Positions 1-64,000 of a stretch of 64,000 nucleotides of DNA are shown piece after piece; within the stretch, counting starts at the first letter, position 1, and every line of letters starts with the position of its first letter. Position numbers and translations under genes: made by a program. Source of the DNA: Polaromonas sp. JS666. GTDB taxonomy: Bacteria > Pseudomonadota > Gammaproteobacteria > Burkholderiales > Burkholderiaceae_C. Below the pieces are notes generated by a model. The model was not told where the DNA came from. It did not search any database and saw only the letters and a list, made by a program, of their open reading frames with translations. The stretch covers positions 4,703,001 through 4,767,000 of the forward strand of contig NC_007948.1 of the NCBI RefSeq assembly GCF_000013865.1, in the 5' to 3' direction.

Positions 1-739
<739 letters not shown>

Positions 740-819
740 TTTCAACTCCGAAAAGTTACAAAACCAGTTAACGCCTACAGCCGGCAACCGCGCACAGCGC
801 GCCGCGCCGACTCAAAATG

Positions 820-895
<76 letters not shown>

Positions 896-961
896 GAACT
901 CAATCTATCTATCACTGCAACTCGCCACAAGACCGACCGGCCGAACCATAAAAAAGCTTTA

Positions 962-1035
962 TGGAGCGGGAGACGGGAATCGAACCCGCGTCATTAGCTT
1001 GGAAGGCTAGGGTTCTACCATTGAACTACTCCCGC
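962..1035 (-). tRNA. tRNA-Gly (anticodon TCC)
   Basis: A minus-strand 74-nt cloverleaf with acceptor stem GCGGGAG/CTCCCGC, discriminator T and encoded CCA. The anticodon loop CTTCCAA gives TCC. It is the middle member of the Tyr-Gly-Thr-tuf unit. Confidence 0.96.
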
Positions 1036-1148
1036 GCAGCTCTGCCAAATCGACTCGCACCCAAACATTGCAACAAATCCCACAACACAAAGCATGCTTT
1101 ACAGCACTTGCCCCGCATCGGCCCGCTTGCCAAAAATCAACAAAAATC

Positions 1149-1234
1149 TGGTGGATGAGGCTGGATTCGAACCAGCGTAGGCGTTAGCCAACAGATTTAC
1201 AGTCTGCCCCCTTTAGCCACTCGGGCACCCATCC
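1149..1234 (-). tRNA. tRNA-Tyr (anticodon GTA)
   Basis: A minus-strand 86-nt class II tRNA with a long variable arm. It begins GGATGGGTGCCCGAGTGGC and ends CATCCACCA. The anticodon loop CTGTAAA gives GTA. It is the first gene of the tRNA-tuf unit. Confidence 0.96.
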
Positions 1235-1250
1235 ATCAAGCGAACCTCGG

Positions 1251-1279
1251 ATTATGCCACGGTTTTATGTCGCCGGGAA
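1251..1279 (-). promoter_or_regulatory. Possible promoter of the tRNA-tuf unit
   Basis: On the minus strand a CATAAT hexamer (1251-1256) lies 16 nt before the tRNA-Tyr 5' end. A poor -35 candidate, TTCCCG, lies 17 nt further upstream (1274-1279). Only the -10 resembles consensus, so this is tentative. Confidence 0.35.
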
Positions 1280-1457
1280 TCCCGAGTGACTGCAAAAACC
1301 TTCAAAAAGCACCGTCTGCCCCGCCTTGAATGCGCTGGCAGGTTGCAGGCTACCAGTATCCGCCCTCTTTCAAACATCTGCAGCAATGAGGGTCAGAACG
1401 CTCACCCGACAGTGTGCACCAACTTATAAAACCCCATCACCGAAAAGTTGCTGCGAG

Positions 1458-2207
1458 TCAGATCACCGTCCAAGGCAGCCCGCCCCCATCGAGCCCGCCA
1501 ACCGCCTGCGAAAAATGCCCGCAGCCGATAAAAGGCAATGGCGGCCGCAGCGCCGACAACGGTGACGGGTGGTTGGCCACCAGCACCTTGTGGCGGCCAA
1601 CGTCGATCAGCGCACGCTTGCTTTGGGCATGCGCCCCCCACAGCATGAACACCACCGGATGGTCGCCCTGCGAAACCTGCCGGATCACCGCATCCGTCAG
1701 GACCTCCCAGCCGCGCCCCGCATGGCTGGCCGGCAGCCCCTCCTCCACCGTCAGGCAGGTGTTGAGCAGCAGCACGCCGTGGGTCGCCCAACGCACCAGG
1801 CTGCCGCCGGGCACCGGAAACGCCGGCGGTGGCGTGCCCAGGTCGCGCTGCAGCTCCTTGAAGATATTGCGTAATGACGGCGGCAGGGGCACGCCCGGCG
1901 CCACCGAAAAGGCCAGCCCTTCCGCCTGGCCGCGGCCGTGATAGGGGTCCTGGCCGAGGATGACCACGCGCACCTGCTCCGGCGACGTGAGTTCCAGCGC
2001 GCGCAGCGGCCGGGGGGGGAAGATCACGACGCCGTCCGCCAGCCGGCCACGCAGAAAATCCAGCAGCTTCTGGCCGGTCGCGCTGGAAAAAAACGCCTTG
2101 GTGACAGGCTCCCACCCGGGCGCTACCGGCCAGGCCAAGGGGTCCGCGCTGGTCAGGCGGTCCGCGACGCCCAGCGCCGACGCCTCATCCAGAAACAGGT
2201 CCGTCAT
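1458..2207 (-). CDS. ung: Uracil-DNA glycosylase, family 1
   Basis: Removes uracil from DNA to start base-excision repair. The 249-residue protein has the family 1 catalytic motif GQDPYH at about 85-90 (Asp87 activates water), the LLLNT strand, and the DNA-intercalation motif HPSPLS at about 213-218. Length is close to the family norm. The ATG at 2207 lies 12 nt after the trpC stop on the same strand, so it is probably the last gene of the trp transcription unit. No oddities in the catalytic residues. Confidence 0.96.
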   Translation of the reverse strand: MTDLFLDEASALGVADRLTSADPLAWPVAPGWEPVTKAFFSSATGQKLLDFLRGRLADGVVIFPPRPLRALELTSPEQVRVVILGQDPYHGRGQAEGLAFSVAPGVPLPPSLRNIFKELQRDLGTPPPAFPVPGGSLVRWATHGVLLLNTCLTVEEGLPASHAGRGWEVLTDAVIRQVSQGDHPVVFMLWGAHAQSKRALIDVGRHKVLVANHPSPLSALRPPLPFIGCGHFSQAVGGLDGGGLPWTVI

Positions 2208-2219
2208 GGCCGGCGCCAG

Positions 2220-3014
2220 TCAGTCCAGCCCGAAAAGTTGAGCCAGCGCGACGCCGGGATCTTCTGCCCGCATGAAGGCTTCGCCGACCAGGAAGGCGTT
2301 GACCCTGGCCTCACGCAAGCGCTTGACGTCGGCCGGGGTGGAAATGCCGGATTCCGTGACCAGCAGGCGGTCTGCCGGTACTTTGCCGAGCAGACTCAGG
2401 GTATTGTCCAGCGAGACCTCAAAGGTCTTGAGGTTGCGGTTGTTGATGCCGACCAGCGGTGTCCTGAGCTTCAGCGCCCGCTCCAGCTCGGCCTCGTCGT
2501 GCACCTCGACCAGCACCGCCATGTCCAGCGAGAACGCCAGCGCTTCCAGCGCCTTCATCTGCGCGTCGTCCAGGCAGGCGACAATCAGCAAAATGCAGTC
2601 GGCCCCCATCACGCGGGCCTCGTACACCTGGTAGGCGTCGACCATGAAATCCTTGCGCAGCACCGGCAGGGCGCACGAGGCCCGGGCCTGTTTCAGGTAG
2701 TCCACACTGCCCTGGAAAAACTGCCGGTCGGTGAGCACGGACAGGCAGGCCGCGCCATGCTCCGCATAGCTTTGCGCAATGTCGGCCGGAATGAAGTCGG
2801 CCCGCAGCACGCCCTTGGACGGGCTGGCCTTTTTGACTTCGGCAATCACCGCCGGCTTGCCCGCCGAGATTTTGGCGCGCAGCGCGCCGACAAAGTCCCG
2901 CGTGAGCACACGCGATTCGGCGTCTTCGCGCACCACGGCCAGCGGCTTGCGTTTGATGGCCTGCGCGATTTCTTCGCGCTTGACGGCAATGATCTTGTCG
3001 AGGATGTCGGACAT
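2220..3014 (-). CDS. trpC: Indole-3-glycerol phosphate synthase
   Basis: Converts carboxyphenylamino-deoxyribulose phosphate to indole-3-glycerol phosphate in tryptophan synthesis. The 264-residue (beta/alpha)8 protein shows [10 protein letters not shown] at about 59-68 (catalytic Lys, phosphate site), [22 protein letters not shown] and [10 protein letters not shown]. Full length. It starts 5 nt after the trpD stop, so tight coupling with trpD is likely. Confidence 0.97.
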
Positions 3015-3019
3015 GGTGT

Positions 3020-4063
3020 TCAGGCTGCCAGGGTTTGGGTGATGGAAACAAGCTGCGCGAGGCGGGCCTTGGCCGCACCGGACTCGAGCGCGGCACGCGC
3101 CTTGACGATGCCCTCCTGCATCGAGGAGGCCACATTGGCGGCATACAGCGCCGCGCCGGCATTGAGGATCACGATGTCGCGCGCCGCGCCCGGCTGGTTG
3201 TCCAGCACGCCCAGCAGCATGGCTTTGGACTGCTCTGGCGTTTCGACGCGCAGCGCGCGGTTGCTGGCCATGGTCATGCTGAAGTCCTCGGGGTGGATTT
3301 CGTATTCAGTGATCTCGCCGTTTTTCAGCTCCCCCACGATGGTGGCGGCGCCCAGGCTGACCTCGTCCATGCCGTCCTTGCCATACACCACCAGCGCATG
3401 CTCGGCGCCCAGGCGCTGCAGCGCACGGATCTGGATGCCCACCAGGTCGGGGTGGAACACGCCCATCAGGATGTTCGGGGCGCTGGCCGGGTTGGTGAGC
3501 GGCCCGAGGATGTTGAAAATGGTGCGCACGCCCAGCTCCTTGCGGATGGGCGCGACGTTTTTCATCGCCGGGTGGTGGTTGGGCGCAAACATGAAGCCCA
3601 CGCCGGCTTCTTCAATGCATTTCGCAATCGCCTCGGGCATCAGGTTGATGTTGATGCCCAGGGCTTCCATGACATCGGCGCTGCCCGACTTGCTGCTGAC
3701 GCTGCGCCCGCCGTGCTTGCTGACCTTGGCGCCCGCCGCCGCCGCCACAAACATCGAGCAGGTCGAAATGTTGAAGGTGTGCGAGCCGTCGCCACCCGTG
3801 CCAACGATGTCCACCAGGTGAGTTTTGTCGGCCACATGGACCTTGGTCGAAAACTCGCGCATCACCTGCGCGGCAGCGGTGATCTCACCGATGGTTTCCT
3901 TCTTGACGCGCAGGCCGGTGATCAGCGCCGCCATCATGACCGGCGACATCTCGCCGCTCATGATTAGCCGCATGATGTGCAGCATCTCGTCGTGAAAGAT
4001 CTCGCGGTGCTCGATGGTGCGTTGCAGGGCTTCCTGCGGGGTGATTTTGTGGGTGTGGGGCAT
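3020..4063 (-). CDS. trpD: Anthranilate phosphoribosyltransferase
   Basis: Transfers phosphoribosyl from PRPP to anthranilate, the second committed step of tryptophan synthesis. The 347-residue protein carries the PRPP-binding motif VGTGGDG at about 87-93, [16 protein letters not shown] and [11 protein letters not shown]. It lies 41 nt after the exporter gene and 5 nt before trpC. The ATG at 4063 ([13 protein letters not shown]) gives the expected length. Confidence 0.97.
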
Positions 4064-4104
4064 GACGCGTCTCGTTTCTTTACTCTGGGACTGGAGGGGA
4101 CGAC

Positions 4105-4755
4105 TCAGTCCGTTGGATTATCGGTAAGGGCCAGCTTGAGGCCAAACCCGATGAACATGACGCCGGCTGCGCGGTCCAGCCAGTGCATGCCGCGCTGCAC
4201 GGCATCACGCCGGGCCATCCAGGCAGCTGCCAGGGCCCAGCCCGAATTGACCGGGATGGCGTTCAAATTGAACAGCACGCCCAGCAGCACAAAGGCCAGG
4301 GCCTTGTTGTCGGTGTCCGGTGCGATGAACTGCGGCACGAAAGCCAGGAAGAAAATCGCGACCTTGGGGTTCAGCACATTGGTCCAGAAGCCTCCCATGA
4401 AAACCACGTTCAGGCGCCGTGCCGGCTGTGCGGCAGCCGCCGCGACGAGGTCGGTGGTGGCCTGCGGCGCTTTGGACAACAGGATCTTCGCGCCTATCCA
4501 CAGCAGGTAAGCCGCCCCTGTCCACTTGAGCACGGTAAAGGCGATGGCCGAAGTGGCCAGCAACGCGCCGACGCCTACAGCCGCCGCAAAAATATGGAGA
4601 AAACAGCCAGCCGTGATGCCGAGGCCCGCAACAATCCCGGCGCGCGCACCCGAGCGCAGCGAGTTGGTCACGATGTAAAGCACGTCGGGGCCCGGCGTCA
4701 GATTAAGCAACCAACCGGCCGCGATAAAAAGCAACAGGTGTTGAAAGTCAGGCAT
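4105..4755 (-). CDS. LysE/RhtB-family amino-acid exporter
   Basis: An inner-membrane protein of 216 residues with about six hydrophobic segments. It has the family N-terminal signature [11 protein letters not shown] around residues 18-28 and the central [21 protein letters not shown]. Members export neutral or basic amino acids, threonine, homoserine or related metabolites; the substrate cannot be read here. It sits between the threonine aldolase gene (14 nt) and trpD (41 nt) on the same strand. That position suggests expression with the trp genes and export of an overflow product, which is inference. Confidence 0.88.
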
Positions 4756-4769
4756 GGCTTTATCCTTGT

Positions 4770-5882
4770 TTATCCTTTGAGATGGAAGAACTGCCGGATC
4801 GCGGCCACGGCGCGGTCCACACCGGCAGCGTCCACATCGAGGTGCGTGACAAAACGCAGGCGATACAGGCCCGTGGCCTGAATGCCGTGATCGGCCAGGT
4901 ACTTGAGCAGGGCGGCAGATTTGTCGCGGGCCGCGCCGCTCAGGTCGACAAAGAGGATATTGGTCTCGGGCGCTTCCACGTGCAAGCCCTCAATCCCCGC
5001 CAGACCGTCGGCCAGTTGCCGGGCCAGCGCATGGTCCTGCGCCAGGCGTTCAATGTGATGGTCCAGCGCGTAGCTGGCGGCGGCCGCCAGCATGCCGGAC
5101 TGGCGCATCGCGCCGCCGGCCATCTTGCGGACGCGGCGCGCCCGCGCAATGAACTCGCGCGAGCCGCACAGCGCGGAGCCCACGGGCGCGCCCAGCCCCT
5201 TGCTGAAACACACCGACACGCTGTCGAAACACTGGGCGATGCGCCTGGCTTCGGCGACGGCACTGTCGCGGGTAACTTCCGTTCGCACTGAGCCTGTCGA
5301 AGTGCCTGCAGCGGCTTCGACAAGCTCAGCCCGAACGGACAGTGCGGCTTGCGCCACGGCGGCGTTGAACAGCCGCGCGCCGTCCAGATGGCGGCTCAGG
5401 CCTTTGGCCTGCGCCAACTGCGTGGCCTGCTGCACATAGCCAAACGGCAACAGCTTGCCGCCCAGCGTGTTTTCCAGTGCCAGCAGTCGGGTGATCGCAA
5501 AATGCGGGTCATCGGGCTTGATGGCAGCTTCGATCTCGGCGACCGCCAGCGTGCCGTCGGGCTGGTGGTTCAGCGGCTGCGGCTGCACGCTGCCAAACAC
5601 CGCCGCACCGCCGCCTTCCCAGCGGTAGCAGTGCGCCATCTGGCCGACGATGTATTCGTCGCCGCGCTGGCAGTGGCTCAAGATCGCGCAGAGGTTGCTC
5701 TGCGTGCCGGTGGGTACAAACAGCGCGGCCTCAAAGCCCAGCATGCCGGCAATTTTCTCCTGCAGCGCGTTGACGCTGGGGTCGTCGCCAAACACGTCGT
5801 CGCCCAGCGGCGCGGCCTGCATGGCTGCACGCATCGCGGCGCTGGGCTGGGTGACGGTGTCGCTGCGCAGATCAACAACCAT
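4770..5882 (-). CDS. ltaE: Low-specificity L-threonine aldolase, with an in-frame repeat insertion
   Basis: A PLP enzyme that cleaves L-threonine or allo-threonine to glycine and acetaldehyde. The 370-residue protein has the N-terminus DLRSDTVTQPS, the HLDGARLFNAAVA motif (about 165-177) and the PLP-lysine motif CFSKGLGAPVGS (Lys228). It is longer than the usual 330-350 residues. Residues about 183-201 are encoded by an imperfect inverted repeat (5281-5336) that keeps the frame and lies in a loop between the HLDGAR motif and the PLP lysine. Both flanking motifs are intact, so the enzyme may still work. It starts 60 nt after trpG. Confidence 0.93.
   Translation of the reverse strand: MVVDLRSDTVTQPSAAMRAAMQAAPLGDDVFGDDPSVNALQEKIAGMLGFEAALFVPTGTQSNLCAILSHCQRGDEYIVGQMAHCYRWEGGGAAVFGSVQPQPLNHQPDGTLAVAEIEAAIKPDDPHFAITRLLALENTLGGKLLPFGYVQQATQLAQAKGLSRHLDGARLFNAAVAQAALSVRAELVEAAAGTSTGSVRTEVTRDSAVAEARRIAQCFDSVSVCFSKGLGAPVGSALCGSREFIARARRVRKMAGGAMRQSGMLAAAASYALDHHIERLAQDHALARQLADGLAGIEGLHVEAPETNILFVDLSGAARDKSAALLKYLADHGIQATGLYRLRFVTHLDVDAAGVDRAVAAIRQFFHLKG
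5281..5336. repeat. Palindromic repeat inside ltaE
   Basis: Two 22-nt arms, GTTCGCACTGAGCCTGTCGA(AG) at 5281-5302 and CTTCGACAAGCTCAGCCCGA(AC) at 5315-5336, are inverted copies matching at 19 of 22 positions. The spacer is 12 nt. The arm resembles a dispersed palindrome known from many beta-proteobacterial genomes (recalled, not searched). The whole unit is translated within ltaE. Confidence 0.85.
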
Positions 5883-5942
5883 TTCGGCCTCCCTTCCAAT
5901 AAATTGGCGAGCTTTCAGCTATCAAATTCAGGGCAAACGAGG

Positions 5943-6515
5943 TCATGCCCGCTGCTCCAGGAAGTTCTTCAGCATGGCATGGCCGTGCTCGGTCAGGATG
6001 GATTCGGGGTGGAATTGCACGCCCTGAATGGGCAGCTCCTTGTGGCGCACGCCCATGATCTCGCCGTCGTCCGTCCACGCCGTGACGGCCAGCACGTCCG
6101 GGCAGGACGACTTCTCGATGGCCAGCGAGTGGTAGCGGTTCACGACAAACTGCTCCGGCAGTTCGGCGAACACACCTTGCTGCGTGGTGGTGATCACGCT
6201 GGTCTTGCCGTGCATGAGCTGCCGGGCCCGGATGATCTTGCCGCCAAACGCCGCGCCAATGCTCTGGTGGCCCAGGCAGACGCCCAGGATGGGCAGCTTG
6301 CCGGCGAAGTGCTGGATCGCCGCCACCGAAATACCGGCCTCGGCCGGCGAGCAAGGCCCGGGCGACACCACCAGGAGATCAGGCGCGCGCGCGGCGATGC
6401 CCTCCAGCGTGATCTCGTCGTTGCGAAAGACTTCAACCTCGGCGCCCAGCTCACCAAAGTACTGGACGATGTTGTAGGTGAAGCTGTCGTAGTTGTCGAT
6501 CATCAGGAGTTTCAT
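5943..6515 (-). CDS. trpG: Anthranilate synthase component II (glutamine amidotransferase)
   Basis: Supplies ammonia from glutamine to TrpE. The 190-residue class I amidotransferase has [18 protein letters not shown] N-terminus, the nucleophile motif [10 protein letters not shown] (Cys near 79) and the C-terminal [10 protein letters not shown] with the His-Glu pair. The ATG at 6515 overlaps the chorismate mutase stop as ATGA, which indicates translational coupling. Confidence 0.97.
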
Positions 6516-6829
6516 GATCCTGCCCCTTCTTTCAGGCGTGCGAATTCGCCCTGCTCAAACTCGATGAATGCGGCAATCATGGCGCGGTAGGTCGCCTCCA
6601 TGACGGCCTCGGGGGCACCGGCCTGCCTGGCCTGCGCACGCACGCGGTCGATGATGAAATCGATGCGCGCCTGGTCGTAAACCTGATCCGCGCGCTGCTT
6701 GATGCGCGCGGCCTGGGCCACATAGCCGCTGCGCTCGGCCAGCAGGGCCACGATGCGGTCATCGAGCGCATCGATGTGCCGGCGCACGTCGGCCATGGTG
6801 TCGCAATGTTGGACGACTACCGTGCTCAT
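6512..6829 (-). CDS. AroQ-type chorismate mutase (PchB-like possible)
   Basis: A 105-residue all-helical protein of the AroQ fold: [20 protein letters not shown], then [12 protein letters not shown] and a third helix ending MIAAFIEFE. Chorismate mutases make prephenate from chorismate; the closely related PchB type also acts as isochorismate-pyruvate lyase, and the sequence alone does not separate the two. The start at 6829 is chosen because its ATG overlaps the trpE stop (ATGA); the trpG start overlaps its own stop in the same way. The three genes therefore form a coupled cassette that competes for and divides chorismate. Confidence 0.88.
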
Positions 6830-8406
6830 TCCAGGCCCTCCTCGACCAGTTCGCTGGCGCGCAGCAAGGCGCGCGCCTTGGCTTCGGTTTCTTTCCATTC
6901 CAGCTCGGGCACCGAGTCAGCCACCACGCCGGCCGCCGCCTGCACATACAGGGTCTGGTCCTTGATGATGCCGGTGCGGATCGCAATGGCCACGTCCATG
7001 TCGCCCGCATAACTGAGGTAACCGCAGGCGCCGCCATACAGGCCGCGCTTGGTGGGCTCCAGCTGGTCGATCAGTTCCATCGCATGCACCTTGGGCGCGC
7101 CGGTCAGCGTGCCGGCCGGGAAGGTCGCCTTGAGCACATCCATGCTGGTCATGCCATCGAGCAAGACGCCTTCGACGTTGCTCACGATGTGCATCACATG
7201 GCTGTAGCGCTCCACCGCAAAGGCTTCGGTCACCTTGACGGTGCCGGTTTTGGCGATGCGGCCGATGTCGTTGCGCGCCAGGTCGATCAGCATCACGTGC
7301 TCGGCGCGCTCCTTCGGGTCATTGACCAGCTCCTGCTCGACCGCCTTGTCAGCCTCGATGGACGAAGCGCGCGGGCGGGTGCCGGCCAGGGGCCGGATCG
7401 TGATCTTCTGCTCGAACTGGGCCCCCACGCTCGTCACTGGCGTGTACTCGCTGCCCCCCGAGGGGGCGTTCGCGTCTTGGGGCGGCCCGGCGACGCGAGC
7501 CACCTGCTCCTGCCGCACCAGAATCTCAGGCGACGCCCCCACCACATGGAAGTCGCCAAAGTGGTAGTAGTACATGTAGGGCGAGGGGTTGAGCGCGCGC
7601 AGCGCCCGGTACAGGCTCAGCGGCGACTCGGTGTAGCGCTTCTTGATGCGCTGGCCCACCTGCACCTGCATGAAATCGCCGGCCTCGATCAGCCGCTTGG
7701 CGCGCTCTACCGCGGCAATGTAGTCGGCCTTGGCAAAGTCACGCTCGGCCGGATAGCCCTGCGAGGGCTTGACGACCGGCGCGCTGACGGAGTATTTGAG
7801 CTGCTCCTTGAGCTCACGCAGGCGCTTCTTGGCGTTGGCAAAGGCCTCGGGCTGGGCCGGATCCGCGTACACGATCAGGTAGAGCTTGCCCGAGAGGTTG
7901 TCGATCACGGCCAGTTCTTCGCACTGCAGCAGCATGATGTCGGGGCAGCCCAGCGTGTCCGGCGGGCAGGAGGCTTCGAGTTTTTTCTCGATGTAGCGCA
8001 CCGTGTCATAGCCAAAGTAACCGGCCAGTCCGCCGCAAAAGCGCGGCAGGCCGGGCCTGAGCGCGACCTTGAACCGTTTTTGGTAGTCACTGATGAAATC
8101 CAGCGGATTGACTCGCGAGGTTTCGATGACCCGGCCGTCCTTCACCACCTCGGTGAGCATGTCGGCCCCGAAGCCCGAGCAGCGTATCAGCGTACGCGCG
8201 GGCAAGCCAATAAAGCTGTAGCGGCCAAAACGCTCGCCACCCACCACCGACTCCAGCAAAAAGCTGAACTTGCCGCCGTCTTTGGCGTTGGCAAGCTTGA
8301 GGTAGAGCGACAGCGGGGTTTCGAGATCGGCAAACGCCTCCAGCATCAGCGGAATGCGGTTGTAGCCCTGGCTGGCCAGGCTTTTAAATTCGAGTTCAGT
8401 AATCAC
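6826..8406 (-). CDS. trpE: Anthranilate synthase component I, with an in-frame repeat insertion
   Basis: Converts chorismate to anthranilate with TrpG. The 526-residue protein has the tryptophan-feedback element FSFLLESVVGGERFGRYSF near the N-terminus. The C-terminal chorismate-binding domain is present, with TIRPLAGTRPR, ERAEHVMLIDLARNDIGR and FPAGTLTGAPKVHAMELID. It is about 25-30 residues longer than usual. Residues about 302-329 are encoded by an 84-nt copy (7420-7503) of a GC-rich repeat that also occurs between genes in this window. The insertion lies just before the EQKITIRPLAGTRPR strand and keeps the frame. Expression is probably controlled by the leader at 8455-8662. Confidence 0.97.
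   Translation of the reverse strand: MITELEFKSLASQGYNRIPLMLEAFADLETPLSLYLKLANAKDGGKFSFLLESVVGGERFGRYSFIGLPARTLIRCSGFGADMLTEVVKDGRVIETSRVNPLDFISDYQKRFKVALRPGLPRFCGGLAGYFGYDTVRYIEKKLEASCPPDTLGCPDIMLLQCEELAVIDNLSGKLYLIVYADPAQPEAFANAKKRLRELKEQLKYSVSAPVVKPSQGYPAERDFAKADYIAAVERAKRLIEAGDFMQVQVGQRIKKRYTESPLSLYRALRALNPSPYMYYYHFGDFHVVGASPEILVRQEQVARVAGPPQDANAPSGGSEYTPVTSVGAQFEQKITIRPLAGTRPRASSIEADKAVEQELVNDPKERAEHVMLIDLARNDIGRIAKTGTVKVTEAFAVERYSHVMHIVSNVEGVLLDGMTSMDVLKATFPAGTLTGAPKVHAMELIDQLEPTKRGLYGGACGYLSYAGDMDVAIAIRTGIIKDQTLYVQAAAGVVADSVPELEWKETEAKARALLRASELVEEGLE
7420..7503 (-). repeat. GC-rich palindromic repeat, coding copy in trpE
   Basis: The minus strand reads GCCGGGCCGCCCCAAG, then GCCCCCTCGGGGGGCAGCGAG, then a spacer and GAGCGTGGGGGCC. 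The same modules in the same order occur at 36226-36316 and 37909-38008 between genes, and at 56255-56337 in the second aroE. Exactly 28 codons are added to trpE. Confidence 0.82.
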
Positions 8407-8457
8407 TGTGGGTCCTTCATCAGGGCGGCGCGTTGTGGACGCCTGCGCCTGTCATTC

Positions 8458-8480
8458 AAAACGCCCCGAAGTCCGGGGCC
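8458..8480 (-). terminator. Attenuator hairpin before trpE
   Basis: On the minus strand GCCCCG, a five-base loop GACTT and CGGGGC form a six-pair stem followed by GTTTT. It lies between trpL and trpE and is best read as the conditional terminator. Confidence 0.65.
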
Positions 8481-8578
8481 GGGATGCTCGTTGCGTGGCG
8501 CACGAGCGCATCAATTCAGGAGGGTGCGGAGCCTGCAGCAAAGGCACGGTCAGGCTATACGGCTGACACGTCTGCGCC

Positions 8579-8662
8579 TCAGGCGTGCGCGAGATGACAG
8601 GTACGCCAGGGCCAGGCTCCCCGGCCTGCACAACCTGTTTGAATGATGCGATGAATGAACAT
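8579..8662 (-). CDS. trpL: Putative trp leader peptide
   Basis: The frame from the ATG at 8662 encodes a 27-residue peptide beginning MFIHRIIQTGC, containing AWPWRTC, and ending LAHA before TGA at 8579. Two Trp codons (8612-8614 and 8606-8608 on the plus strand) in a 27-residue peptide just ahead of trpE are what a tryptophan sensor needs. No strong Shine-Dalgarno sequence is seen. A TACACT hexamer lies only about 10 nt upstream of the ATG, so the leader could have a very short 5' end. Confidence 0.62.
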   Translation of the reverse strand: MFIHRIIQTGCAGRGAWPWRTCHLAHA

Positions 8663-8876
8663 GTAGCCCAAAGTGTAGCAAAGAAGACCCTGACCGAAAG
8701 GGCCATCGTGGCAATTCGGGGAGTCCGGGAAATTTCGGTAAATGGGCAGACTCCCCTAATCAGCAGCAGGCAGCCCCACCCATCTGGCAAACCCTATAGC
8801 CGCCAGCGCGTCGCGGGCTTGAAAATAGCCCCACAAAAAAGAACGACCGTTCTATTTAACCCCGTTGGAGACTTTC

Positions 8877-9473
8877 ATGACTTTGCCTTTGTCTTTGTAT
8901 AAGCAGTGCATCACCGGCCTGGCCGGGCTGGTGCTGTCACTTGGCGTGCTGGCCGCGCCGGTGGAAATTTCGGGGGTCAAACTGGAGGACGCGCTGGACC
9001 TTCAGGGCACGAAACTCCAGCTCAATGGCGCGGGCATCCGCTACAAGGCGGTGTTCAAGGTCTATGTGGCGGGCCTGTACCTGGGCAAGAAGGCCGCCAC
9101 GCCGGAAGAGGTGTACGCGGCACCGGGCCCCAAGCGCCTGAGCATCACGCTGCTGCGCGAGATTGATTCCAACGAGCTTGGCAAGGCATTCACCAAGGGC
9201 ATTGAAGACAACACGCCCAAGGGCGAGATGTCCAGGCTGATCCCGGGCCTGATCAGGATGGGCCAGATCTTTGCCGACCAGAAAAAGCTGCTGCCCGGCG
9301 AAAATTTCACCATTGACTGGATTCCCGGCACGGGCACGGTGCTCACCGTCAAGGGCAAGCAGCAGGGCGAGCCGTTCCGGGAAATTGAATTTTTCAATGC
9401 CCTGATGCGCATCTGGCTGGGCCCGCAACCCGCAGACTGGAGGCTGAAAGAGGCCCTGCTGAGTAAAGGCTGA
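8877..9473 (+). CDS. Exported chalcone isomerase-like protein
   Basis: A 198-residue protein with a signal peptide (hydrophobic TGLAGLVLSLGVLAAPV, cleavage after about residue 23). The mature part resembles the bacterial chalcone-isomerase-like family: LNGAGIRYKAVFKVYVAGLYL, then LLREIDSNELGKAFTKGIEDN and a C-terminal FREIEFFNALMRIWLG. These bacterial proteins lack proven isomerase activity; many are described as periplasmic lipid or fatty-acid binders. The ATG at 8877 is chosen because GGAG lies 6 nt upstream. It is transcribed divergently from trpE, and a hairpin follows at 9481. Confidence 0.8.
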   Translation: MTLPLSLYKQCITGLAGLVLSLGVLAAPVEISGVKLEDALDLQGTKLQLNGAGIRYKAVFKVYVAGLYLGKKAATPEEVYAAPGPKRLSITLLREIDSNELGKAFTKGIEDNTPKGEMSRLIPGLIRMGQIFADQKKLLPGENFTIDWIPGTGTVLTVKGKQQGEPFREIEFFNALMRIWLGPQPADWRLKEALLSKG

Positions 9474-9480
9474 AAGCGAT

Positions 9481-9505
9481 GTGCTGACCGCCTCCCGGTC
9501 GGCAC
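9481..9505. terminator. Hairpin between convergent genes
   Basis: GTGCTGACCG, loop CCTCC and CGGTCGGCAC form a ten-pair stem with one G-T pair. It lies between the convergent chalcone-isomerase-like gene and the cellulase gene. There is no clear T run, so the terminator role is tentative. Confidence 0.45.
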
Positions 9506-9537
9506 ACCTCTTCAGCGACCGGCTTGACGCCCGACGC

Positions 9538-11982
9538 TTAAATCGCGACACCCGCGGTGCTCGCCAGGTATTTCTCCAGCACACCCAGCTCTTCCGCCGT
9601 GGGCGCGCCTTTGCCGCTGATGACGGCATAGATGTTTCCCCGGAAGCCGTCGCGCGGGTAGTAGCTGAGGTAACCCCAGCCGATCAGCATCTGGTTGAAG
9701 GCGCTTGGCGAGAAACTTGCACTCGCGCCCGCCACCAGGGCAGAGTTCACACGCAGCTTTTGCGAGCCGGGCGCGCAGGTGAACGACACCACGGACGGCA
9801 CATTGACGGGCAGCTTGGTGGAGCTGGCCAGTTGCACGGTCTGCCCGCTGGCATCCACCCATTTCGCGCCAGGGCAGCTGTTGGTGAAATTGAGCTCTGA
9901 CGTGAAGCGGGCCTCGGCCTGTGACGCCTGAAACAGCACACCGGTGTTGTACTGGCCGGGCACGCTCACCGCCGCGATGACAAAGTGCGAATCCTCCAGG
10001 TTGTACGGCACCCGGTTTCTGGGGTTGGGCTGGATGCCTTGCATCTTGAGCGACTTCTTGCACCAGAAACCCCAGGTGTTGTAGACCGCATGGTCCGAGT
10101 TCTTTTTGCCGTTGGTCACGCGCATCACGGGCACCGACATCGCGCCCATGCCGCCATTGGCCTTGTTGACCCAGTTGATCATTTCCATGGCGTTGCCGGC
10201 GCTGGAGCCAAAGCCGGAGTCGGAGATGGCGCGCACCGGCTCGCCGGCGGCGGCGGGGGCGCCCTGCAGGTAGTCGGTGTACCCGTCGGCGAGATCCCAT
10301 TTGGCGGCGCTGTATTTCGCCAGGATCGCCATCGCGGCGCCCGGCAGGCTGGTGGCCGCATAGGCGACCGGGTCATTGAGCGAATAGATTTTGCGCTGGG
10401 GCGGAACCTGGCCTGACAGCTGGCCATCGCTGGTATAGGTCAGCGTCGCGATGCGGTTGGACTCGGGCACGTAGGTGAACGTGTCCTGGCCGTTCGCGCC
10501 GGCGGGAATGATCAGCACCGTTTTGCTGAACGTGCCGCCGTTGTTCGACGACACCCCAATGCTCACGGGCGCCGCCAGATTCCCGCGGGCATAGACCGTG
10601 ATGGTGATGGACGTGCCCGCCAGCGCATAACCCGGCCCGTCGTCAAACAGCACGGCTTTGGCGATCCCGGCGGACGCCTTCAGCGGGCCCGAGACCGACG
10701 GCTCCAGCGTCTTGTTCTGGTGCCAGCCCGGCACATGGTTGATCGCGTAATTGCGGATGGGCCAGTGGTTGCCACCCATCCAGCTGTAGATTTCGCAACC
10801 GGCTGCACGTGCATAGCTCACGGCCCTGGAGAACATGGCCTGCCACCGCAGGTCATCGATCGGCATGCCCGTTTCGGTCAAGGCCAACTTGACACCGTTG
10901 GCCTTGGCCCAGTCCGTGGCAATCTTGATGCGGTCGGCGCCAGTCGACTCCGTGATGGAGCCCACGCCAAAGCCTGCGCTGTAGTTCTTGGCCACTTCGG
11001 TGTCATAGTCAAAGGCAGCGCCATTGCTGTATGCATCCAGGTACATGTGGACTTCGTAGATGAGGTTGCGGCCCATCAGCGGGAAACCCGGATTCTTGAT
11101 TCCGACGAACATCGCCGAGTCCCACAGATTCCCCGCCACATAGATGGGATTGGCGGCGTCGATGGTGCGAATCGCATTGATGGCGGCCTGCGCAAAGGCC
11201 GGCCAGATCGTCAGGTCTTCGGCGGTTTTGACGGCGTCTTCATTCCAAGCCACGATGCCGCCGGGCTGAGGCATGTCGTGCGGTTCGTTCATCAGGCCGT
11301 AACCGCCAAAACCGGGGTGGCTGCCCCACTTGGCCGCAACACGTGTCCAGAAATCCGTGAAGTGGGCTCGCGTGAGTGTGGCACCCGCGGCCAGCGCAAA
11401 AATCCGCTTGCGTACCTGCGTGTTGTCGGTCGTGTACGGCCTGATCAGCGGATCCGACGGAACCGTCAGACCAATCACGGAGCCATCGGCCTGGTACTTG
11501 AAGTCCTGGTAGCGGCAGTAGTTGTGGTTGTCGATGATGCATTTGGTGCCCGCTGCCGCATGCGCGTCCAGCACGCCGGTGATGTAGGACTCGTACCCCG
11601 CATGAAACGCGCCCGGGTTGCCGATGGCAGCGATGGCCGCGGCATTGGCATAGGTATCGGGCAGCATGGGCTGCAACAGCTCCCACTGGATGGGCAGGCG
11701 GTTCTTGGCGTAGCCATTGGCCGCCAGGTAAGCGACGTCCTGCGCACGGGGCACGGTGAAGTTCAGGTTGGGCGCCGTGCTCATGCCGTAGCGCAAACCA
11801 GGCTTGGCCCACTCCATGCCGGAGAGATTGGTGCCCATGGGCACGCCCGAAATCGTGGTCGTTGGAGGGGGCGTGGTGGTCCCGCCCGGGACGGTCTTGA
11901 TGGGGCGGCCGGCCGAGGCCACGCCGAGGCCTCCGAGAGCGGCGACGGCAACGGCGGCCTTTGAAAATTCACGTCTTTGCAT
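9538..11982 (-). CDS. Exported GH5-type cellulase with C-terminal LamG-like domain
   Basis: An 814-residue secreted glycoside hydrolase. The start at 11982 gives a twin-arginine-like signal MQRREFSKAAVAVAALGG, with AAGGA upstream. Residues of about 40-410 match a GH5 barrel: GTNLSGMEW, LPIQWELLQP, CIIDNHNYCRYQ, YGLMNEPHD (acid/base Glu), YEVHMYLD and LALTETGMP (nucleophile Glu). A region of about 110 residues resembling a beta-sandwich spacer follows. The last 270 residues resemble a concanavalin/LamG fold with GWGYLSYYPRDGFRGNIYAV, plausibly carbohydrate binding. The likely substrate is a beta-1,4-glucan. It stands alone behind a 655-nt upstream region rich in palindromes. Confidence 0.87.
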   Translation of the reverse strand: MQRREFSKAAVAVAALGGLGVASAGRPIKTVPGGTTTPPPTTTISGVPMGTNLSGMEWAKPGLRYGMSTAPNLNFTVPRAQDVAYLAANGYAKNRLPIQWELLQPMLPDTYANAAAIAAIGNPGAFHAGYESYITGVLDAHAAAGTKCIIDNHNYCRYQDFKYQADGSVIGLTVPSDPLIRPYTTDNTQVRKRIFALAAGATLTRAHFTDFWTRVAAKWGSHPGFGGYGLMNEPHDMPQPGGIVAWNEDAVKTAEDLTIWPAFAQAAINAIRTIDAANPIYVAGNLWDSAMFVGIKNPGFPLMGRNLIYEVHMYLDAYSNGAAFDYDTEVAKNYSAGFGVGSITESTGADRIKIATDWAKANGVKLALTETGMPIDDLRWQAMFSRAVSYARAAGCEIYSWMGGNHWPIRNYAINHVPGWHQNKTLEPSVSGPLKASAGIAKAVLFDDGPGYALAGTSITITVYARGNLAAPVSIGVSSNNGGTFSKTVLIIPAGANGQDTFTYVPESNRIATLTYTSDGQLSGQVPPQRKIYSLNDPVAYAATSLPGAAMAILAKYSAAKWDLADGYTDYLQGAPAAAGEPVRAISDSGFGSSAGNAMEMINWVNKANGGMGAMSVPVMRVTNGKKNSDHAVYNTWGFWCKKSLKMQGIQPNPRNRVPYNLEDSHFVIAAVSVPGQYNTGVLFQASQAEARFTSELNFTNSCPGAKWVDASGQTVQLASSTKLPVNVPSVVSFTCAPGSQKLRVNSALVAGASASFSPSAFNQMLIGWGYLSYYPRDGFRGNIYAVISGKGAPTAEELGVLEKYLASTAGVAI

Positions 11983-12637
11983 GGAAATCCTTAAATTTGC
12001 GGAACGGATGGGCGCTTCCTGCGCCAGGGGCCGGCCTGACAAATGGGTAAATCGACAAGTCAGCAAATTCACGCTTGTTACAGCGGGCCGGTGTACTGTG
12101 CAGCCATTCGCGCAAGCTCAGCAGTTGTGTGTGCTGGCGCACACTATTTGTAAGAATCCGCCTACGCGCGTTAAGGTCGTTTTGGCTTTGGTCGCGCGCC
12201 AGGTTGTAGGAGCATTCCTACGGCCCGTTTGAAGCTTTCGTGCTCGTTTTACAGTGGCGAACTTCTTCCATTCACCATAAAGTTCACGAATTCCGGAAAA
12301 ATCTTTGTAGGAACAATCCTACAAACCATCTGGCACCGCAAACACTTGGGCGACACCGTGGATGTAGGACGAAACTTACAGACAATGAGCCACCGCAAGC
12401 TCATCAATAAAGTGCCGATAAACGAGCCAAATTCAGGAAAAGAAGGCCGGATTTGGGCTGGAAGCAACAGCCAAAATGTTATCAACCACAGATTTACGCA
12501 ACATAACGTAATGAGTTCATTACAGTTTTAAAAGCTTTGTCACCCAAGCTGACCACTTTCCGGGGTCGGCCGGTGGAATGCGCGCCGCAAGGGCTTCAAG
12601 CAAGGCGTTAAATGCGGGGCTGAATTCCCCGCCTCGT
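11983..12637 (-). promoter_or_regulatory. Long AT-rich upstream region of the cellulase gene with four matching palindromes
   Basis: No convincing gene is present between gph and the cellulase. Four 18-nt sites share a 7-4-7 geometry: TGTAAGAATCCGCCTACG (12149-12166), TGTAGGAGCATTCCTACG (12205-12222), TGTAGGAACAATCCTACA (12306-12323, perfect) and TGTAGGACGAAACTTACA (12363-12380). A further palindrome, GTGTGC-TGGC-GCACAC, is at 12129-12144. The region is much AT-richer than its surroundings. These look like operators for a dimeric regulator acting on the cellulase gene; the regulator is unknown. Confidence 0.65.
12614..12632 (-). terminator. Hairpin after gph
   Basis: GCGGGG, loop CTGAATT and CCCCGC form a six-pair stem 5 nt after the gph stop. 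On the minus strand it is followed by ATTTAA, a weak U tract. Confidence 0.55.
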
Positions 12638-13390
12638 TCAGGCCGAGGCCGCCCCCGCCACGGCGGCCATTGCAAACTGCAGTTGCGCCAGCGAGTCGAT
12701 AAACCCATCCGCATCCACAGCGCGCACCGGCTCGCCGTGGTTGTAGCCGTAGGTGACCAGCACCACGGGACAACCGGCCGCGCGGGCCGCCTGGGCATCA
12801 TTGCTGGAGTCGCCAATCACCAAGGTGCGGTCCGGGCGGGTTCCCAGGGCCTCGCAGGTTTTCAGCAGAGGCAGCGGATCAGGCTTCTTGCGCTCGAACG
12901 AATCCCCGCCAAACACCTCGGTGAAAAAACCGTCCAGCCCCTTGAGTTCGATCAGCGCGCGCGCAAAGGCAGCCGGTTTGTTGGTCACGCAGGCCAGCTT
13001 GAGCCCGGCCCGCTGCAGCACCCGCAGCCCTTCCGGCACACCGGGGTAAACCGCCGAGTGCAGGCCATTGATGCGGTCATAGTGCCCTTGGTAGCCGGCA
13101 TAGGCGCGGTCGCAGTTTTCTGCTGAATTAACAGGGGGTGACATCCCGCTGTCCTGGGCCTGGAGGTGATTCAATACGGACCGGATCAGATGCTCAGAGC
13201 CCTTGCCGACCATGGAGCCCACCGTGGCGGCATCAACCCGACGGGTTTCGCCGCCCGGGACCGGCAGATCGGCCAGCATCAGGTTGAGCGCGGCCACAAA
13301 GTCTCCCACGGTGTCCACCATGGTGCCGTCCAGATCGACAATCGCGGCGTCAAAAGCACCGGGGTCCAGGTGAAAAGCGCGGTCGGCCAT
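12638..13390 (-). CDS. gph: Phosphoglycolate phosphatase (HAD superfamily)
   Basis: Dephosphorylates 2-phosphoglycolate. The 250-residue protein has HAD motif I DLDGTMVDT, motif II VTNKP, a lysine in FERKKPDPLP and motif IV VIGDSSNDAQAARAAG. The ATG at 13390 is preferred because AAAGGA lies 9 nt upstream; an ATG at 13408 overlapping the kinase stop is possible but lacks a ribosome site. The position after the signalling genes looks like simple read-through. Confidence 0.88.
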   Translation of the reverse strand: MADRAFHLDPGAFDAAIVDLDGTMVDTVGDFVAALNLMLADLPVPGGETRRVDAATVGSMVGKGSEHLIRSVLNHLQAQDSGMSPPVNSAENCDRAYAGYQGHYDRINGLHSAVYPGVPEGLRVLQRAGLKLACVTNKPAAFARALIELKGLDGFFTEVFGGDSFERKKPDPLPLLKTCEALGTRPDRTLVIGDSSNDAQAARAAGCPVVLVTYGYNHGEPVRAVDADGFIDSLAQLQFAMAAVAGAASA

Positions 13391-13404
13391 CAAAGAGAGT
13401 CCTT

Positions 13405-15924
13405 TCATTGGCGGGCTCGCCCGCTCCTGACGGCCCGGCGCAGGCAGTCGAGCATGTGCTGCTCATCGAGCGGCTTTTCCAGCCAGTCGGAAATCTCCAG
13501 CGCCCGCCGCTCGGCGCGCAACTGCACCTCTTCCGGCGTCACCGACAGCACCACGACGGGCAAGCCGGCGGTGCGTTTGTCCCGGCGCAACTCGGCAATC
13601 AGATCCAGACCATTTTCATGGGGCAGTTTGATGTCAACGGTCATTGCCGCATAGGACTCCATCTTGAGGTAGTCGCGTGCCTGCGCCGCCGTGTGGGCCA
13701 CATCCGCATCAAAACCGCCTTTGTCCAGCATCATGCCAATCAGCTTTGCAACATCCGGATCGTCCTCACACACCAGAATCCGGGGCCGGGCCACCGCATC
13801 GAGGCTCATCGGGGCCGTCACGGGCGGCGCCTCCTTCCATTCCGGCAATTCGAAAAAGAAAGTCGTTCCCACGTTCTGCTCCGTCGTGAAGCCAATGCTG
13901 CCTTCCATGCGCTCCAGCATGGCCTTGGAAATGCTGAGGCCCAGGCCGGTTCCGCCCCGCTGGCGCGTGTCAGACGCGTCAGCCTGGGAAAACTTCTGGA
14001 AGATGTGCTGGCGAAACTCTTCAGGTATGCCAGGTCCCTTGTCGCTGATCTCGACGCGTACGCGCCCCGCCCCACTGCGCAGCAGAACCTGCACCGTACC
14101 TTCCGCCGGGGAGAACTTGATGGCGTTCGACAGCAGGTTGGTCACCACCTGGGTCAGGCGATCGCTGTCCACGTTGACGAGCACCGGACGACGGCCGGTA
14201 CGCAGCACCAGCTTCACCTGGTGCTGCGCGGCGAAGCCCTCGTTCGCGGCAAGCACCTGCTCCAGCAGGGGATCCAGCTCCACCGGCTGCATCTCAAAGC
14301 GCATTTTTCCGGACTCGATTTTCTCGCTATCAAGAATGTCGTTGATCAGGCGTATGAGCCGTTCACAGTTGTTCTTGGCAATGCCCACCAGCGCTTTCGC
14401 CTTCTCCGGCAACTCGCCGGTGACGCCGCCCCAGACCAGCCCCAGCGAGCCGCGTATGGACGTGAGGGGGGTACGCAATTCGTGGCTGACGGTGGAGACG
14501 AACTCGCTTTTCATGCGGTCAATGCGCTTGAGTTCGGTGACATCGTTGCCCAGCGCGAAGAATCCGATGGCCTGGTCCCACGCCTTGCCCTCACCGTAGC
14601 GCGGAAAATAATTCATCACGTATTCGCGGCGCCCGCCGCCCACGCTCACCTGCTCACGCTCATACCGCACCGAATAACCCGCCAGCGCTTCCGCGACGTG
14701 GTCTTTCACCCCTGCGTAAAACTCCTCCCCCATCACCTCCAGCAGGGTTTTCTGGTGAATTTGCTCGTGTGTCAGGCCAAATGCCTCTTCATAGGCCTTG
14801 TTGTGGAACTGGAGGCGCTGGTCTTTGTCCACATAGGCAATCAGCGCAGGAACGGTATCCGTCAGCTGGCGCAGCTGCGCTTCGCTGTCGCGCAATGCCT
14901 GGCTGATCCGCCTGCTTTCGGTGATGTCGCGAATGATGGCCGTAAACAGCCGCTGCCCGCCCACATGGACATCTCCGAAAGACACATGGACCGGAAATTC
15001 GGTGCCGTCGCGGCGCACCCCGCTGACTTCGGTGCCGGACTCCCTGAAACCGCGGGGGCGGCTGGCCAGGGCCTCATAGAACGCGGTGAAATCAGACTGG
15101 TAGCGCGCCGGCAGCAGCGTAGCCACCTGGCGACCGATCAGGTCGTCAAGCGTGTAGCCGAAGAGAGTTCTCGCGGCGCTGTTGGCACCGACAATGACAC
15201 CTTGCGGGGTGGCCGTCATCACCCCTTCCGCCATGCTCTCGGTGATGGCCCGGCTCATGGCTTCGCTGTCGGAGAGCCTCGCCTCCACAAGACGGCGCTG
15301 GGCCTGAAAACGGCCGATCATCTGGATGGCCCATGCCAGGACGGCGAGCGAGAGCACGCCACCTGACAGGATCAACCACTCGACAGTCTGGGCGCTCTGC
15401 CGGGCTTCTTCTTTTGAGCGCCCCAGCGTCAGGGTCTCAGCGCTTTTGATGCGCTGCGCCAAACCGTCAATCTCCTGGTGAAGCTGACGGTTCAGGTCAC
15501 TGCCGACCAGGGCCGCGGCAGCCTCCAGCCCCGCCTGTTGCCGGGCCGCGATGGTCTGCTCCATCAGTTCAACCCGACGGGCGATCAGGTTTTTCAGCGC
15601 GAGCATATCCTGCCACTGACCCGTTGGCGTTTGCCCGGAGGACACGCGCAGCAGCACCTGTTGGATACCGGCCCGGGCCTGCCGGTACGTCATCAGGTCA
15701 TTTGCCGTATGGGTGAGGAGGTAGCGCCGCTGCAGGGACTCCGCGGTTTTGAACTGGGAAACGACTTCCTCCAGAAGCAGTACTGTTTCCCGGGTTTGCG
15801 TCTCCTGCTGTGCATCACTGATCAGCGCATTGATCGTGAGGTACGACACCGCCGTGCTCAGGACGATCAGGGCCAGCCCCATGCCCAGGGCCAGGTTGAC
15901 GGTTACGCGAAAGGGTAGCTTCAT
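13405..15924 (-). CDS. Hybrid histidine kinase (CHASE3-like, two PAS, HisKA, HATPase, REC)
   Basis: An 839-residue membrane sensor kinase. Transmembrane helices lie near residues 8-32 and 183-204 and enclose a helical periplasmic domain of CHASE3 type. Two PAS domains (about 220-335 and 350-465) follow. The HisKA box SEFVSTVSHELRTPL has His481. The ATPase domain has NLLSNAIKFSP, DKGPGIP and GGTGLGLSI. A C-terminal REC domain (about 715-830) has an acceptor Asp in VDIKLP and Lys in LEKPL. The ATG at 15924 is chosen over an upstream TTG. It is probably the input for the two REC proteins encoded just upstream on the same strand. Confidence 0.92.
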   Translation of the reverse strand: MKLPFRVTVNLALGMGLALIVLSTAVSYLTINALISDAQQETQTRETVLLLEEVVSQFKTAESLQRRYLLTHTANDLMTYRQARAGIQQVLLRVSSGQTPTGQWQDMLALKNLIARRVELMEQTIAARQQAGLEAAAALVGSDLNRQLHQEIDGLAQRIKSAETLTLGRSKEEARQSAQTVEWLILSGGVLSLAVLAWAIQMIGRFQAQRRLVEARLSDSEAMSRAITESMAEGVMTATPQGVIVGANSAARTLFGYTLDDLIGRQVATLLPARYQSDFTAFYEALASRPRGFRESGTEVSGVRRDGTEFPVHVSFGDVHVGGQRLFTAIIRDITESRRISQALRDSEAQLRQLTDTVPALIAYVDKDQRLQFHNKAYEEAFGLTHEQIHQKTLLEVMGEEFYAGVKDHVAEALAGYSVRYEREQVSVGGGRREYVMNYFPRYGEGKAWDQAIGFFALGNDVTELKRIDRMKSEFVSTVSHELRTPLTSIRGSLGLVWGGVTGELPEKAKALVGIAKNNCERLIRLINDILDSEKIESGKMRFEMQPVELDPLLEQVLAANEGFAAQHQVKLVLRTGRRPVLVNVDSDRLTQVVTNLLSNAIKFSPAEGTVQVLLRSGAGRVRVEISDKGPGIPEEFRQHIFQKFSQADASDTRQRGGTGLGLSISKAMLERMEGSIGFTTEQNVGTTFFFELPEWKEAPPVTAPMSLDAVARPRILVCEDDPDVAKLIGMMLDKGGFDADVAHTAAQARDYLKMESYAAMTVDIKLPHENGLDLIAELRRDKRTAGLPVVVLSVTPEEVQLRAERRALEISDWLEKPLDEQHMLDCLRRAVRSGRARQ

Positions 15925-16126
15925 GGGTTTCGACCTGGTGATGGGACTCAATCAGCCAGGGGGTCGGTGACCGCGGAGCCCCCCCGAGCCGGCTCATCGG
16001 GACCGCGTTGTGCATCCGGCTGGATGCACCACCGCATCAAACGATGCATCGGCTGTTTATACACGTGTTATTCAGCTCATCAGGCCGATGGTGCTGGCGT
16101 CGGTCGCCGATCGCCCGGCGCCTGCA

Positions 16127-16879
16127 TTACTGCGGCCCTACCACCGTCCGCACAGCCTCCAGCAGGGAATCGATCTCGACGGGCTTGGTGACATAGCCAT
16201 TGGCGCCCCCCGCCAGGCCTTTCAGAACAGACTCCCGGGTTGCCTTGGCTGTCAGCATGATGACGGGCACATCCTTGAGTGCCGGGTGCGCACGAATCCT
16301 GAGCAGAATGTCAAAGCCATCGGCATCGGGAAGCATCACATCGAGAAGAACGAGATCGGGCCTCGGCGGTTTACGAAACTCGGCCACGACCTCGGCACGA
16401 GACCCGGCGACCCGCACATCAAACCCTTCAAAAGTCAGATACTGGCTCAGGAAGCTGGACAGAAGCGGGTCGTCATCCACAACAATGGCCGATAAGCGCT
16501 GCCCCGGAGCGCGCGGGGGAGGCAACGCGCGCTTGTGCGCAATCCGGACGTAGTAGCTGGAGTTCTTGAGTGACGCGGCGCAGGCATCGGCTTCAGCGTT
16601 GGCCCGGGTCAACGCCATGGCGCTGAACCGGAACTGCCGCGACGCGGCAAAGGAATCCGGATGGACCACCGCCGCAAGGTTCTTGAAGACCAGCATCCGG
16701 AGCGTGTCATCGAATGTCTCGAGAGCCGCCGCACTCATGCCCTGCCGAATCTGCGCCAGCGTCAAAACACCGTCAAGTCGCACCAGCAATTCGACCTCGG
16801 GCGGTGAAATGGTGGTGACCGAACCACGCAGCTCCTGTTCGCCTTTCGAAGTAACCCCGTAAACATCGGTGTAGTCCAA
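16127..16879 (-). CDS. Response regulator with an unrecognised N-terminal domain
   Basis: A C-terminal REC domain from about residue 130 shows IVVDDDP, LLDVMLPD (acceptor Asp) and MLTAKA, ending with KPVE. The N-terminal ~125 residues (for example TSKGEQELRG and VRLDGVLTLAQIRQGM) could be a winged-helix or regulatory domain but were not recognised. No ATG fits. A TTG at 16879 with AGGAG 8 nt upstream is the best start; a longer frame continues upstream without a ribosome site. It sits between the hybrid kinase and the cyclase protein on the same strand, so a shared phosphorelay is plausible. Confidence 0.75.
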   Translation of the reverse strand: MDYTDVYGVTSKGEQELRGSVTTISPPEVELLVRLDGVLTLAQIRQGMSAAALETFDDTLRMLVFKNLAAVVHPDSFAASRQFRFSAMALTRANAEADACAASLKNSSYYVRIAHKRALPPPRAPGQRLSAIVVDDDPLLSSFLSQYLTFEGFDVRVAGSRAEVVAEFRKPPRPDLVLLDVMLPDADGFDILLRIRAHPALKDVPVIMLTAKATRESVLKGLAGGANGYVTKPVEIDSLLEAVRTVVGPQ

Positions 16880-17040
16880 GGTAGTGGCTCCTATCGTGAC
16901 ATACGGCGTGACATGCGCCTGAGTGCTGTCAAATTCTGGTGCTTGAGGGCCCGCCCATTCGCAAGCGACTCCCCAAAGCACGCCCGCAGGTTCTGGCGTA
17001 CCAGCGTCTGCATATTACCCCGACCCCGGCGTCGGAATGA

Positions 17041-18726
17041 TCAGGGCGCGGCGGCTTCGGGCGGCAGCCCGGCATGCAGTGCGGCAATCAATTCCCCAAG
17101 AGACACCTCCAGCGCTGCCAGCCGCCCATCAATGGCTTCACGCGGCTGGCTGCCCCCCAGGGCCTGCTCAAGCGCTTCGGCATCATGCGGCACGCGCGTT
17201 GCACCAATCTGCCCTGCCACCCCGCGCAACGAGTGGCTCAGCAGCTCTGCCGTTTTCAGCTCGCCGTCTTCCAGCGCCTGGCGGATGCGCGCGATCGTTT
17301 CCTGGTGGCTTTGCTGGAAGCGGCGGAGCATCGAGACGTACAGCGGGTTGAGCCCCATCGCGCGAGACAGTCCCAACGCCAGGTCCAACCCCGCCATGTG
17401 TTCGGGCAATGAAACATCGGCCGCATCCGCTGCCGCGGGTTCGGGCACAGCGGCGGCATCGGGCAACGCTTCCAGGCTCACAAGCGCCTTGCGAATCTGG
17501 ACGGCTGCTTGCGTCCGCTCTGCGCCTGTCAGCCGGCCCAGGTCGATGTCCATGCGCAGTCCCGGCCTGTCACACCGGATGATGCTGGCGTCGCCGTCCC
17601 CTTCCATCGCGGCTTTATCAACGGCATAGATGGCAATGGGCTCGGCAAAACCCTTGGCCAGCAAGGGCTCCCGCGCATCAGCCAGGATTTCGCCCCGCAC
17701 CAGGGCATAGGTTTCACTGGAGATCAGTATCTCGCCGGGCTCGGCGGCCTGCTCAAGCCTGGCCGCGAGATTCACCTCACGCCCGATGATGGTGTATTCC
17801 ATGCGCAGCGCACTGCCGAAATTGCCCACGTCGCAGAAGCCGGAATTGATACCGATACGTATCTCGAACGTCTTGCTGATGTCCATGCTGCGCCAGCGCC
17901 GCTGCAAATCCTGCATGCGCCTTTGCATCGCCACCGCCATCCTCACGCACTGCAAGGCATCCCGGCGCGGCCCCAGGCTGTGCGGGTCGCCAAAAAATAT
18001 GACGATGGCGTCGCCGATGAATTTGTCCAGCGTTGCGCCGTATTCCGCAGCGATCTGCGACATCTCGGCGAAATAGCTGTTCAGCAGCAGCGTGACTTCT
18101 TCGGGCTGCCATTGCGCCGTCGAGGCGGTGAAGTTCTTGATATCGGAAAAAAACACCGTCAGCCGCTTGCGCTGCGTCTGAATTTCAGCCTGGCGGGAAC
18201 CATCGAACAGCGACTGGTAGACCTGCGGCGCCAGGTAGCGCGACAGCTGCTCTGACAAATCCTTCAGGCGCCTGGCATTGGCGCTGCGCTCCAGATGAAG
18301 CCTAACGCGGGCCAGCAGAATGGGCGGACTGATCGGCTTGGTGATGTAGTCGGTGGCACCCAGATCCAGCCCTTTTTGCTCATCCGCCACGCTGCCAAGG
18401 GCCGTGAGGAAAATGACCGGAATCTCCGCCGTGCGCGGGTCCTTGGCCAGCTGGCGCATGACTTCATAGCCGTCCATGTCCGGCATCATGACGTCCAGCA
18501 GGATGATCTCGGGGCGGGGTTCGCCCGTCGCCATCTGCAGGCCGGTCTCGCCAGCAGAAGCTGCGGCGACCTCGTATTGATCCTTCAGCAGGGTTTCGAG
18601 GAAGTAGCGGATATCAGCCGTGTCTTCAACGATAAGGACGCGGGAACGGCGCTGCACGGGTGCACGCATGGCACCGGCGCTGGAATGGAGCGGCTCGCCC
18701 GCTCCCGGCCTCGCTACGTCATCCAT
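17041..18726 (-). CDS. REC - class III nucleotide cyclase - HPt fusion
   Basis: A 561-residue soluble signalling protein. REC spans about 28-145 with acceptor Asp78 and KPIS. The class III cyclase domain (about 185-375) has FFSDIKNFT (Asp195), DKFIGDAIVIFFG (Lys235, Asp239) and YTIIGREVNLAARLE (Thr312, Asn319, Arg323). The Lys/Thr pair is typical of adenylate rather than guanylate cyclases. The C-terminal HPt domain (about 440-555) has LLSHSLRGVAGQIGA with His498. One chain therefore could receive phosphate, make a cyclic nucleotide and relay phosphate. Partners are likely the kinase and REC protein downstream. Confidence 0.88.
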   Translation of the reverse strand: MDDVARPGAGEPLHSSAGAMRAPVQRRSRVLIVEDTADIRYFLETLLKDQYEVAAASAGETGLQMATGEPRPEIILLDVMMPDMDGYEVMRQLAKDPRTAEIPVIFLTALGSVADEQKGLDLGATDYITKPISPPILLARVRLHLERSANARRLKDLSEQLSRYLAPQVYQSLFDGSRQAEIQTQRKRLTVFFSDIKNFTASTAQWQPEEVTLLLNSYFAEMSQIAAEYGATLDKFIGDAIVIFFGDPHSLGPRRDALQCVRMAVAMQRRMQDLQRRWRSMDISKTFEIRIGINSGFCDVGNFGSALRMEYTIIGREVNLAARLEQAAEPGEILISSETYALVRGEILADAREPLLAKGFAEPIAIYAVDKAAMEGDGDASIIRCDRPGLRMDIDLGRLTGAERTQAAVQIRKALVSLEALPDAAAVPEPAAADAADVSLPEHMAGLDLALGLSRAMGLNPLYVSMLRRFQQSHQETIARIRQALEDGELKTAELLSHSLRGVAGQIGATRVPHDAEALEQALGGSQPREAIDGRLAALEVSLGELIAALHAGLPPEAAAP

Positions 18727-18788
18727 GGTCCGGCTCTTCCATTAAAACCAGGCGCCTCGGCTTCGCGATGGCGGCCCGGCACGCGGCT

Positions 18789-19484
18789 TCAGCTCGCCAG
18801 CGCAGTCCGCATCGCGTCAATCACCGCCTTGTAGTCGGGCTTGCCAAAAATGGCGCTGCCGGCCACAAAGGTATCGGCCCCGGCAGCGGCCACGCGCGCG
18901 ATGTTGTCGGTCTTGATGCCGCCGTCGACTTCCAGGCGAATGTCCCTGCCCGACGCATCAATGCGTTTTCGTGCCTGCTCGATCTTGCGCAGGGCAGAAT
19001 CGATGAAACTCTGCCCGCCAAAGCCGGGGTTGACGCTCATGATCAGGATCAGGTCGATGTCGTCGATGACCCAGTCCAGCACATCCATGGACGAGGCCGG
19101 ATTGAACACCAGCCCGGCCTTGCAGCCCCTGGCCTTGATGGCCTGCACGCTGCGGTGCACATGGCCGGATGCTTCAGGGTGAAAACTGATCAGGTCGGCG
19201 CCTGCATCGGCAAACGCGGCGGCCAGCGCATCGACCGGCTGCACCATCAGGTGCACATCGATCGGCACTGCGGAGCCATCGGCCTTTTTGGCATGGGGCT
19301 TCAGCGCCTGGCAAATCATGGGCCCGAAGGTCAGGTTGGGCACGTAGTGGTTGTCCATCACGTCGAAGTGGATCCAGTCGGCCCCCGCTGCGATGACGGT
19401 CTCAAGTTCAGCACCGAGGCGGGCGAAGTCGGCGGACAAAATGGAGGGAGCAATCCGGTAGGTGGGCGGTGTGGTTTTACTCAT
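18789..19484 (-). CDS. rpe: Ribulose-phosphate 3-epimerase
   Basis: Interconverts ribulose 5-phosphate and xylulose 5-phosphate. The 231-residue TIM barrel has [33 protein letters not shown] (metal His and Asp), [20 protein letters not shown] and [11 protein letters not shown]. The ATG at 19484 gives the family length. It is divergent from apaG with a 97-nt shared promoter region. Confidence 0.96.
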
Positions 19485-19581
19485 GGGATGATTGTCGCAG
19501 CAAGCCGGCCCCGCTGCCGCAGGATCGTTACACCGGCACGGGGTGAGGCGGTTAACATGGACGCCCACAGCTTTTCCAGCC

Positions 19582-19977
19582 ATGTCCAAATACCATTTTT
19601 CCTGCGAAGTCATACCCCAGTACCAGCCTGGCCAGTCAGCGCCCGAGGACGGGATTTACGGGTTTTCCTACACCGTCACGCTCACCAATACCGGCGATGT
19701 GGCCGCCCAACTGATTTCCCGCCACTGGCTCATCAGTGACGCCAACGGCCACACCGAAGAAGTCAAGGGACTGGGCGTCGTGGGGCATCAGCCGCTGCTC
19801 AAGCCGGGCGAATCCTTCCAGTACACCAGCGGCTCGCGCCTGCGCACGCCCAGCGGCACCATGCACGGCAGTTATTTTTGTGTGGCGGAAGACGGCACGC
19901 GGTTTGAGGTCGCCATCCCCATGTTTGTGCTGGAGGCACACCAGGGGGGCAATCCGGCCGGCCGCGTCCTGCATTGA
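19582..19977 (+). CDS. apaG: ApaG protein (DUF525)
   Basis: A 131-residue all-beta protein of the ApaG family: [58 protein letters not shown] and [10 protein letters not shown]. Its biochemical role is unclear; in enterobacteria the gene is linked to apaH. Here it is linked to rpe (divergent) and to the COG4389 gene that follows at once. The start is the ATG at 19582. Confidence 0.94.
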
Positions 19978-19985
19978 ACCGGCTG

Positions 19986-21959
19986 ATGAAAGACCTGCCC
20001 ACCCTGCTCGGTGCGCTGGACCCTGAGGCCGACCTGACCGGGCGCCACGTGTGGCTGATCAGCCTGTTCGCGTGGATCCGCGGTGACCAGACGTCCGTCG
20101 CGGCCGCGGTGGCGCGGGTTCAGGCCTTTCTGGAGGCGGTCGAGGCCCAGCCGGAATTTCAGCGGCGCCTGCAGGCCTGGTGGCAACAACTGATACAGAC
20201 CCTGGACATCACCACCTTGCTGGCGGACTTTGGCTTTGCGCCCCGCACGGCTTTTGTCAGCGAACTCGGCGAGCGCCTGCGCCGCAAGATGCTGCCAGGC
20301 ACGCCGGAAACCTCCGACGCGTCGGAGTTGTTCCCGCTGGTGGCATCGCGGCGTTTTGATGCCCAGTGGATGGCTGCCCTGGAAGAGCCGCAAATCGAGC
20401 GGCTGGCCCGCCTGCTCTCGGCCAACCCTCAACTGGACACACTGCACTGGCAGTACAGCCTGGTGGACGCCCTGACCTACTGCACGGCGCAGATCCGTGC
20501 CACCGGTTTCGCGCCGGAATTGCGGCTGCGCATGGACCGGGCTACGCCCCACGCGCGGGCTTTTCATGCCTTGCCTTCCGACGTCGAGGAACTGCGCAGC
20601 ATTTTTTTCAGACCCGAACGCGACGAGGCGCAACTTCAGGCCGCGCTCACGCAGTACCGCGGACGGCTCGACGCCTGCCGCCAGGCGGTCAACAGCGTCT
20701 ATGCGCACATCGAGGAGAACGGCATCTCGGTCGGCATGGTGTTCCGGCTGCGCCAGCTGCGCGAGCGCATGATGCGCGTGCGGGAACTGCTGGACGCCCT
20801 GCTCTCGCCCAAGCCGGCCATGGCCGCGCTCAAGCTGCTGGTGCGGCGGGTGATCATCGGACACGACAGTAAAAGCATAGGCGCGCTGATCAGCGCCAAT
20901 TCCACCTTGCTGTCCGCCAAGATGGCCGAGCGCAGCGCCGAGACCGGCGAGCGCTACATCACGCGCAACCGCGAGGAATACCGCGAGATGCTGGGCAAGG
21001 CGATGGGCGGCGGTGCGGTCACGGCCTTCACCACGCTGCTCAAATTCATGGTGGTGGGCATCGGACTGTCGGCTTTCTGGAGCGGCTTCTGGGCCAGCGT
21101 GGCCTACGCCGGCACCTTCGTCATGATCCAGCTGCTGCATTTCACGCTGGCCACCAAGCAACCGGCGATGACAGCGCCCGCCATGGCCGCCAAGCTCAAG
21201 GACATCGGATCGGCCGAGGCCACGAATGCCGTGGAGGATTTTGTCGATGAGGTGACGCACCTGGTGCGCTCGCAGGTAGCGGCCGTGTTCGGCAATGTGT
21301 TCATGGTCGTGCCGGCCGTGCTGCTGATCAACGCGCTGATCCTGCTGCTGCTGGGCCATCCGATGATCAGCCACGATGAGGCCCGCCATATCCTGGCCAC
21401 GCTGACCCTGCTGGGCCCGACGCTGCTCTGGGCGGCCTTCACCGGTGTGCTGCTGTTTTCCGCCAGCATGATCGCCGGCTGGGCCGAGAACTGGTTTGTA
21501 CTGCACCGCCTCGACTCGGCGATGCGCCACAATCCGCGCTTCACCAGCGCGCTGGGCACCGAACGGGCCGCCCGCTGGTCTGCCTTTATGCGCGAGAACA
21601 TCTCCGGCTTTGCCTCCAACATCGCGCTGGGCTTCATGCTGGGACTGATCCCGGCGTTCACCGGCTTCTTCGGCGTCGAGCTCGAAGCACGCCACGTCAC
21701 CCTGTCCACGGGGCAGCTCGCGGCAGCCGGCGCCTCGCTCGGTCTTGAGGCCTTCAGGTTCCCGGCGATCTGGTGGTGCATGGCCGCGATTCCCCTGATT
21801 GGCGCATTGAACCTCGGCGTGAGCTTCTACCTCGCCTTCCGCCTGGCCCTGCAGGCGCACAACGTCAGCGGTGTGGACCGCGCCCGCATCCGCGCAGCCA
21901 TCTGGGCCCGCTGGCGCACCCATCCGCGCAGCTTTTTCATGCCAGCGCAGTACCGTTGA
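19986..21959 (+). CDS. COG4389 membrane protein (often labelled site-specific recombinase)
   Basis: A 657-residue protein. The first ~330 residues look soluble and helical. The rest carries about six hydrophobic segments, such as AVTAFTTLLKFMVVGIGLSAF, VFMVVPAVLLINALILLLLG and IALGFMLGLIPAFTGFFG. Databases commonly call this family a site-specific recombinase, but no tyrosine or serine recombinase motif is visible and the membrane topology argues against that. The ATG at 19986 is used; a TTG at 19974 overlapping the apaG stop is possible. Function unknown. Confidence 0.8.
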   Translation: MKDLPTLLGALDPEADLTGRHVWLISLFAWIRGDQTSVAAAVARVQAFLEAVEAQPEFQRRLQAWWQQLIQTLDITTLLADFGFAPRTAFVSELGERLRRKMLPGTPETSDASELFPLVASRRFDAQWMAALEEPQIERLARLLSANPQLDTLHWQYSLVDALTYCTAQIRATGFAPELRLRMDRATPHARAFHALPSDVEELRSIFFRPERDEAQLQAALTQYRGRLDACRQAVNSVYAHIEENGISVGMVFRLRQLRERMMRVRELLDALLSPKPAMAALKLLVRRVIIGHDSKSIGALISANSTLLSAKMAERSAETGERYITRNREEYREMLGKAMGGGAVTAFTTLLKFMVVGIGLSAFWSGFWASVAYAGTFVMIQLLHFTLATKQPAMTAPAMAAKLKDIGSAEATNAVEDFVDEVTHLVRSQVAAVFGNVFMVVPAVLLINALILLLLGHPMISHDEARHILATLTLLGPTLLWAAFTGVLLFSASMIAGWAENWFVLHRLDSAMRHNPRFTSALGTERAARWSAFMRENISGFASNIALGFMLGLIPAFTGFFGVELEARHVTLSTGQLAAAGASLGLEAFRFPAIWWCMAAIPLIGALNLGVSFYLAFRLALQAHNVSGVDRARIRAAIWARWRTHPRSFFMPAQYR

Positions 21960-22177
21960 CAGCAAACCGGCAACTACCCGCCAGCCACCCGGCGATTTCA
22001 GGTCTTGTCCTACAGGACAGGCGCCATGACACCTGTAAATTAGTGCAACGCATCGTTGCCTCCCGGGTAACGAACGGGCTTCAAGCTATAACTGCTGGCC
22101 AACCAACGCGCACCCGCCTTGCCCTTCACCGGGCGGGCGTGGCTGCAGAGTCCTGACCAGAGTGGAGACCCTCCCGC

Positions 22178-23437
22178 ATGAATGAAATCCTGGCTATCTG
22201 GGCCGAGTGGATCAAGCCATCGGCTGGATTGCCTACCGTGCAGTGGTCCATCCTGCTGGCCCTGGCGGCAGCTTCCGGTCATCTGGTGAACCGTTACACC
22301 GGTCTGCCCAAGGTCATTGGCTATTCAGTCATCGGCGGCTTTGCCGGTTTCGCCGGATTCACGGGTGCGGCCTGGCCGTTACAGGGTATCGGGCTCTTCC
22401 TGCTGGAGCTGGGCGTTGCGGTGGTGCTGTTTGAAGCGGGCGGCCGCATTTCCCTGCGCTGGTTTCGCCACAACCCCATGGTGCTGGTGCAAAGCCTGGT
22501 CGAATCTGCACTGACCTACCTGCTGGTTCACTGGGTGCTGGGCCAGATGGAGGTGCGGGGCATGGTGGCCGAATCGCTCTCCCTGCTGGCCATGGCCGCC
22601 TCGCCGGCCGTGCTGTCACGCGTGGCCAGCGACACGCGGGCCGCCGGCCCGGTTACGGAACGCGCGCTGGTGCTGTCCACCCTCAGCACCTTGTATGCCC
22701 TGACGCTTTGCAGCGCCCGCGCGGGGATGATGCCGCGGGTCGAAGCCGACCTGACGAACACGCTCTACCCGGTGCTCGTCGTGCTCGGGCTGTCGGTGGT
22801 GGTCGGCGCCGTGCTGGCGCTCACGCTGCGCACCGCGCTGCGCGTGATGAGCCCCACCAGTGAGAACACGGCCATCTTGCTGCTCGCGCTGATTGCGGCC
22901 GGCGCCGCCCTGGCCGCCAACTTTGGCGGTTCCGCGCCGCTGGCGGCGCTGCTGGGCGGCATGCTGCTCAAGCAGCTCAATCCGCGGCCCTGGTCCTGGC
23001 CGCGGCAAATGGGCACGGCATCTTCCATGCTCACCATGCTGATGTTTGTGCTGGTGTCCGTGGTGGCGGCCCAGGCCGACTGGAGCAGGGCGGTAGCGGG
23101 CCTGGTGCTGGCACTGGTCGCGGCGCGCATGCTGGCCAAAATTGCCGGCGTGGCGCTGGGCAATGCTGGCAGTGGTGCCAGCTGGAAGCAGGCGCTGTGG
23201 GTCGGCTGCGCCATGTCCCCGATGTCCTCGGTGGCGCTGCTGCTGGTGTCACAGTATGTCGTGGCATCAGGCCCGCTCGGTCGGCAGATTGCGGGCGTGG
23301 CCCTGCCAGCCATTTTGCTGATGGAGGTGTTCGGTGCCATTTTGGCCACGGTGTCCATCTACCGCGCCGGGGAAAGTTCAACCCCCTGGCCGCCGCTTCG
23401 GCGCAGCCCCCCTGCAGGAGTCCAGCATGAGCCTTGA
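22178..23437 (+). CDS. CPA2-type cation:proton antiporter
   Basis: A 419-residue integral membrane protein with about 11-12 hydrophobic segments. Family features include [14 protein letters not shown] near residue 45, [17 protein letters not shown] near 80, and [14 protein letters not shown] in the middle. It would exchange Na+ or K+ for protons; the ion is not deducible. GGAG lies upstream of the ATG. No TrkA-N domain is attached. It overlaps the next gene by 11 nt. Confidence 0.85.
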
Positions 23438-24566
23438 AGTCTTCCATAAATCCGCCGCCCTGTCGCTCGGCGTGGAGCTTGAGCTGCAGCTCGTGAACAC
23501 CCACGACTACGACCTGGCCCCCTATGCCGAAGACATGCTGCGCCTGATGCACAAGATCCCGCTACCTGGCAGCGTGGTGCCCGAGATGACCTCGAGCATG
23601 ATTGAAATCTCCACCGGGGTCTGCAGTTCGTCGTCGGAAGTCCTGGGCCAGTTGTCGCAGATTCGCGATGCCCTCGTGAAGAGCGCCGACAAGCTCAATA
23701 TCGCCGTGGTCGGCGGCGGCACGCACCCGTTCCAGCAGTGGCATGAGCGCCGCATTTACGACAAGCCACGTTTTCGCGAGTTGTCCGAGCTCTATGGCTA
23801 CCTCTCCAAGCAGTTCACGATTTTCGGCCAGCATGTGCATGTGGGCTGCCCCAATGCAGACAGCGCGCTGCTCACGCTGCACCGCATGTCACGCTACATC
23901 CCCCATTTCATCGCGCTGTCGGCCTCGTCACCCTATGTGCAGGGCCAGGACACGGCGTTTGACTCGGCACGGCTCAATTCGGTGTTTGCCTTTCCGCTGT
24001 CGGGCCGCGCCCCGTTTGCGCTCACCTGGGACGACTTCAAGGTTTACTTCGACAAGATGACACGCACCGGCGTGGTCAAGAGCATGAAGGACTTTTACTG
24101 GGACATCCGTCCCAAGCCGGAATTCGGCACCATCGAGATCCGGGTGTTCGACACACCGCTCACGGTGGAGCGTGCCACCGCGCTGGCGGGCTTCGTGCAG
24201 TCGCTGGCCTCGTGGTTCATGAACGAGCAGCCCTTCATGCCGACGGAAGACGACTACCTGGTCTACACCTACAACCGCTTCCAGGCCTGCCGCTTCGGTC
24301 TGGACGCCGTCTATGTGGACCCGGCCACCGGCGGCCACATGCCGCTGCGCGAACACATCCTGATGACCATGGAGCGGATTGCTCGCCATGCCGGCGCGGT
24401 GGGCGCCGGCGCTTCGCTGCACCTGCTGCAGACCAGCGTGGAGCGGAGCGACAACGACGCCCGCTGGCTGCGCGAGAAGCAGGGCGAGGAGCGCCTGCTG
24501 GCCGAGGTCATCCGGCAGGCCGCCCAGCGCTTTCGCGGCGGCGTGACGCATACCCAGCTGCCCTGA
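23427..24566 (+). CDS. YbdK-family carboxylate-amine ligase (GCS2-like)
   Basis: A 379-residue member of the glutamate-cysteine ligase 2 family. It has [12 protein letters not shown] at the N-terminus, [48 protein letters not shown] and a C-terminal [18 protein letters not shown]. coli YbdK has weak gamma-glutamylcysteine ligase activity. The ATG at 23427 has CAGGAG upstream and overlaps the antiporter gene. Linkage to a cation antiporter recalls K+/glutathione systems but no further link is visible. Confidence 0.88.
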
Positions 24567-24599
24567 CCAGGCTGGCGTACTGCCTGTATGCTTGGCCCC

Positions 24600-25586
24600 A
24601 TGGGTGAGTTTGATCTGATTGCACGCTACTTCACACGACCTGCACGCCGCGCCGTGCTTGGCGTGGGCGACGACTGCGCGCTGCTGCAGCCTGCACCGGG
24701 CACGCAACTGGCCATTTCCTGCGACATGCTGGTCGAAGGCCGGCACTTTTTCCCGGATGTCGATCCTTTCAGGCTGGGCCACAAGGCGCTGGCGGTCAAC
24801 CTGAGCGACCTGGCCGCCTGCGGCGCGACGCCGCTGGCCTTCACGCTGGCGCTCGCGCTGCCGCGCGCCGACGACGCCTGGCTGGAGCCCTTTTCGCGCG
24901 GCCTGCTGCGCCTGGCCGATGCGCACGGCTGCGAGCTGGTCGGCGGCGACACCACACAAGGGCCACTCAATATCTGCATCACGGTGTTCGGCGAAGTGCC
25001 TGTGGTGGGCGGCAAGGGCCAGGCCCTGCTGCGCTCGGGCGCCAGGGCCGGGGACGACCTGTATGTGAGCGGCACGCTGGGCGATGCGCGGCTGGCCCTC
25101 GAAGCCCTGCGCGGCGCCCTGCCGCTGCCCGCCGAGGCACTGGCGCAGGCCCGCACCCGCCTGGAGCAGCCGACGCCCAGGGTAGCGCTGGGTCAGGCCT
25201 TGCGCGGCATCGCCAGCGCCGCCATCGATGTGAGCGACGGCCTGCTGGGCGACCTGCGCCACATCCTGGCGGCATCGCGGGTCGGCGCCACCATCCAGAC
25301 CGAACTCGCTACCAGTTTGATAGCCTCTGGCTCCCGTTCGGCAGGGGAAAGCGCCCACATTTCCGCGGATAAGCAGCTGGAACTCATACTCTCGGGCGGA
25401 GACGATTACGAGCTGGCCTTCACAGCGCCCGCGTCCGCCCGTGACGCAGTGGAGGCGGCTTCACAGCAGGCGCAAACGCCCGTCACACGCATCGGCAGCA
25501 TCGAGACCGACCCCGGCCTGCGGCTGCTCAATGCCCAGGGGCAACTCATGCCCGGCAGGTTCGCTTCATTTGATCACTTTGCCTGA
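24600..25586 (+). CDS. thiL: Thiamine-monophosphate kinase
   Basis: Phosphorylates thiamine monophosphate to the diphosphate. The 328-residue protein has GEFDLIARYF, GVGDDCALL, SCDMLVEGRHFF, NLSDLAACGATP, GGDTTQGPLNI, IDVSDGLLGDLRHIL and SGGDDYELAFTAP. The ATG at 24600 is preferred to one 12 nt upstream. Residues about 234-256, just before SGGDDYEL, are unusually Ser/Ala-rich for this family; their DNA faintly resembles a dispersed repeat, which is weak evidence. The gene is followed at once by pgpA in many relatives, but here pgpA lies 3 kb away. Confidence 0.93.
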   Translation: MGEFDLIARYFTRPARRAVLGVGDDCALLQPAPGTQLAISCDMLVEGRHFFPDVDPFRLGHKALAVNLSDLAACGATPLAFTLALALPRADDAWLEPFSRGLLRLADAHGCELVGGDTTQGPLNICITVFGEVPVVGGKGQALLRSGARAGDDLYVSGTLGDARLALEALRGALPLPAEALAQARTRLEQPTPRVALGQALRGIASAAIDVSDGLLGDLRHILAASRVGATIQTELATSLIASGSRSAGESAHISADKQLELILSGGDDYELAFTAPASARDAVEAASQQAQTPVTRIGSIETDPGLRLLNAQGQLMPGRFASFDHFA

Positions 25587-25673
25587 TACGGCAGCAGCCC
25601 TTATTGGCTCAAAAATAGCTGCCACCAGCCTCTCCGGGCAGCAAGCCAGCGCTACCGCGCCCCCGCCTCGCAG

Positions 25674-27280
25674 TTACTTCGCATCCACCAGCGCGCGAAT
25701 GTCCAGCAGGGTCAGCTCGTTGTCATCGGGCTTGCCGATCACACGGCCTGACGAGTACGGGAAGTTGTTGTCGTTGCCCAGCACGATGTGCGTAGCATCG
25801 ACAATCGCCAGCCCTTCGGGGCCCAGGTGCGGCAGCACAAAATTGGCCTCATTCGGGCCCAGGCGGGCAAGCCGATTCGGGTTGGCGATACGGGTCAGGT
25901 CAATGTAGGCGACCTTGCGCACCAAGCCGTCGGCATCCACAGCCGTCAAGTCAATCTTGTAAACACGCTTGAAACGCGCCGGGCGGGTAAAACAGTCGGT
26001 GCGTGCTTCGTTGGGGCAAGCCGGCGCCTGGCCTTCGGTGGCGTCGTCGCGTTCAATCACCAGGCCGGTGGTGGCGTCCAGCATCTGGAAATCAGCGGCC
26101 ACGTTACCCACATCTTCCAGCAGGTATTTCCACTGCTTGCCGGTGTAGCGGCGCGAGGCCACGTCGACTTCATTGATGCGTACATAGGTTTTGTCGCCCA
26201 GCTTCTCCACGCTTTTGGCCGCGGCATCGAACAGCGGGCCTTCAAACATGGGGTAGAGCTTGCTGCCATCGGGCGACTTGGCCATGGCTTCAAAACCATT
26301 GGAGCGGCGCACTTCAAACAATGCCTCGCCGGGCAGGTTGGGTAGTCGGCCCTGCATGTAGTGATCAGGGGAAGCCAGCAGCTTGCCATTGACGACCGTC
26401 TCGATCACACCCAGCACGCGGCCCTGAAAGTCGGTGCGCAGGATGTAAGAACCTGTTTACGATCTAAACGGGGCCGCGCAAGCACCTTCTCGGGATGGGA
26501 TGCAAGGCGCGGCGCTTGCCCATAGCTTGGGCTATGGGCAAGCGCCGCAACGCCGCAAACCGCCCGAGAAGGCGCTTGCCCTTCGGGTTGGGGTGACGCA
26601 AACGCGGTCGCGTTTGCATCCCAACGCGGCCTCGTTTAGATCGTAAACAGGTTCTAAGGGCCGAACTCGTCGCCAATCCACCATTCATTGCCCACCACCT
26701 GGATCGACTCGGGATCGAAATCGATACCGGTGAGGTAGCGGCGCTGCGTGTTTTCATTCTGGATGTGAAAAGGCACGCGTTTATGGGGGTCGCTCAAAAA
26801 GATGGTGCCGCGGCGCACCACTTGACCCTTGCCCCAGTTCACCGACATCTGGTGCACCATCAGCAGCGCATCCTGCGAATTGACCTTGTTGCCAAAACCG
26901 TTGTCGGTCAGCACCAGAAATTCGCCCTTCCCCACCGACACAATGCCGGAAAAGCCCTGCACCGACTGGCCTTTCATCGGCAGCGTGCCGCCCGAGGCGC
27001 GCGGGTATTTGGCATCCCCCACAAAAGTGTTGGCCGCCTCAGAGCCCAGTTGCTCGTTGCGCTGGCGCCTGGCATTGGCAAATTTGCCGGCCGTCGCAAA
27101 AAAAGCACCGGCATCGCCCGGCGCTTTCACCGCGCCGGTGGCGGGGAGGGTGGCATGGCCCGCCAGGACGGCCTCCACTGCTGGCGCGGGCGCAAGCTCG
27201 GCACGGCTGCCGCCCGAGGCCAGGCACAGTGCACAGGCGGCCGCAATGGTCAACGCATTCATTTGTTTCAACACCGACAT
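25674..27280 (-). pseudogene. Esterase-like phytase-family exported protein, interrupted by a MITE
   Basis: Two minus-strand fragments read as one gene. The N-terminal part (27280 down to 26658) starts MSVLKQMNALTIAAACALCLA, a signal peptide, with GGAGGGTGAG upstream. It contains FSGIVSVGKGEFLVLTDNGFGNKVN and RYLTGIDFDPESIQ, ending GDEFGP. The C-terminal part resumes as YILRTDFQGRVLGVIETVVNG and runs to 25674, with GFEAMAKSPDG and GLAIVDATHIVLGNDNNFPYS. These match the esterase-like phytase domain (beta-propeller). Removing the 206-bp element and one TAA copy restores one continuous frame, so the break is recent. Confidence 0.85.
26449..26654. mobile_element. 206-bp MITE-like element with 3-bp target duplication
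   Basis: The ends are inverted copies of GAACCTGTTTACGATCTAAAC, with similarity continuing into GGGCCGCG-like sequence. Direct TAA repeats flank it at 26446-26448 and 26655-26657. Inside lies a long hairpin, CGGCGCTTGCCCATAGC with its complement, and no ORF. A TNA-type duplication fits mobilisation by an IS5-family (IS1031-like) transposase encoded elsewhere, which is an inference. Confidence 0.88.
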
Positions 27281-27374
27281 GCTCACCCTCCATTTAGTGG
27301 CTGAACTGTGCCGGGTCTGTGTGAAACCGGTATGACAAAAGGGCAACCAGCATCACGCCTGGTCGGTCTGTCTT

Positions 27375-27575
27375 TCAGGCCTCCGGCCGGTGCTCGGGCG
27401 CGACGCGACGCAGCAGCCACCAGGCGCTACGGCGCGCAGCTTGCAGCACTCGCACGGCGGCCCGGCCTGTCCCGCTCCAGAATTCCTCGCTCGCCTGGCG
27501 CCGCAACTGCTGAGCCTGAAGTTTGGCCGCATCCATCAGGCGGCCGTATTCGGCTGGATTGATCTTGCTGTTCAT
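27375..27575 (-). CDS. Small basic hypothetical protein
   Basis: A 66-residue protein starting MNSKINPAEYGRLMDAAKLQ, with many Arg, Ala and Gln residues and WWLLRRVAPEHR near the end. AAAGGAAG lies upstream of the ATG at 27575, which supports translation. It is probably helical. No family was recognised. It stands alone between the disrupted esterase gene and lysR. Confidence 0.6.
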   Translation of the reverse strand: MNSKINPAEYGRLMDAAKLQAQQLRRQASEEFWSGTGRAAVRVLQAARRSAWWLLRRVAPEHRPEA

Positions 27576-27707
27576 GACGCTTCCTTTCGCTGCGATGGGG
27601 ATGAAGCCACTTTAGGCAAGGGCTGCCCTCCGGGAAACGGCAGGCGGCGCAAATGGGTTTTGCATCCACTGCAAAGCCGCTGGAGGCGTGCTGGTTACCA
27701 TTGACCC

Positions 27708-28616
27708 ATGCGCCACCTCGACTTCGACGACATGCACCTGTTCGCCCGCGTGGCCGAGCTGGGCACGCTCTCGGCCGTGGCGCGCGAGCGCGAAGTGCCA
27801 GTCAGTCAGGTCTCGCGCACCTTGGCGCGCATTGAAAAAGCCTGCGGCGCGCGGCTGATCCACCGCTCCACCCACGGCCTGGCGCCCACGGCCGAGGGTG
27901 AAACCTTTTTGCAGTACTGCCGCCGCATAATTGGCACGCTCGACGAGCTGGAAGGCGAATTTGCCCAGCAGACCCAGCAAGCCAGCGGCTGGGTGCGCGT
28001 GGCCGCCAGCACCGTGATGGCCGAATACCTGCTGGTGCCCAGCCTCGCAAGCCTGCACCAGCGCCACCCGCGGCTGTGCGTGGAGTTCCAGGTGGAAGAC
28101 CGGCTGGTGGACATGGCGCACGACGGCATCGATATCGCCATCCGCACCGGTGTGCCACCCACTGACACCGTGGTAGCGCGGCAAATCGGCGCGCTGGGCC
28201 GCAGGCTGTATGCCACGCCGGGCTACCTGCAGGCGCATGGCACGCCCAGGCATCCCGATGAGCTGCGCCGCCACGAGCTGATCACAAACAGCGCCGTACC
28301 CATGCTCAACCGCTGGCCGTTCCAGAGCAAGGGCCAATCCAGCATGATCGCGGCCGAAGCCTGCTGGCGCTCGGACAGCACGGGCATCACCACCAAGCTC
28401 GCCCTGCACGGCCTGGGTATCTCGCGCATGGCCACCCTGGTGGCCGAGCCGCTGGTGCGCCAGGGCCTGCTGGTGCCGGTGCTGGCGGACTTCGTCGATG
28501 ACCAGCCCAGCCCCGTTTACGCGGTTACTCTTACCAGCCGCCACCGCCTGCCCAAAATCAGGGCCTGCATCGACCACTGGACCGAATGGTTTGAAAAAAC
28601 CAGAACTACCCCATGA
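27708..28616 (+). CDS. LysR-family transcriptional regulator
   Basis: A 302-residue regulator. The N-terminal winged helix-turn-helix (about 5-65) has FARVAELGTLSAVAREREVPVSQVSRTLARIE. The effector domain contains LRVAAS-like VRVAASTVMAEYLLVP, DIAIRTGVPP and ISRMATLVAEPLV. Effector and targets are unknown. It ends in an ATGA overlap with pgpA, so it is probably read through into pgpA-pncC rather than divergent from its target. Confidence 0.9.
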   Translation: MRHLDFDDMHLFARVAELGTLSAVAREREVPVSQVSRTLARIEKACGARLIHRSTHGLAPTAEGETFLQYCRRIIGTLDELEGEFAQQTQQASGWVRVAASTVMAEYLLVPSLASLHQRHPRLCVEFQVEDRLVDMAHDGIDIAIRTGVPPTDTVVARQIGALGRRLYATPGYLQAHGTPRHPDELRRHELITNSAVPMLNRWPFQSKGQSSMIAAEACWRSDSTGITTKLALHGLGISRMATLVAEPLVRQGLLVPVLADFVDDQPSPVYAVTLTSRHRLPKIRACIDHWTEWFEKTRTTP

Positions 28617-29158
28617 CCACCATGAGCGATCCCCCCCCTCCGCCAGAGCCCCTCAACCCGCCCGGAACCCGGCCCAACGCCCGGTTTCTGCTGGCGCATC
28701 CGGCGCATTTCATCGCCCTGGGTTTTGGCTCTGGCCTCAGCCCGGTGGCGCCCGGCACGGCCGGCACCCTGTGGGCCTGGCTATCATTTCTGGTGCTGCA
28801 GCGCTGGCTGGCGCCCGCAGAGATGGGCTGGCTGATTGCCGCCTCTGCGCTGGTGGGCTGGTGGGCCTGCACGGTGACCGCTAAAAACATGCGGGTGCTA
28901 GACCCCGGCAGCATCGTCTGGGACGAAGTGGTGGCTTTCTGGCTGGTGCTGTGGCTGGTGATGCCCGCGGGTTTCTGGGGCCAGCTGGTGGCATTTGGCC
29001 TGTTCCGGTTTTTTGATGCGGTCAAGCCGGGCCCCGTGGCCTGGGCCGACCGGCACTTCAAGGGCCTGGGTGCCCGTGGCGGCTTTGGCATCCTGTTCGA
29101 CGACATCGTCGCCGCGTTCTGCACCCTGCTGGTGATTGCCCTCTGGAGATTCTGGTGA
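28613..29158 (+). CDS. pgpA: Phosphatidylglycerophosphatase A
   Basis: Dephosphorylates phosphatidylglycerol phosphate at the inner membrane. The 181-residue protein has FGSGLSPVAPGTAGTLWA, DPGSIVWDEVVAFWLVL, FRFFDAVKPGPVAWADRH and GGFGILFDDIVAAF, which carry the conserved Asp and Glu residues, plus three or four membrane segments. The start overlaps the LysR stop (ATGA) and its end overlaps pncC (GTGA). Confidence 0.94.
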   Translation: MTTMSDPPPPPEPLNPPGTRPNARFLLAHPAHFIALGFGSGLSPVAPGTAGTLWAWLSFLVLQRWLAPAEMGWLIAASALVGWWACTVTAKNMRVLDPGSIVWDEVVAFWLVLWLVMPAGFWGQLVAFGLFRFFDAVKPGPVAWADRHFKGLGARGGFGILFDDIVAAFCTLLVIALWRFW

Positions 29159-29661
29159 GCAGCGAATTGCCATCAAAAGATGAGCCATCTACCCTGGCAC
29201 TGGTTGGGCTGGTGGCCGATTTACTGCTGAAAAAGCAATGGATGATGGCCACTGCCGAAAGCTGCACCGGCGGCATGATTTCCGCCGCGTGCACGGATCT
29301 TTCCGGCTCCAGCAACTGGTTTGAACGCGGCTTTGTGACTTATTCCGACGCCGCCAAAACCGAGTTGCTGGGGGTGGACGCGGCGCTGATCAAGAAACAC
29401 GGCGCCGTCAGCGACGAGGTAGCCCGCGCCATGGCGCAGGGCGCCATCGCCCACGCCAGGGCGCAGGTGGCCGTGGCTGTGACGGGAGTTGCCGGGCCCA
29501 CCGGCGGCAGCAAGGCCAAACCGGTGGGCACAGTCTGGTTTGGCTTTATGGTGGGTGGCCAGCTCATCAGCGAAATGAAATGCTTTGACGGCGACCGCGC
29601 GGCGGTGCGCACAGCCACGCTGAAGCATGCCTTGCAGCGGCTGGCGCAGTTGCTGGCTTGA
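29155..29661 (+). CDS. pncC: Nicotinamide-nucleotide amidase (CinA C-terminal family)
   Basis: Deamidates NMN to nicotinic acid mononucleotide in pyridine nucleotide recycling. The 168-residue protein has MATAESCTGGMISAACTDLSGSS, FVTYSDAAKTELLGV, GAVSDEVARAMAQGA and AVTGVAGPTGGSKAKPVGTVW. It corresponds to the stand-alone C-terminal domain of CinA. The GTG at 29155 overlaps the pgpA stop. Confidence 0.93.
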   Translation: MSSELPSKDEPSTLALVGLVADLLLKKQWMMATAESCTGGMISAACTDLSGSSNWFERGFVTYSDAAKTELLGVDAALIKKHGAVSDEVARAMAQGAIAHARAQVAVAVTGVAGPTGGSKAKPVGTVWFGFMVGGQLISEMKCFDGDRAAVRTATLKHALQRLAQLLA

Positions 29662-29981
29662 CCCCGACAAGGACGGGACGGCGGCGCCGGGTCGCCTGTG
29701 CTGTCAGGTTTATCCCAACTCCCTGCAGGTAATTCTTGCTCTGCGCAAACCCCGACGGCATCGACACGTGAAGTTTTTATGTCGATGTTTTTGAATTTAA
29801 TCGACACAACTTGACCCTGCGTCGATAGCATCACCTCTTTAAGCGCCCGTCTTTCATATATGGAATCGCTATTTCTTGCTCACAAGGCCCCGCTGAAGGC
29901 ACATGGCGAGCGGGCGACGGGCCAACTACCGCCAGGGGTATAAAGTCCTTGCACAACAGCAAAATACCCGCAACAAGCCGC
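29662..29981. promoter_or_regulatory. Upstream region of the dehalogenase operon with alternating TCGACA half-sites
   Basis: No gene is seen. Four half-sites alternate in direction at about 20-bp steps: TCGACA (29761-29766), TGTCGA (29780-29785), TCGACA (29801-29806) and CGTCGA (29820-29825). The first pair extends to CATCGACA-N13-TGTCGATG. Spacing near two helical turns puts all half-sites on one DNA face. The intervening sequence is AT-rich. It looks like an operator array for the operon starting at 29982. Confidence 0.55.
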
Positions 29982-30473
29982 ATGCACCCCAACCAGACCA
30001 CCCTTGAGAACTTCTACGCGGCTTTTGCGCGGCTCGACTCGGAAGCCATGGCCGTCTGCTATGCGCCCGATGCGCAGTTTGATGACGAGGTGTTTTCCCT
30101 GCGCGGCCGCTCACAGGTCACCGGCATGTGGCACATGCTCTGTGACGTGACCCAGGCCAAGGGGGCCGATGTCTGGAAGCTGGTGTACAACGGCATTGAA
30201 GCCGATGCGCGCAGCGGCAAGGCCCACTGGGAGGCCCAATACCGTTTCAGCGCCACGGGGCGCATGGTGCACAACGTCATCGACGGTGTCTTTGAATTCA
30301 ATGAACAGGGCCTGATCACCCGCCACCACGACCGCTTTGACTTCTGGGCCTGGTCGCGCCAGGCCTTGGGCCTGCCCGGCCTGCTGCTGGGCTGGACAGC
30401 GTTTCTGCGCCGCAAAGTCAGGGCCCAGGCGGCGGCAAATCTGCAAAAATACCTGACATCACACGGGAGTTGA
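29982..30473 (+). CDS. NTF2-like (SnoaL-type) protein
   Basis: A 163-residue protein of the nuclear-transport-factor-2-like fold: TLENFYAAFARLDSEAMAVCYAPDAQFDDEVF, then GRSQVTGMWHML, HWEAQYRF and a C-terminal DRFDFWAWSRQALG. Members bind or isomerise small molecules; the ligand is unknown. The ATG at 29982 is chosen, although the ribosome site is weak. Its stop lies 2 nt before the dehalogenase start, so they form one operon. Confidence 0.75.
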   Translation: MHPNQTTLENFYAAFARLDSEAMAVCYAPDAQFDDEVFSLRGRSQVTGMWHMLCDVTQAKGADVWKLVYNGIEADARSGKAHWEAQYRFSATGRMVHNVIDGVFEFNEQGLITRHHDRFDFWAWSRQALGLPGLLLGWTAFLRRKVRAQAAANLQKYLTSHGS

Positions 30474-30475
30474 AC

Positions 30476-31429
30476 ATGACCTGGTTTGACGGCTTTGAGT
30501 CGCGCAGCTTCGAAGTCAACGGGGCCTCCATCCAGGCGCGCTTCTCCAGGGTGGCGCTCGGCGATGCGCCGCGCCCGGCGCTGCTGCTGATCCACGGCTT
30601 TCCGCAGTCGCATGTGATGTGGCACCGGGTCGCGCAGCGCCTCGCCCAGCACTACTTCCTGGTGATGCCCGACCTGCGCGGCTACGGCGACTCGTCCAAA
30701 ACACCGGGCCTGCCCGACCACAGCAACTACAGCAAGCGCAACATGGCCCACGACATGGTGGCGGTGATGAGCGCCCTCGGTGTGGACCGCTTTTTTCTGT
30801 GCGGCCACGACCGCGGCGCGCGGGTGGCGCACCGGTTGGCGCTGGACCATGCAGCCCGCGTGATAAAACTCTGCGTCATCGACGTTGCCCCGACGCTGGA
30901 CATGTACGAGGGCCGCGGCATGACCGAGCCCTACATGGCGTTTGCCCAAGCCTACTACCACTGGTTTCACATGCTGCAGCCGGCCCCGCTGCCGGAAATC
31001 ATGATGGGCGCCAACCACCTGGAAACAGCCAAAGCCTATCTGCACGCCAAACTGGGCGGCTGGGGCAGCTCCGGACTCGGCTACATAGAACCGGAGGCGC
31101 TGGCCGAATACGAGCGCTGCTTCTGCAACGCCGAAGCGCTGCACACGGCCTGCGAAGACTACCGCGCCAGCGCCCGCATCGACCTGGAGCACGACCGTGA
31201 AAGCCGCGCGCACGGCCTCAAGGTGGCCTGCGACATGCTGGTGCTCAGCGGTGAACGCGGCGTGGTGCACCGGCTCTTCAACCCGATGGCGCTGTGGCAG
31301 GAGCAATGCAGCGGCATCGTGGCCGGGCATACCCTGCAGGCGGGGCATTTCATTCCCGAAGAGCAGCCCCAGGCGGTGGCGCAGGCCCTGCTGGAGTTCT
31401 TTGCTTTGCCTGAGCTGGATCGGGTTTGA
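30476..31429 (+). CDS. Haloacetate dehalogenase (fluoroacetate dehalogenase-like alpha/beta hydrolase)
   Basis: A 317-residue alpha/beta hydrolase. The nucleophile motif GHDRGARVAHR has Asp112 in place of the serine of esterases. Asp136 and His291 would complete the triad. Arg113 and Arg116 match the carboxylate-binding arginines, and His162-Trp163, Trp196 and Tyr212 match the halide pocket of fluoroacetate dehalogenase (residue comparison from memory of that family). The expected reaction is hydrolysis of a haloacetate to glycolate and halide. The ATG at 30476 has GGGAG upstream. It lies between the NTF2-like and OsmC genes. Confidence 0.82.
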   Translation: MTWFDGFESRSFEVNGASIQARFSRVALGDAPRPALLLIHGFPQSHVMWHRVAQRLAQHYFLVMPDLRGYGDSSKTPGLPDHSNYSKRNMAHDMVAVMSALGVDRFFLCGHDRGARVAHRLALDHAARVIKLCVIDVAPTLDMYEGRGMTEPYMAFAQAYYHWFHMLQPAPLPEIMMGANHLETAKAYLHAKLGGWGSSGLGYIEPEALAEYERCFCNAEALHTACEDYRASARIDLEHDRESRAHGLKVACDMLVLSGERGVVHRLFNPMALWQEQCSGIVAGHTLQAGHFIPEEQPQAVAQALLEFFALPELDRV

Positions 31430-31431
31430 AC

Positions 31432-31902
31432 ATGGCTCACTACACCGCAGAAGTTTTATGGTTGCGCAACGACGGCGATTTTCTGGGCAACCACTACAGC
31501 CGCCGCCATTTGCTGCGTTTTGACGGCGGCCTGCAGGTGCCGGGCTCCTCGTCGCCGCATGTGGTGCCGCTGCCGATGTCGGATGCGTCAGCGCTGGATC
31601 CCGAGGAAGCCTTTGTGGCCTCGCTGTCGAGCTGCCACATGCTCTGGTTTTTGTCGATTGCCGCCAAACGCAAATTTTGCGTCGACCGCTACTTTGATGC
31701 GGCCACCGGCATCATGGACAGGAATGCCGACGGGAAGATGGCCATGACCGTTGTCACGCTGAGGCCCGATGTGGCGTTTTCGGGTGAGCGCCTGCCGACA
31801 CGCGAAGAGCTGGACAGGCTGCACCACGAAGCGCACGAGGCCTGCTTCATTGCCAACTCGGTCAAGACTGAGGTGCGCTGCGAGCCGGTGTACCCGGCTT
31901 GA
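31432..31902 (+). CDS. OsmC/Ohr-family peroxide-reducing protein
   Basis: A 156-residue OsmC-family protein: HYSRRHLLRFDGG, PEEAFVASLSSCHMLWFLS (first Cys) and HHEAHEACFIANSV (second Cys). Members reduce organic hydroperoxides with this cysteine pair. The ATG at 31432 lies 2 nt after the dehalogenase stop, so it completes a three-gene operon. Confidence 0.88.
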   Translation: MAHYTAEVLWLRNDGDFLGNHYSRRHLLRFDGGLQVPGSSSPHVVPLPMSDASALDPEEAFVASLSSCHMLWFLSIAAKRKFCVDRYFDAATGIMDRNADGKMAMTVVTLRPDVAFSGERLPTREELDRLHHEAHEACFIANSVKTEVRCEPVYPA

Positions 31903-31965
31903 TCTGCCCTCAACTTATGCAAACGTCATATCTGATTTAGCCGCAGTGCCCTTCATGACCAGGCC

Positions 31966-32535
31966 GGGGGTCGCCCCGGCAGGCGAGTTACTTTTCTTTG
32001 TCTCGCCAAAGAAATCTAACGAAAAGAAAGGCGACCCTGCTGTCTGCGACCCTTCGCTGCGCTACGGGCACCCTGCGGTGCTCAGTCCAACCAGGGTCTC
32101 GCTCGAACTCGCTTCGCTCAGACAATCGCGAGCCCTGATCCGTCTGGACTTCCGCTCCTCGGCGCATACAGAAGGGGTGGGGGAAACACATACCAACAGC
32201 CAAATTCCGCAGAACGCGCTTTGCGCGTTCTGCTCCCCGATACCAATTTCTTTTGCTCCCAACCCGTCCTGGCTGGGCTGAGCAGCGCAGGAGGGAACGG
32301 ATAAAAATTTTAGATGTCCGAAGGCGGCGAAGCCGACAAGTTTCTAAAATTTCCGTCCACTCCGAGCAGCGCAAGGTGCCCGGAGCGAAGCGCAGGGACC
32401 CAGACTGCGGGTCGCCTTTTGGTATTCGCGTAACTTCGCGTTGCGAAGTGAGCGAATCCCCACTGCGTGAACTTTGGGTACTTTCTTTTGGCGAAGCAAA
32501 AGTAAAGTGCCTCGCCCGCCGGGGCGAGTCCCGGC
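31966..32535. repeat. Long imperfect inverted repeat
   Basis: A left arm (about 31966-32094) and a right arm (about 32361-32535) are inverted relatives. Both have a GCCCCGGC-type outer end, a TTACTTTTxxCTTTGxxTCGCCAAA-like block, GGCGACCC, and an inner CTGCGCTxCGGGCAcC block ending at GCTC. The right arm has an extra ~45-nt segment with its own small palindrome (TTCGCGTAACTTCGCGTTGCGAAGTGAGCGAA). No convincing gene is present in the arms or the spacer. Similar arms are common between genes in Comamonadaceae (recalled). Confidence 0.75.
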
Positions 32536-32808
32536 ATGCTCGCTAAGAACATGGCGCTCAAATCAATGAAGGCCTCTACAGGTTCCTGCGGTAATAATGA
32601 ACGTTATGCCCCCCGACTAGTGGACTGTAACGATTGAATCGGAAGCACTCTACACAGGGAAAAGTTCACTCTCTTTTCTCCGTTACAGGTCACTAGGTGA
32701 ATCGATGAAAAGTTTGACCTTTCCATCGGGCACTTTGATGCCGTAAACCGCAAGTCTCACGACCTGCGGCTCGCTCGGGACGGGGAAGTCCCACATAGCA
32801 TCTTTCAT

Positions 32809-33183
32809 TCGTTGGGCCGCAAGGACACCGTCTTTATGACAACACGGAAAACCGATCGTGATTGGAAGCTGAACCTTCGCTATGGCAAGACTGCGACTGA
32901 GTTCCAGCATTTCTCCACAATCGCCGAAGGCTTGGCCGGAAACCTTGTCGAAGGCTTCACTTGCCCCACCGGACCCGCATTTATGGGCATGAAGGCGTGG
33001 GCATCCTCTGCGGAGGAGGCGGCAGACATGACTCGTTCGATAGGCGGTCAAATCGGATTCACGGTCACCGGGCGGATTCAAACTTACAAGACAGAACCGG
33101 CACAGCCTCCGAGAGAGAATCCGCATGGATATGACATCAACTTCACTCCCTTCACGAAAGAGTGAAGGCGTGCGGCCCAACGA
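32809..33183 (+). mobile_element. Possible solitary integron-type gene cassette
   Basis: The 12-nt sequence TCGTTGGGCCGC at 32809-32820 and its exact complement GCGGCCCAACGA at 33172-33183 bracket the small gene at 32836. The first contains GTTGGGC and the second GCCCAAC, which fit the cassette core sites GTTRRRY and RYYYAAC. Complementarity reaching past the core is also typical of cassettes such as aadA. A complete attC and an integrase gene are not visible, so the 3' end may be truncated. Confidence 0.45.
32836..33165 (+). CDS. Small hypothetical protein in a cassette-like unit
   Basis: A 109-residue soluble protein: MTTRKTDRDWKLNLRYGK, then GPAFMGMKAWASSAEEAADM, IGGQIGFTVTGRIQTY and a C-terminal GYDINFTPF. 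The ending with aromatic and Pro residues resembles small uncharacterised proteins found in integron cassettes (recalled, not searched). AAGGA lies about 10 nt before the ATG. The DNA is clearly less GC-rich than its neighbours, in keeping with transfer. Function unknown. Confidence 0.65.
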   Translation: MTTRKTDRDWKLNLRYGKTATEFQHFSTIAEGLAGNLVEGFTCPTGPAFMGMKAWASSAEEAADMTRSIGGQIGFTVTGRIQTYKTEPAQPPRENPHGYDINFTPFTKE

Positions 33184-33266
33184 GGCGCTTCCGCCCTTTA
33201 ACAGCGGTCCCCAGTCGCTGCAAAATCAGAAGCACTCAGACCGGATCTTCAGGCGACCCCTTCCCA

Positions 33267-34091
33267 TCACCCCGCCCCATGGCACTTCTTGTACTTCTTG
33301 CCACTGCCGCAATAGCAAAGATCATTGCGGCCAGGCGTGACTTCCTTGCGCACCGTCTCCACCTTGGGGCCCAAGGTCTTCCACAGTTCACGCAGGTCAT
33401 ACACCGCCCAGATCGCCTCGCCAAACGCATTGAGTCGGGCAATGCTGGTGCTGTGCGCACCGTCTTCGCTCAGGGGTGACACTTCGGGCGCGGCCTCGTC
33501 ATCTTCGGTCATGGCCACCACGGCCTGCAGGGCGCCGTCCAGCCATTTGGCGGCGTCCTTGTCGCGCGGCGCGGCCCATTCCTCGGGCCAGCTTTCCACG
33601 GCAAACATGAAACCCAGCGCCCAGACCTGGGCAAAGGCGGGCAGCTCTTCGCCCTTGAAGGCGGCTCGCTCCTCGGGCGGCATGTCGGCCACGGCACCCC
33701 GAACGTCCATCACTTCAGGGTGGTAGCAGTTGTCGTCTTCCAGCGAGTCCACTTCGGTGTCGAGCGCCGTGGCCACTTCGTTCCAGCGCTGGTTCCAGAG
33801 TGTGAGAAAGCGCTCGCGCTGCGCCTCGCTGGCAAATGAGCCGCCTTCGGCGTCGGGCGCTTCGCCCTCGGCCGGCGTGGCCAGCAACACCGGCAGGTAT
33901 TCATCGGCAGCAATCGGGCGGCGCGAACAAATCACCGCGGCCATGAAGCCTTCACAAAACTCCCACTGCGGCGTTTCGTCATAGCGGGTGCGCAGGTCGT
34001 CCAGGATGGTGTCGAGTTCGTCAAACGCCTCGGCTTCCAGCCAGGGCGTGGCGGGCGTTGTGGAGGCGGGGGGTGTGGAGGAGGTTTTCAT
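33267..34091 (-). CDS. UPF0149 family protein with C-terminal SEC-C zinc motif
   Basis: A 274-residue protein. The N-terminal two thirds is the acidic UPF0149/YgfB-like helical domain, with ELDTILDDLRTR, WEFCEGFMAAVICSRR and FAQVWALGFMFAVE. The last 22 residues, PGRNDLCYCGSGKKYKKCHG, are the zinc-binding SEC-C motif found at the SecA C-terminus. The function of the combination is unknown. The ATG is at 34091. Confidence 0.9.
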   Translation of the reverse strand: MKTSSTPPASTTPATPWLEAEAFDELDTILDDLRTRYDETPQWEFCEGFMAAVICSRRPIAADEYLPVLLATPAEGEAPDAEGGSFASEAQRERFLTLWNQRWNEVATALDTEVDSLEDDNCYHPEVMDVRGAVADMPPEERAAFKGEELPAFAQVWALGFMFAVESWPEEWAAPRDKDAAKWLDGALQAVVAMTEDDEAAPEVSPLSEDGAHSTSIARLNAFGEAIWAVYDLRELWKTLGPKVETVRKEVTPGRNDLCYCGSGKKYKKCHGAG

Positions 34092-34315
34092 GAAAAAAGT
34101 CTTGCGCTGGATGGAGGGCTCTTATAAGGCAAAGTGTATCTGCCGCGTCTTGCCTGGCTTGAGTTTCCTAGCCGCGCTGCGGCGCGGCAAATACCTCAGG
34201 GGCAGTGGAAATGGGAATGGGGATGGAGACGGAAATGGGTCAGCCTCAAATCACTCAAATTCGTCAAATCAGCCGAAAAGCGACAAATCCAGAATTTACG
34301 CCGATTCGCTCTGCA

Positions 34316-34726
34316 TCAGATAGCTGCCTGCGCCCGTACACCATGGGCCAGAAGCCTTTTTGCCATGGAAATGACAGCCCGGTCCTTGCTCAGCAGCAGG
34401 GCTTCGCTGGCCACCGCGAGGTCGATGAATTTCTGGTCGTCCGCGTCGCTGCAGGTCACGCTGGCCTTGCCAGGCACCTCCCGCAGGCGCGCATGCCGGT
34501 CAAATGCGGCCAGCACGTCGTCGGCGCTCAATTGGTAAAACGCCAGGCGCGGCACGATTTGCGGGTAGGCCAGCACACGCGCCAGTTCATCGCGCATGGG
34601 CTGGGTGGCCAGCCAGTCGAGCTCGCCGGCTTCCAGCGCCTGCCTGACCGGAAGCGCCGCCGCGTCGTTGAAGACAAACACATCGAGCACGATGTTGGTG
34701 TCCAGGACGATGGATTGAGTGCTCAT
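34316..34726 (-). CDS. PIN-domain protein (COG1569-type putative toxin nuclease)
   Basis: A 136-residue PIN-fold protein: SIVLDTNIVLDVFVF (first acidic residue), RDELARVLAYPQI and a C-terminal CSDADDQKFIDLAVASEALLLSKDRAV with the remaining acidic cluster. PIN domains are Mg-dependent RNases and this subfamily is often called a toxin. No antitoxin gene lies beside it, so it may be a stand-alone RNase. The ATG at 34726 follows rlmL by 49 nt on the same strand. Confidence 0.85.
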   Translation of the reverse strand: MSTQSIVLDTNIVLDVFVFNDAAALPVRQALEAGELDWLATQPMRDELARVLAYPQIVPRLAFYQLSADDVLAAFDRHARLREVPGKASVTCSDADDQKFIDLAVASEALLLSKDRAVISMAKRLLAHGVRAQAAI

Positions 34727-34775
34727 GCGCTGAAGGCCATGGGGCGCTTGGAGGCAAGCCTGTGATGCACCACCC

Positions 34776-36182
34776 TCACCCCGGCCCTCTCCCGGCGGGA
34801 GAGGGAGTAGAACCGGACGCGGGCTTGCCGCGTGCCGAGCCGGCCACCATGTCAAAGCGGAACAGCCGGCATTCGATCGGGCCGTTCCACATCGGCACGC
34901 GGCGCGATTCCTTCAGGCGCATCTTGCCGGGCAATTTCAGGTCGGGCGTGAGCACATGGGCCGTCCAGCCGGCGTAGTTCTTCTTCCAGTGCGCGGCCAG
35001 CCGGGGAAAGAAGTCGGAGGCTTCTTCGCCGGTTTCTGTCTGTGCCTGCTCGCGCCCCGGGTTGGCCGAGCGGTCGCGCGAACTGCCAGCCGGGCCGGCT
35101 TCGGATGCATCACGCGGCAGCGGCTGGCCAAACTCGTCGATGGCCTGGGTGCCGTCCCAGGCGCCGCTGATGCCAGTGTTCTGCTGGCGCCGCTGGTCGC
35201 GCCCCTGCACGCCGGTGATGCCTGCGACGCCGGCCACGTCAATGCGCTCGCCATACGGTGGGTTCACCAGCATCACACCCGATGGCGCAGGCGGCATGCG
35301 CTGCAGCGCATCGCCGCCGCGCAGTTGCACGGCGTTGGCCACGCCCGCGCGCTCGGCATTGCGCTCGGCAAAATCCACCATACGGAACGACACATCGCTG
35401 CCAAACACCGGTGCCGTCGGCTCCGTGATGGCGGCCTCGGCCTGGTCGAGCAGCCCCTCCCACACGTGGGCCTGGAAGGGCAAATACTTCTGGAAGGCGA
35501 AGCGGCGGTTGATGCCGGGCGCGATGTTGCAGGCAATCTGCGCCGCCTCGATCACGATGGTGCCGGAGCCGCAGCACGGGTCGTACAGCGGCACGCCCTC
35601 CTTGCACTGCTGGTCCCAGCCACTGGCGGCAATCATGGCGGCGGCCAGTGTTTCCTTCAGGGGCGCATCGCCCTTGTCTTCGCGCCAGCCGCGCTTGAAG
35701 AGCGGCTCGCCCGAGGTGTCGATATAGATGGTCACCGTGTCCGTCGTCAGGTGCGCATACACGCGCACGTCGGGCCAGCGCGTGTCCACATCGGGCCGCA
35801 CATCAAACTTGGCACGGAAGCGGTCGGCAATGGCGTCCTTGATCTTGAGCGCCGCAAAGTTCAGGCTGGTCAGTGGGCTGTGCTGCGCGGTGATCTCGAC
35901 CTTGAAGGTCTGCTTGGGCGTGAACCAGATTTCCCAGGCGACGCTGGCTGCCGCGTTGTAGAGGTCCTGCTCGCTGCGGTACTGGTTGTGCTGCAGCTCG
36001 ATCAGCACGCGCTGGGCCAGGCGGCTGTGCAGGTTGAGCTGCAGGGCATCGCGCCACGAGCCCTGCAGCTGCACGCCGGCGCGCCAGGCCTTGCCGTCGA
36101 TGCCGGTGATGCGTTTGACCTCGCTGGCCAGCAGGGCCTCGACGCCGGCGGCACAAGGTAAAAAGAGTTGAAGTTGGTTCAT
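34776..36182 (-). CDS. rlmL: THUMP-domain rRNA methyltransferase (RlmL-like)
   Basis: A 468-residue SAM-dependent RNA methyltransferase. The N-terminal THUMP region (about 1-160) binds RNA. The methyltransferase core has YDPCCGSGTIVIEAA and the catalytic MLVNPPYGERI. It corresponds to the N-terminal half of the fused E. coli RlmL, which methylates 23S rRNA G2445. A long low-complexity linker (about 330-400) separates the catalytic motif from the last strands. The last ~11 codons fall in a dispersed palindrome (34785-34805) that supplies a PSPAGRGPG tail and the stop. Confidence 0.9.
   Translation of the reverse strand: MNQLQLFLPCAAGVEALLASEVKRITGIDGKAWRAGVQLQGSWRDALQLNLHSRLAQRVLIELQHNQYRSEQDLYNAAASVAWEIWFTPKQTFKVEITAQHSPLTSLNFAALKIKDAIADRFRAKFDVRPDVDTRWPDVRVYAHLTTDTVTIYIDTSGEPLFKRGWREDKGDAPLKETLAAAMIAASGWDQQCKEGVPLYDPCCGSGTIVIEAAQIACNIAPGINRRFAFQKYLPFQAHVWEGLLDQAEAAITEPTAPVFGSDVSFRMVDFAERNAERAGVANAVQLRGGDALQRMPPAPSGVMLVNPPYGERIDVAGVAGITGVQGRDQRRQQNTGISGAWDGTQAIDEFGQPLPRDASEAGPAGSSRDRSANPGREQAQTETGEEASDFFPRLAAHWKKNYAGWTAHVLTPDLKLPGKMRLKESRRVPMWNGPIECRLFRFDMVAGSARGKPASGSTPSPAGRGPG
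34785..34805. repeat. CCCTCTCCCG palindrome at the 3' end of rlmL
   Basis: CCCTCTCCCG, one central G, and CGGGAGAGGG form a perfect ten-pair palindrome. It is a common dispersed proteobacterial repeat (recalled) and is translated here as the C-terminal tail of the methyltransferase. Confidence 0.75.
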
Positions 36183-36225
36183 GAATGAAGACTCACGGCT
36201 GGCTGGGTGACGGTTCTTTTTCAAG

Positions 36226-36316
36226 CAGGGGCCGCGGAACCGGCTTTGCCGGGCCGCAGGCGCAGCGGCCCCCTCGGGGGGCAGGGAGCCACACGCAGTG
36301 GGCGACCGTGGGGGCT
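36226..36316 (+). repeat. GC-rich palindromic repeat downstream of rpoN
   Basis: CAGGGGCCGCGGAACCGGCT, then GCCGGGCCGCAGGCGCAGC, GGCCCCCTCGGGGGGCAGGG and CGACCGTGGGGGCT. It lies between rlmL and rpoN. It is closely related to 37909-38008 and to the coding copies in trpE and aroE. Confidence 0.82.
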
Positions 36317-36320
36317 ACTT

Positions 36321-37868
36321 TCAAAGCGATTTGCGCAGGTTGGCAGGCGCGATGCGCAAAGCTTCGCGGTACTTGGCCACGGTGCGGCGCGCGCATTCAA
36401 TGCCCTGCTCCTTGAGCATTTCGGAAATCTGGTTGTCGCTGAGCGGTTTTTTCAGGCTCTCGGACGAGACAAACTGCTTGATCAGTGCGCGCACCGCGGT
36501 GCTGGATGCGTTACCACCAGTCTCGGTGCCCAGCGCGGAGCCGAAAAAGTACTTGAGCTCGAAGGTGCCGAACGGCGTGCTCATGTACTTGGCCGTGGTG
36601 ACGCGCGAGATGGTGGACTCGTGCAGGCCCAGTTCGTCGGCAATTTCGCGCAGCACCAGCGGACGCATGGCCAGCTCGCCGTGGGTGAAGAAATTCTTTT
36701 GCCGCTCCACAATCGCGCTGCTCACGCGCAGGATGGTGTCAAAGCGCTGCTGGATGTTCTTGATGAACCAGCGCGCTTCCTGCAAGCGCTGCTGCAAGGC
36801 CTGCCCGTTCTGGCCCTTGTGCTGCTTCAGCGCATTGGCATAGATGTCGTGCACGCGCAGGCGGGGCATGACCTCGCTGTTGAGGGAGACCTTGAAGCCG
36901 CGGCCCGACTTGACGACGATCACGTCGGGCACGATGAGGTTGCGCTCGACGTTGACAAACCGCCGCCCGGGCTTGGGATCCAGCCGGCCGATCACGGCGA
37001 TGGCGCCCCTGATCACGCTGTCCGGAAACCCGCACAGGTAGGACAGGCGCTTGACGTCCCGCTTGGCCAGCAGCTCCATGGGCTGCTTGCACATGGCGAT
37101 CGCTGCGCGGGTCTCGTCGCAGTCCTTGCAGTCGAGCAGTTGCAGGCCGAGGCACTCGGCCAGGTTGCGGGCGCCGACACCGGCCGGCTCCATGTGCTGC
37201 AGCAGCTTCAGGGCCATGGCAAAGTGCTGTTCCAGCTCTTCGGCCTGCTCAAGGTCGTCGCCCGCCAGGCCAGCGGCCAGTGACGCGAGACTGTCTTCAA
37301 GGTAGCCGTCGTCATTGAGCGACTCGATCAGGAAATGCAGTGCCGCCTGGTCTTCCTCCGACAGGCGCAGGCCGAGCGACTGGCGATGCAAATGGTCCTG
37401 CAGCGACTCATGGCTGCGGGCCAGGTCGGAAGCCTCGGCCTCGCTGTCGTCCGCATTGCTCTTGCGGGCCGGCGCGTCGCCGCCCCATTCGCTGTCGTCA
37501 GGCGAGGACTCCACCGAGCCGTCGCCCTCCCAGCTTTCCTCCAGCTTGGCCTCGGAACTGACCTCGGGGCCAATGTCGGCATCATTTTGGCCTGCAGCCC
37601 TCGATTCATCGCCATTGACAGCTACTGAATCTGCAGCAAATTCGAACTCCCGGCTGTCCTGGCTGACCGGCGTGTCGGTCTGTTCCAGGCCAAATTCCTC
37701 GCGCGGGGCGGCTTCTTCAGACACCTCCAGAAACGGATTTTCATCGAGCATCTGCTCGACTTCCTGGCTCAGCTCAAGCGTGGACAGCTGCAGCAGGCGA
37801 ATCGACTGCTGCAGCTGCGGCGTGAGCGCGAGATGCTGCGAGACGCGGAGAGAAAGCCCTTGCTTCAC
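36321..37868 (-). CDS. rpoN: RNA polymerase sigma-54 factor
   Basis: Directs RNA polymerase to -24/-12 promoters that need an AAA+ activator. The 515-residue protein starts VKQGLSLRVSQHLALTPQLQQSIRLLQL (region I). An acidic region II follows (about 70-165). The core-binding and DNA-binding domains contain the helix-turn-helix LGLHESTISRVTTAKYMSTPFG and the RpoN box ARRTVAKYRE near the C-terminus. The GTG at 37868 is preferred by family length, with GGAGG 4 nt upstream; a TTG at 37889 would add seven residues. It lies downstream of lptB. Confidence 0.95.
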   Translation of the reverse strand: MKQGLSLRVSQHLALTPQLQQSIRLLQLSTLELSQEVEQMLDENPFLEVSEEAAPREEFGLEQTDTPVSQDSREFEFAADSVAVNGDESRAAGQNDADIGPEVSSEAKLEESWEGDGSVESSPDDSEWGGDAPARKSNADDSEAEASDLARSHESLQDHLHRQSLGLRLSEEDQAALHFLIESLNDDGYLEDSLASLAAGLAGDDLEQAEELEQHFAMALKLLQHMEPAGVGARNLAECLGLQLLDCKDCDETRAAIAMCKQPMELLAKRDVKRLSYLCGFPDSVIRGAIAVIGRLDPKPGRRFVNVERNLIVPDVIVVKSGRGFKVSLNSEVMPRLRVHDIYANALKQHKGQNGQALQQRLQEARWFIKNIQQRFDTILRVSSAIVERQKNFFTHGELAMRPLVLREIADELGLHESTISRVTTAKYMSTPFGTFELKYFFGSALGTETGGNASSTAVRALIKQFVSSESLKKPLSDNQISEMLKEQGIECARRTVAKYREALRIAPANLRKSL

Positions 37869-37908
37869 AACCCCTCCAGGTATCCACAAAAGCTGGGCGG
37901 GGTGGATT

Positions 37909-38008
37909 TTTCAAGCATGGGCCGCGGAACCGGCTCTGCCGGGCCGCAGGCGCAGCCCCCTTGAGGGGGGAGGGTGCTACACGAAGTGAGCAAACAACGG
38001 GGGGGAGC
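37909..38008 (+). repeat. GC-rich palindromic repeat upstream of rpoN
   Basis: TTTTTCAAGCATGGGCCGCG, then GAACCGGCTCTGCCGGGCCG, CAGGCGCAGCCCCCTTGAGG and a block ending AACAACGGGGGGGAG. It shares a long near-identical left half with the copy at 36226-36316, so the two copies bracket rpoN. Confidence 0.82.
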
Positions 38009-38010
38009 CA

Positions 38011-38817
38011 TTACATCCTGAAATGTTCACCGAGATAAACGCGGCGCACATCGGCGTTGTTCACAATCTCGGAGGGGGCGCCGGCAGCCAGCACATGGCC
38101 GTCACTGATGATGTAGGCATGGTCGCAAATGCCCAGCGTTTCGCGCACATTGTGGTCGGTGATCAGCACGCCAATGCCGCGCGACTTCAGGAAACCGATG
38201 ATGCGCTGGATTTCGATCACGGCGATCGGGTCGATGCCGGCAAAGGGCTCGTCGAGCAGGATGAAGCGCGGCTGGGTCGCCAGGGCTCGCGCGATCTCGA
38301 CGCGGCGGCGCTCGCCCCCTGACAGCGCCGGCGCCGGCGAGTCGCGCAAATGATCGACCCGCAGGTCCTGCAGCAGCGCATCGAGACGCGCTTCAAGGTC
38401 TGCGCGGCGCAGCGGCTTGCCGGTGGCGTCCCGCTGCAGTTCCAGCACGGCGCGCACATTTTCTTCCACGGTGAGCTTGCGGAAAATCGATGCTTCCTGC
38501 GGCAGGTAGCTCAGGCCGAGGCGGGCGCGCAGGTGGATCGGCATGTGCTCCACCGACTGGCCGTCGATGGAGATTTCGCCCGCATCGGCACGCACCAGGC
38601 CCACGATCATGTAGAACGACGTGGTTTTGCCCGCGCCGTTGGGGCCCAGCAGGCCCACCACCTCGCCTTTTTGCACGGACAGCGAGACGTCCTGGACCAC
38701 CTTGCGGCTGCCATAGGATTTCTGCAGCCCCTGGGCCACCAGACGGCTGGGCGGCTGGGTGTGGGTTGCCGGCGCGTCAGTCACCACATTCGCGGTTGGA
38801 TTGTCCATTCTGTCCAT
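38011..38817 (-). CDS. lptB: LPS export ABC transporter ATP-binding protein
   Basis: Powers extraction of lipopolysaccharide from the inner membrane with LptFG. The 268-residue ATPase has Walker A GPNGAGKTTSFYMIVG, YLPQEASIF (Q-loop), LSGGERRRVEIARALA (signature), FILLDEPFAGIDPI (Walker B) and ITDHNVRETLG. The ATG at 38817 is used; another at 38808 is possible. An N-terminal extension of ~25 residues precedes the usual start. It lies 13 nt after lptA and is followed by rpoN, the usual order. Confidence 0.96.
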   Translation of the reverse strand: MDRMDNPTANVVTDAPATHTQPPSRLVAQGLQKSYGSRKVVQDVSLSVQKGEVVGLLGPNGAGKTTSFYMIVGLVRADAGEISIDGQSVEHMPIHLRARLGLSYLPQEASIFRKLTVEENVRAVLELQRDATGKPLRRADLEARLDALLQDLRVDHLRDSPAPALSGGERRRVEIARALATQPRFILLDEPFAGIDPIAVIEIQRIIGFLKSRGIGVLITDHNVRETLGICDHAYIISDGHVLAAGAPSEIVNNADVRRVYLGEHFRM

Positions 38818-38830
38818 GTTGGGAGTTTCG

Positions 38831-39448
38831 TCATTGCCCCAGCGTGGTGCTGGGACGCAGACTGGGCGCGGGCGCGGGCGCGGCGGCCGGCTGCGGTGCC
38901 GAGGCGGCACCGCGCGGCGACAGCATGGCGCGAATCCGCCCGGTGGGGTTGACGGCGGTGCGGTTTTGTGCGCCTCCGTCGACCGTGAACACATCGGTGT
39001 TGTTGTCGTAAACAATCAGGGAGCCGGTCGTTTCGTCGACCAGGGTCGCGCCGTTGTAGCGGCGCACCACGGCCTGCTTGATGAATTTGACGGTATCGGC
39101 ACGGCTGTCGTATTCGATCCGCTCGCCCTCGCCTTCGATGTACTCGTCCACCCCGTCGCGCTTTTTCCGGTAAAAGGCCAGCTTGCCCGGTGCCGCCACG
39201 GCCAGGGCCTGCTGGTAGCCCTGGGGATCCTGGCTGACATCCACCCGCTCGCCCCGGACAATGGTGGTGCCCTTGGTGATCACCACATTGCCGGTGAACA
39301 CGCTGGTCTGTTTCAGGTCGTCATAACGCAGGGCATCGGCCTCCGCGTTCATCGGCTTGTCGCGGTCAGCCCGCTCGGCAGCGACGGGAAACACGGCCCC
39401 GACCGCCAGTGCGGCCAGCACGATCAAGGAAAAAAAGGGGTGTTTCAT
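38831..39448 (-). CDS. lptA: LPS-transport periplasmic protein
   Basis: The periplasmic bridge protein for LPS transport. The 205-residue precursor has a signal peptide MKHPFFSLIVLAALAVGAVFPVAAE. The OstA-type beta-jellyroll contains NAEADALRYDDLKQTSVFTGNVVITKG and SRADTVKFIKQAVVRRYNGATLVDE. The C-terminus is Ala/Pro-rich. An intrinsic terminator separates it from dsbA upstream, so lptC is not adjacent and the lptA-lptB-rpoN unit must have its own promoter in the ~85 nt before lptA. Confidence 0.93.
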   Translation of the reverse strand: MKHPFFSLIVLAALAVGAVFPVAAERADRDKPMNAEADALRYDDLKQTSVFTGNVVITKGTTIVRGERVDVSQDPQGYQQALAVAAPGKLAFYRKKRDGVDEYIEGEGERIEYDSRADTVKFIKQAVVRRYNGATLVDETTGSLIVYDNNTDVFTVDGGAQNRTAVNPTGRIRAMLSPRGAASAPQPAAAPAPAPSLRPSTTLGQ

Positions 39449-39535
39449 AAAGGCACGAATCTTGCTGCTAAGGGTTTGGAGTGATTGTAGCCATGCCAGC
39501 CCCGGGATTGCCGGCGCCGGCAAATGGGCCCATAA

Positions 39536-39564
39536 AAAAACCCGCCACGGCTGGGCGGGTTTTT
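39536..39564. terminator. Bidirectional-type intrinsic terminator after dsbA
   Basis: AAAAACCCGCC, loop ACGGCTG, then GGCGGGTTTTT. This is a strong stem with A and T runs on either side. It ends dsbA transcription on the minus strand and insulates lptA. Confidence 0.9.
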
Positions 39565-39610
39565 CGGCTGGTGGCGGGCGCCGGCGCCTGGCCTCACCCT
39601 TGCCGGGGGG

Positions 39611-40273
39611 TCACTTGGCCTTGCGCGATTGTCCGATCAGGTAGTCGGTGACCTGGAGCGCGCGGTCCATGTTCTGGGCCAGCTGGCCAGACGTGTAGAA
39701 ACGCCCGCCGATGCCCAGGGCCGGCACGCCGTCCACCGCATAGGTATCCTGCAACTGGGTGGCCTTGCGGGCCTTGGTACTGACGGAAAACGAGTTGTAC
39801 ATCTCGACAAACCTGGCCTTGTTCAGGCCCTGCTTTTCCGCCCAGGCCGCGACCTGATCCCCGGTGTTCAGCGCCTGACGCTCCACATGGATTGCGTTGA
39901 ACACCTTTTTGTGCAGGTCATTGAGCTTGCCCATGCCTTCGAGCACATAAAAAAGACGCTGCTGCGGCTCGAAGTCGGGACGGAAAGCCACCGGCACGCG
40001 CCGCACGGTCACGTCTTTGGGGGCTTTCTGGATCCAGGCCTCCAGCGCTGGCTCGAACGCATTGCAATGCGGGCAGCTGTACCAGAAGAATTCCACCACT
40101 TCGACCTGGCCGGCAGGCACGTCGGTGGGGGCGGGCTTGCCCAGCGTCAAATAATCCGATCCCTCCTTGAAGGCGCGGGCCTGGGCCTGCGCCGCCGTGG
40201 GCAGCGCAACGCCCCCCCAGGTGGCGGCGGCTGCCACGGTAGCGGCTGAAAGCGAAAACTCACGTCGTTGCAT
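39611..40273 (-). CDS. dsbA: Thiol:disulfide interchange protein DsbA
   Basis: Introduces disulfide bonds in exported proteins. The 220-residue precursor has the thioredoxin-fold motif FFWYSCPHC (Cys67, Cys70) and the cis-Pro region VDGVPALGIGGRFYTSG. The ATG at 40273 has AGGAG upstream. The signal peptide MQRREFSLSAATVAAAATWG carries a twin arginine, unusual for DsbA, which is normally Sec- or SRP-exported. It follows the SPOR gene on the same strand. Confidence 0.95.
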   Translation of the reverse strand: MQRREFSLSAATVAAAATWGGVALPTAAQAQARAFKEGSDYLTLGKPAPTDVPAGQVEVVEFFWYSCPHCNAFEPALEAWIQKAPKDVTVRRVPVAFRPDFEPQQRLFYVLEGMGKLNDLHKKVFNAIHVERQALNTGDQVAAWAEKQGLNKARFVEMYNSFSVSTKARKATQLQDTYAVDGVPALGIGGRFYTSGQLAQNMDRALQVTDYLIGQSRKAK

Positions 40274-40392
40274 CAATTTTTCTCCTGATATGTCTGGGGG
40301 TTGCAAGGCAGCCGGTCTTTCCATGCGATGGCCACCGGCCGGCGATGTCGTGCAGGGGTTGGTACACCGCCGCCCGTAAAAGTTCACCCGGG

Positions 40393-41076
40393 CTAGCGCT
40401 GCACCCTGACGAGGGCTGTTTCTATCGAATTGCTGTCCAGCCGCTCCTTGACCTTGTCGGCGTCGTCCTTTTTGTCAAACGGGCCGACGCGCACGCGGTA
40501 CACCGTGCGGCCCGACTGCTCGCGCTCACTTACCTTGGCCTGCACGCCCAGCAGCATGAGCTTGGCGCGCTGCTGCTCGGCGTCTTCCGGCGTGCGGAAG
40601 GCGCCAGCCTGGACAAAGTAACTGAAGGGATCCACCCCCGAAACGGCGGGCGCGGCATCCGCCCGGGCCTTGGCCAGATCGCCCAGGGGATCCGCCGACA
40701 CAGCGGGCCTGGCGGGGGCCGACGGACCCGCCCTGGGCGCGGTCGCAGTGGCCGGGGCGGGCATATTGCCCACGTCGCCGGACGCGGCAGGGAGCGGCTT
40801 CACGGGCGTTTTCCCGGCCAGCGGGGCATTCGGATTCCAGTCCCGGTTCTTTTTGGCTTCCGCGGCGTCGCTGTCGGGATTGCGCGACTGGCTCTTGTTC
40901 ATGAAAGGCACCGGCACCTTGGTGATATAGACCGCCACGGCCAGCGCGGCGCCCAATCCGATCAGCGCGCCAATAACCAAACCCAGCAGGGTTCCGCCTC
41001 GTTGTTTTCTCATGCCTTGCCCAATTTTCTTGCCTGTCTCTGAATCCAGCTCTGAATCCCGCTGCGTGTGCTTCAT
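40393..41076 (-). CDS. SPOR-domain membrane protein
   Basis: A 227-residue single-pass inner-membrane protein of FtsN-like layout. A basic cytoplasmic N-terminus is followed by one transmembrane helix (LLGLVIGALIGLGAALAVAVYI, about 30-52), a Pro/Ala-rich periplasmic linker and a C-terminal SPOR domain from about 148 (YFVQAGAFRTPEDAEQQRAKL, VYRVRVGPFDKKDDA). SPOR domains bind denuded septal peptidoglycan, so a role in division is likely. It starts 6 nt after the argS stop. Confidence 0.9.
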   Translation of the reverse strand: MKHTQRDSELDSETGKKIGQGMRKQRGGTLLGLVIGALIGLGAALAVAVYITKVPVPFMNKSQSRNPDSDAAEAKKNRDWNPNAPLAGKTPVKPLPAASGDVGNMPAPATATAPRAGPSAPARPAVSADPLGDLAKARADAAPAVSGVDPFSYFVQAGAFRTPEDAEQQRAKLMLLGVQAKVSEREQSGRTVYRVRVGPFDKKDDADKVKERLDSNSIETALVRVQR

Positions 41077-41082
41077 GGTTGC

Positions 41083-42768
41083 CTACATTTTGTGGGGCGC
41101 ACTGACGCCCAGCACCTTGAGGCCATTGTGCAACACCTGCGCCGTCGCGGCGACCAGCGCCAGGCGCGCCAGCTTGATGGCTTCGTCGTCCACCAGAATC
41201 CGTTCGGCGTCGTAATAGCTGTGGTAGCAGGCGGCCAGCTCGCGCAGGTAAAAGGCCACGTCGTGCGGCGCCAGCCCGGCGGCGGCATTGCTGAGCATGT
41301 CGGGGTACTTGGCCAGCAGCAGCATGAGTGCCTGGGCCTGCGGGCCGTCCAGCGCTGACAGATCCACGCTTTTCAGCTGGCTCGCATCACCGCCCTGGGC
41401 AGCCCAGGTGCCGAGAATCGAGCAGATGCGGGCATGGGCGTATTGCACGTAGTACACCGGGTTTTCATTGTTTTTGGCCAGTGCCAGGTCAATGTCAAAC
41501 ACGTACTCGGTGTCGGGCTTGCGGCTGAGCAGGAAGAAGCGCACGGCATCCGCGCTGGTCCACTCGATCAGGTCGCGCAGCGTGACGTAGCTGCCGGCGC
41601 GCTTGGAGATCTTGACCTCTTCGCCATGGCGCACGACGCGCACCATGGTGTGCAGCACGTAGTCGGGGTAGCCCTGCGGAATGCCGGCGCTGGCGGCCTG
41701 CAGCCCGGCGCGCACGCGGGCAATCGTGCCGTGGTGGTCCATGCCCTGGATGTTGATGGCCTTGCTGAAACCGCGCTCCCATTTGGCCAGGTGGTAGGCC
41801 ACGTCAGGCACAAAATAGGTGTAGCTGCCGTCGCCCTTTTTCATCACGCGGTCTTTGTCGTCGCCGTAATCGGTCGACTTGAGCCACAGCGCGCCGTCCT
41901 GCTCGTAGGTTTTGCCGGCGTCCTTGAGTTTTTGCACCGCGCTGTCGACCCGGCCCGAGCTGTACAGGCTGGACTCGAGGTAGTAGTTGTCAAACCGGAC
42001 CGAGAAGGCCCGCAGGTCCAGGTCCTGCTCATGGCGCAAATAGGCCACGGCAAACTGGCGGATGGCATCGATGTCTTCGACGTCACCGCTGGCGGTGAAC
42101 TCCCGGTCGTCGGATTTGACGGTCTTTTTGGCCAGAAAATCATTGGCAATGTCGGCAATGTAGTCACCGTTGTAGGCAGGCTCGGGCCAGCCGGCATCGC
42201 CCGGTTTGAGGCCTTTGGCGCGCGCCTGCGTGCTGGTGGCCAGGGTCTGGATCTGCACGCCGGCGTCGTTGTAATAAAACTCGCGCCACACATCCCAGCC
42301 CTGCGTGTCAAACAGGTTGCAGATCGCGTCGCCCAGCGCCGCCTGGCGGCCATGGCCCACGTGCAGCGGCCCGGTCGGGTTGGCCGAGACGAACTCCACA
42401 ACCATGCGGTGCGGGCTGTCGGCCAATTGCATGCCGTACTGGTCTGCACCCTGCAGCACTTCCCGCACCACCTGCTGCTTGGCTTCGGGCTTGAGCCGGA
42501 TATTGAGAAAACCCGGGCCGGCGATTTCAATCGCGTCCACCCAGCGCGCAAACGCGGGCGCCTGGAGCAGCAGCCCGCGCAGGTTTTCCGCCACCTGGCG
42601 GGGGTTGAGCTTGAGCGGTTTGGCCAGCTGCATGGCCGCGGTGGAGGCGAAATCACCGTGCGCCGCCACCTTGGGCGACTCGAACACGGCCGCCACGCCA
42701 CTGTCAGGCGCCATGGTTTTGAGGGCCTGGCCCAGCGCGTCCAGCAAGTCTTGTTTGATTTGAAGCAT
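41083..42768 (-). CDS. argS: Arginyl-tRNA synthetase
   Basis: Charges tRNA-Arg. The 561-residue class I enzyme has [19 protein letters not shown] (HIGH motif), the KMSKS-like [17 protein letters not shown] and the C-terminal DALR anticodon domain with [10 protein letters not shown] and [18 protein letters not shown]. Full length and unremarkable. Confidence 0.97.
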
Positions 42769-42926
42769 GGGGAGATTTTAGGGGCGCGGCACTCACCCTT
42801 TTCCCTGTGTGACAAGCGCCGCCCCTTTGGCCGGACAGAAGCGGGGGCAGCGAGAGGAGCGCGCCATGGTTTCCATGGCCTCCTCCAGGGGCAGCCCTGC
42901 AGACATGCCATGCGCTGGCCGGTGCG

Positions 42927-43856
42927 CTACACCCGCGGGAAGAGCGTCGGGGCCCCAAGAACCCGGGCGGCCTCTTTCACCGCCCGCGTGAGCCGCTGGG
43001 CCGGCACGGGCTCGCGGGTCCAGTGCTGCCAGTACAGCGCCACATCGACCGTTTTGCCGGGCAGCACCTCGGCCAGCGGCGGGCGGTGCGCGCGCGCTGC
43101 CAGATGCTGCTCGGGCACCATGCCCCAGCCCAGGCCCAGCTCCAGCGCCAGTTCAAAGGCATCGACGGCGGGCACAAAGTGACGCGGATACAGCGCGTCG
43201 CGCAAATTGAAATGCTGCGCCAGGAAGGCGTCCTGCAGCGCGTCCTTGCGGTTGAAGATGACGGCCGGGCTGGCCAGCAGGCGCTGCGCTGCCACGGTTT
43301 CCTTGCCGGTGCGCCACTTGGCCACCAGCGCCGGTGCCGCCACACAGTGGTAGCGCATGACGCCCAGCGGCTCGGCCACACAGCCCCGCATCGACTGCGC
43401 CAGCGTCGTCACGCAGCCGCTCACATCGCCATTTTTAAGCGCGTCATGCGTGTGGTCCTGGTCATCCACCACGATGTCGAGCAGCAGCCGGTGTTTTTCA
43501 AGCGCCGGGGCCACGCCGGCCAGGAACCAGCCGGTCAGCGAGTCGGCATTGACGGCCACGCTCAGGCTTTGCAGCGGCACCGCCTTTGCGCCCGGACGGC
43601 GCCCTCCCTGCAGGTGGGCCAGCAGGTCCGCCTCCTGCAGCCTGAGCTGTTTGACATGCCCCAGCAGCGCCTGGCCCGCCGGCGTGGGGTGCAGCTGCTT
43701 GCCGCGCACCAGCAGGCGCTGGCCCAAAGCGTCCTCCAGCGACTTGATGCGCAGCGACACGGCGGCCAGCGTCAGGCTCAGGGCCTTGGCGGCTGCGCCA
43801 AAACTGCCGTGTTCGATCACGGCGGCGAGGGCATCGAGTTGGCGGGCATCCAGCAT
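42927..43856 (-). CDS. argP: LysR-family regulator ArgP (LysG/IciA type)
   Basis: A 309-residue regulator with the ArgP-type N-terminus MLDARQLDALAAVIEHGSFGAAAKALSLT and the HTH AVSLRIKSLEDALGQRLLVR. In other bacteria ArgP/LysG senses basic amino acids and activates the exporter gene argO/lysE, which lies divergently here at 43988. AAGGA precedes the ATG at 43856. The 131-nt intergenic region is AT-rich and presumably holds the operator. Confidence 0.92.
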   Translation of the reverse strand: MLDARQLDALAAVIEHGSFGAAAKALSLTLAAVSLRIKSLEDALGQRLLVRGKQLHPTPAGQALLGHVKQLRLQEADLLAHLQGGRRPGAKAVPLQSLSVAVNADSLTGWFLAGVAPALEKHRLLLDIVVDDQDHTHDALKNGDVSGCVTTLAQSMRGCVAEPLGVMRYHCVAAPALVAKWRTGKETVAAQRLLASPAVIFNRKDALQDAFLAQHFNLRDALYPRHFVPAVDAFELALELGLGWGMVPEQHLAARAHRPPLAEVLPGKTVDVALYWQHWTREPVPAQRLTRAVKEAARVLGAPTLFPRV

Positions 43857-43987
43857 CGCAGGGTGTTCCTTGTTTGCTTTTATCAAGTATTTATTGACCA
43901 ACACCAATTTAACTTAAATTCATTTAACTCAAGGCGATTTTCCGGAACACTTGGTGGATCCTTCCCCGAAGAGAACAGAAAATCACC

Positions 43988-44656
43988 ATGTCCGCCTTCC
44001 CGACCCTCATCGTCCCGGCCCCGGCTTTCGTCGCCGGGCTGGCGCTCAGCCTGTCGCTGATCATGGCCATCGGCCCGCAAAACGTGCATGTGATGCGCAT
44101 GGGCCTGCTGCGCCAGCATCTGTGGCTGACCATTGCGGTCTGCATCGCGACCGACGTGGTACTGATTGCGGTCGGCGTGCTGGGGCTGGCGCATCTGGGT
44201 GGCCTGTCGGACAAACTGCAGGGCGCCATGGTGGGCGCGGGCGCGGCGGTGCTGATCGCCTACGGAGGCCAGGCCATGCAGCGCTTTCTCAGGCCTGCCG
44301 CAGCGGCGGCAGTCATGGCCACCCCGGGCCAGCCGTTGAACCCGCCCGTCGGCACAGGCGTGTCACGCGGCCGAGCCATCACGCTGGCGCTCGCCCTGTC
44401 GTGGCTCAACCCACATGCCTGGCTGGACACCGCCGTATTGATTGGCTCAGCCTCGCTGGCCTACGCGCAACCCGAAAACGCGCTGTTTGGCCTGGGCGCG
44501 GCCGCGGGCTCGCTGCTGTGGTTCACCGCGCTCGGCCTGGCGATGTGGTGGCTGGGCCAGCGGCTCAACTCATCGCGCCTCTGGCGCGCGCTCGATGGCC
44601 TGGTGGCGCTGATGATGTGGGGCACGGCCGGCTGGCTGCTGATCGGCCTGCTTTAA
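43988..44656 (+). CDS. argO: Basic amino-acid exporter (ArgO/LysE family)
   Basis: A 222-residue inner-membrane protein with six hydrophobic segments. The N-terminus reads LALSLSLIMAIGPQNVHVMRMGLLRQH, the LysE/ArgO hallmark; the central ALSWLNPHAWLDTAVLIG is also conserved. It exports arginine and/or lysine. It is divergent from argP, its predicted activator. Confidence 0.92.
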   Translation: MSAFPTLIVPAPAFVAGLALSLSLIMAIGPQNVHVMRMGLLRQHLWLTIAVCIATDVVLIAVGVLGLAHLGGLSDKLQGAMVGAGAAVLIAYGGQAMQRFLRPAAAAAVMATPGQPLNPPVGTGVSRGRAITLALALSWLNPHAWLDTAVLIGSASLAYAQPENALFGLGAAAGSLLWFTALGLAMWWLGQRLNSSRLWRALDGLVALMMWGTAGWLLIGLL

Positions 44657-44684
44657 GCTGGCGAACACAAAGCGCCCAAGCGGA

Positions 44685-45608
44685 CTACGCGGGCGAGGCC
44701 GCCGCCGAGCGCCAGAAATCCGGCTGGCTGTAATGGTGCTTCAGGAAGTCTATCCAGAGGCGCACGCGCAGCGGCAAATGCTTGCGCTGCGGAAAGACGG
44801 CGTAGATGCCGTTGGGCGGCGCCGCAAACGCTTCCAGCACGGCCACCAGGTGGCCGCTGGCGATTTCCGATTCGACCTCCCAGGTGCTGCGCCAGGCAAT
44901 GCCGTAGTCGGCCAGGCACCAGTCGTGCAGTACCTGACCGTCCGAGCAGTCCAGCGGCCCGCCGGGTTTCAGGTGTATCAGCTCGCCGTTGACCTGGAAG
45001 GCCCAGCCACGGGTTTGGGACGCGTCGCTGGACAGGGTGAGGCAGTCAAACCGGGCCAGCTCGGCGGGATGCTGCGGCGTGCCGTGGCGCTGGAGGTAGC
45101 GCGGCGTCGCGACACACAGGCGCCGGTTGTCGGCCATGCGCACGCTGACCAGCGACGAATCGGGCAGGTCGCCCACGCGCACCGCGCAGTCAAAACCCTC
45201 GCCCGCCAGGTCCACCACGCGGTCGCTCAGGTTCAGCGAAATCGTGACGTCCAGATGCTGCTCGCGAAACTTCGTCACCAGCGGCGCCACATGGCGCCGG
45301 CCAAAACCGGCAGGCGCGGTGATGCGCAAATGGCCACTGGCTTTCACCCCACCCGCCGACACGCTGGCCTCGGCGTTGGCCAGGTCGGCCAGCAGGCGCT
45401 GGCAATCCTCGAGGAAAGCGCTGCCTTCGTGGGTGAGCGTGATGCGCCGCGTGGTGCGCACCAGCAGCTTCACGCCCAGCCGCTCCTCCAGCGCATCCAG
45501 CCGCCGGCCCATGATGGCCGGGGCCACCCCCTCCGCCTTGGCCGCCGCCGTCAGACTGCCGCGCGCGACCACCGCCACAAATGATTCCAGTTGCTTGAGT
45601 TTGTCCAT
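44685..45608 (-). CDS. LysR-family transcriptional regulator
   Basis: A 307-residue regulator of the CrgA-like subgroup: LESFVAVVARGSLTAAAKAEGVAPAIMGRRLDALEERLGVKLL, then LRITAPAGFGRRHVAPLV and DCAVRVGDLPDSSLV. Its target is not evident; argO converges on it and the HAD gene is divergent after 227 nt. The start at 45608 is next to a very AT-rich stretch (TATTATGTATATAAATG) that may be a promoter. Confidence 0.9.
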   Translation of the reverse strand: MDKLKQLESFVAVVARGSLTAAAKAEGVAPAIMGRRLDALEERLGVKLLVRTTRRITLTHEGSAFLEDCQRLLADLANAEASVSAGGVKASGHLRITAPAGFGRRHVAPLVTKFREQHLDVTISLNLSDRVVDLAGEGFDCAVRVGDLPDSSLVSVRMADNRRLCVATPRYLQRHGTPQHPAELARFDCLTLSSDASQTRGWAFQVNGELIHLKPGGPLDCSDGQVLHDWCLADYGIAWRSTWEVESEIASGHLVAVLEAFAAPPNGIYAVFPQRKHLPLRVRLWIDFLKHHYSQPDFWRSAAASPA

Positions 45609-45835
45609 CCCATATTATGTATATAAATGTTCTGAATAGGACATTTTTTGAAGCTCATTAAAGCGTTTTTTGAGCGGCAAGTTACATGACGGGTACGGGA
45701 CATTTGCGCTGCGGCGCGCAGGCGGATGGCGCAAGTGCGCGAGCGGCGCGAACCCGGTATTCAGCCCGAAGCGACCGGGTTCTCCCAGGGCGTTTGTTTA
45801 CACTGGAACCATCTGAACACACCGAGAGACTGCGC

Positions 45836-46489
45836 ATGGCAAGGGGCATCAAGGCCATTATTTTCGACTGCGATGGCACGCTGGTAGACAGTGAGACGCC
45901 GGGGCTGGATGTGCTGTATGAGGAGGCGGTCAAACTGGGCGTGGACCTGTCGCGCGAGGAGGTCCATGCCGAGTTTCGCGGCAAGCGCATGGCGCTGTGC
46001 ATCGAGGCGATCGGCCGGCGCCTGGCACAGCGGCCCGCCAGCTTCGAGGCCGACTTCACCGCCCATGTGCGCCAGGCCATGGCGTTGCGCTTCAACGAAG
46101 GCCTGAACCCGATACTGGGCGCACTGGCGCTGGTGTCGCGCCTGCAGCAGCCGTTTTGCGTGGCCACCAATGGGCCGCGTGAAAAAGCAGAACTCACCTT
46201 GGGCCTGACCGGCCTGCTGCCTTACTTCGAGAACCGGATTTTTTCCGCTTACGACGTGGGTTTCTGGAAGCCTTCACCCGAGCTGTTTCTGCACGCGGCG
46301 CGAGCCTTCAGCGTCGAGCCGCGGCACTGCGCGGTGGTGGAAGACAGCCTGCCGGGCATTGAGGCGGGACTGGCGGCGGGCATGCAGGTGTATTCACTGT
46401 GCCAGCCCGAGACAGTGCCGCCGGAACTCGCTGGCCGGATCGAGCAGATCAGCAGCCTGGCCATGCTGGACCGGGTGCTGCACGGGTAG
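45836..46489 (+). CDS. HAD-superfamily phosphatase (YieH/PGMB-like)
   Basis: A 217-residue HAD hydrolase: IIFDCDGTLVDSE (motif I), VATNGPREK (motif II), FWKPSPELF (motif III Lys) and VVEDSLPGIEAGLAAGM (motif IV). The cap domain is of the helical C1 type. Closest recognisable types are 6-phosphogluconate phosphatase (YieH) and beta-phosphoglucomutase; the substrate cannot be fixed. The ATG at 45836 follows a GAGAG ribosome site. Confidence 0.85.
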   Translation: MARGIKAIIFDCDGTLVDSETPGLDVLYEEAVKLGVDLSREEVHAEFRGKRMALCIEAIGRRLAQRPASFEADFTAHVRQAMALRFNEGLNPILGALALVSRLQQPFCVATNGPREKAELTLGLTGLLPYFENRIFSAYDVGFWKPSPELFLHAARAFSVEPRHCAVVEDSLPGIEAGLAAGMQVYSLCQPETVPPELAGRIEQISSLAMLDRVLHG

Positions 46490-46579
46490 GGCTTTGGCAC
46501 TCTGAGTGCATCCTCAGACTGATTACTGATTACCTGCTACAGATAACTCATAGTCTCTCCAAGCCCCTGGATCACGATC

Positions 46580-46690
46580 TCAACAGGGCCTGGCTTCCGG
46601 CGCGTTCCGGAACGAGCTGTAACGCACGGCCATATAGCCGGCCGCCATGATCAGGTAGATCGGCCCGGTGACAGAAAGTATTTGCAGCAT
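46580..46690 (-). pseudogene. N-terminal remnant of an AEC-family transporter
   Basis: From the ATG at 46690 the minus strand encodes MLQILSVTGPIYLIMAAG and YMAVR, the N-terminal helix of auxin-efflux-carrier-type transporters. The similarity stops after about 23 residues, then a short unrelated tail runs to TGA at 46580. No further transporter sequence follows, so this is a truncated remnant in the 336-nt gap between the HAD and aroE-like genes. Confidence 0.55.
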
Positions 46691-46825
46691 GGGTGAAGGC
46701 GTGCCCTTGCCCTGTTTGCAGCGATGTTGCCCTGGGCCGTCATGATGGCGAATCCGTCAGCGCCTGCCATTCGCCATGGCCTGCTGCGCGCGGATGACGC
46801 TGCGCGCCCGGACGCCGCATGATGG

Positions 46826-47659
46826 TCAGTAACTGAGTTTCGCCACGGAACGCAGCACCTCGGGCGTGGTGGTCGGGAAGCCAAAAAATTCAAGATAGGC
46901 CGGGATCTGCTCGAACAGCATGTCCGAACCCACCTGGATGGGGCAGCCGCGTGCCTCCGCAGCATTGAGGAAAGCGGTCATCTCTGTCTTCATCACGACT
47001 TCGCCGACAAAGGTGGTCGGCGCGATGCGCGCAATGTCCATGGGCATCGGGTCGCCCTCGTTCATTCCCATGGGCGTGGCATTGACCACCAGGTCGTGGC
47101 CGGCCGGGTCATTGGACATGGTGCTGACCTGCAACCTGGGGTAGTGCTTTCTCAGCCGCGCGCCCAGGCCTTCGCAGGACGCGGTGTTCACGTCATGCAG
47201 GCTGATGGCGCCAATACCGGCCGCCGCCAGCGATGCGGCAATCGCCGATCCCACGCCACCGCTGCCGACCACCAGCACCCGGGCACCGTCCAGCGTCAGG
47301 CCCTTGCGCTGCACACCGCGCACAAAGCCTTCGCCATCGAACATGTCGCCTTCGAGCTTGCCATCGGCGCCGCGCCGCACGGCGTTGCACGAGCCCGCCA
47401 CCGACACGGTGGGCGTGGCGCGGTCGAGCAGGTCCACCGTGGTGACCTTGTGCGGCATGGTGATCAGGGCGCCCCGAATGTTGGTCAGCGTGAACACCGC
47501 GCGCAGAAAGGCCGGGTAGTCAGCGCTCTGGCAGCCCATGGGCATCACCCGGGCATTGACGCCGATGTGGTCAAAGTAGGGGTTGTAGATCATCGGCGCC
47601 TTGAACGAATGCGTGGGGTAACCGATGTGGGCAATGAGTTCGGTGTTGCCGTTGATCAT
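46826..47659 (-). CDS. Shikimate/quinate dehydrogenase-like protein (AroE-like)
   Basis: A 277-residue AroE-family dehydrogenase. Catalytic Lys in ITMPHKVTTV and Asp in DMFDGEGFVRG are present, as is the dinucleotide site VLVVGSGGVGSAIAASLA. The substrate-binding Ser-x-Ser of AroE is altered: HSFKAPMIYN replaces the usual HSKSPxxHN, so one serine is missing. That suggests a catabolic AroE-like enzyme rather than the biosynthetic one. AGGA precedes the ATG at 47659. It lies downstream of quiC and aroQ in a quinate/shikimate cluster. Confidence 0.85.
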   Translation of the reverse strand: MINGNTELIAHIGYPTHSFKAPMIYNPYFDHIGVNARVMPMGCQSADYPAFLRAVFTLTNIRGALITMPHKVTTVDLLDRATPTVSVAGSCNAVRRGADGKLEGDMFDGEGFVRGVQRKGLTLDGARVLVVGSGGVGSAIAASLAAAGIGAISLHDVNTASCEGLGARLRKHYPRLQVSTMSNDPAGHDLVVNATPMGMNEGDPMPMDIARIAPTTFVGEVVMKTEMTAFLNAAEARGCPIQVGSDMLFEQIPAYLEFFGFPTTTPEVLRSVAKLSY

Positions 47660-47765
47660 GTGCGTGTCCTGATGGTGAGTGGGGTGAGTGCGCCGGGGTG
47701 TCGCTGGGGCGTCGTTATCGGATTGGGTTGGATGGTGACCGCTGGATGATTCGGGTTGCGCGTGG

Positions 47766-49682
47766 TCAGGGCCGATCCTGGGACTCGCCCCGTGTCTGGC
47801 GCCACAATGCCATCGCTGCCAGGCGCGCCGGGGCATTCGGCGCACCGTAACCGGTGTAGCCGCCACGCCGCTCGGTCAGCTCGAAATGGAAGCGGTCGTC
47901 AAACGGCGTGAGGTACAGGTGCAGGAACTCGCCACCATTGGCTTCGCGGTCATACAGGATGCCCAGCTCGCGCATAGCCGCCAGCTCAGCGGCGTCGATG
48001 TCGTATTTGGCGGCCAGGTCGTCGTAGTAATTGGCCGGTACCGGCAACAGCGGCGCACCCGCGGCCTTGAGCGCGCGCGCCGTGGCAATCAGGTCACTCA
48101 CGGCCAGCGCGATCTGCTGCATGCCGGCACCCCGGAAGCTGGACACGGCGCGAGACACCGAGGTGTTGTCGCGTTCGGAAACGGTGATCGACACGCGCAC
48201 CGCGCGGTCGGCTGATTCAATCTCGCGGCTCCTGATCACGCCATAGGGGTCATGCAGCACCACGTTGCGCTCAGGCACCAGGCCCAGCACCGCGCGATGG
48301 AACAACACCCAGGGCTCGACCTGCCCTGCCGGCACGGCCTGTACCAGGTGGTCGATGCGCGCGGAGTCACCGAGCGCCCCACCGTGCAGCGCGGCTTCAT
48401 CCATCACAAAATCGGCCTCGAACGGGTAGCGGCCACTCTGAGCCGTCTCGCAGAAATAAACGAGGCTGCCGTCCGGCGCGCGCACCGCCGGGATGGTCAA
48501 CTCGTGCTGGCCCACGCGGCCGAGCACGCGCGGGCACTGCAGCGCCTCGGCACGCGCCAGCGCACCGGCCACATCCGGCGTGGCCAGCGCGACGGCGCAG
48601 ACCGAAGTGCCGTGCAATTCGAAATGGCTGCGGGCGAAGGAATCCTCTTCCAGGTTGACGATGATGCGGACTTCGCCCTGGCCGTACAGGTCCACATTCT
48701 TGGACCGGTGGTGGCCGATGCACTGAAAGCCGCAGGCCCGAAGCCACGCGGCCAGACGCGCGCCGGCGGCCGGATCGACGGCGAACTCGATGAACGCCCA
48801 CCCGGTGAAGGTCGGCGGGGCCGGCGGCGTGAACAGCGGCACCTTGTAAGGCTGTGCGTCCCTGGCGCGGCCCAGTTGCACCTGCTCTTCCAGCCACAGC
48901 AGCGAGCGCATGGCATCGACGGCGTTCGCTCGGGCCGGCGCGGCGCGGAATTCGTCGTTGAAAATTTCCAGCGACAGCGGGCCGCTGTAACCGGCATCGA
49001 GCACGGCCGCGGTGAACTTCGCCATCTCGAATTCGCCTTGGCCGGGAAAGCAGCGGTAGTGCCGGCTGTGGGTCAGCACGTCGGTATTGATCCAGGGGGC
49101 ATCGGCCAGCTGGACGAAAAAGATTTTCTCGCCCGGCAGCTGGGCAATGCCGCTCGGGTCATCGCGCAGCGACAGCGTATGAAAGCTATCGAGCGCCAGG
49201 CCCAGATGCGGATGGCTGACCCGCTCGACCACGGCCCAGGCCTGCGACCAGAGCCTGACCTTGCTGCCCCAGGCCAGCGCCTCGTAGGCAATGCGCATGC
49301 CGCGCCGCCCGGCATGTTCGGCCAGCTGCTGGAACTGCTCGGCAAGCCGGTCGACATCACTCAGTGCGTCGGGCTGCACATTGGAACACACCAGGATCAA
49401 CTGGGTCCCAAGCTCCTGCATCACGTCGAACTTGCGTTCGGCGCGTTCCAGGTTGCGCGCCAGTTGCGCGGGCGTGGTGCCGTCAAAGTCGCGGAAGGGC
49501 TGGAACATGTCGATGCTCAGCCCGAGGTCTTCGGCCATGAGGCGCACCTCGCGCGGCGACCCCGGGAACTGCAACAGGTCGTTCTCGAAGATCTCGACGC
49601 CATCGAAGTGCGCCGCAGCAGCGGCCTGCAGCTTCTCGCGCAGCATGCCGGAAAGGGAAACCGTGGCGATGGAACGGCGCAT
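47766..49682 (-). CDS. quiC: 3-dehydroshikimate dehydratase (QuiC type, fused to HPPD-like domain)
   Basis: Converts 3-dehydroshikimate to protocatechuate. The 638-residue protein has an N-terminal AP-endonuclease-2-like TIM barrel (about 1-280: RRSIATVSLSGMLREKLQAAAAAHFDGVEIFE, LGLALDSFHTL, GPLSLEIFNDEF with metal-binding His and Glu). The C-terminal half (about 290-620) contains VOC modules of the 4-hydroxyphenylpyruvate dioxygenase type. This is the two-domain architecture of Pseudomonas QuiC. GGAG precedes the ATG at 49682. It follows aroQ by 28 nt. Confidence 0.9.
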   Translation of the reverse strand: MRRSIATVSLSGMLREKLQAAAAAHFDGVEIFENDLLQFPGSPREVRLMAEDLGLSIDMFQPFRDFDGTTPAQLARNLERAERKFDVMQELGTQLILVCSNVQPDALSDVDRLAEQFQQLAEHAGRRGMRIAYEALAWGSKVRLWSQAWAVVERVSHPHLGLALDSFHTLSLRDDPSGIAQLPGEKIFFVQLADAPWINTDVLTHSRHYRCFPGQGEFEMAKFTAAVLDAGYSGPLSLEIFNDEFRAAPARANAVDAMRSLLWLEEQVQLGRARDAQPYKVPLFTPPAPPTFTGWAFIEFAVDPAAGARLAAWLRACGFQCIGHHRSKNVDLYGQGEVRIIVNLEEDSFARSHFELHGTSVCAVALATPDVAGALARAEALQCPRVLGRVGQHELTIPAVRAPDGSLVYFCETAQSGRYPFEADFVMDEAALHGGALGDSARIDHLVQAVPAGQVEPWVLFHRAVLGLVPERNVVLHDPYGVIRSREIESADRAVRVSITVSERDNTSVSRAVSSFRGAGMQQIALAVSDLIATARALKAAGAPLLPVPANYYDDLAAKYDIDAAELAAMRELGILYDREANGGEFLHLYLTPFDDRFHFELTERRGGYTGYGAPNAPARLAAMALWRQTRGESQDRP

Positions 49683-49710
49683 GGCTGGCTCCGTCAGATG
49701 GCTCAGGGCG

Positions 49711-50160
49711 TCAAGCCTTCGGGGCGGACTGGACAGCCGAGACCGCAGCACGCAGGCCCAGCAGGTAGCTGTCAGCACCAAAGCCGCAGATCTGGCCCTT
49801 CACGATTTCGGCAAACACCGACACGTGACGGAAGGCCTCACGGGCGTGAATGTTGGACATGTGCAGCTCGACCACCGGGCAGGTCAGGATGGCCAGCGCA
49901 TCGCGGATGCCGTAGCTGTAGTGGGTCCAGGCGCCGGCGTTGATCAGCACGGCATCGACGCCATCGTGGTAGCCCTGGTGGATGCGTTCGCACATTTCGG
50001 CTTCGCTGTTGGTCTGAAAGCACTCCACCTCCGCACCCAATTCCTTGCCCAAAGTAGTCAGGCGGGCATTGATCTCGTCCAGCGTGATGGTGCCGTATTG
50101 CTTGGGGTCGCGCTTGCCGAACATGTTGAGGTTGATGCCGTTGAGCATGAGAACTTTCAT
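49711..50160 (-). CDS. aroQ: Type II 3-dehydroquinate dehydratase
   Basis: Interconverts 3-dehydroquinate and 3-dehydroshikimate. The 149-residue protein has MLNGINLNMFGKRDPKQYGT (catalytic Arg and Tyr), VECFQTNSEAEMCERIHQ, LINAGAWTHYSYGIRDAL and VELHMSNIHAREAFRHVS. Full length. Its location among transporter and quiC genes points to a catabolic role. Six copies of an octanucleotide lie 22-69 nt upstream of its ATG. Confidence 0.96.
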   Translation of the reverse strand: MKVLMLNGINLNMFGKRDPKQYGTITLDEINARLTTLGKELGAEVECFQTNSEAEMCERIHQGYHDGVDAVLINAGAWTHYSYGIRDALAILTCPVVELHMSNIHAREAFRHVSVFAEIVKGQICGFGADSYLLGLRAAVSAVQSAPKA

Positions 50161-50181
50161 GGGAGATCCTTGTGTGGTTGG

Positions 50182-50229
50182 GAAATTAGGAAATTAGGAA
50201 ATTAGGAAATTAGGAAATTAGGAAATTAG
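50182..50229. repeat. Octanucleotide tandem repeat upstream of aroQ
   Basis: Six perfect head-to-tail copies of GAAATTAG occupy 48 nt, with a partial seventh (GAAA) at 50230-50233. It lies between the MocA-type gene stop and the aroQ ribosome site. Such repeats change copy number by slipped-strand mispairing. Confidence 0.95.
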
Positions 50230-50244
50230 GAAACTGTCAGGTTG

Positions 50245-51294
50245 CTAGTTTGTCAGGTGGACGATCTGGCCCGTCCTGGCCGCTTCGGCAATGGCTTCGG
50301 TGATGCGCAGGTTGAGCAGGCCGTCGCGCGCGCTGACCAGCGGCTGCGCCTCGCCGCGCACCACGGCGCCGAAGTGCTCGATCTGTTGCTTGAGCGGGTC
50401 GTCACGCACCATGCCGACCACGCCGACTTCGAATTCTTTCCACCAGGACCGGTCTTGCGGCCTCAGGTAGGTTTTCAGGCGCATGGTGGGCACCGACAGG
50501 CTGCCGTTGGTGCCGGAAATGACGTAGCAGTCCTCGTCGTCGTAGGTCGGGTAGGCCTTGTTTTCCTGGCTGGTCTGCTCCCAGCTGCGCGGGCAGGCGG
50601 CGGTGTCGGACAGCATGAAGGTGCCCAGCGCGCCACTGGCAAAGCGCAGGTTGATCGCCACAGTGTCTTCCACCGGAAAACCGCGGGTGGCGCTGGACGC
50701 AAAGGCCTGCACGGCGACGATGTCGCCGCACAGCATGCGCAGGTTGTGCACCTCGTGGATCATGTTCAGCAGGATGGGGCCGCCGCCGATCTCGCGGCGC
50801 CACGTTGCGTCGGCGTAGTACTGATCCGGTTTGAAAAAGGTGGCACTGCCCATCACCGCCACCAGCTTGCCCAGTTTGCCGGAGTCCACCACCTCTTTGG
50901 CCTTGGCCATGATGGGGCTGTGCGCGCGGTGGTGACCGATCAGCACCCTGGCGCCAGTCTCATCCACCACCTTGACCAGCTGCTCGCCCTCCGCCACCGT
51001 GGTGGCAATCGGCTTTTCCAGCAGGATGGGCAGGCCGGCAGCGATGCACTGCAGCGCTTGTGGCACGTGCAGCTGATTGGGCGTGGCCAAAACCAGGCCG
51101 TCGGGGCGGTCATTGGCCAGCAGTTCTTCCATCGAGGTGTACAGCGCCACGCCCGCCTTGGCCGCCACTTCGGCGGCGGCGGGCGACGGGTCAACGATGG
51201 CGGACAGCGCACAGGTCGGGCTGGCCAGCGCCACGCCCATGTGGGCCTGGCCGATGTAGCCGGCGCCGGCGACTGCGATGCGGGTTTTGCTCAT
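50245..51294 (-). CDS. Gfo/Idh/MocA-family oxidoreductase
   Basis: A 349-residue NAD(P)-dependent dehydrogenase. The Rossmann motif is RIAVAGAGYIGQAHMG, followed by ATPNQLHVPQALQCIAAG, the EKP motif LLEKPIATT and WRREIGGGPILLNMIHEVHNLR. The family oxidises cyclic polyols, sugars and related hydroxy acids. In this cluster a quinate- or shikimate-type polyol acid is a plausible substrate, which is inference. It lies between dctP and aroQ. Confidence 0.88.
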   Translation of the reverse strand: MSKTRIAVAGAGYIGQAHMGVALASPTCALSAIVDPSPAAAEVAAKAGVALYTSMEELLANDRPDGLVLATPNQLHVPQALQCIAAGLPILLEKPIATTVAEGEQLVKVVDETGARVLIGHHRAHSPIMAKAKEVVDSGKLGKLVAVMGSATFFKPDQYYADATWRREIGGGPILLNMIHEVHNLRMLCGDIVAVQAFASSATRGFPVEDTVAINLRFASGALGTFMLSDTAACPRSWEQTSQENKAYPTYDDEDCYVISGTNGSLSVPTMRLKTYLRPQDRSWWKEFEVGVVGMVRDDPLKQQIEHFGAVVRGEAQPLVSARDGLLNLRITEAIAEAARTGQIVHLTN

Positions 51295-51358
51295 GTCGGG
51301 AAAGCTCCAATGAATGGACAGCAGGAATTCAGATCGCAGATCGCACTCGGTATGGGTT

Positions 51359-51384
51359 GCCATCCCGGCGAAGGCCGGGATGGC
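51359..51384. terminator. Perfect hairpin downstream of dctP
   Basis: GCCATCCCGGC, loop GAAG and GCCGGGATGGC form an 11-pair stem between the dctP stop and the MocA gene. It may be a dispersed repeat acting as an mRNA 3'-end stabiliser or partial terminator. No strong U run is seen on the minus strand. Confidence 0.55.
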
Positions 51385-51418
51385 AGAGTTTCGTTTCAGT
51401 CCTTGTTGAAAATCAAAA

Positions 51419-52429
51419 TTACTTGCTGCGGGCCTTGGCCAGCTCGCCTTGCATTTCCGTGACGGTCTCCTGGCCGACGGATACGGCGTACTTGGCAATC
51501 ACCGGGCGCATCTTGTCGCGCAGCTTGTCCATTTCGGGCGCGGGCAGCTCGTTGACCTGCATGCCGGCCTTCTTCAGTGCCGCCAGCGCAGTGCCCGAGG
51601 CTTCCCGCGCGACCTGGCGCTGGTATTTGCCGGCTTCCACGGCAGCGTCGCCCAGCAGTTTTTTCTCGACGCCGCTCAGCGTGTCCCAGAACTTCTTGCT
51701 GATGATGACGGACTGCGGGTTGTAGACGTGGTTGGTCACCGTCAGGTACTTCTGGACCTCATTGAGTTTGTTGGCCTGGATCACGGTGAACGGGTTTTCC
51801 TGTCCGTCCAGCGCCTTGGCTTCCAGAGCGCCATAGACTTCGGGGAAGGCCATGGGCGTGGGGTTGGCATCCAGCGCCTTGACCCAGTCCAGATTGATCG
51901 GGTTGGGGATCACGCGGATCTTCAGGCCGGCGAAGTCTTCCACCTTGTTGAGGGGGCGCTTGCCGTTGGTCATATTGCGAAAGCCCAGTTCCCAATAGGT
52001 CAGGCCCACAATGCCCTTTTCCCGCAGCTTGTCGTGCATTTTCCTGCCGAACGGGCCATCAACCACGGCATCGGCTTCCTTGCTGTTGGCAAACAGGAAG
52101 GGGAAGTCAAAAATGGCAAATTCCTTGACCTGGCTGGCCAGAATGCCCGAGTTCATGGACACCATTTCAATGGTGCCGCCCTGCAGCGCCGAGACGTTGG
52201 GTGCATCGCCACCAAGCACACCGCCGGGGAACAGGTTGACCTTGATCTTGCCGCCGGATTTGGCGGCAACGATCTCGGCGAATTTTTCCATGCCCGTCAC
52301 GATCGGATGACCCTTGGGGTTCTGGGTGGCGAACTTGATGTTGCGCTCCTTGATGTCCTGTGCGCTGGCCATGCCGAAAGCGGTCAGTGCGGCAACGGCC
52401 ACCACGGTCTTGATCATCAGACGTTTCAT
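51419..52429 (-). CDS. dctP: TRAP transporter substrate-binding protein
   Basis: A 336-residue periplasmic binding protein with signal peptide MKRLMIKTVVAVAALTAFGMASA. DctP-family features are IKFATQNPKGHPIVTGMEKFAE, KIRVIPNPINLDW (substrate-carboxylate Arg) and LEAKALDGQENPFTVI. The ligand is a carboxylate; the neighbours suggest quinate, shikimate or a relative. It is downstream of dctM with a 189-nt gap. Confidence 0.92.
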   Translation of the reverse strand: MKRLMIKTVVAVAALTAFGMASAQDIKERNIKFATQNPKGHPIVTGMEKFAEIVAAKSGGKIKVNLFPGGVLGGDAPNVSALQGGTIEMVSMNSGILASQVKEFAIFDFPFLFANSKEADAVVDGPFGRKMHDKLREKGIVGLTYWELGFRNMTNGKRPLNKVEDFAGLKIRVIPNPINLDWVKALDANPTPMAFPEVYGALEAKALDGQENPFTVIQANKLNEVQKYLTVTNHVYNPQSVIISKKFWDTLSGVEKKLLGDAAVEAGKYQRQVAREASGTALAALKKAGMQVNELPAPEMDKLRDKMRPVIAKYAVSVGQETVTEMQGELAKARSK

Positions 52430-52618
52430 GCTTGTCTCCTAGTAAAAATCCAGTACGCAAACGATTGAGGTGCGGAGCTTGGCGTACCAGACACGCCCCA
52501 CACCATGGAAATCAGGACTGGCGCCGGGCCGCCCCGAGCAAGTTCAGCCCCTTCCTTTGATGAATGGGGCAGCGCTACGCCGAGGGCACACGCAGTGAAA
52601 AGCGTGCGGGCCATAGTC

Positions 52619-53899
52619 CTAGCCATAGAACCAGCGTGCGGGCACCATGACCAGCTGCGGGAACAGCACCATCAGGAACATGATGGCGAACTGCGCGATC
52701 ATGAACGGCCAGACGCCCTTGGTCACCTCGTCCATGCTAACCTTGCCCACGCCTGCGACGGTGTTGAGCACGGTTCCGACCGGTGGCGTGATCAGGCCGA
52801 TCGCGTTGTTGATGATGAACAGCACGCCAAAGTACACCGGGTCAATCCCTGCCGCTTTCACGATCGGCATCAGCACCGGGGTGAGAATCAGGATAGTGGG
52901 GGTCATGTCCATCGCCGCACCCACCACCATCACCAGCACCATGATGGCCAGCATCAGCAGCTTCGGGCTGTCCAGCAGCGGTTGCAGCAGCGTGACCACC
53001 TGCGCCGGCAATTGCGCCACCGTGATTAGCCAGGCCGAGACCATCGCCGCGGCAACGAGGAACATGATCACCGCCGTCGTCTTGGCCGCCGCCAGAAACA
53101 GGCCGTACAACTGGTTGAGCTTGAGCTCCCTGTAGACCAGCGTCGAGATCAACAGCGCGTAAACCGCAGCCACCACCGCCGCCTCGGTGGGCGTGAACAC
53201 GCCAAACTTCAGACCCACCACCACGATCACCGGCAAGACCATCGCAAAGGTGGTGTCCTTGAAGGCGGCGATCACGTCCGCACGTGACTTGCGGGGGGGC
53301 ACCGCGACGGTTTCCTTGCGTGCGACATACCACCACGTGAACCACAAGGCGACCCCGAGCATGACGCCGGGCGCAATGCCGGCCATGAATAGCTTGGAAA
53401 TCGAGACATTGGCCGCCACGCCGAAGATCACGAAGCCGATGCTGGGCGGAATAACGGGAGCGATGATGCTGGCCGATGCCAGCAGGCCGGCGGAGCGCGC
53501 CTTGTCGTGGCCGGCGGCCACCATCATGGGCAGCAACAGGGCCGACAGGGCGGCGGCATCTGCCACGGCGGAGCCGGACAGGGCGGCCATCAGCACGGCC
53601 GCCACAATGGCCACATAGCCCAGCCCGCCCTTGATGTGCCCCACCAGCGTCATGGCAAAGTTGACGATACGGCGCGACAGGCCGCCGGCGTTCATGATTT
53701 CCCCAGCCAGCATGAAAAACGGTACCGCCAGCAGCGGGAAGCTGTCAGCACCGTTGATCACGTTCTGCGCCAGAATTTGCGCATCGAACATATCCAGGTG
53801 CCACATCAATGCGGCACCGCACAGCAACAGGGAAAATGAAATGGGAATGCCCAGCGCCATGGCGGCGAGCAGGGAGCCCAGGAAAACTGCGATGGTCAT
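52619..53899 (-). CDS. dctM: TRAP transporter large permease
   Basis: A 426-residue integral membrane protein with about 12 helices. DctM hallmarks are SFPLLAVPFFMLAGEIMNAGGL, GSAVADAAALSALLLPMM, IIAPVIPPSIGFVIFG and ITPPVGTVLNTVAGV. It carries out Na+-coupled uptake with DctQ and DctP. The ATG at 53899 lies 19 nt after the dctQ stop. Confidence 0.94.
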   Translation of the reverse strand: MTIAVFLGSLLAAMALGIPISFSLLLCGAALMWHLDMFDAQILAQNVINGADSFPLLAVPFFMLAGEIMNAGGLSRRIVNFAMTLVGHIKGGLGYVAIVAAVLMAALSGSAVADAAALSALLLPMMVAAGHDKARSAGLLASASIIAPVIPPSIGFVIFGVAANVSISKLFMAGIAPGVMLGVALWFTWWYVARKETVAVPPRKSRADVIAAFKDTTFAMVLPVIVVVGLKFGVFTPTEAAVVAAVYALLISTLVYRELKLNQLYGLFLAAAKTTAVIMFLVAAAMVSAWLITVAQLPAQVVTLLQPLLDSPKLLMLAIMVLVMVVGAAMDMTPTILILTPVLMPIVKAAGIDPVYFGVLFIINNAIGLITPPVGTVLNTVAGVGKVSMDEVTKGVWPFMIAQFAIMFLMVLFPQLVMVPARWFYG

Positions 53900-53918
53900 G
53901 ATAGTCGGTCCGGAGGGT

Positions 53919-54458
53919 TTAACGGGGAGGTTTGTGCGCCTGGTGCGGGAGATCCTCGGACTCCTGAACGCCGACCAGCTCATCGTCCGAAAGTTGCCCC
54001 GTGATCAGGCGCCAGAAGTCATTGAGCAGAATCACGGCGCCGGAGACGGCGAACACCAGGCCGCAGCCGTAGAAGATGGCCATCGACGTTTCCATCGCGG
54101 CGCTGGTGGAGTCCCAGTTGATCCTGACCTGGGCCAGCGTGCCCTTGAAGAGCAGCCAGCAGATGAACAGCATGAGCAGATGGCCCAGCGCCAGGCAGAC
54201 CTTCTTGCCCCGCACCGACAGTCGGGCAACCACGGTGTCGGTGCCCAGATGGGTCCCCTCATTCAGGGCAACGATGCCGCCCAGAAAGGTCAGCCAGACG
54301 AACAACCAGCGCGACAGTTCCTCCGACACCGCAATGCCGGAGTTGGCTGCGTAGCGCAACACCACGTTGGTGAACACCAGCACCACCATCAACGCCAGGC
54401 TGGCGACCATCAGCCAGGACAGGGCCTGGCAGTACCTGTCGATCAGTTTTTGAACCAT
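53919..54458 (-). CDS. dctQ: TRAP transporter small permease
   Basis: A 179-residue membrane protein with four helices: LSWLMVASLALMVVLVFTNVVLRY, LSRWLFVWLTFLGGIVALNEGTHLG, LALGHLLMLFICWLLFKG and a fourth at about 125-150. EELSRWLFVWLTFLG is the DctQ signature. It is the first gene of the transporter operon; a palindrome at 54494-54509 lies just upstream. Confidence 0.92.
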   Translation of the reverse strand: MVQKLIDRYCQALSWLMVASLALMVVLVFTNVVLRYAANSGIAVSEELSRWLFVWLTFLGGIVALNEGTHLGTDTVVARLSVRGKKVCLALGHLLMLFICWLLFKGTLAQVRINWDSTSAAMETSMAIFYGCGLVFAVSGAVILLNDFWRLITGQLSDDELVGVQESEDLPHQAHKPPR

Positions 54459-54493
54459 GGTTTTGTCTCCTTTATGGGCTACGGCTCATAATG

Positions 54494-54509
54494 TACGAAC
54501 TAGTTAGTT
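54494..54509. promoter_or_regulatory. Predicted TetR operator upstream of dctQ
   Basis: TACGAACTAGTTAGTT centres on the perfect palindrome AACTAGTT, 36 nt upstream of the dctQ ATG. It matches TACTAACTCGTTCATT at the tetR start codon at 12 of 16 positions. Confidence 0.6.
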
Positions 54510-54631
54510 TTCTACATATAGTAGTTACCCTAGGTCCTCCTTGACATAACGCCACCTTGCCCCCGGATGGCCGCGGGAGTCGATATTGAACCGTTCGCCA
54601 TTCCGGCGATCAGTTGCCCGGGAGTCGCTCG

Positions 54632-55357
54632 CTAGGCGCGGACGAATCGCACAATCATTTCGACGATGTTCTGGCGACGCGTGGCAATCGTCTGCGGGGC
54701 ATGCATGTCGTGCTTGAAGATCAGCCCGAAGGTGTGCTGGTTGGACACATTGAAAAATGTCAGCGCAGAGATGGACGCATGAATGTCCACCGGATCCAGC
54801 CCGGGCCGGAACACGCCGGAAGCCACGCCGCGTTCGTACAGGTTGCGGATGGCCTGGATCGCCGGGACGTTGAGCTCCTGGATGCTCTTGCTTTGCGCCA
54901 GGTAGGCGCCGCGCTCCATGTTCTCGGTCATTACCAGACGGATGTAGTCCGGATTGCCCAGATGGTGATCGAAGGTGAACTCCACCAGCCGGCGCAGGGC
55001 CTGTTCGGGCGGCAGGTCCTCGAGGTGCAAGCCGGCCTCGATGCTGCGCATGCGGCGGTAGGACTCTTCCAGTACCGCGACGTACAAGCCTTCCTTGCTG
55101 CCGAAGTAGTAGTAAATCATGCGCTTGCTGGTGCGCGTGGCCGCCGCAATTTCGTCGATGCGCGCGCCGCTCAGGCCCTTGTTGGCGAATTCCGCGGTCG
55201 CCACCTCCAGAATGCCCGCCATGGTGCGGGCCGGGTCGTTGGTGCGGGGGACGGGCGAGGTCTTCGCCGCCGTTCTGGTCGCAGCCTTGCCCGCCGGCCT
55301 GGTTGCTGTTTTGATTGCTGTTTTGGCCTTGGGGACGGAATGTACTAACTCGTTCAT
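54632..55357 (-). CDS. TetR/AcrR-family regulator
   Basis: A 241-residue repressor. A basic Lys/Ala-rich N-terminal tail (about 1-45) precedes the HTH domain: TMAGILEVATAEFANKGLSGARIDEIAAATRTSKRMIYYYFGSKEGLY. The C-terminal ligand domain is helical. It lies upstream of dctQ on the same strand. A palindrome covering its own start codon resembles one upstream of dctQ, so autoregulation and control of the transporter cluster are likely. Confidence 0.9.
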   Translation of the reverse strand: MNELVHSVPKAKTAIKTATRPAGKAATRTAAKTSPVPRTNDPARTMAGILEVATAEFANKGLSGARIDEIAAATRTSKRMIYYYFGSKEGLYVAVLEESYRRMRSIEAGLHLEDLPPEQALRRLVEFTFDHHLGNPDYIRLVMTENMERGAYLAQSKSIQELNVPAIQAIRNLYERGVASGVFRPGLDPVDIHASISALTFFNVSNQHTFGLIFKHDMHAPQTIATRRQNIVEMIVRFVRA

Positions 55358-55358
55358 T
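55343..55358. promoter_or_regulatory. Predicted TetR operator over the tetR start codon
   Basis: TACTAACTCGTTCATT covers the tetR ATG (complement at 55355-55357) and matches the site upstream of dctQ. The half-sites AAC and GTT are symmetric. Confidence 0.55.
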
Positions 55359-55435
55359 CCCGAAGTATAGAGGGCCGGTGCAGCACATGGAAGGGGTCAT
55401 CCGGAAGGGTTGGACAGCGCACGACAGCCGGTTAT

Positions 55436-56353
55436 TTACACCAGCGGAACCGTCAGCTTCCCGATCACCGCAAGGGTGTCGGGACGCACGCCACGCCACC
55501 AGGCAAAAGCTTCGGCGGCCTGCTCGGCCAGCATGCCCACACCGTCGGCCAGCTGTTTGACGCCAGCGTTTTGCGCCAGGCGCAGGAAGGGCGTCAGGCC
55601 CTTGCCATACGCCAGCTCATACGCCAGGGCGCAATTGGAAAATACGCCGGCCGGTACCGGCGGCAGCTCGGCACGCAGGCTGGCCGAGGTGGCGTTGAAC
55701 ACCACATCAAAGGTTTGCCCGACCAGGTCGGTGTAGGCACAGCCCCGCACCTTACCTCTGGCCGCGCCAATTTTTGCCAGCTCCAGTGCCTTGTCCACGC
55801 TGCGGTTGGCGATCACCAGCTCTGCCGGTGCCTGCTCCAGGAGGGGCAGCAGCGCGCCTCGGGCTGCGCCACCAGCACCCAGCAGCAACACGCGTTTGCC
55901 CTTCAGCGGGCAGCCCAGGTTATGGGTCACGTCGCGCACCAGGCCGACACCGTCGAAGTTCTCGGCCAGCACGCGGTCTCCGTCAAATTTCAAGGCATTG
56001 ACGGCACCGGCGAGCTGCGCCCGCGCGGAGCGTTCGGTGGCGTAGGCAAAGGCGTCGAGCTTGAATGGCGCAGTGATGTTCAGGCCCAGGCCGCCCGCAG
56101 CGCGGAAAGCATCGACAGCACCCGCGAAGCCACCCGATGGCCCCTCGATCGCGGTGTATTCAATGTCTTGCCCTGTGGCTTGCGCAAACATGCCGTGGAT
56201 CAGCGGCGATTTGCTCTGCTGGATGGGGTTGCCAATGACGGCATAAAGAGATGTGGCCCCCACGCTTTTCGCTTCGCGTAATACGCTGCCCCTATCATTG
56301 GAAAAAGGGGCCGTGCCTTGCTTGGGGCGGCCCGGCGCTGCGGCAGTAGTCAT
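55436..56353 (-). CDS. aroE: Shikimate dehydrogenase, second copy, with repeat-derived N-terminus
   Basis: A 305-residue AroE. The core from about residue 36 has YAVIGNPIQQSKSPLIHGMFAQ (complete Ser-x-Ser), NITAPFKLDAF (catalytic Lys), ENFDGVGLVRD (catalytic Asp) and VLLLGAGGAARGALLPLL. Residues about 6-33 are encoded by a copy of the GC-rich repeat seen in trpE (56255-56337), giving an N-terminal extension. The ATG at 56353 overlaps the CaiB stop as ATGA. If translation began later the repeat would be 5' UTR, but no better start is visible. Confidence 0.9.
   Translation of the reverse strand: MTTAAAPGRPKQGTAPFSNDRGSVLREAKSVGATSLYAVIGNPIQQSKSPLIHGMFAQATGQDIEYTAIEGPSGGFAGAVDAFRAAGGLGLNITAPFKLDAFAYATERSARAQLAGAVNALKFDGDRVLAENFDGVGLVRDVTHNLGCPLKGKRVLLLGAGGAARGALLPLLEQAPAELVIANRSVDKALELAKIGAARGKVRGCAYTDLVGQTFDVVFNATSASLRAELPPVPAGVFSNCALAYELAYGKGLTPFLRLAQNAGVKQLADGVGMLAEQAAEAFAWWRGVRPDTLAVIGKLTVPLV
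56255..56337 (-). repeat. GC-rich palindromic repeat, coding copy in aroE
   Basis: The minus strand reads GCGCCGGGCCGCCCCAAGCA, a GGCCCC/GGGGC hairpin, then GGGGCAGCG and AAAAGCGTGGGGGCC. The modules and length (83 nt) match the trpE copy. The hairpin loop has diverged. Confidence 0.75.
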
Positions 56354-57588
56354 GTTTGTGACTCCGAATACAGAACGCCGTCGCGTTCCATGGCGTCGAT
56401 CTCGACCGAACTGAAGCCCACGCTCGCCGCGATCTCGCGATTGTGCTGACCCAGCAGTGGCGCCGGATAGCTGAGCGAGGTGTCGCATTCGGAGAAGCGA
56501 AAGGGCAGATTGGGCAGCCTGATCTTGCCCAGCACCGGGTGATCTTGCTCCACCACCATGCCCCGCGCAATGGTTTGCGGGTCGCTGAGCACCTGGTCAA
56601 TGGTTTGCACGGGCGCGGCCGGAACACCGGCAGCGTCCAGCGCCGCGCAACAGGCCTGAACCGAATGGGCCTTCGTCCAGGTTGTCACCCTGGCCAGGAT
56701 GGCCTCGCGGTTGGCATTGCGCCCGGCCTGGTCGTGCAGGCGGGTGTCCGCCGCATAGTCCTCGCCGCCTATCAGCCGGGCCAGGCTCTTCCAGGTGTCT
56801 GTCATCTGCGCAGCAATCACCAGATAACCATCGTTGGCGGAAAACGCGCCATACACCGTGCTCTGCGGCAGGTCGTGGCCGGTCTGCACCGGCAACTCCT
56901 TGCCGCCGCTCATCAAATAACTCTGGGCGGCGAAGTCGTGCATGGAGATCATGCAGTCGTACAGGGCAATGTCAATGTGCTGCCCGCGGCCGCTGTTCAC
57001 GCGGCCAAACAGCGCGGCGCAAATCGCCGACACACCATGCATGCCGGCATACATGTCGGCGATCGGCATGCGAAACAGCGGCGGCGGCTCGCCCGGCACA
57101 CCGATCAGCGACATGGCGCCGCTCTTGGCTTCGGCGATCAAACCGAAGCCGGGTCGGTGAGAGTCTGGCCCTGTGTGCCCATAGGCCGAGACCGAGCAAT
57201 AGACGAGTTTGGGGTTGCGCCCGGAAAGCTCTTCATACCCCAAGCCCAGTTTGTTCAATGCACCGGGGCGGTAGTTCTCGACAAACACGTCGGCGCTGTC
57301 GGTGAGCTTGTGCATCATGTCCAGGCCGCGCGGGTCACGCAGGTTGATGCACAGGCCCTGCTTGCCCGTGTTCTGCTGCATGAAGTAGCCGCTCTGCCCC
57401 TGGACGATGGTCGGGCTGGCACGCCCGGCATCGCCCGCCACGGGCCGCTCGACCTTGATGACCTCGGCACCCATCGCGCTCAGGCAACGCGACATGTGCG
57501 GGCCGGCCAGAAAGTGGCTGTAGTCGATGACGCGTATGCCTGCCAGCGGCAGCGCTTGCGCGGGTTGGGTGGGTGATGGTTCAGTCAT
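56350..57588 (-). CDS. CaiB/BaiF-family (type III) CoA transferase
   Basis: A 412-residue type III CoA transferase: LAGIRVIDYSHFLAGPHMSRCLSAMGAEVIKVERP, RDPRGLDMMHKLTDSADVFVENYRPGAL, and GQHIDIALYDCMISMHDFA with the catalytic-type Asp region (IADMYAGMHG). It moves CoA between an acyl-CoA and a free acid. It is followed at once by aroE (ATGA) and preceded by maoC (85 nt), so they probably share a pathway. The acid substrate is unknown. Confidence 0.9.
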   Translation of the reverse strand: MTEPSPTQPAQALPLAGIRVIDYSHFLAGPHMSRCLSAMGAEVIKVERPVAGDAGRASPTIVQGQSGYFMQQNTGKQGLCINLRDPRGLDMMHKLTDSADVFVENYRPGALNKLGLGYEELSGRNPKLVYCSVSAYGHTGPDSHRPGFGLIAEAKSGAMSLIGVPGEPPPLFRMPIADMYAGMHGVSAICAALFGRVNSGRGQHIDIALYDCMISMHDFAAQSYLMSGGKELPVQTGHDLPQSTVYGAFSANDGYLVIAAQMTDTWKSLARLIGGEDYAADTRLHDQAGRNANREAILARVTTWTKAHSVQACCAALDAAGVPAAPVQTIDQVLSDPQTIARGMVVEQDHPVLGKIRLPNLPFRFSECDTSLSYPAPLLGQHNREIAASVGFSSVEIDAMERDGVLYSESQT

Positions 57589-57673
57589 TTAAAAGTCCTC
57601 TCGGCCCAAATGGAGCGGGCGCAATAAGCTATTTGTGATGGTGTTGGTGGTGTTGATGGCGATTGAAGGGGGT

Positions 57674-58159
57674 TCAGGAAGCCGCTGCGCCGGGCCGGCG
57701 CGGCACCATCAGCCGGTGTTCGCCCTTTTGCACCACCTGGCCGTGCTGGTTGATCAGCTCGGCCGGCAGCACCACGATGCCCCAGCCAGGCTTGCTTTTG
57801 GAGGGGCGCATGCTCTCGACCCGAAACCGCACCTGCAGCACGTCGTTGATCTTGATCGGCAGCACAAAGTCCCAGGTCCAGCCCAGCGACATGCCGGGCA
57901 GAAAGCGGTACTCGCACTGCGTCTTCAGGCCGTCGGCGACCGACAGGCCCATCAGGCCGTGCGCCACGCGGCAGCCAAAGTGCGAAGCGTTGGCGTACTC
58001 CTCGTCCACATGCACGGGCGTGAAGTCGCCGGTGAGTTCGGCATAGGCGTCGATGCGCTCGGCGGTGACGGTGTAGGTCGGGCTGGTGCATTCGTCACCG
58101 ATCTTGGCGTCGTCCCAGTATTTTTCCGGGGTGCTGAACTGGATGTCGGGTTTTGGCAT
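57674..58159 (-). CDS. MaoC-like hydratase
   Basis: A 161-residue hot-dog-fold protein: YTVTAERIDAYAELTGDFTPVHVDEEYA carries the hydratase Asp and His, then VAHGLMGLSVADGL. It hydrates enoyl-CoAs or related compounds. With the CoA transferase downstream it may form a two-step acid activation and hydration route. Confidence 0.88.
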   Translation of the reverse strand: MPKPDIQFSTPEKYWDDAKIGDECTSPTYTVTAERIDAYAELTGDFTPVHVDEEYANASHFGCRVAHGLMGLSVADGLKTQCEYRFLPGMSLGWTWDFVLPIKINDVLQVRFRVESMRPSKSKPGWGIVVLPAELINQHGQVVQKGEHRLMVPRRPGAAAS

Positions 58160-58211
58160 GGGAGTTTCTTTCAGTCTGTTTGTCTGTCAAATCGGATCAG
58201 CCGCGCGGACT

Positions 58212-58610
58212 TCATGCTCTCGGGTTCACCGCAAGGGCCTCGGCCACGCTGTTGCCGCGGGCCTGGATCAGCTCGATCGCCAGGCCATCGGGCAGCTGCA
58301 GCCAGTTGCGGCCCTGCGGCAGTTCTTTCACGCCCCAGCGTTGAGCCGCATTCAGCGCGCCGTCGAGGTCGGCCACCATGATGCCTAGATGCGCCAGCCA
58401 GCCCGCGTCGTTGGAGGGCGGCGCCTCGAAGCCGGGCGTGCTCATCAGCTGCATGCCGCCTATCGTCCAGTACTGGTTCGGTGCGTCGACGGGGCCGTCG
58501 ATCTCGCGCACATCCATGCCCAACACTTCGTAGAAGAAGTTGATGTACCACTGGATGTCCCTGACGCGCACCGCGACATGCTCGACATATGCCTGGTTCG
58601 AATATGCCAT
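58212..58610 (-). CDS. VOC-superfamily protein (glyoxalase/dioxygenase fold)
   Basis: A 132-residue single vicinal-oxygen-chelate unit: VEHVAVRVRDIQWYINFFYEVLGMDVRE (metal His), WLAHLGIMVADLDGALNAAQRWG and LPDGLAIELIQ (metal Glu). Members include lyases, isomerases and dioxygenases. It sits between maoC and the ketopantoate-reductase-like gene in the same operon. Reaction unknown. Confidence 0.85.
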   Translation of the reverse strand: MAYSNQAYVEHVAVRVRDIQWYINFFYEVLGMDVREIDGPVDAPNQYWTIGGMQLMSTPGFEAPPSNDAGWLAHLGIMVADLDGALNAAQRWGVKELPQGRNWLQLPDGLAIELIQARGNSVAEALAVNPRA

Positions 58611-58632
58611 GACTCGTTATTTCCCTTGTTGG

Positions 58633-59583
58633 TTAGTGCGACGATGAACCGGGCAAGCCCAGCTCAATGCCCTTGATGCAGGCCACCAGCGCCTGGTTGA
58701 CCGGCGTGGGCACGCCGCATTTGGCGCCCCAGCGCACCACCGAGCCGTTGACAAAATCGATCTCGGTGACCGAGCCCTTTTCCAGGCTCTGCAGCATCGA
58801 GGTCTTGAATTCATCCGGCAGGCCGGCACCGGCCTTGAGCCAGGCATCGCGCGGGTCGGTGATGCTGAGGCGGATGCCGCTGGCTTCTGCCACCGTCATG
58901 GCCTCGGCCACGGCCGCCACGCCACAGGCCTCGAGCTCGGGTTGCCGGTACAGCTGGCCATACGTCAGGCGCGTGATGCCGGTGAGTGCACCGGTCGCCA
59001 CGTTGATCAGCAGCTTGTCCCAGATCGTGCCCATGATGTTGTCACTGACGGTGGTGTCCAGCCCGGCACGGTTGAAGGTGTCGGCAATGCGCTGCACGCG
59101 CCCGGTGATGCGGCCGTCCAGCTCGCCAATGTGGGTGTCTTTGCCGCGGGTGCCGACGATGACATGGCCAGCGGCCAGCTGCGTGCCGCCCACATAGGTC
59201 TTGCCGGCGAGCACGCGTTCGCGGCCCACGATCTCCGCCAGAATGCCTTCATGCCCGAGGCCGTTTTGCAGCGACAGCACGGCGGTGTCCGGCCCGAGCA
59301 AAGAGGTCGCCGCTTCCATGGCCTGGCGCGTATGGAAGGACTTGACCAGCACGATCACCAGGTCCACGGCGCCCGTGTCCATGTTCACGCCCTGGGCGGT
59401 GGTGGCGGCATGCACCTGCACGGCGCGGTCGGCACCGTCGTCGCGCAGGATCAGCCCGCGGCTGTTCATGGCGTCGACCTGCTCCGCATTACGGTTGATC
59501 AGCCACACCTCATGGCCGGCCTCGGTCAACACACCGCCGATGGCGCAACCCAGCGCGCCGGCGCCCAGAACACAAATCTTCAC
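58633..59583 (-). CDS. Ketopantoate reductase-like 2-oxoacid reductase (PanE/ApbA family)
   Basis: A 316-residue NADP-dependent reductase: VKICVLGAGALGCAIGGVLTEAGHEVWLINR, LVKSFHTRQAMEA, LQNGLGHEG and WDKLLINVATGALTGI with the catalytic Lys. GTG at 59583 with AAGGAG upstream is the start. In this operon a beta-hydroxy or 2-oxo acid of the unknown pathway is more likely than ketopantoate. It is the first gene of the operon, divergent from a LysR gene. Confidence 0.87.
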   Translation of the reverse strand: MKICVLGAGALGCAIGGVLTEAGHEVWLINRNAEQVDAMNSRGLILRDDGADRAVQVHAATTAQGVNMDTGAVDLVIVLVKSFHTRQAMEAATSLLGPDTAVLSLQNGLGHEGILAEIVGRERVLAGKTYVGGTQLAAGHVIVGTRGKDTHIGELDGRITGRVQRIADTFNRAGLDTTVSDNIMGTIWDKLLINVATGALTGITRLTYGQLYRQPELEACGVAAVAEAMTVAEASGIRLSITDPRDAWLKAGAGLPDEFKTSMLQSLEKGSVTEIDFVNGSVVRWGAKCGVPTPVNQALVACIKGIELGLPGSSSH

Positions 59584-59682
59584 CGCGACTCCTTCTTGAT
59601 CCAGGCGTGAATTCTGGACAGACCCATCCATGTTGTCCATGCAGTAGCACCAATAGATTCCATTACGCATCACAATAAAGGT

Positions 59683-60603
59683 ATGAGCAAAGATCTCGAA
59701 CTTCTGGACATCAGGCTGCTGCGGTTGCTGGACCAGCTGTATGCCACCCACAGCGTCACGCGTGCCGCCGAAGCGCTGGGGCAAAGCCAGCCCACGGTCA
59801 GCATCTGGCTGGCCCGGCTGCGCAAGCAGCTGAACGACCCGCTGTTTGTGCGCACGGCCGAAGGCATGCTGCCGACGCCGCGCACCGATGCGCTGATGGG
59901 CACAGTGCGCGAGGTGCTGGCCGGCTTGAAGCGGCTGTCCGAGTCGGGCACCGCATTTGACCCGGCCACGGTGCAGCGGCGCTTCTCCATCTGCATGACG
60001 GACGCCAGCCACATCACCCTGTTGCCGCGGCTGCTGGCGCATGTGCGGGCACTCGCACCCGGTGTGGCGCTGGAGGCGAGTCGTATTGATACCAACCTGG
60101 CGCACGCCCTGCAGGCGGGCGAGGCCCACCTGGCCGTGGGGTTTCTGCCCTGGCTGGACGCCGGCTTTTACCAGCAGACCCTGTACGCGCAGGACTGGAT
60201 TTGCCTGGCCAATGCACAGCATCCGCGTGTCATCGACGAAACCCGGGCGAACTGGAACCTCGCGGTGTATCAGGCCGAAGCGCACATCGGCATCAGTTCC
60301 GGCACGGGCTACCAGCTGCTCGACAACACCGTGGCGTCACAGCGCATCACACGCCAGATACGGCTGGAGCTGCCCGGTTTTCTGGGCCTGTCGGCCATTC
60401 TCTCGACCAGCGACCTGATCGCCACCCTGCCCCGCCACATCGGCGAAACCCTGGCCCACGCCGCCGGACTGCGCGTGCTGCCCTGTCCGTTCGAGATTCC
60501 GGGCTTCACCGTCAAGCAATACTGGCATGCCCGGTACCACCACGACGCAGCCTGCCGCTGGCTGCGCGGCGTCTGCGCCGAATTGTTCATGAAAAATGCC
60601 TGA
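59683..60603 (+). CDS. LysR-family regulator (probable controller of the divergent operon)
   Basis: A 306-residue regulator of the NodD/LinR/PcpR-like type: LLDIRLLRLLDQLYATHSVTRAAEALGQSQPTVSIWLARLRKQLNDPLFVRTAEGMLPT, then FSICMTDASHITLLPRLL. The first ~65 residues are the HTH. It is divergent from the PanE-like gene with a 99-nt shared region, the classical layout for a LysR activator of that operon. Confidence 0.92.
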   Translation: MSKDLELLDIRLLRLLDQLYATHSVTRAAEALGQSQPTVSIWLARLRKQLNDPLFVRTAEGMLPTPRTDALMGTVREVLAGLKRLSESGTAFDPATVQRRFSICMTDASHITLLPRLLAHVRALAPGVALEASRIDTNLAHALQAGEAHLAVGFLPWLDAGFYQQTLYAQDWICLANAQHPRVIDETRANWNLAVYQAEAHIGISSGTGYQLLDNTVASQRITRQIRLELPGFLGLSAILSTSDLIATLPRHIGETLAHAAGLRVLPCPFEIPGFTVKQYWHARYHHDAACRWLRGVCAELFMKNA

Positions 60604-60803
60604 CCCCAGACAATGCGGGTGTAAGCGGCTATTTCAAAAAATGCGATGACAAAAAGTCGGGTGAAATACAGGCAATGATGGCGCACGCGTCCATGCCATC
60701 GGGAACATGGCATACATTGCGAAACGACATAGGCCCATCTCCCCCATGACATGGACGACATGACCCCCATCACCCACTGAAAACTTCCTTACTTGCATCA
60801 AAC

Positions 60804-61622
60804 ATGAGCCCCTCCGTTTTCAACCGCAGCACCGAAGACGTCGGCAACATCGTCGAGTTCGGTCACGTCAATGTCCGCGTGCCAGACCAGCAGCAGGCGA
60901 TCATCTTCTACATCATGGGCCTGGGCCTCACCCGCGACCCCTACCTGATGACCGGTGTGGACAACGCCTGGATCAATGTCGGCACCTGCCAGTTCCACTT
61001 GCCGGTTGGGCCGGCGCAGGTGCTGCGCGGCGTGACCGGTCTCGTCCTGCCCGATCCGGACGCTTTGGTCGCACGGCTGACGCAGGTGGCGCCCCGGCTG
61101 AAAGGCACGAAGTTTGCCTTTGCCCGCACCGGCGAATGCGTGGATGTCACCTGTCCCTGGGGCAACCGCATCCGCGTGCACGCGCCAGACCCCTCACGTT
61201 TTGGCCGCATGACGCTGGGCATGCCCTATGTGGAGATTGACAGCGCCCCCGGCACCGCCGCAGGTATCACCCGCTTCTACCGCGAGATCCTTGCGGCGCC
61301 GGCCCACCGTGGCCACGACGCCGGCGGCGTTTTCGTGCGCATTCCCATCGGCCTCGGCGAGAGTCTGGTGTTTCGCGACACCGCACGCGCGCTGCCGCCC
61401 TTCGACGGCCATCACGTGCAGATCGCCGTCGCCGATTTTTCGGGCGTGCACCGGCGTCTGCTCGAACGCGACCTGATCACCGAGGAAAGCAACCAGAGCC
61501 AGTACCGCTTTCAGGACATCACCGACCTGGACACCGGCGAGGTGCTGGCCACCCTCGAGCACGAGGTACGCAGCATGCGCCACCCCCTGTACGCACGCCC
61601 CCTGGTCAATCGAAGCGCATAA
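60804..61622 (+). CDS. VOC-superfamily protein with two VOC modules
   Basis: A 272-residue protein with two modules: FGHVNVRVPDQQQAIIFYIMGLGLTRDPY (about 19-135) and a second from about 137 with YVEIDSAPGTAAGITRFYREILAAP and HHVQIAVADFSGVHRRLLERD. Two fused modules are the layout of extradiol dioxygenases and of some glyoxalase-like enzymes; the full iron-binding His-His-Glu set was not confirmed. It lies downstream of the LysR gene on the same strand. Confidence 0.8.
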   Translation: MSPSVFNRSTEDVGNIVEFGHVNVRVPDQQQAIIFYIMGLGLTRDPYLMTGVDNAWINVGTCQFHLPVGPAQVLRGVTGLVLPDPDALVARLTQVAPRLKGTKFAFARTGECVDVTCPWGNRIRVHAPDPSRFGRMTLGMPYVEIDSAPGTAAGITRFYREILAAPAHRGHDAGGVFVRIPIGLGESLVFRDTARALPPFDGHHVQIAVADFSGVHRRLLERDLITEESNQSQYRFQDITDLDTGEVLATLEHEVRSMRHPLYARPLVNRSA

Positions 61623-61928
61623 GCAGCGCAGACAACACCCCCACGCAGGCGCCATCAGGAAGCGGCCCGTTCCGGCCTTGCGCCCGACTTGCCGCAGTTG
61701 TCGAAGTTGGTGCCGCCGGTAGCGCGCGGCCTATCCCGATCGCTCGCCCAAACCCGTGAACTGCGGATGTTGACAGCGGTTTGTTTAACAGCAAACCGCA
61801 AAAGAAACGATGCGTAAAAAGCGGGCAAATGGCCGGGCACTACGCTCACGCCCTGTCCGGTCATGCGCCTACGTCCGACGGACCGGCTGCCAGTTACAAA
61901 GGAGTAACTTCATCCGTAAAGGTTGGCC
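61623..61928. promoter_or_regulatory. Upstream region of the Ig-like exported protein gene
   Basis: No gene is seen. TTGACA at 61770-61775 is followed at once by the inverted repeat GCGGTTTG-TTTAACAG-CAAACCGC (61776-61799). This places a potential operator or hairpin in the promoter spacer. A good -10 was not found. AAAGGAG occurs at 61898-61904 and AAAGG just before the ATG at 61929. Confidence 0.4.
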
Positions 61929-63254
61929 ATGCGAGTTCACCGCTTTCTTTCATTCCTCGCTCCGTTGCTGGCCGTCGGCTTCATCGCCACGGCGCCGCAG
62001 CCTGCAGGTGCGCAGCCCAAGGCGCGCTTTGCGCCGGAGATCAGCAGCTTCCAGGTCGACGTGACCGACCAGCTTGCACCCGGCAGCGACCTCAGCTTCA
62101 CGCTGGAAGGCTCGCCGCGCGGGCAGGCCAGCGTCCGGCTGAGCGGCATCAACAAAAACATCGTGCTGCGCGAAGTCGAGCGCGGTGTTTATGAAGGCTC
62201 CTACACGTTGAGCCGGCGCGACCGGCTCGGCCCGCAGCCGACCGCGACCGCCACCCTGCGTGTGCGTAATGCCTCCAAGGTCGTGACCCAGGCCTTGGCC
62301 GCAGGCCCGCCCCCGGTGGCCAGCCCGCCGCCGCCTCCCGCCGCCCCACCCCTGGCGATCGAACGCTTCACCGTCACACCGGTGGCCCGCATCGAGCCCG
62401 GCGCCGAACTGCGCTTTGCCGCTGTCGGTACACCCGGCGCGCGCGCCACGCTGAGCATCGACGGCGTGGTGCAGGGCGTGCCCATGCAGGAGGTGCGCCC
62501 GGGCCGCTATGAAGGCGCCTACACCATACGCCGCAACGACAACTTCCCGCCCTCGCTCAACATCGTCGCCACCCTGGAGGGCAACGGCCAGACGATCCGC
62601 TCGCGGCTGAACCAGGCGCTGCTGGTGGACGCCCGCCCGCCCACCGTGCGAAACCTTGCACCGCAAAACAATGAGACCGTCGCAAGCGGCCCGGTGTCGG
62701 TGTCCGCAACGTTTGATGACAGCGGCGGTGTCGGCGTGGACCCCAAGACCGTGAAGATCATGATCGGCGGCCAGGACGTGACGCGCAATGCCAGCATCAC
62801 GCCCCAGTTCCTGACCTGGCGCGGCGATTTGCGGCCCGGCGCCCACTCGGTGGAAGTCACCGCTGCCGACATGGCCGGCAATGCCGTGCGCCAGACCTGG
62901 GTGTTCAATGTGGCCAGCCCGCAAACCCCGCCGCCGGCCGCCATGCTGCCCCTGCAGATCACCAGCCACGCCAACAATGCACAGATCAGCAGCGGCACCG
63001 TCGAGGTACGCGGGCGCACCGCCCCGGATACCAAGGTGGAGGTGCAGGTCCAGGTGATCGCCTCGGTGGCCGGCTTTTTCGGCATCAACCAGCAGGTGCT
63101 GAACCAGACCCTGCGTTCGGATGCCGGCGGCAACTTTGTTTTCAGCTTCAAGCCGCAAGTGACCGTACCCGGCGCGCGCTACGAAGCCACCATCACGGCG
63201 ACCAGAGGCGACCAGCACAACGAGACCCGGCTGGTGCTGTTCCAGCAACGTTGA
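61929..63254 (+). CDS. Exported protein with repeated Ig-like modules
   Basis: A 441-residue secreted protein with signal peptide MRVHRFLSFLAPLLAVGFIA and cleavage after about AGAQ (residue 29). Two similar ~75-residue modules (about 33-112 and 140-220) share LxPGxxLxFxxxGxPxxxAxxxxxG and RPGRYEGAYTIRRND-type endings, joined by a Pro-rich linker (PPPVASPPPPPAAPP). Two Ig-like modules follow (about 225-325 and 335-441), with TVKIMIGGQDVTRNA and GTVEVRGRTAPDTKVEV. A surface or periplasmic binding role is plausible; the function is unknown. Confidence 0.75.
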   Translation: MRVHRFLSFLAPLLAVGFIATAPQPAGAQPKARFAPEISSFQVDVTDQLAPGSDLSFTLEGSPRGQASVRLSGINKNIVLREVERGVYEGSYTLSRRDRLGPQPTATATLRVRNASKVVTQALAAGPPPVASPPPPPAAPPLAIERFTVTPVARIEPGAELRFAAVGTPGARATLSIDGVVQGVPMQEVRPGRYEGAYTIRRNDNFPPSLNIVATLEGNGQTIRSRLNQALLVDARPPTVRNLAPQNNETVASGPVSVSATFDDSGGVGVDPKTVKIMIGGQDVTRNASITPQFLTWRGDLRPGAHSVEVTAADMAGNAVRQTWVFNVASPQTPPPAAMLPLQITSHANNAQISSGTVEVRGRTAPDTKVEVQVQVIASVAGFFGINQQVLNQTLRSDAGGNFVFSFKPQVTVPGARYEATITATRGDQHNETRLVLFQQR

Positions 63255-63355
63255 GATCAAGGAATTTGCAGCGGAAGCAGGCCCTGCGCGGGCCGTTCCG
63301 GGCAAACAGGGAAGCGGGGTGACGTGCGCCGTCGAACGGAACCGCATGCGGATAG

Positions 63356-63906
<551 letters not shown>

Positions 63907-64000
63907 TCACCCTGAATACAAAGGCGCTCCCGACGCCGGCAAATCCGCCATCAGCAGCGTGCCGGTGGCCGACTCGGTCATCACGATCTGGTGGGTCCCG
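63907..64000 (-). CDS. C-terminal end of an unidentified gene (runs off the window)
   Basis: An open minus-strand frame enters at 64000 and ends at TGA (63907-63909): THQIVMTESATGTLLMADLP, then a Ser/Gly/Ala-rich tail ending YSG. The composition looks protein-like and the gene would converge on the strong terminator. Too short to identify. Confidence 0.4.
   Translation of the reverse strand, partial: GTHQIVMTESATGTLLMADLPASGAPLYSG

Follow-up and report, generated by a model that had tools for sequence, protein, structure and literature searches.

How does a dispersed repeat come to be read as part of a biosynthetic enzyme, and what allows it to remain there? The trpE gene of Polaromonas sp. 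JS666 raises this question. The genome has 5,898,676 bases in 3 contigs, the largest of which (C1) has 5,200,264 bases. We analysed a window of 64 kb, C1:4703001-4767000; positions below are those of the window unless a contig is given.

The repeat in trpE and its subfamilies

The trpE gene, encoding component I of anthranilate synthase, occupies 6826..8406 of the minus strand. It has a GTG start, and its ORF of 526 aa is open from end to end. The product scores 512.8 bits with the NCBIfam model TIGR00564, slightly below the cut-off of 517.7. The match falls into two stretches, the second of which restarts at residue 345 of a 541-aa frame, directly after the element (residues 316-344). PF04715 and PF00425, the precomputed domains of protein P0002, also served as evidence for trpE. 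Downstream lie an ORF of a type II chorismate mutase (6512-6898) and a glutamine amidotransferase ORF (5943-6515), judged by its place to be trpG.

The repeat (VARVAGPPQDANAPSGGSEYTPVTSVGA) is at 7420..7503 of the minus strand. The first-pass annotation had described it as translated without a stop or frameshift, and this holds: its 84 nt are exactly codons 302-329 of the 526-aa ORF. On the minus strand it is made up of an outer arm of a variable hairpin stem (CTCGCGTC, 7492..7499), the constant head motif GGCCGCCCCAAG (7476..7487, placed from the pattern match G000:C1:4710454-4710487), an inner arm (GACGCGAA, 7469..7476), the core palindrome CCCCCTCGGGGGG (7454..7466) and the end GTGGGGGC (7421..7428, read directly from the sequence). 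The last base of the head motif is the first base of the inner arm, and the arms pair at 7 of 8 positions.

Two intergenic copies lie on the plus strand on the two sides of rpoN, at 36224..36316 and at 37909..37995. The aligned part of the latter stops near 37991; its end had earlier been placed at 38008. These copies are 86% identical to each other over 84-87 columns. In a search of the 64 kb window, the trpE block was 78% identical to 36248-36315 over 73 columns (E 1.7e-8). The same modules had been assigned to the trpE block and the rpoN repeats. This is correct for the core CCCCCTCGGGGGG and for the tail up to GTGGGGGC, but the trpE copy has the head of a different subfamily. We call the trpE-like subfamily T and the rpoN-like subfamily R. 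Among the 40 candidates scored in each block or repeat search of this genome, the counts of which are lower bounds, the closest copies of the trpE block were 92% identical over 76 nt (C1:577857) and 89% identical (C1:1516674). The block is thus similar to the repeat found across the genome. When up to 2 mismatches are allowed, the bare core occurs 7 times in the 64 kb window, and it is not rarer in shuffles, where 5.2 occurrences are expected. It is the longer match and the genome counts that make the case for a repeat exceeding chance, not the bare core in the window. We confirm that a dispersed GC-rich repeat inside the trpE reading frame is a real observation.

Both subfamilies contain the core palindrome and the tail ending with GTGGGGGC. 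In T, the head GGCCGCCCCAAG lies between two arms; in R, the head ends with CCGCAGGCGCAGC. The genome contains 142 exact places of the core palindrome (1 for the reversed-pattern control), 72 of the T-head pattern (control 0) and 93 of the R pattern (control 0). The minimum distance between a T and an R place is 78 bases, so each copy was counted once. It turned out that all 165 copies are on C1. The two smaller contigs, with 698,412 bases, would be expected to carry 19.5 copies by length and carry 0 (P 9e-10). The unit, measured from a chosen start to GTGGGGG and therefore partly set by the anchors, is 82-83 nt long in 52 of 72 T copies and 89-91 nt in 74 of 93 R copies. Neighbouring T copies less than 300 apart are spaced by 81, 84, 84, 88, 84 and 84 (84 in 4 of 6 cases); the corresponding R spacings are 101-105 in 8 of 14 cases and 118-216 in the rest. 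The T pattern was present in 226 of 299 sampled genomes of the family and in 110 of 126 genera, with a highest count of 103 and one control hit noticed. With an R copy as the query, the repeat was found at E up to 1e-5 in at least 18 of 399 genomes of the order. At least 5 of these, with similar repeats of like architecture, belong to another family (f4). Two candidates per genome were scored in this search, which makes these numbers lower bounds.

T heads also occur with other tails, at C1:291404 (L148), 1098290 (L162), 2078788 (L180), 2205800 (L182), 25783 (L141) and 5174708 (L235). There are at least two such tails, CCCC.GAGGGGCTGGAGCC...GACAGGCGAC and CCCCGTTTCC.CGTGAAAGGGGCAGCGC..., and the family is therefore a mosaic of modules. 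A variant of R with CCGCAGGCGGGCGG is found at eight places of the R list: C1:257362, 604403, 604760, 610657, 640898, 1022486, 3770583 and 4310292. At the gathering scores, Rfam models matched only three tRNAs in the 64 kb window; in 6 repeat loci, the sole match with E up to 1 was a chance one to a microRNA model.

The closest known family is the Beta-proteobacterial repeat element (BRE) of Hot et al. 2011 (PMC3110155). BRE is about 90 bp long (75-91 bp in Bordetella), GC-rich, chromosomal and arranged in tandem arrays; it is mostly intergenic, with some copies entirely inside coding sequences, and its largest count, 29, was given for Polaromonas sp. JS666. T and R are similar in unit size (about 82-91 nt, depending on the anchors), in tandem copies with few or no bases between them (T spacing 81-88, R 101-105 in 8 of 14), in chromosomal location (165 of 165 copies on the 5.2 Mb contig) and in being mostly intergenic (26 of 165 intragenic, see below). 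They differ in number, with 165 copies in two subfamilies here against the 29 given there; moreover, section 14 of that paper contains no reading frames, host genes, empty sites or stem covariation. The repeat is most probably BRE, matched by description and not letter by letter with the Bordetella element. In two f4 genera (6 and 11 genomes), of the four f4 genera with matches, there was no repeat pattern beside lexA, so that no documented Bordetella BRE locus was recognised.

The TrpE loop in relatives

We assessed where the insert lies in the protein. In the AlphaFold2 model (AlphaFold2 was run on 50 sequences), TrpE has a mean pLDDT of 85.4, and residues 306-328, between the strands 295-303 and 331-345, are the only segment below 50. 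In the alignment to the solved TrpE 7bvd, the match ends at query residue 298 (chain 326) and resumes at 334 (chain 331), so that 35 query residues face 4. The insert is thus predicted to be a disordered loop in a hairpin turn. The block had been said to add exactly 28 codons. This is correct as the length of the block, but the net gain is 27 residues when compared to the nearest empty Polaromonas TrpE (a loop of 54 versus 27 residues), and it is smaller still where the loop of the relative is longer.

Of 80 TrpE loci, 61 yielded the loop motif, and only two of these, L061 and L098, carry a repeat-like insert. Among these loci, the 28 residues are therefore not a conserved part of TrpE. The loop has 55 residues in L061 (a Polaromonas MAG), 53 in L098 (a Rhodoferax MAG), 38 in L064 and L066, and at most 33 in the rest. 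In L098 the repeat is inserted in the opposite orientation. Two protein searches were also performed with insert-bearing queries, and the best 120 proteins of each were taken; insert frequencies in these lists are biased because of this choice. These TrpE proteins contained sense inserts of several stem classes, a tandem insert (P0016), antisense inserts and shortened versions. Other small repeats occur within the TrpE insert in P0066 and P0082. Some insert-bearing TrpE genes lie on long contigs; that of P0054, named Rhodoferax sediminis, is on 4.39 Mb.

The insert could be one old lineage-specific indel of TrpE that is inherited vertically and merely resembles the repeat, and its stability in the 12 close-relative proteins P0003-P0014, in which all 28 residues align, agrees with this. 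To examine its history, a FastTree tree was built from 260 of 300 TrpE sequences with the loop removed. The 40 omitted sequences were those lacking the loop motif (19 loci and 7 proteins) and 14 proteins under 450 aa; 25 loops of the class "other" were kept in the group table and omitted from the first count of changes. Insert labels cluster on the tree (none of 500 shuffles gave so low a value), as an inherited indel would predict. However, the sense label changes 40 times and the antisense label 26 times, and 23 and 20 of these changes, respectively, are forced by strongly supported branches. The counts pool gains and losses; they come from a sample enriched in inserts and may be inflated by recombination. 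The variety of inserts in this one loop, which are sense, antisense or tandem and differ in their stems, also speaks against a single old indel, as does the 92% identity over 76 nt with a copy elsewhere in the genome. We regard this explanation as scarcely credible.

That trpE has domesticated the insert as a regulatory or structural part, retained for what it does in tryptophan synthesis, is also very improbable. The insert and the rest of the protein are similarly conserved in the 12 close relatives (89-100% and 91-96% identity, respectively), as would be expected of such a part. Yet most relatives have no insert or shortened versions, the insert is predicted to be disordered, and the same kind of insert is found in unrelated enzymes. 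Thus, we have shown that the same turn of TrpE holds sense, antisense, tandem and shortened versions of the repeat in other Burkholderiales, while most relatives are without it.

Inserts in other protein genes

Copies were assigned to genes in 95 stretches around them by an open frame and coding-like codon use on both flanks. This filter was passed by 28 of 165 copies (24 of 72 T and 4 of 93 R). L159_876608 (T) and L166_1268991 (R), two candidates that matched no family model, were dropped before the counts. After family-model matches, 26 of the 165 copies were intragenic: 23 of 72 T, of which 19 are secure, and 3 of 93 R. The four doubtful T copies outside the secure 19 are L161_1030425 (weak match), a copy in a LysR gene (match upstream only) and two in the GH94-like protein L212 (downstream only). 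T copies are found in genes more often than R copies (Fisher p 4e-7 with 23 T copies, p 1.4e-5 with the secure 19). Stops do not explain this bias, because open frames are about equally frequent in R and in T.

Genes with inserts and good family evidence number 19 (16 T, 3 R). T copies are carried by genes for a MadB-type ATPase, RecJ, RlmI, FolC (two tandem copies), GcvP, HrpA, CobQ, P450, kynureninase, PhzF, PriA, TrpE, molybdopterin oxidoreductase, GlnE (one copy and two in tandem), an APH-fold protein and SulP. R copies are carried by genes for XdhA, a histidine phosphatase and RsmA/KsgA. The family models of the hosts mostly span the element or match on both its sides. It had been suggested that the repeat is tolerated in one reading frame. 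In fact, both orientations occur in genes, but each has one main frame: among the 21 genic T copies with the GTGGGGG end, it is used by 8 of 9 sense and 11 of 12 antisense copies. The frames used by genes are open in 50 (sense) and 49 (antisense) of the 59 T copies with this end, and the neighbouring frames in 53 and 58. Openness alone does not set the frame, since the neighbouring frames are open more often than the prevailing ones.

Other repeats may also be translated in this genome. XdhA (L171:451-2325, minus strand) and HrpA (L189:1180-3633, plus strand) contain the stretches SPHPNPLPGGEG and PSPQPSPKGRG...LPLPLGEGRGEG, which resemble translated copies of yet another repeat family. In the window, LSVRAELVEAAAGTSTGSVRTEV at 5278-5339 (minus strand) comes from an unrelated palindrome with the arms TTCGACARGCTCAG at 5288 and 5316; the arm motif has only 3 further occurrences in the 629 kb examined. 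It lies within ORF 4770-5882 (minus strand), residues 4-315 of which match the Beta_elim_lyase profile (1-286) and which by eye is a threonine aldolase.

GlnE and RecJ were compared at the DNA level with the best 29 other loci of 60 and 59 matching genomes, respectively, our own included. Site 2 of GlnE carries two tandem antisense copies in JS666. Of the 29 congeneric loci, 26 are without the repeat and one (L259) is filled with a longer array; L241 and L242 fall into neither class. At site 1 of GlnE, 23 loci were inspected: L248, L258, L259 and L261 contain clear repeats, and a few others have remnant-like stretches by eye. At this site in L259 and L261, two or more repeats stand in a row, with a predicted lengthening by tens of residues. 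The RecJ site is empty in 23 of the 29 congeneric loci, carries a sense insert in 5 (L284-L288) and antisense repeats in 1 (L311, seen from one side). The net gains are 78 bases in RecJ, 165 at site 2 of GlnE and 81 in TrpE, all multiples of three. Judging from TrpE, GlnE and RecJ loops with and without the repeat, it appears to add in-frame segments to proteins, as the first-pass annotation had proposed, and comparison of relatives suggests that the same loops were hit more than once.

The repeat had also been called mobile or spreading by copying. It does lie at sites where congeners have no insert, as seen in the DNA for GlnE and RecJ and in the loops for TrpE, but no transposase is tied to it. 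We found no enzyme and no terminal signal for the repeat. No target-site duplication of the MITE kind was seen by eye at GlnE site 2 or RecJ, the two DNA-compared sites, which are few and old; some target bases there are replaced and not duplicated. A REP-associated tyrosine transposase (RAYT) could mobilise the repeat, as it does classical REP, and the genome contains one Y1_Tnp match (C1:813752-814072). However, no T or R copy lies within 12 kb of this gene, the nearest being 12.6 kb away, so that T and R do not flank a RAYT gene; this disfavours a RAYT as the mover. This one gene would have to serve at least 165 copies. T and R copies are about 82-91 nt long, in contrast to the REP hairpin of 20-40 bp, and no terminal GTAG was seen by eye in the aligned copies. 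Mobilisation by a RAYT is thus unlikely. We consider it very probable that the block is a copy of a small gene-less palindromic dispersed repeat, most probably BRE, that landed in the DNA of the TrpE hairpin turn and stayed. We propose that it persists because the loop it encodes is in frame, free of stops and disordered.

Intragenic repeats as such are already known. Rickettsia palindromic elements and other intragenic GTAG/CGTC REPs lie inside ORFs of unrelated proteins, adding 20-30 residues; over half of the intragenic repeats are dimers or groups, the hosts include repair genes, and recB was hit at about the same site in X. campestris and X. oryzae (PMC3733652). The enterobacterial RU-1, RU-2 and RU-3, MITE-like small mobile sequences of 103-168 bp, are also reported to occur intragenically (PMC2759123). 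The resemblance of T and R to all of these is one of description. Like the Rickettsia elements, they are small palindromes inserted in frame in unrelated protein genes, but they are found in other bacteria and show no GTAG end by eye; RU-1, RU-2 and RU-3 are another family. The comparison with Rickettsia made at first is therefore apt for the way of working, in-frame insertion, and not for membership, the likelier family being BRE. In searches of the open-licence literature, no listed title or abstract described repeated insertion of this repeat into the same loop or its compensated stem. To a kind that is known, the present analysis adds how far the inserts extend, the loops that were hit repeatedly, the preference of T for genes, and the stem.

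The hairpin stem and the origin of the insert

We collected 84 T heads from the stretches around copies and assessed the pairing between their arms; the arm windows were fixed after inspection of the sequences. The longest Watson-Crick run between a copy's own arms was 5.2 on average, compared to 3.6 (maximum 3.8) with the arms re-dealt, and was at least 4 in 81 of 84 heads. The stem is bulged in 44 heads. In the other 40, with a direct 8-bp stem, 7.65 of 8 positions pair, versus 5.24 (maximum 5.98) with the arms re-dealt. Among the 25 distinct direct stems the value is 7.48 of 8, versus 4.63 (maximum 5.6) in 2000 arm shuffles. The inner arm is unique to one copy in 11 of 23 genic copies and in 13 of 61 others. 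In the RecJ inserts, presumably orthologous, one change is two-sided, with T-A in JS666 and C-G in L284. Thus, we have shown that the arms of the first T hairpin are complementary although their sequence varies between copies, coding copies included. We know of no report that stems of the Rickettsia elements keep their pairing while their sequence is free.

RNA folding gives a different picture. Shuffled sequences fold as well as the trpE copy does (its z is -0.08 for the mRNA strand and -0.52 for the opposite strand), and the RecJ copy is ordinary (z -0.32). Therefore, for these two copies a selected RNA fold or RNA stability as the function is not supported. Two R copies have lower energy (z -1.58 and -2.23). 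We also considered that the inner arm is copied from the target. Homology between RecJ and its empty congeners breaks off near query base 785, short of the outer arm (791-798). Nor was the arm of the trpE copy seen in the two empty Polaromonas sites compared, so this explanation is not supported.

For the stem only, it is possible, if rather doubtful, that a mutational process (quasi-palindrome correction by template switching) keeps the arms paired without selection for the fold. This would agree with the pairing kept in coding copies and with the ordinary folding of the trpE copy. However, the pair compensated in L284 is broken in the RecJ copy L286, and some stems recur with identical sequence (AATTTTCC/GGAAAATT in 10 copies), which points to inheritance from source copies as well.

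The spread of the repeat may have proceeded as follows. A source copy folded as a single strand, either of RNA or of DNA at the replication fork, would serve as the template for each new copy. Its stem could be kept paired by template switching from arm to arm or by selection for the fold. Selection would remove the copies that break the frame or the protein fold, leaving those in tolerant turns. Tentatively, we suggest that the repeat is copied or repaired via its folded form, so that the stem drifts freely and the arms are rewritten to match each other even inside genes, and that the element may act as a recurrent natural insertion scan across the family, through which enzymes gain loops of some 28 residues at a small number of permissive turns.

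The best-known palindromes that insert into proteins are those of Rickettsia, where one might put them down to the laxity of a reduced genome. The genome studied here has 5.9 Mb and carries such inserts in about 19 genes, including those of DNA repair, folate and nitrogen control. In relatives, these loops can be seen empty, filled, doubled or shortened. The entry of new peptide loops into enzymes, the choice of turns that accept them and the possible copying of a hairpin in its folded form thereby become directly testable.
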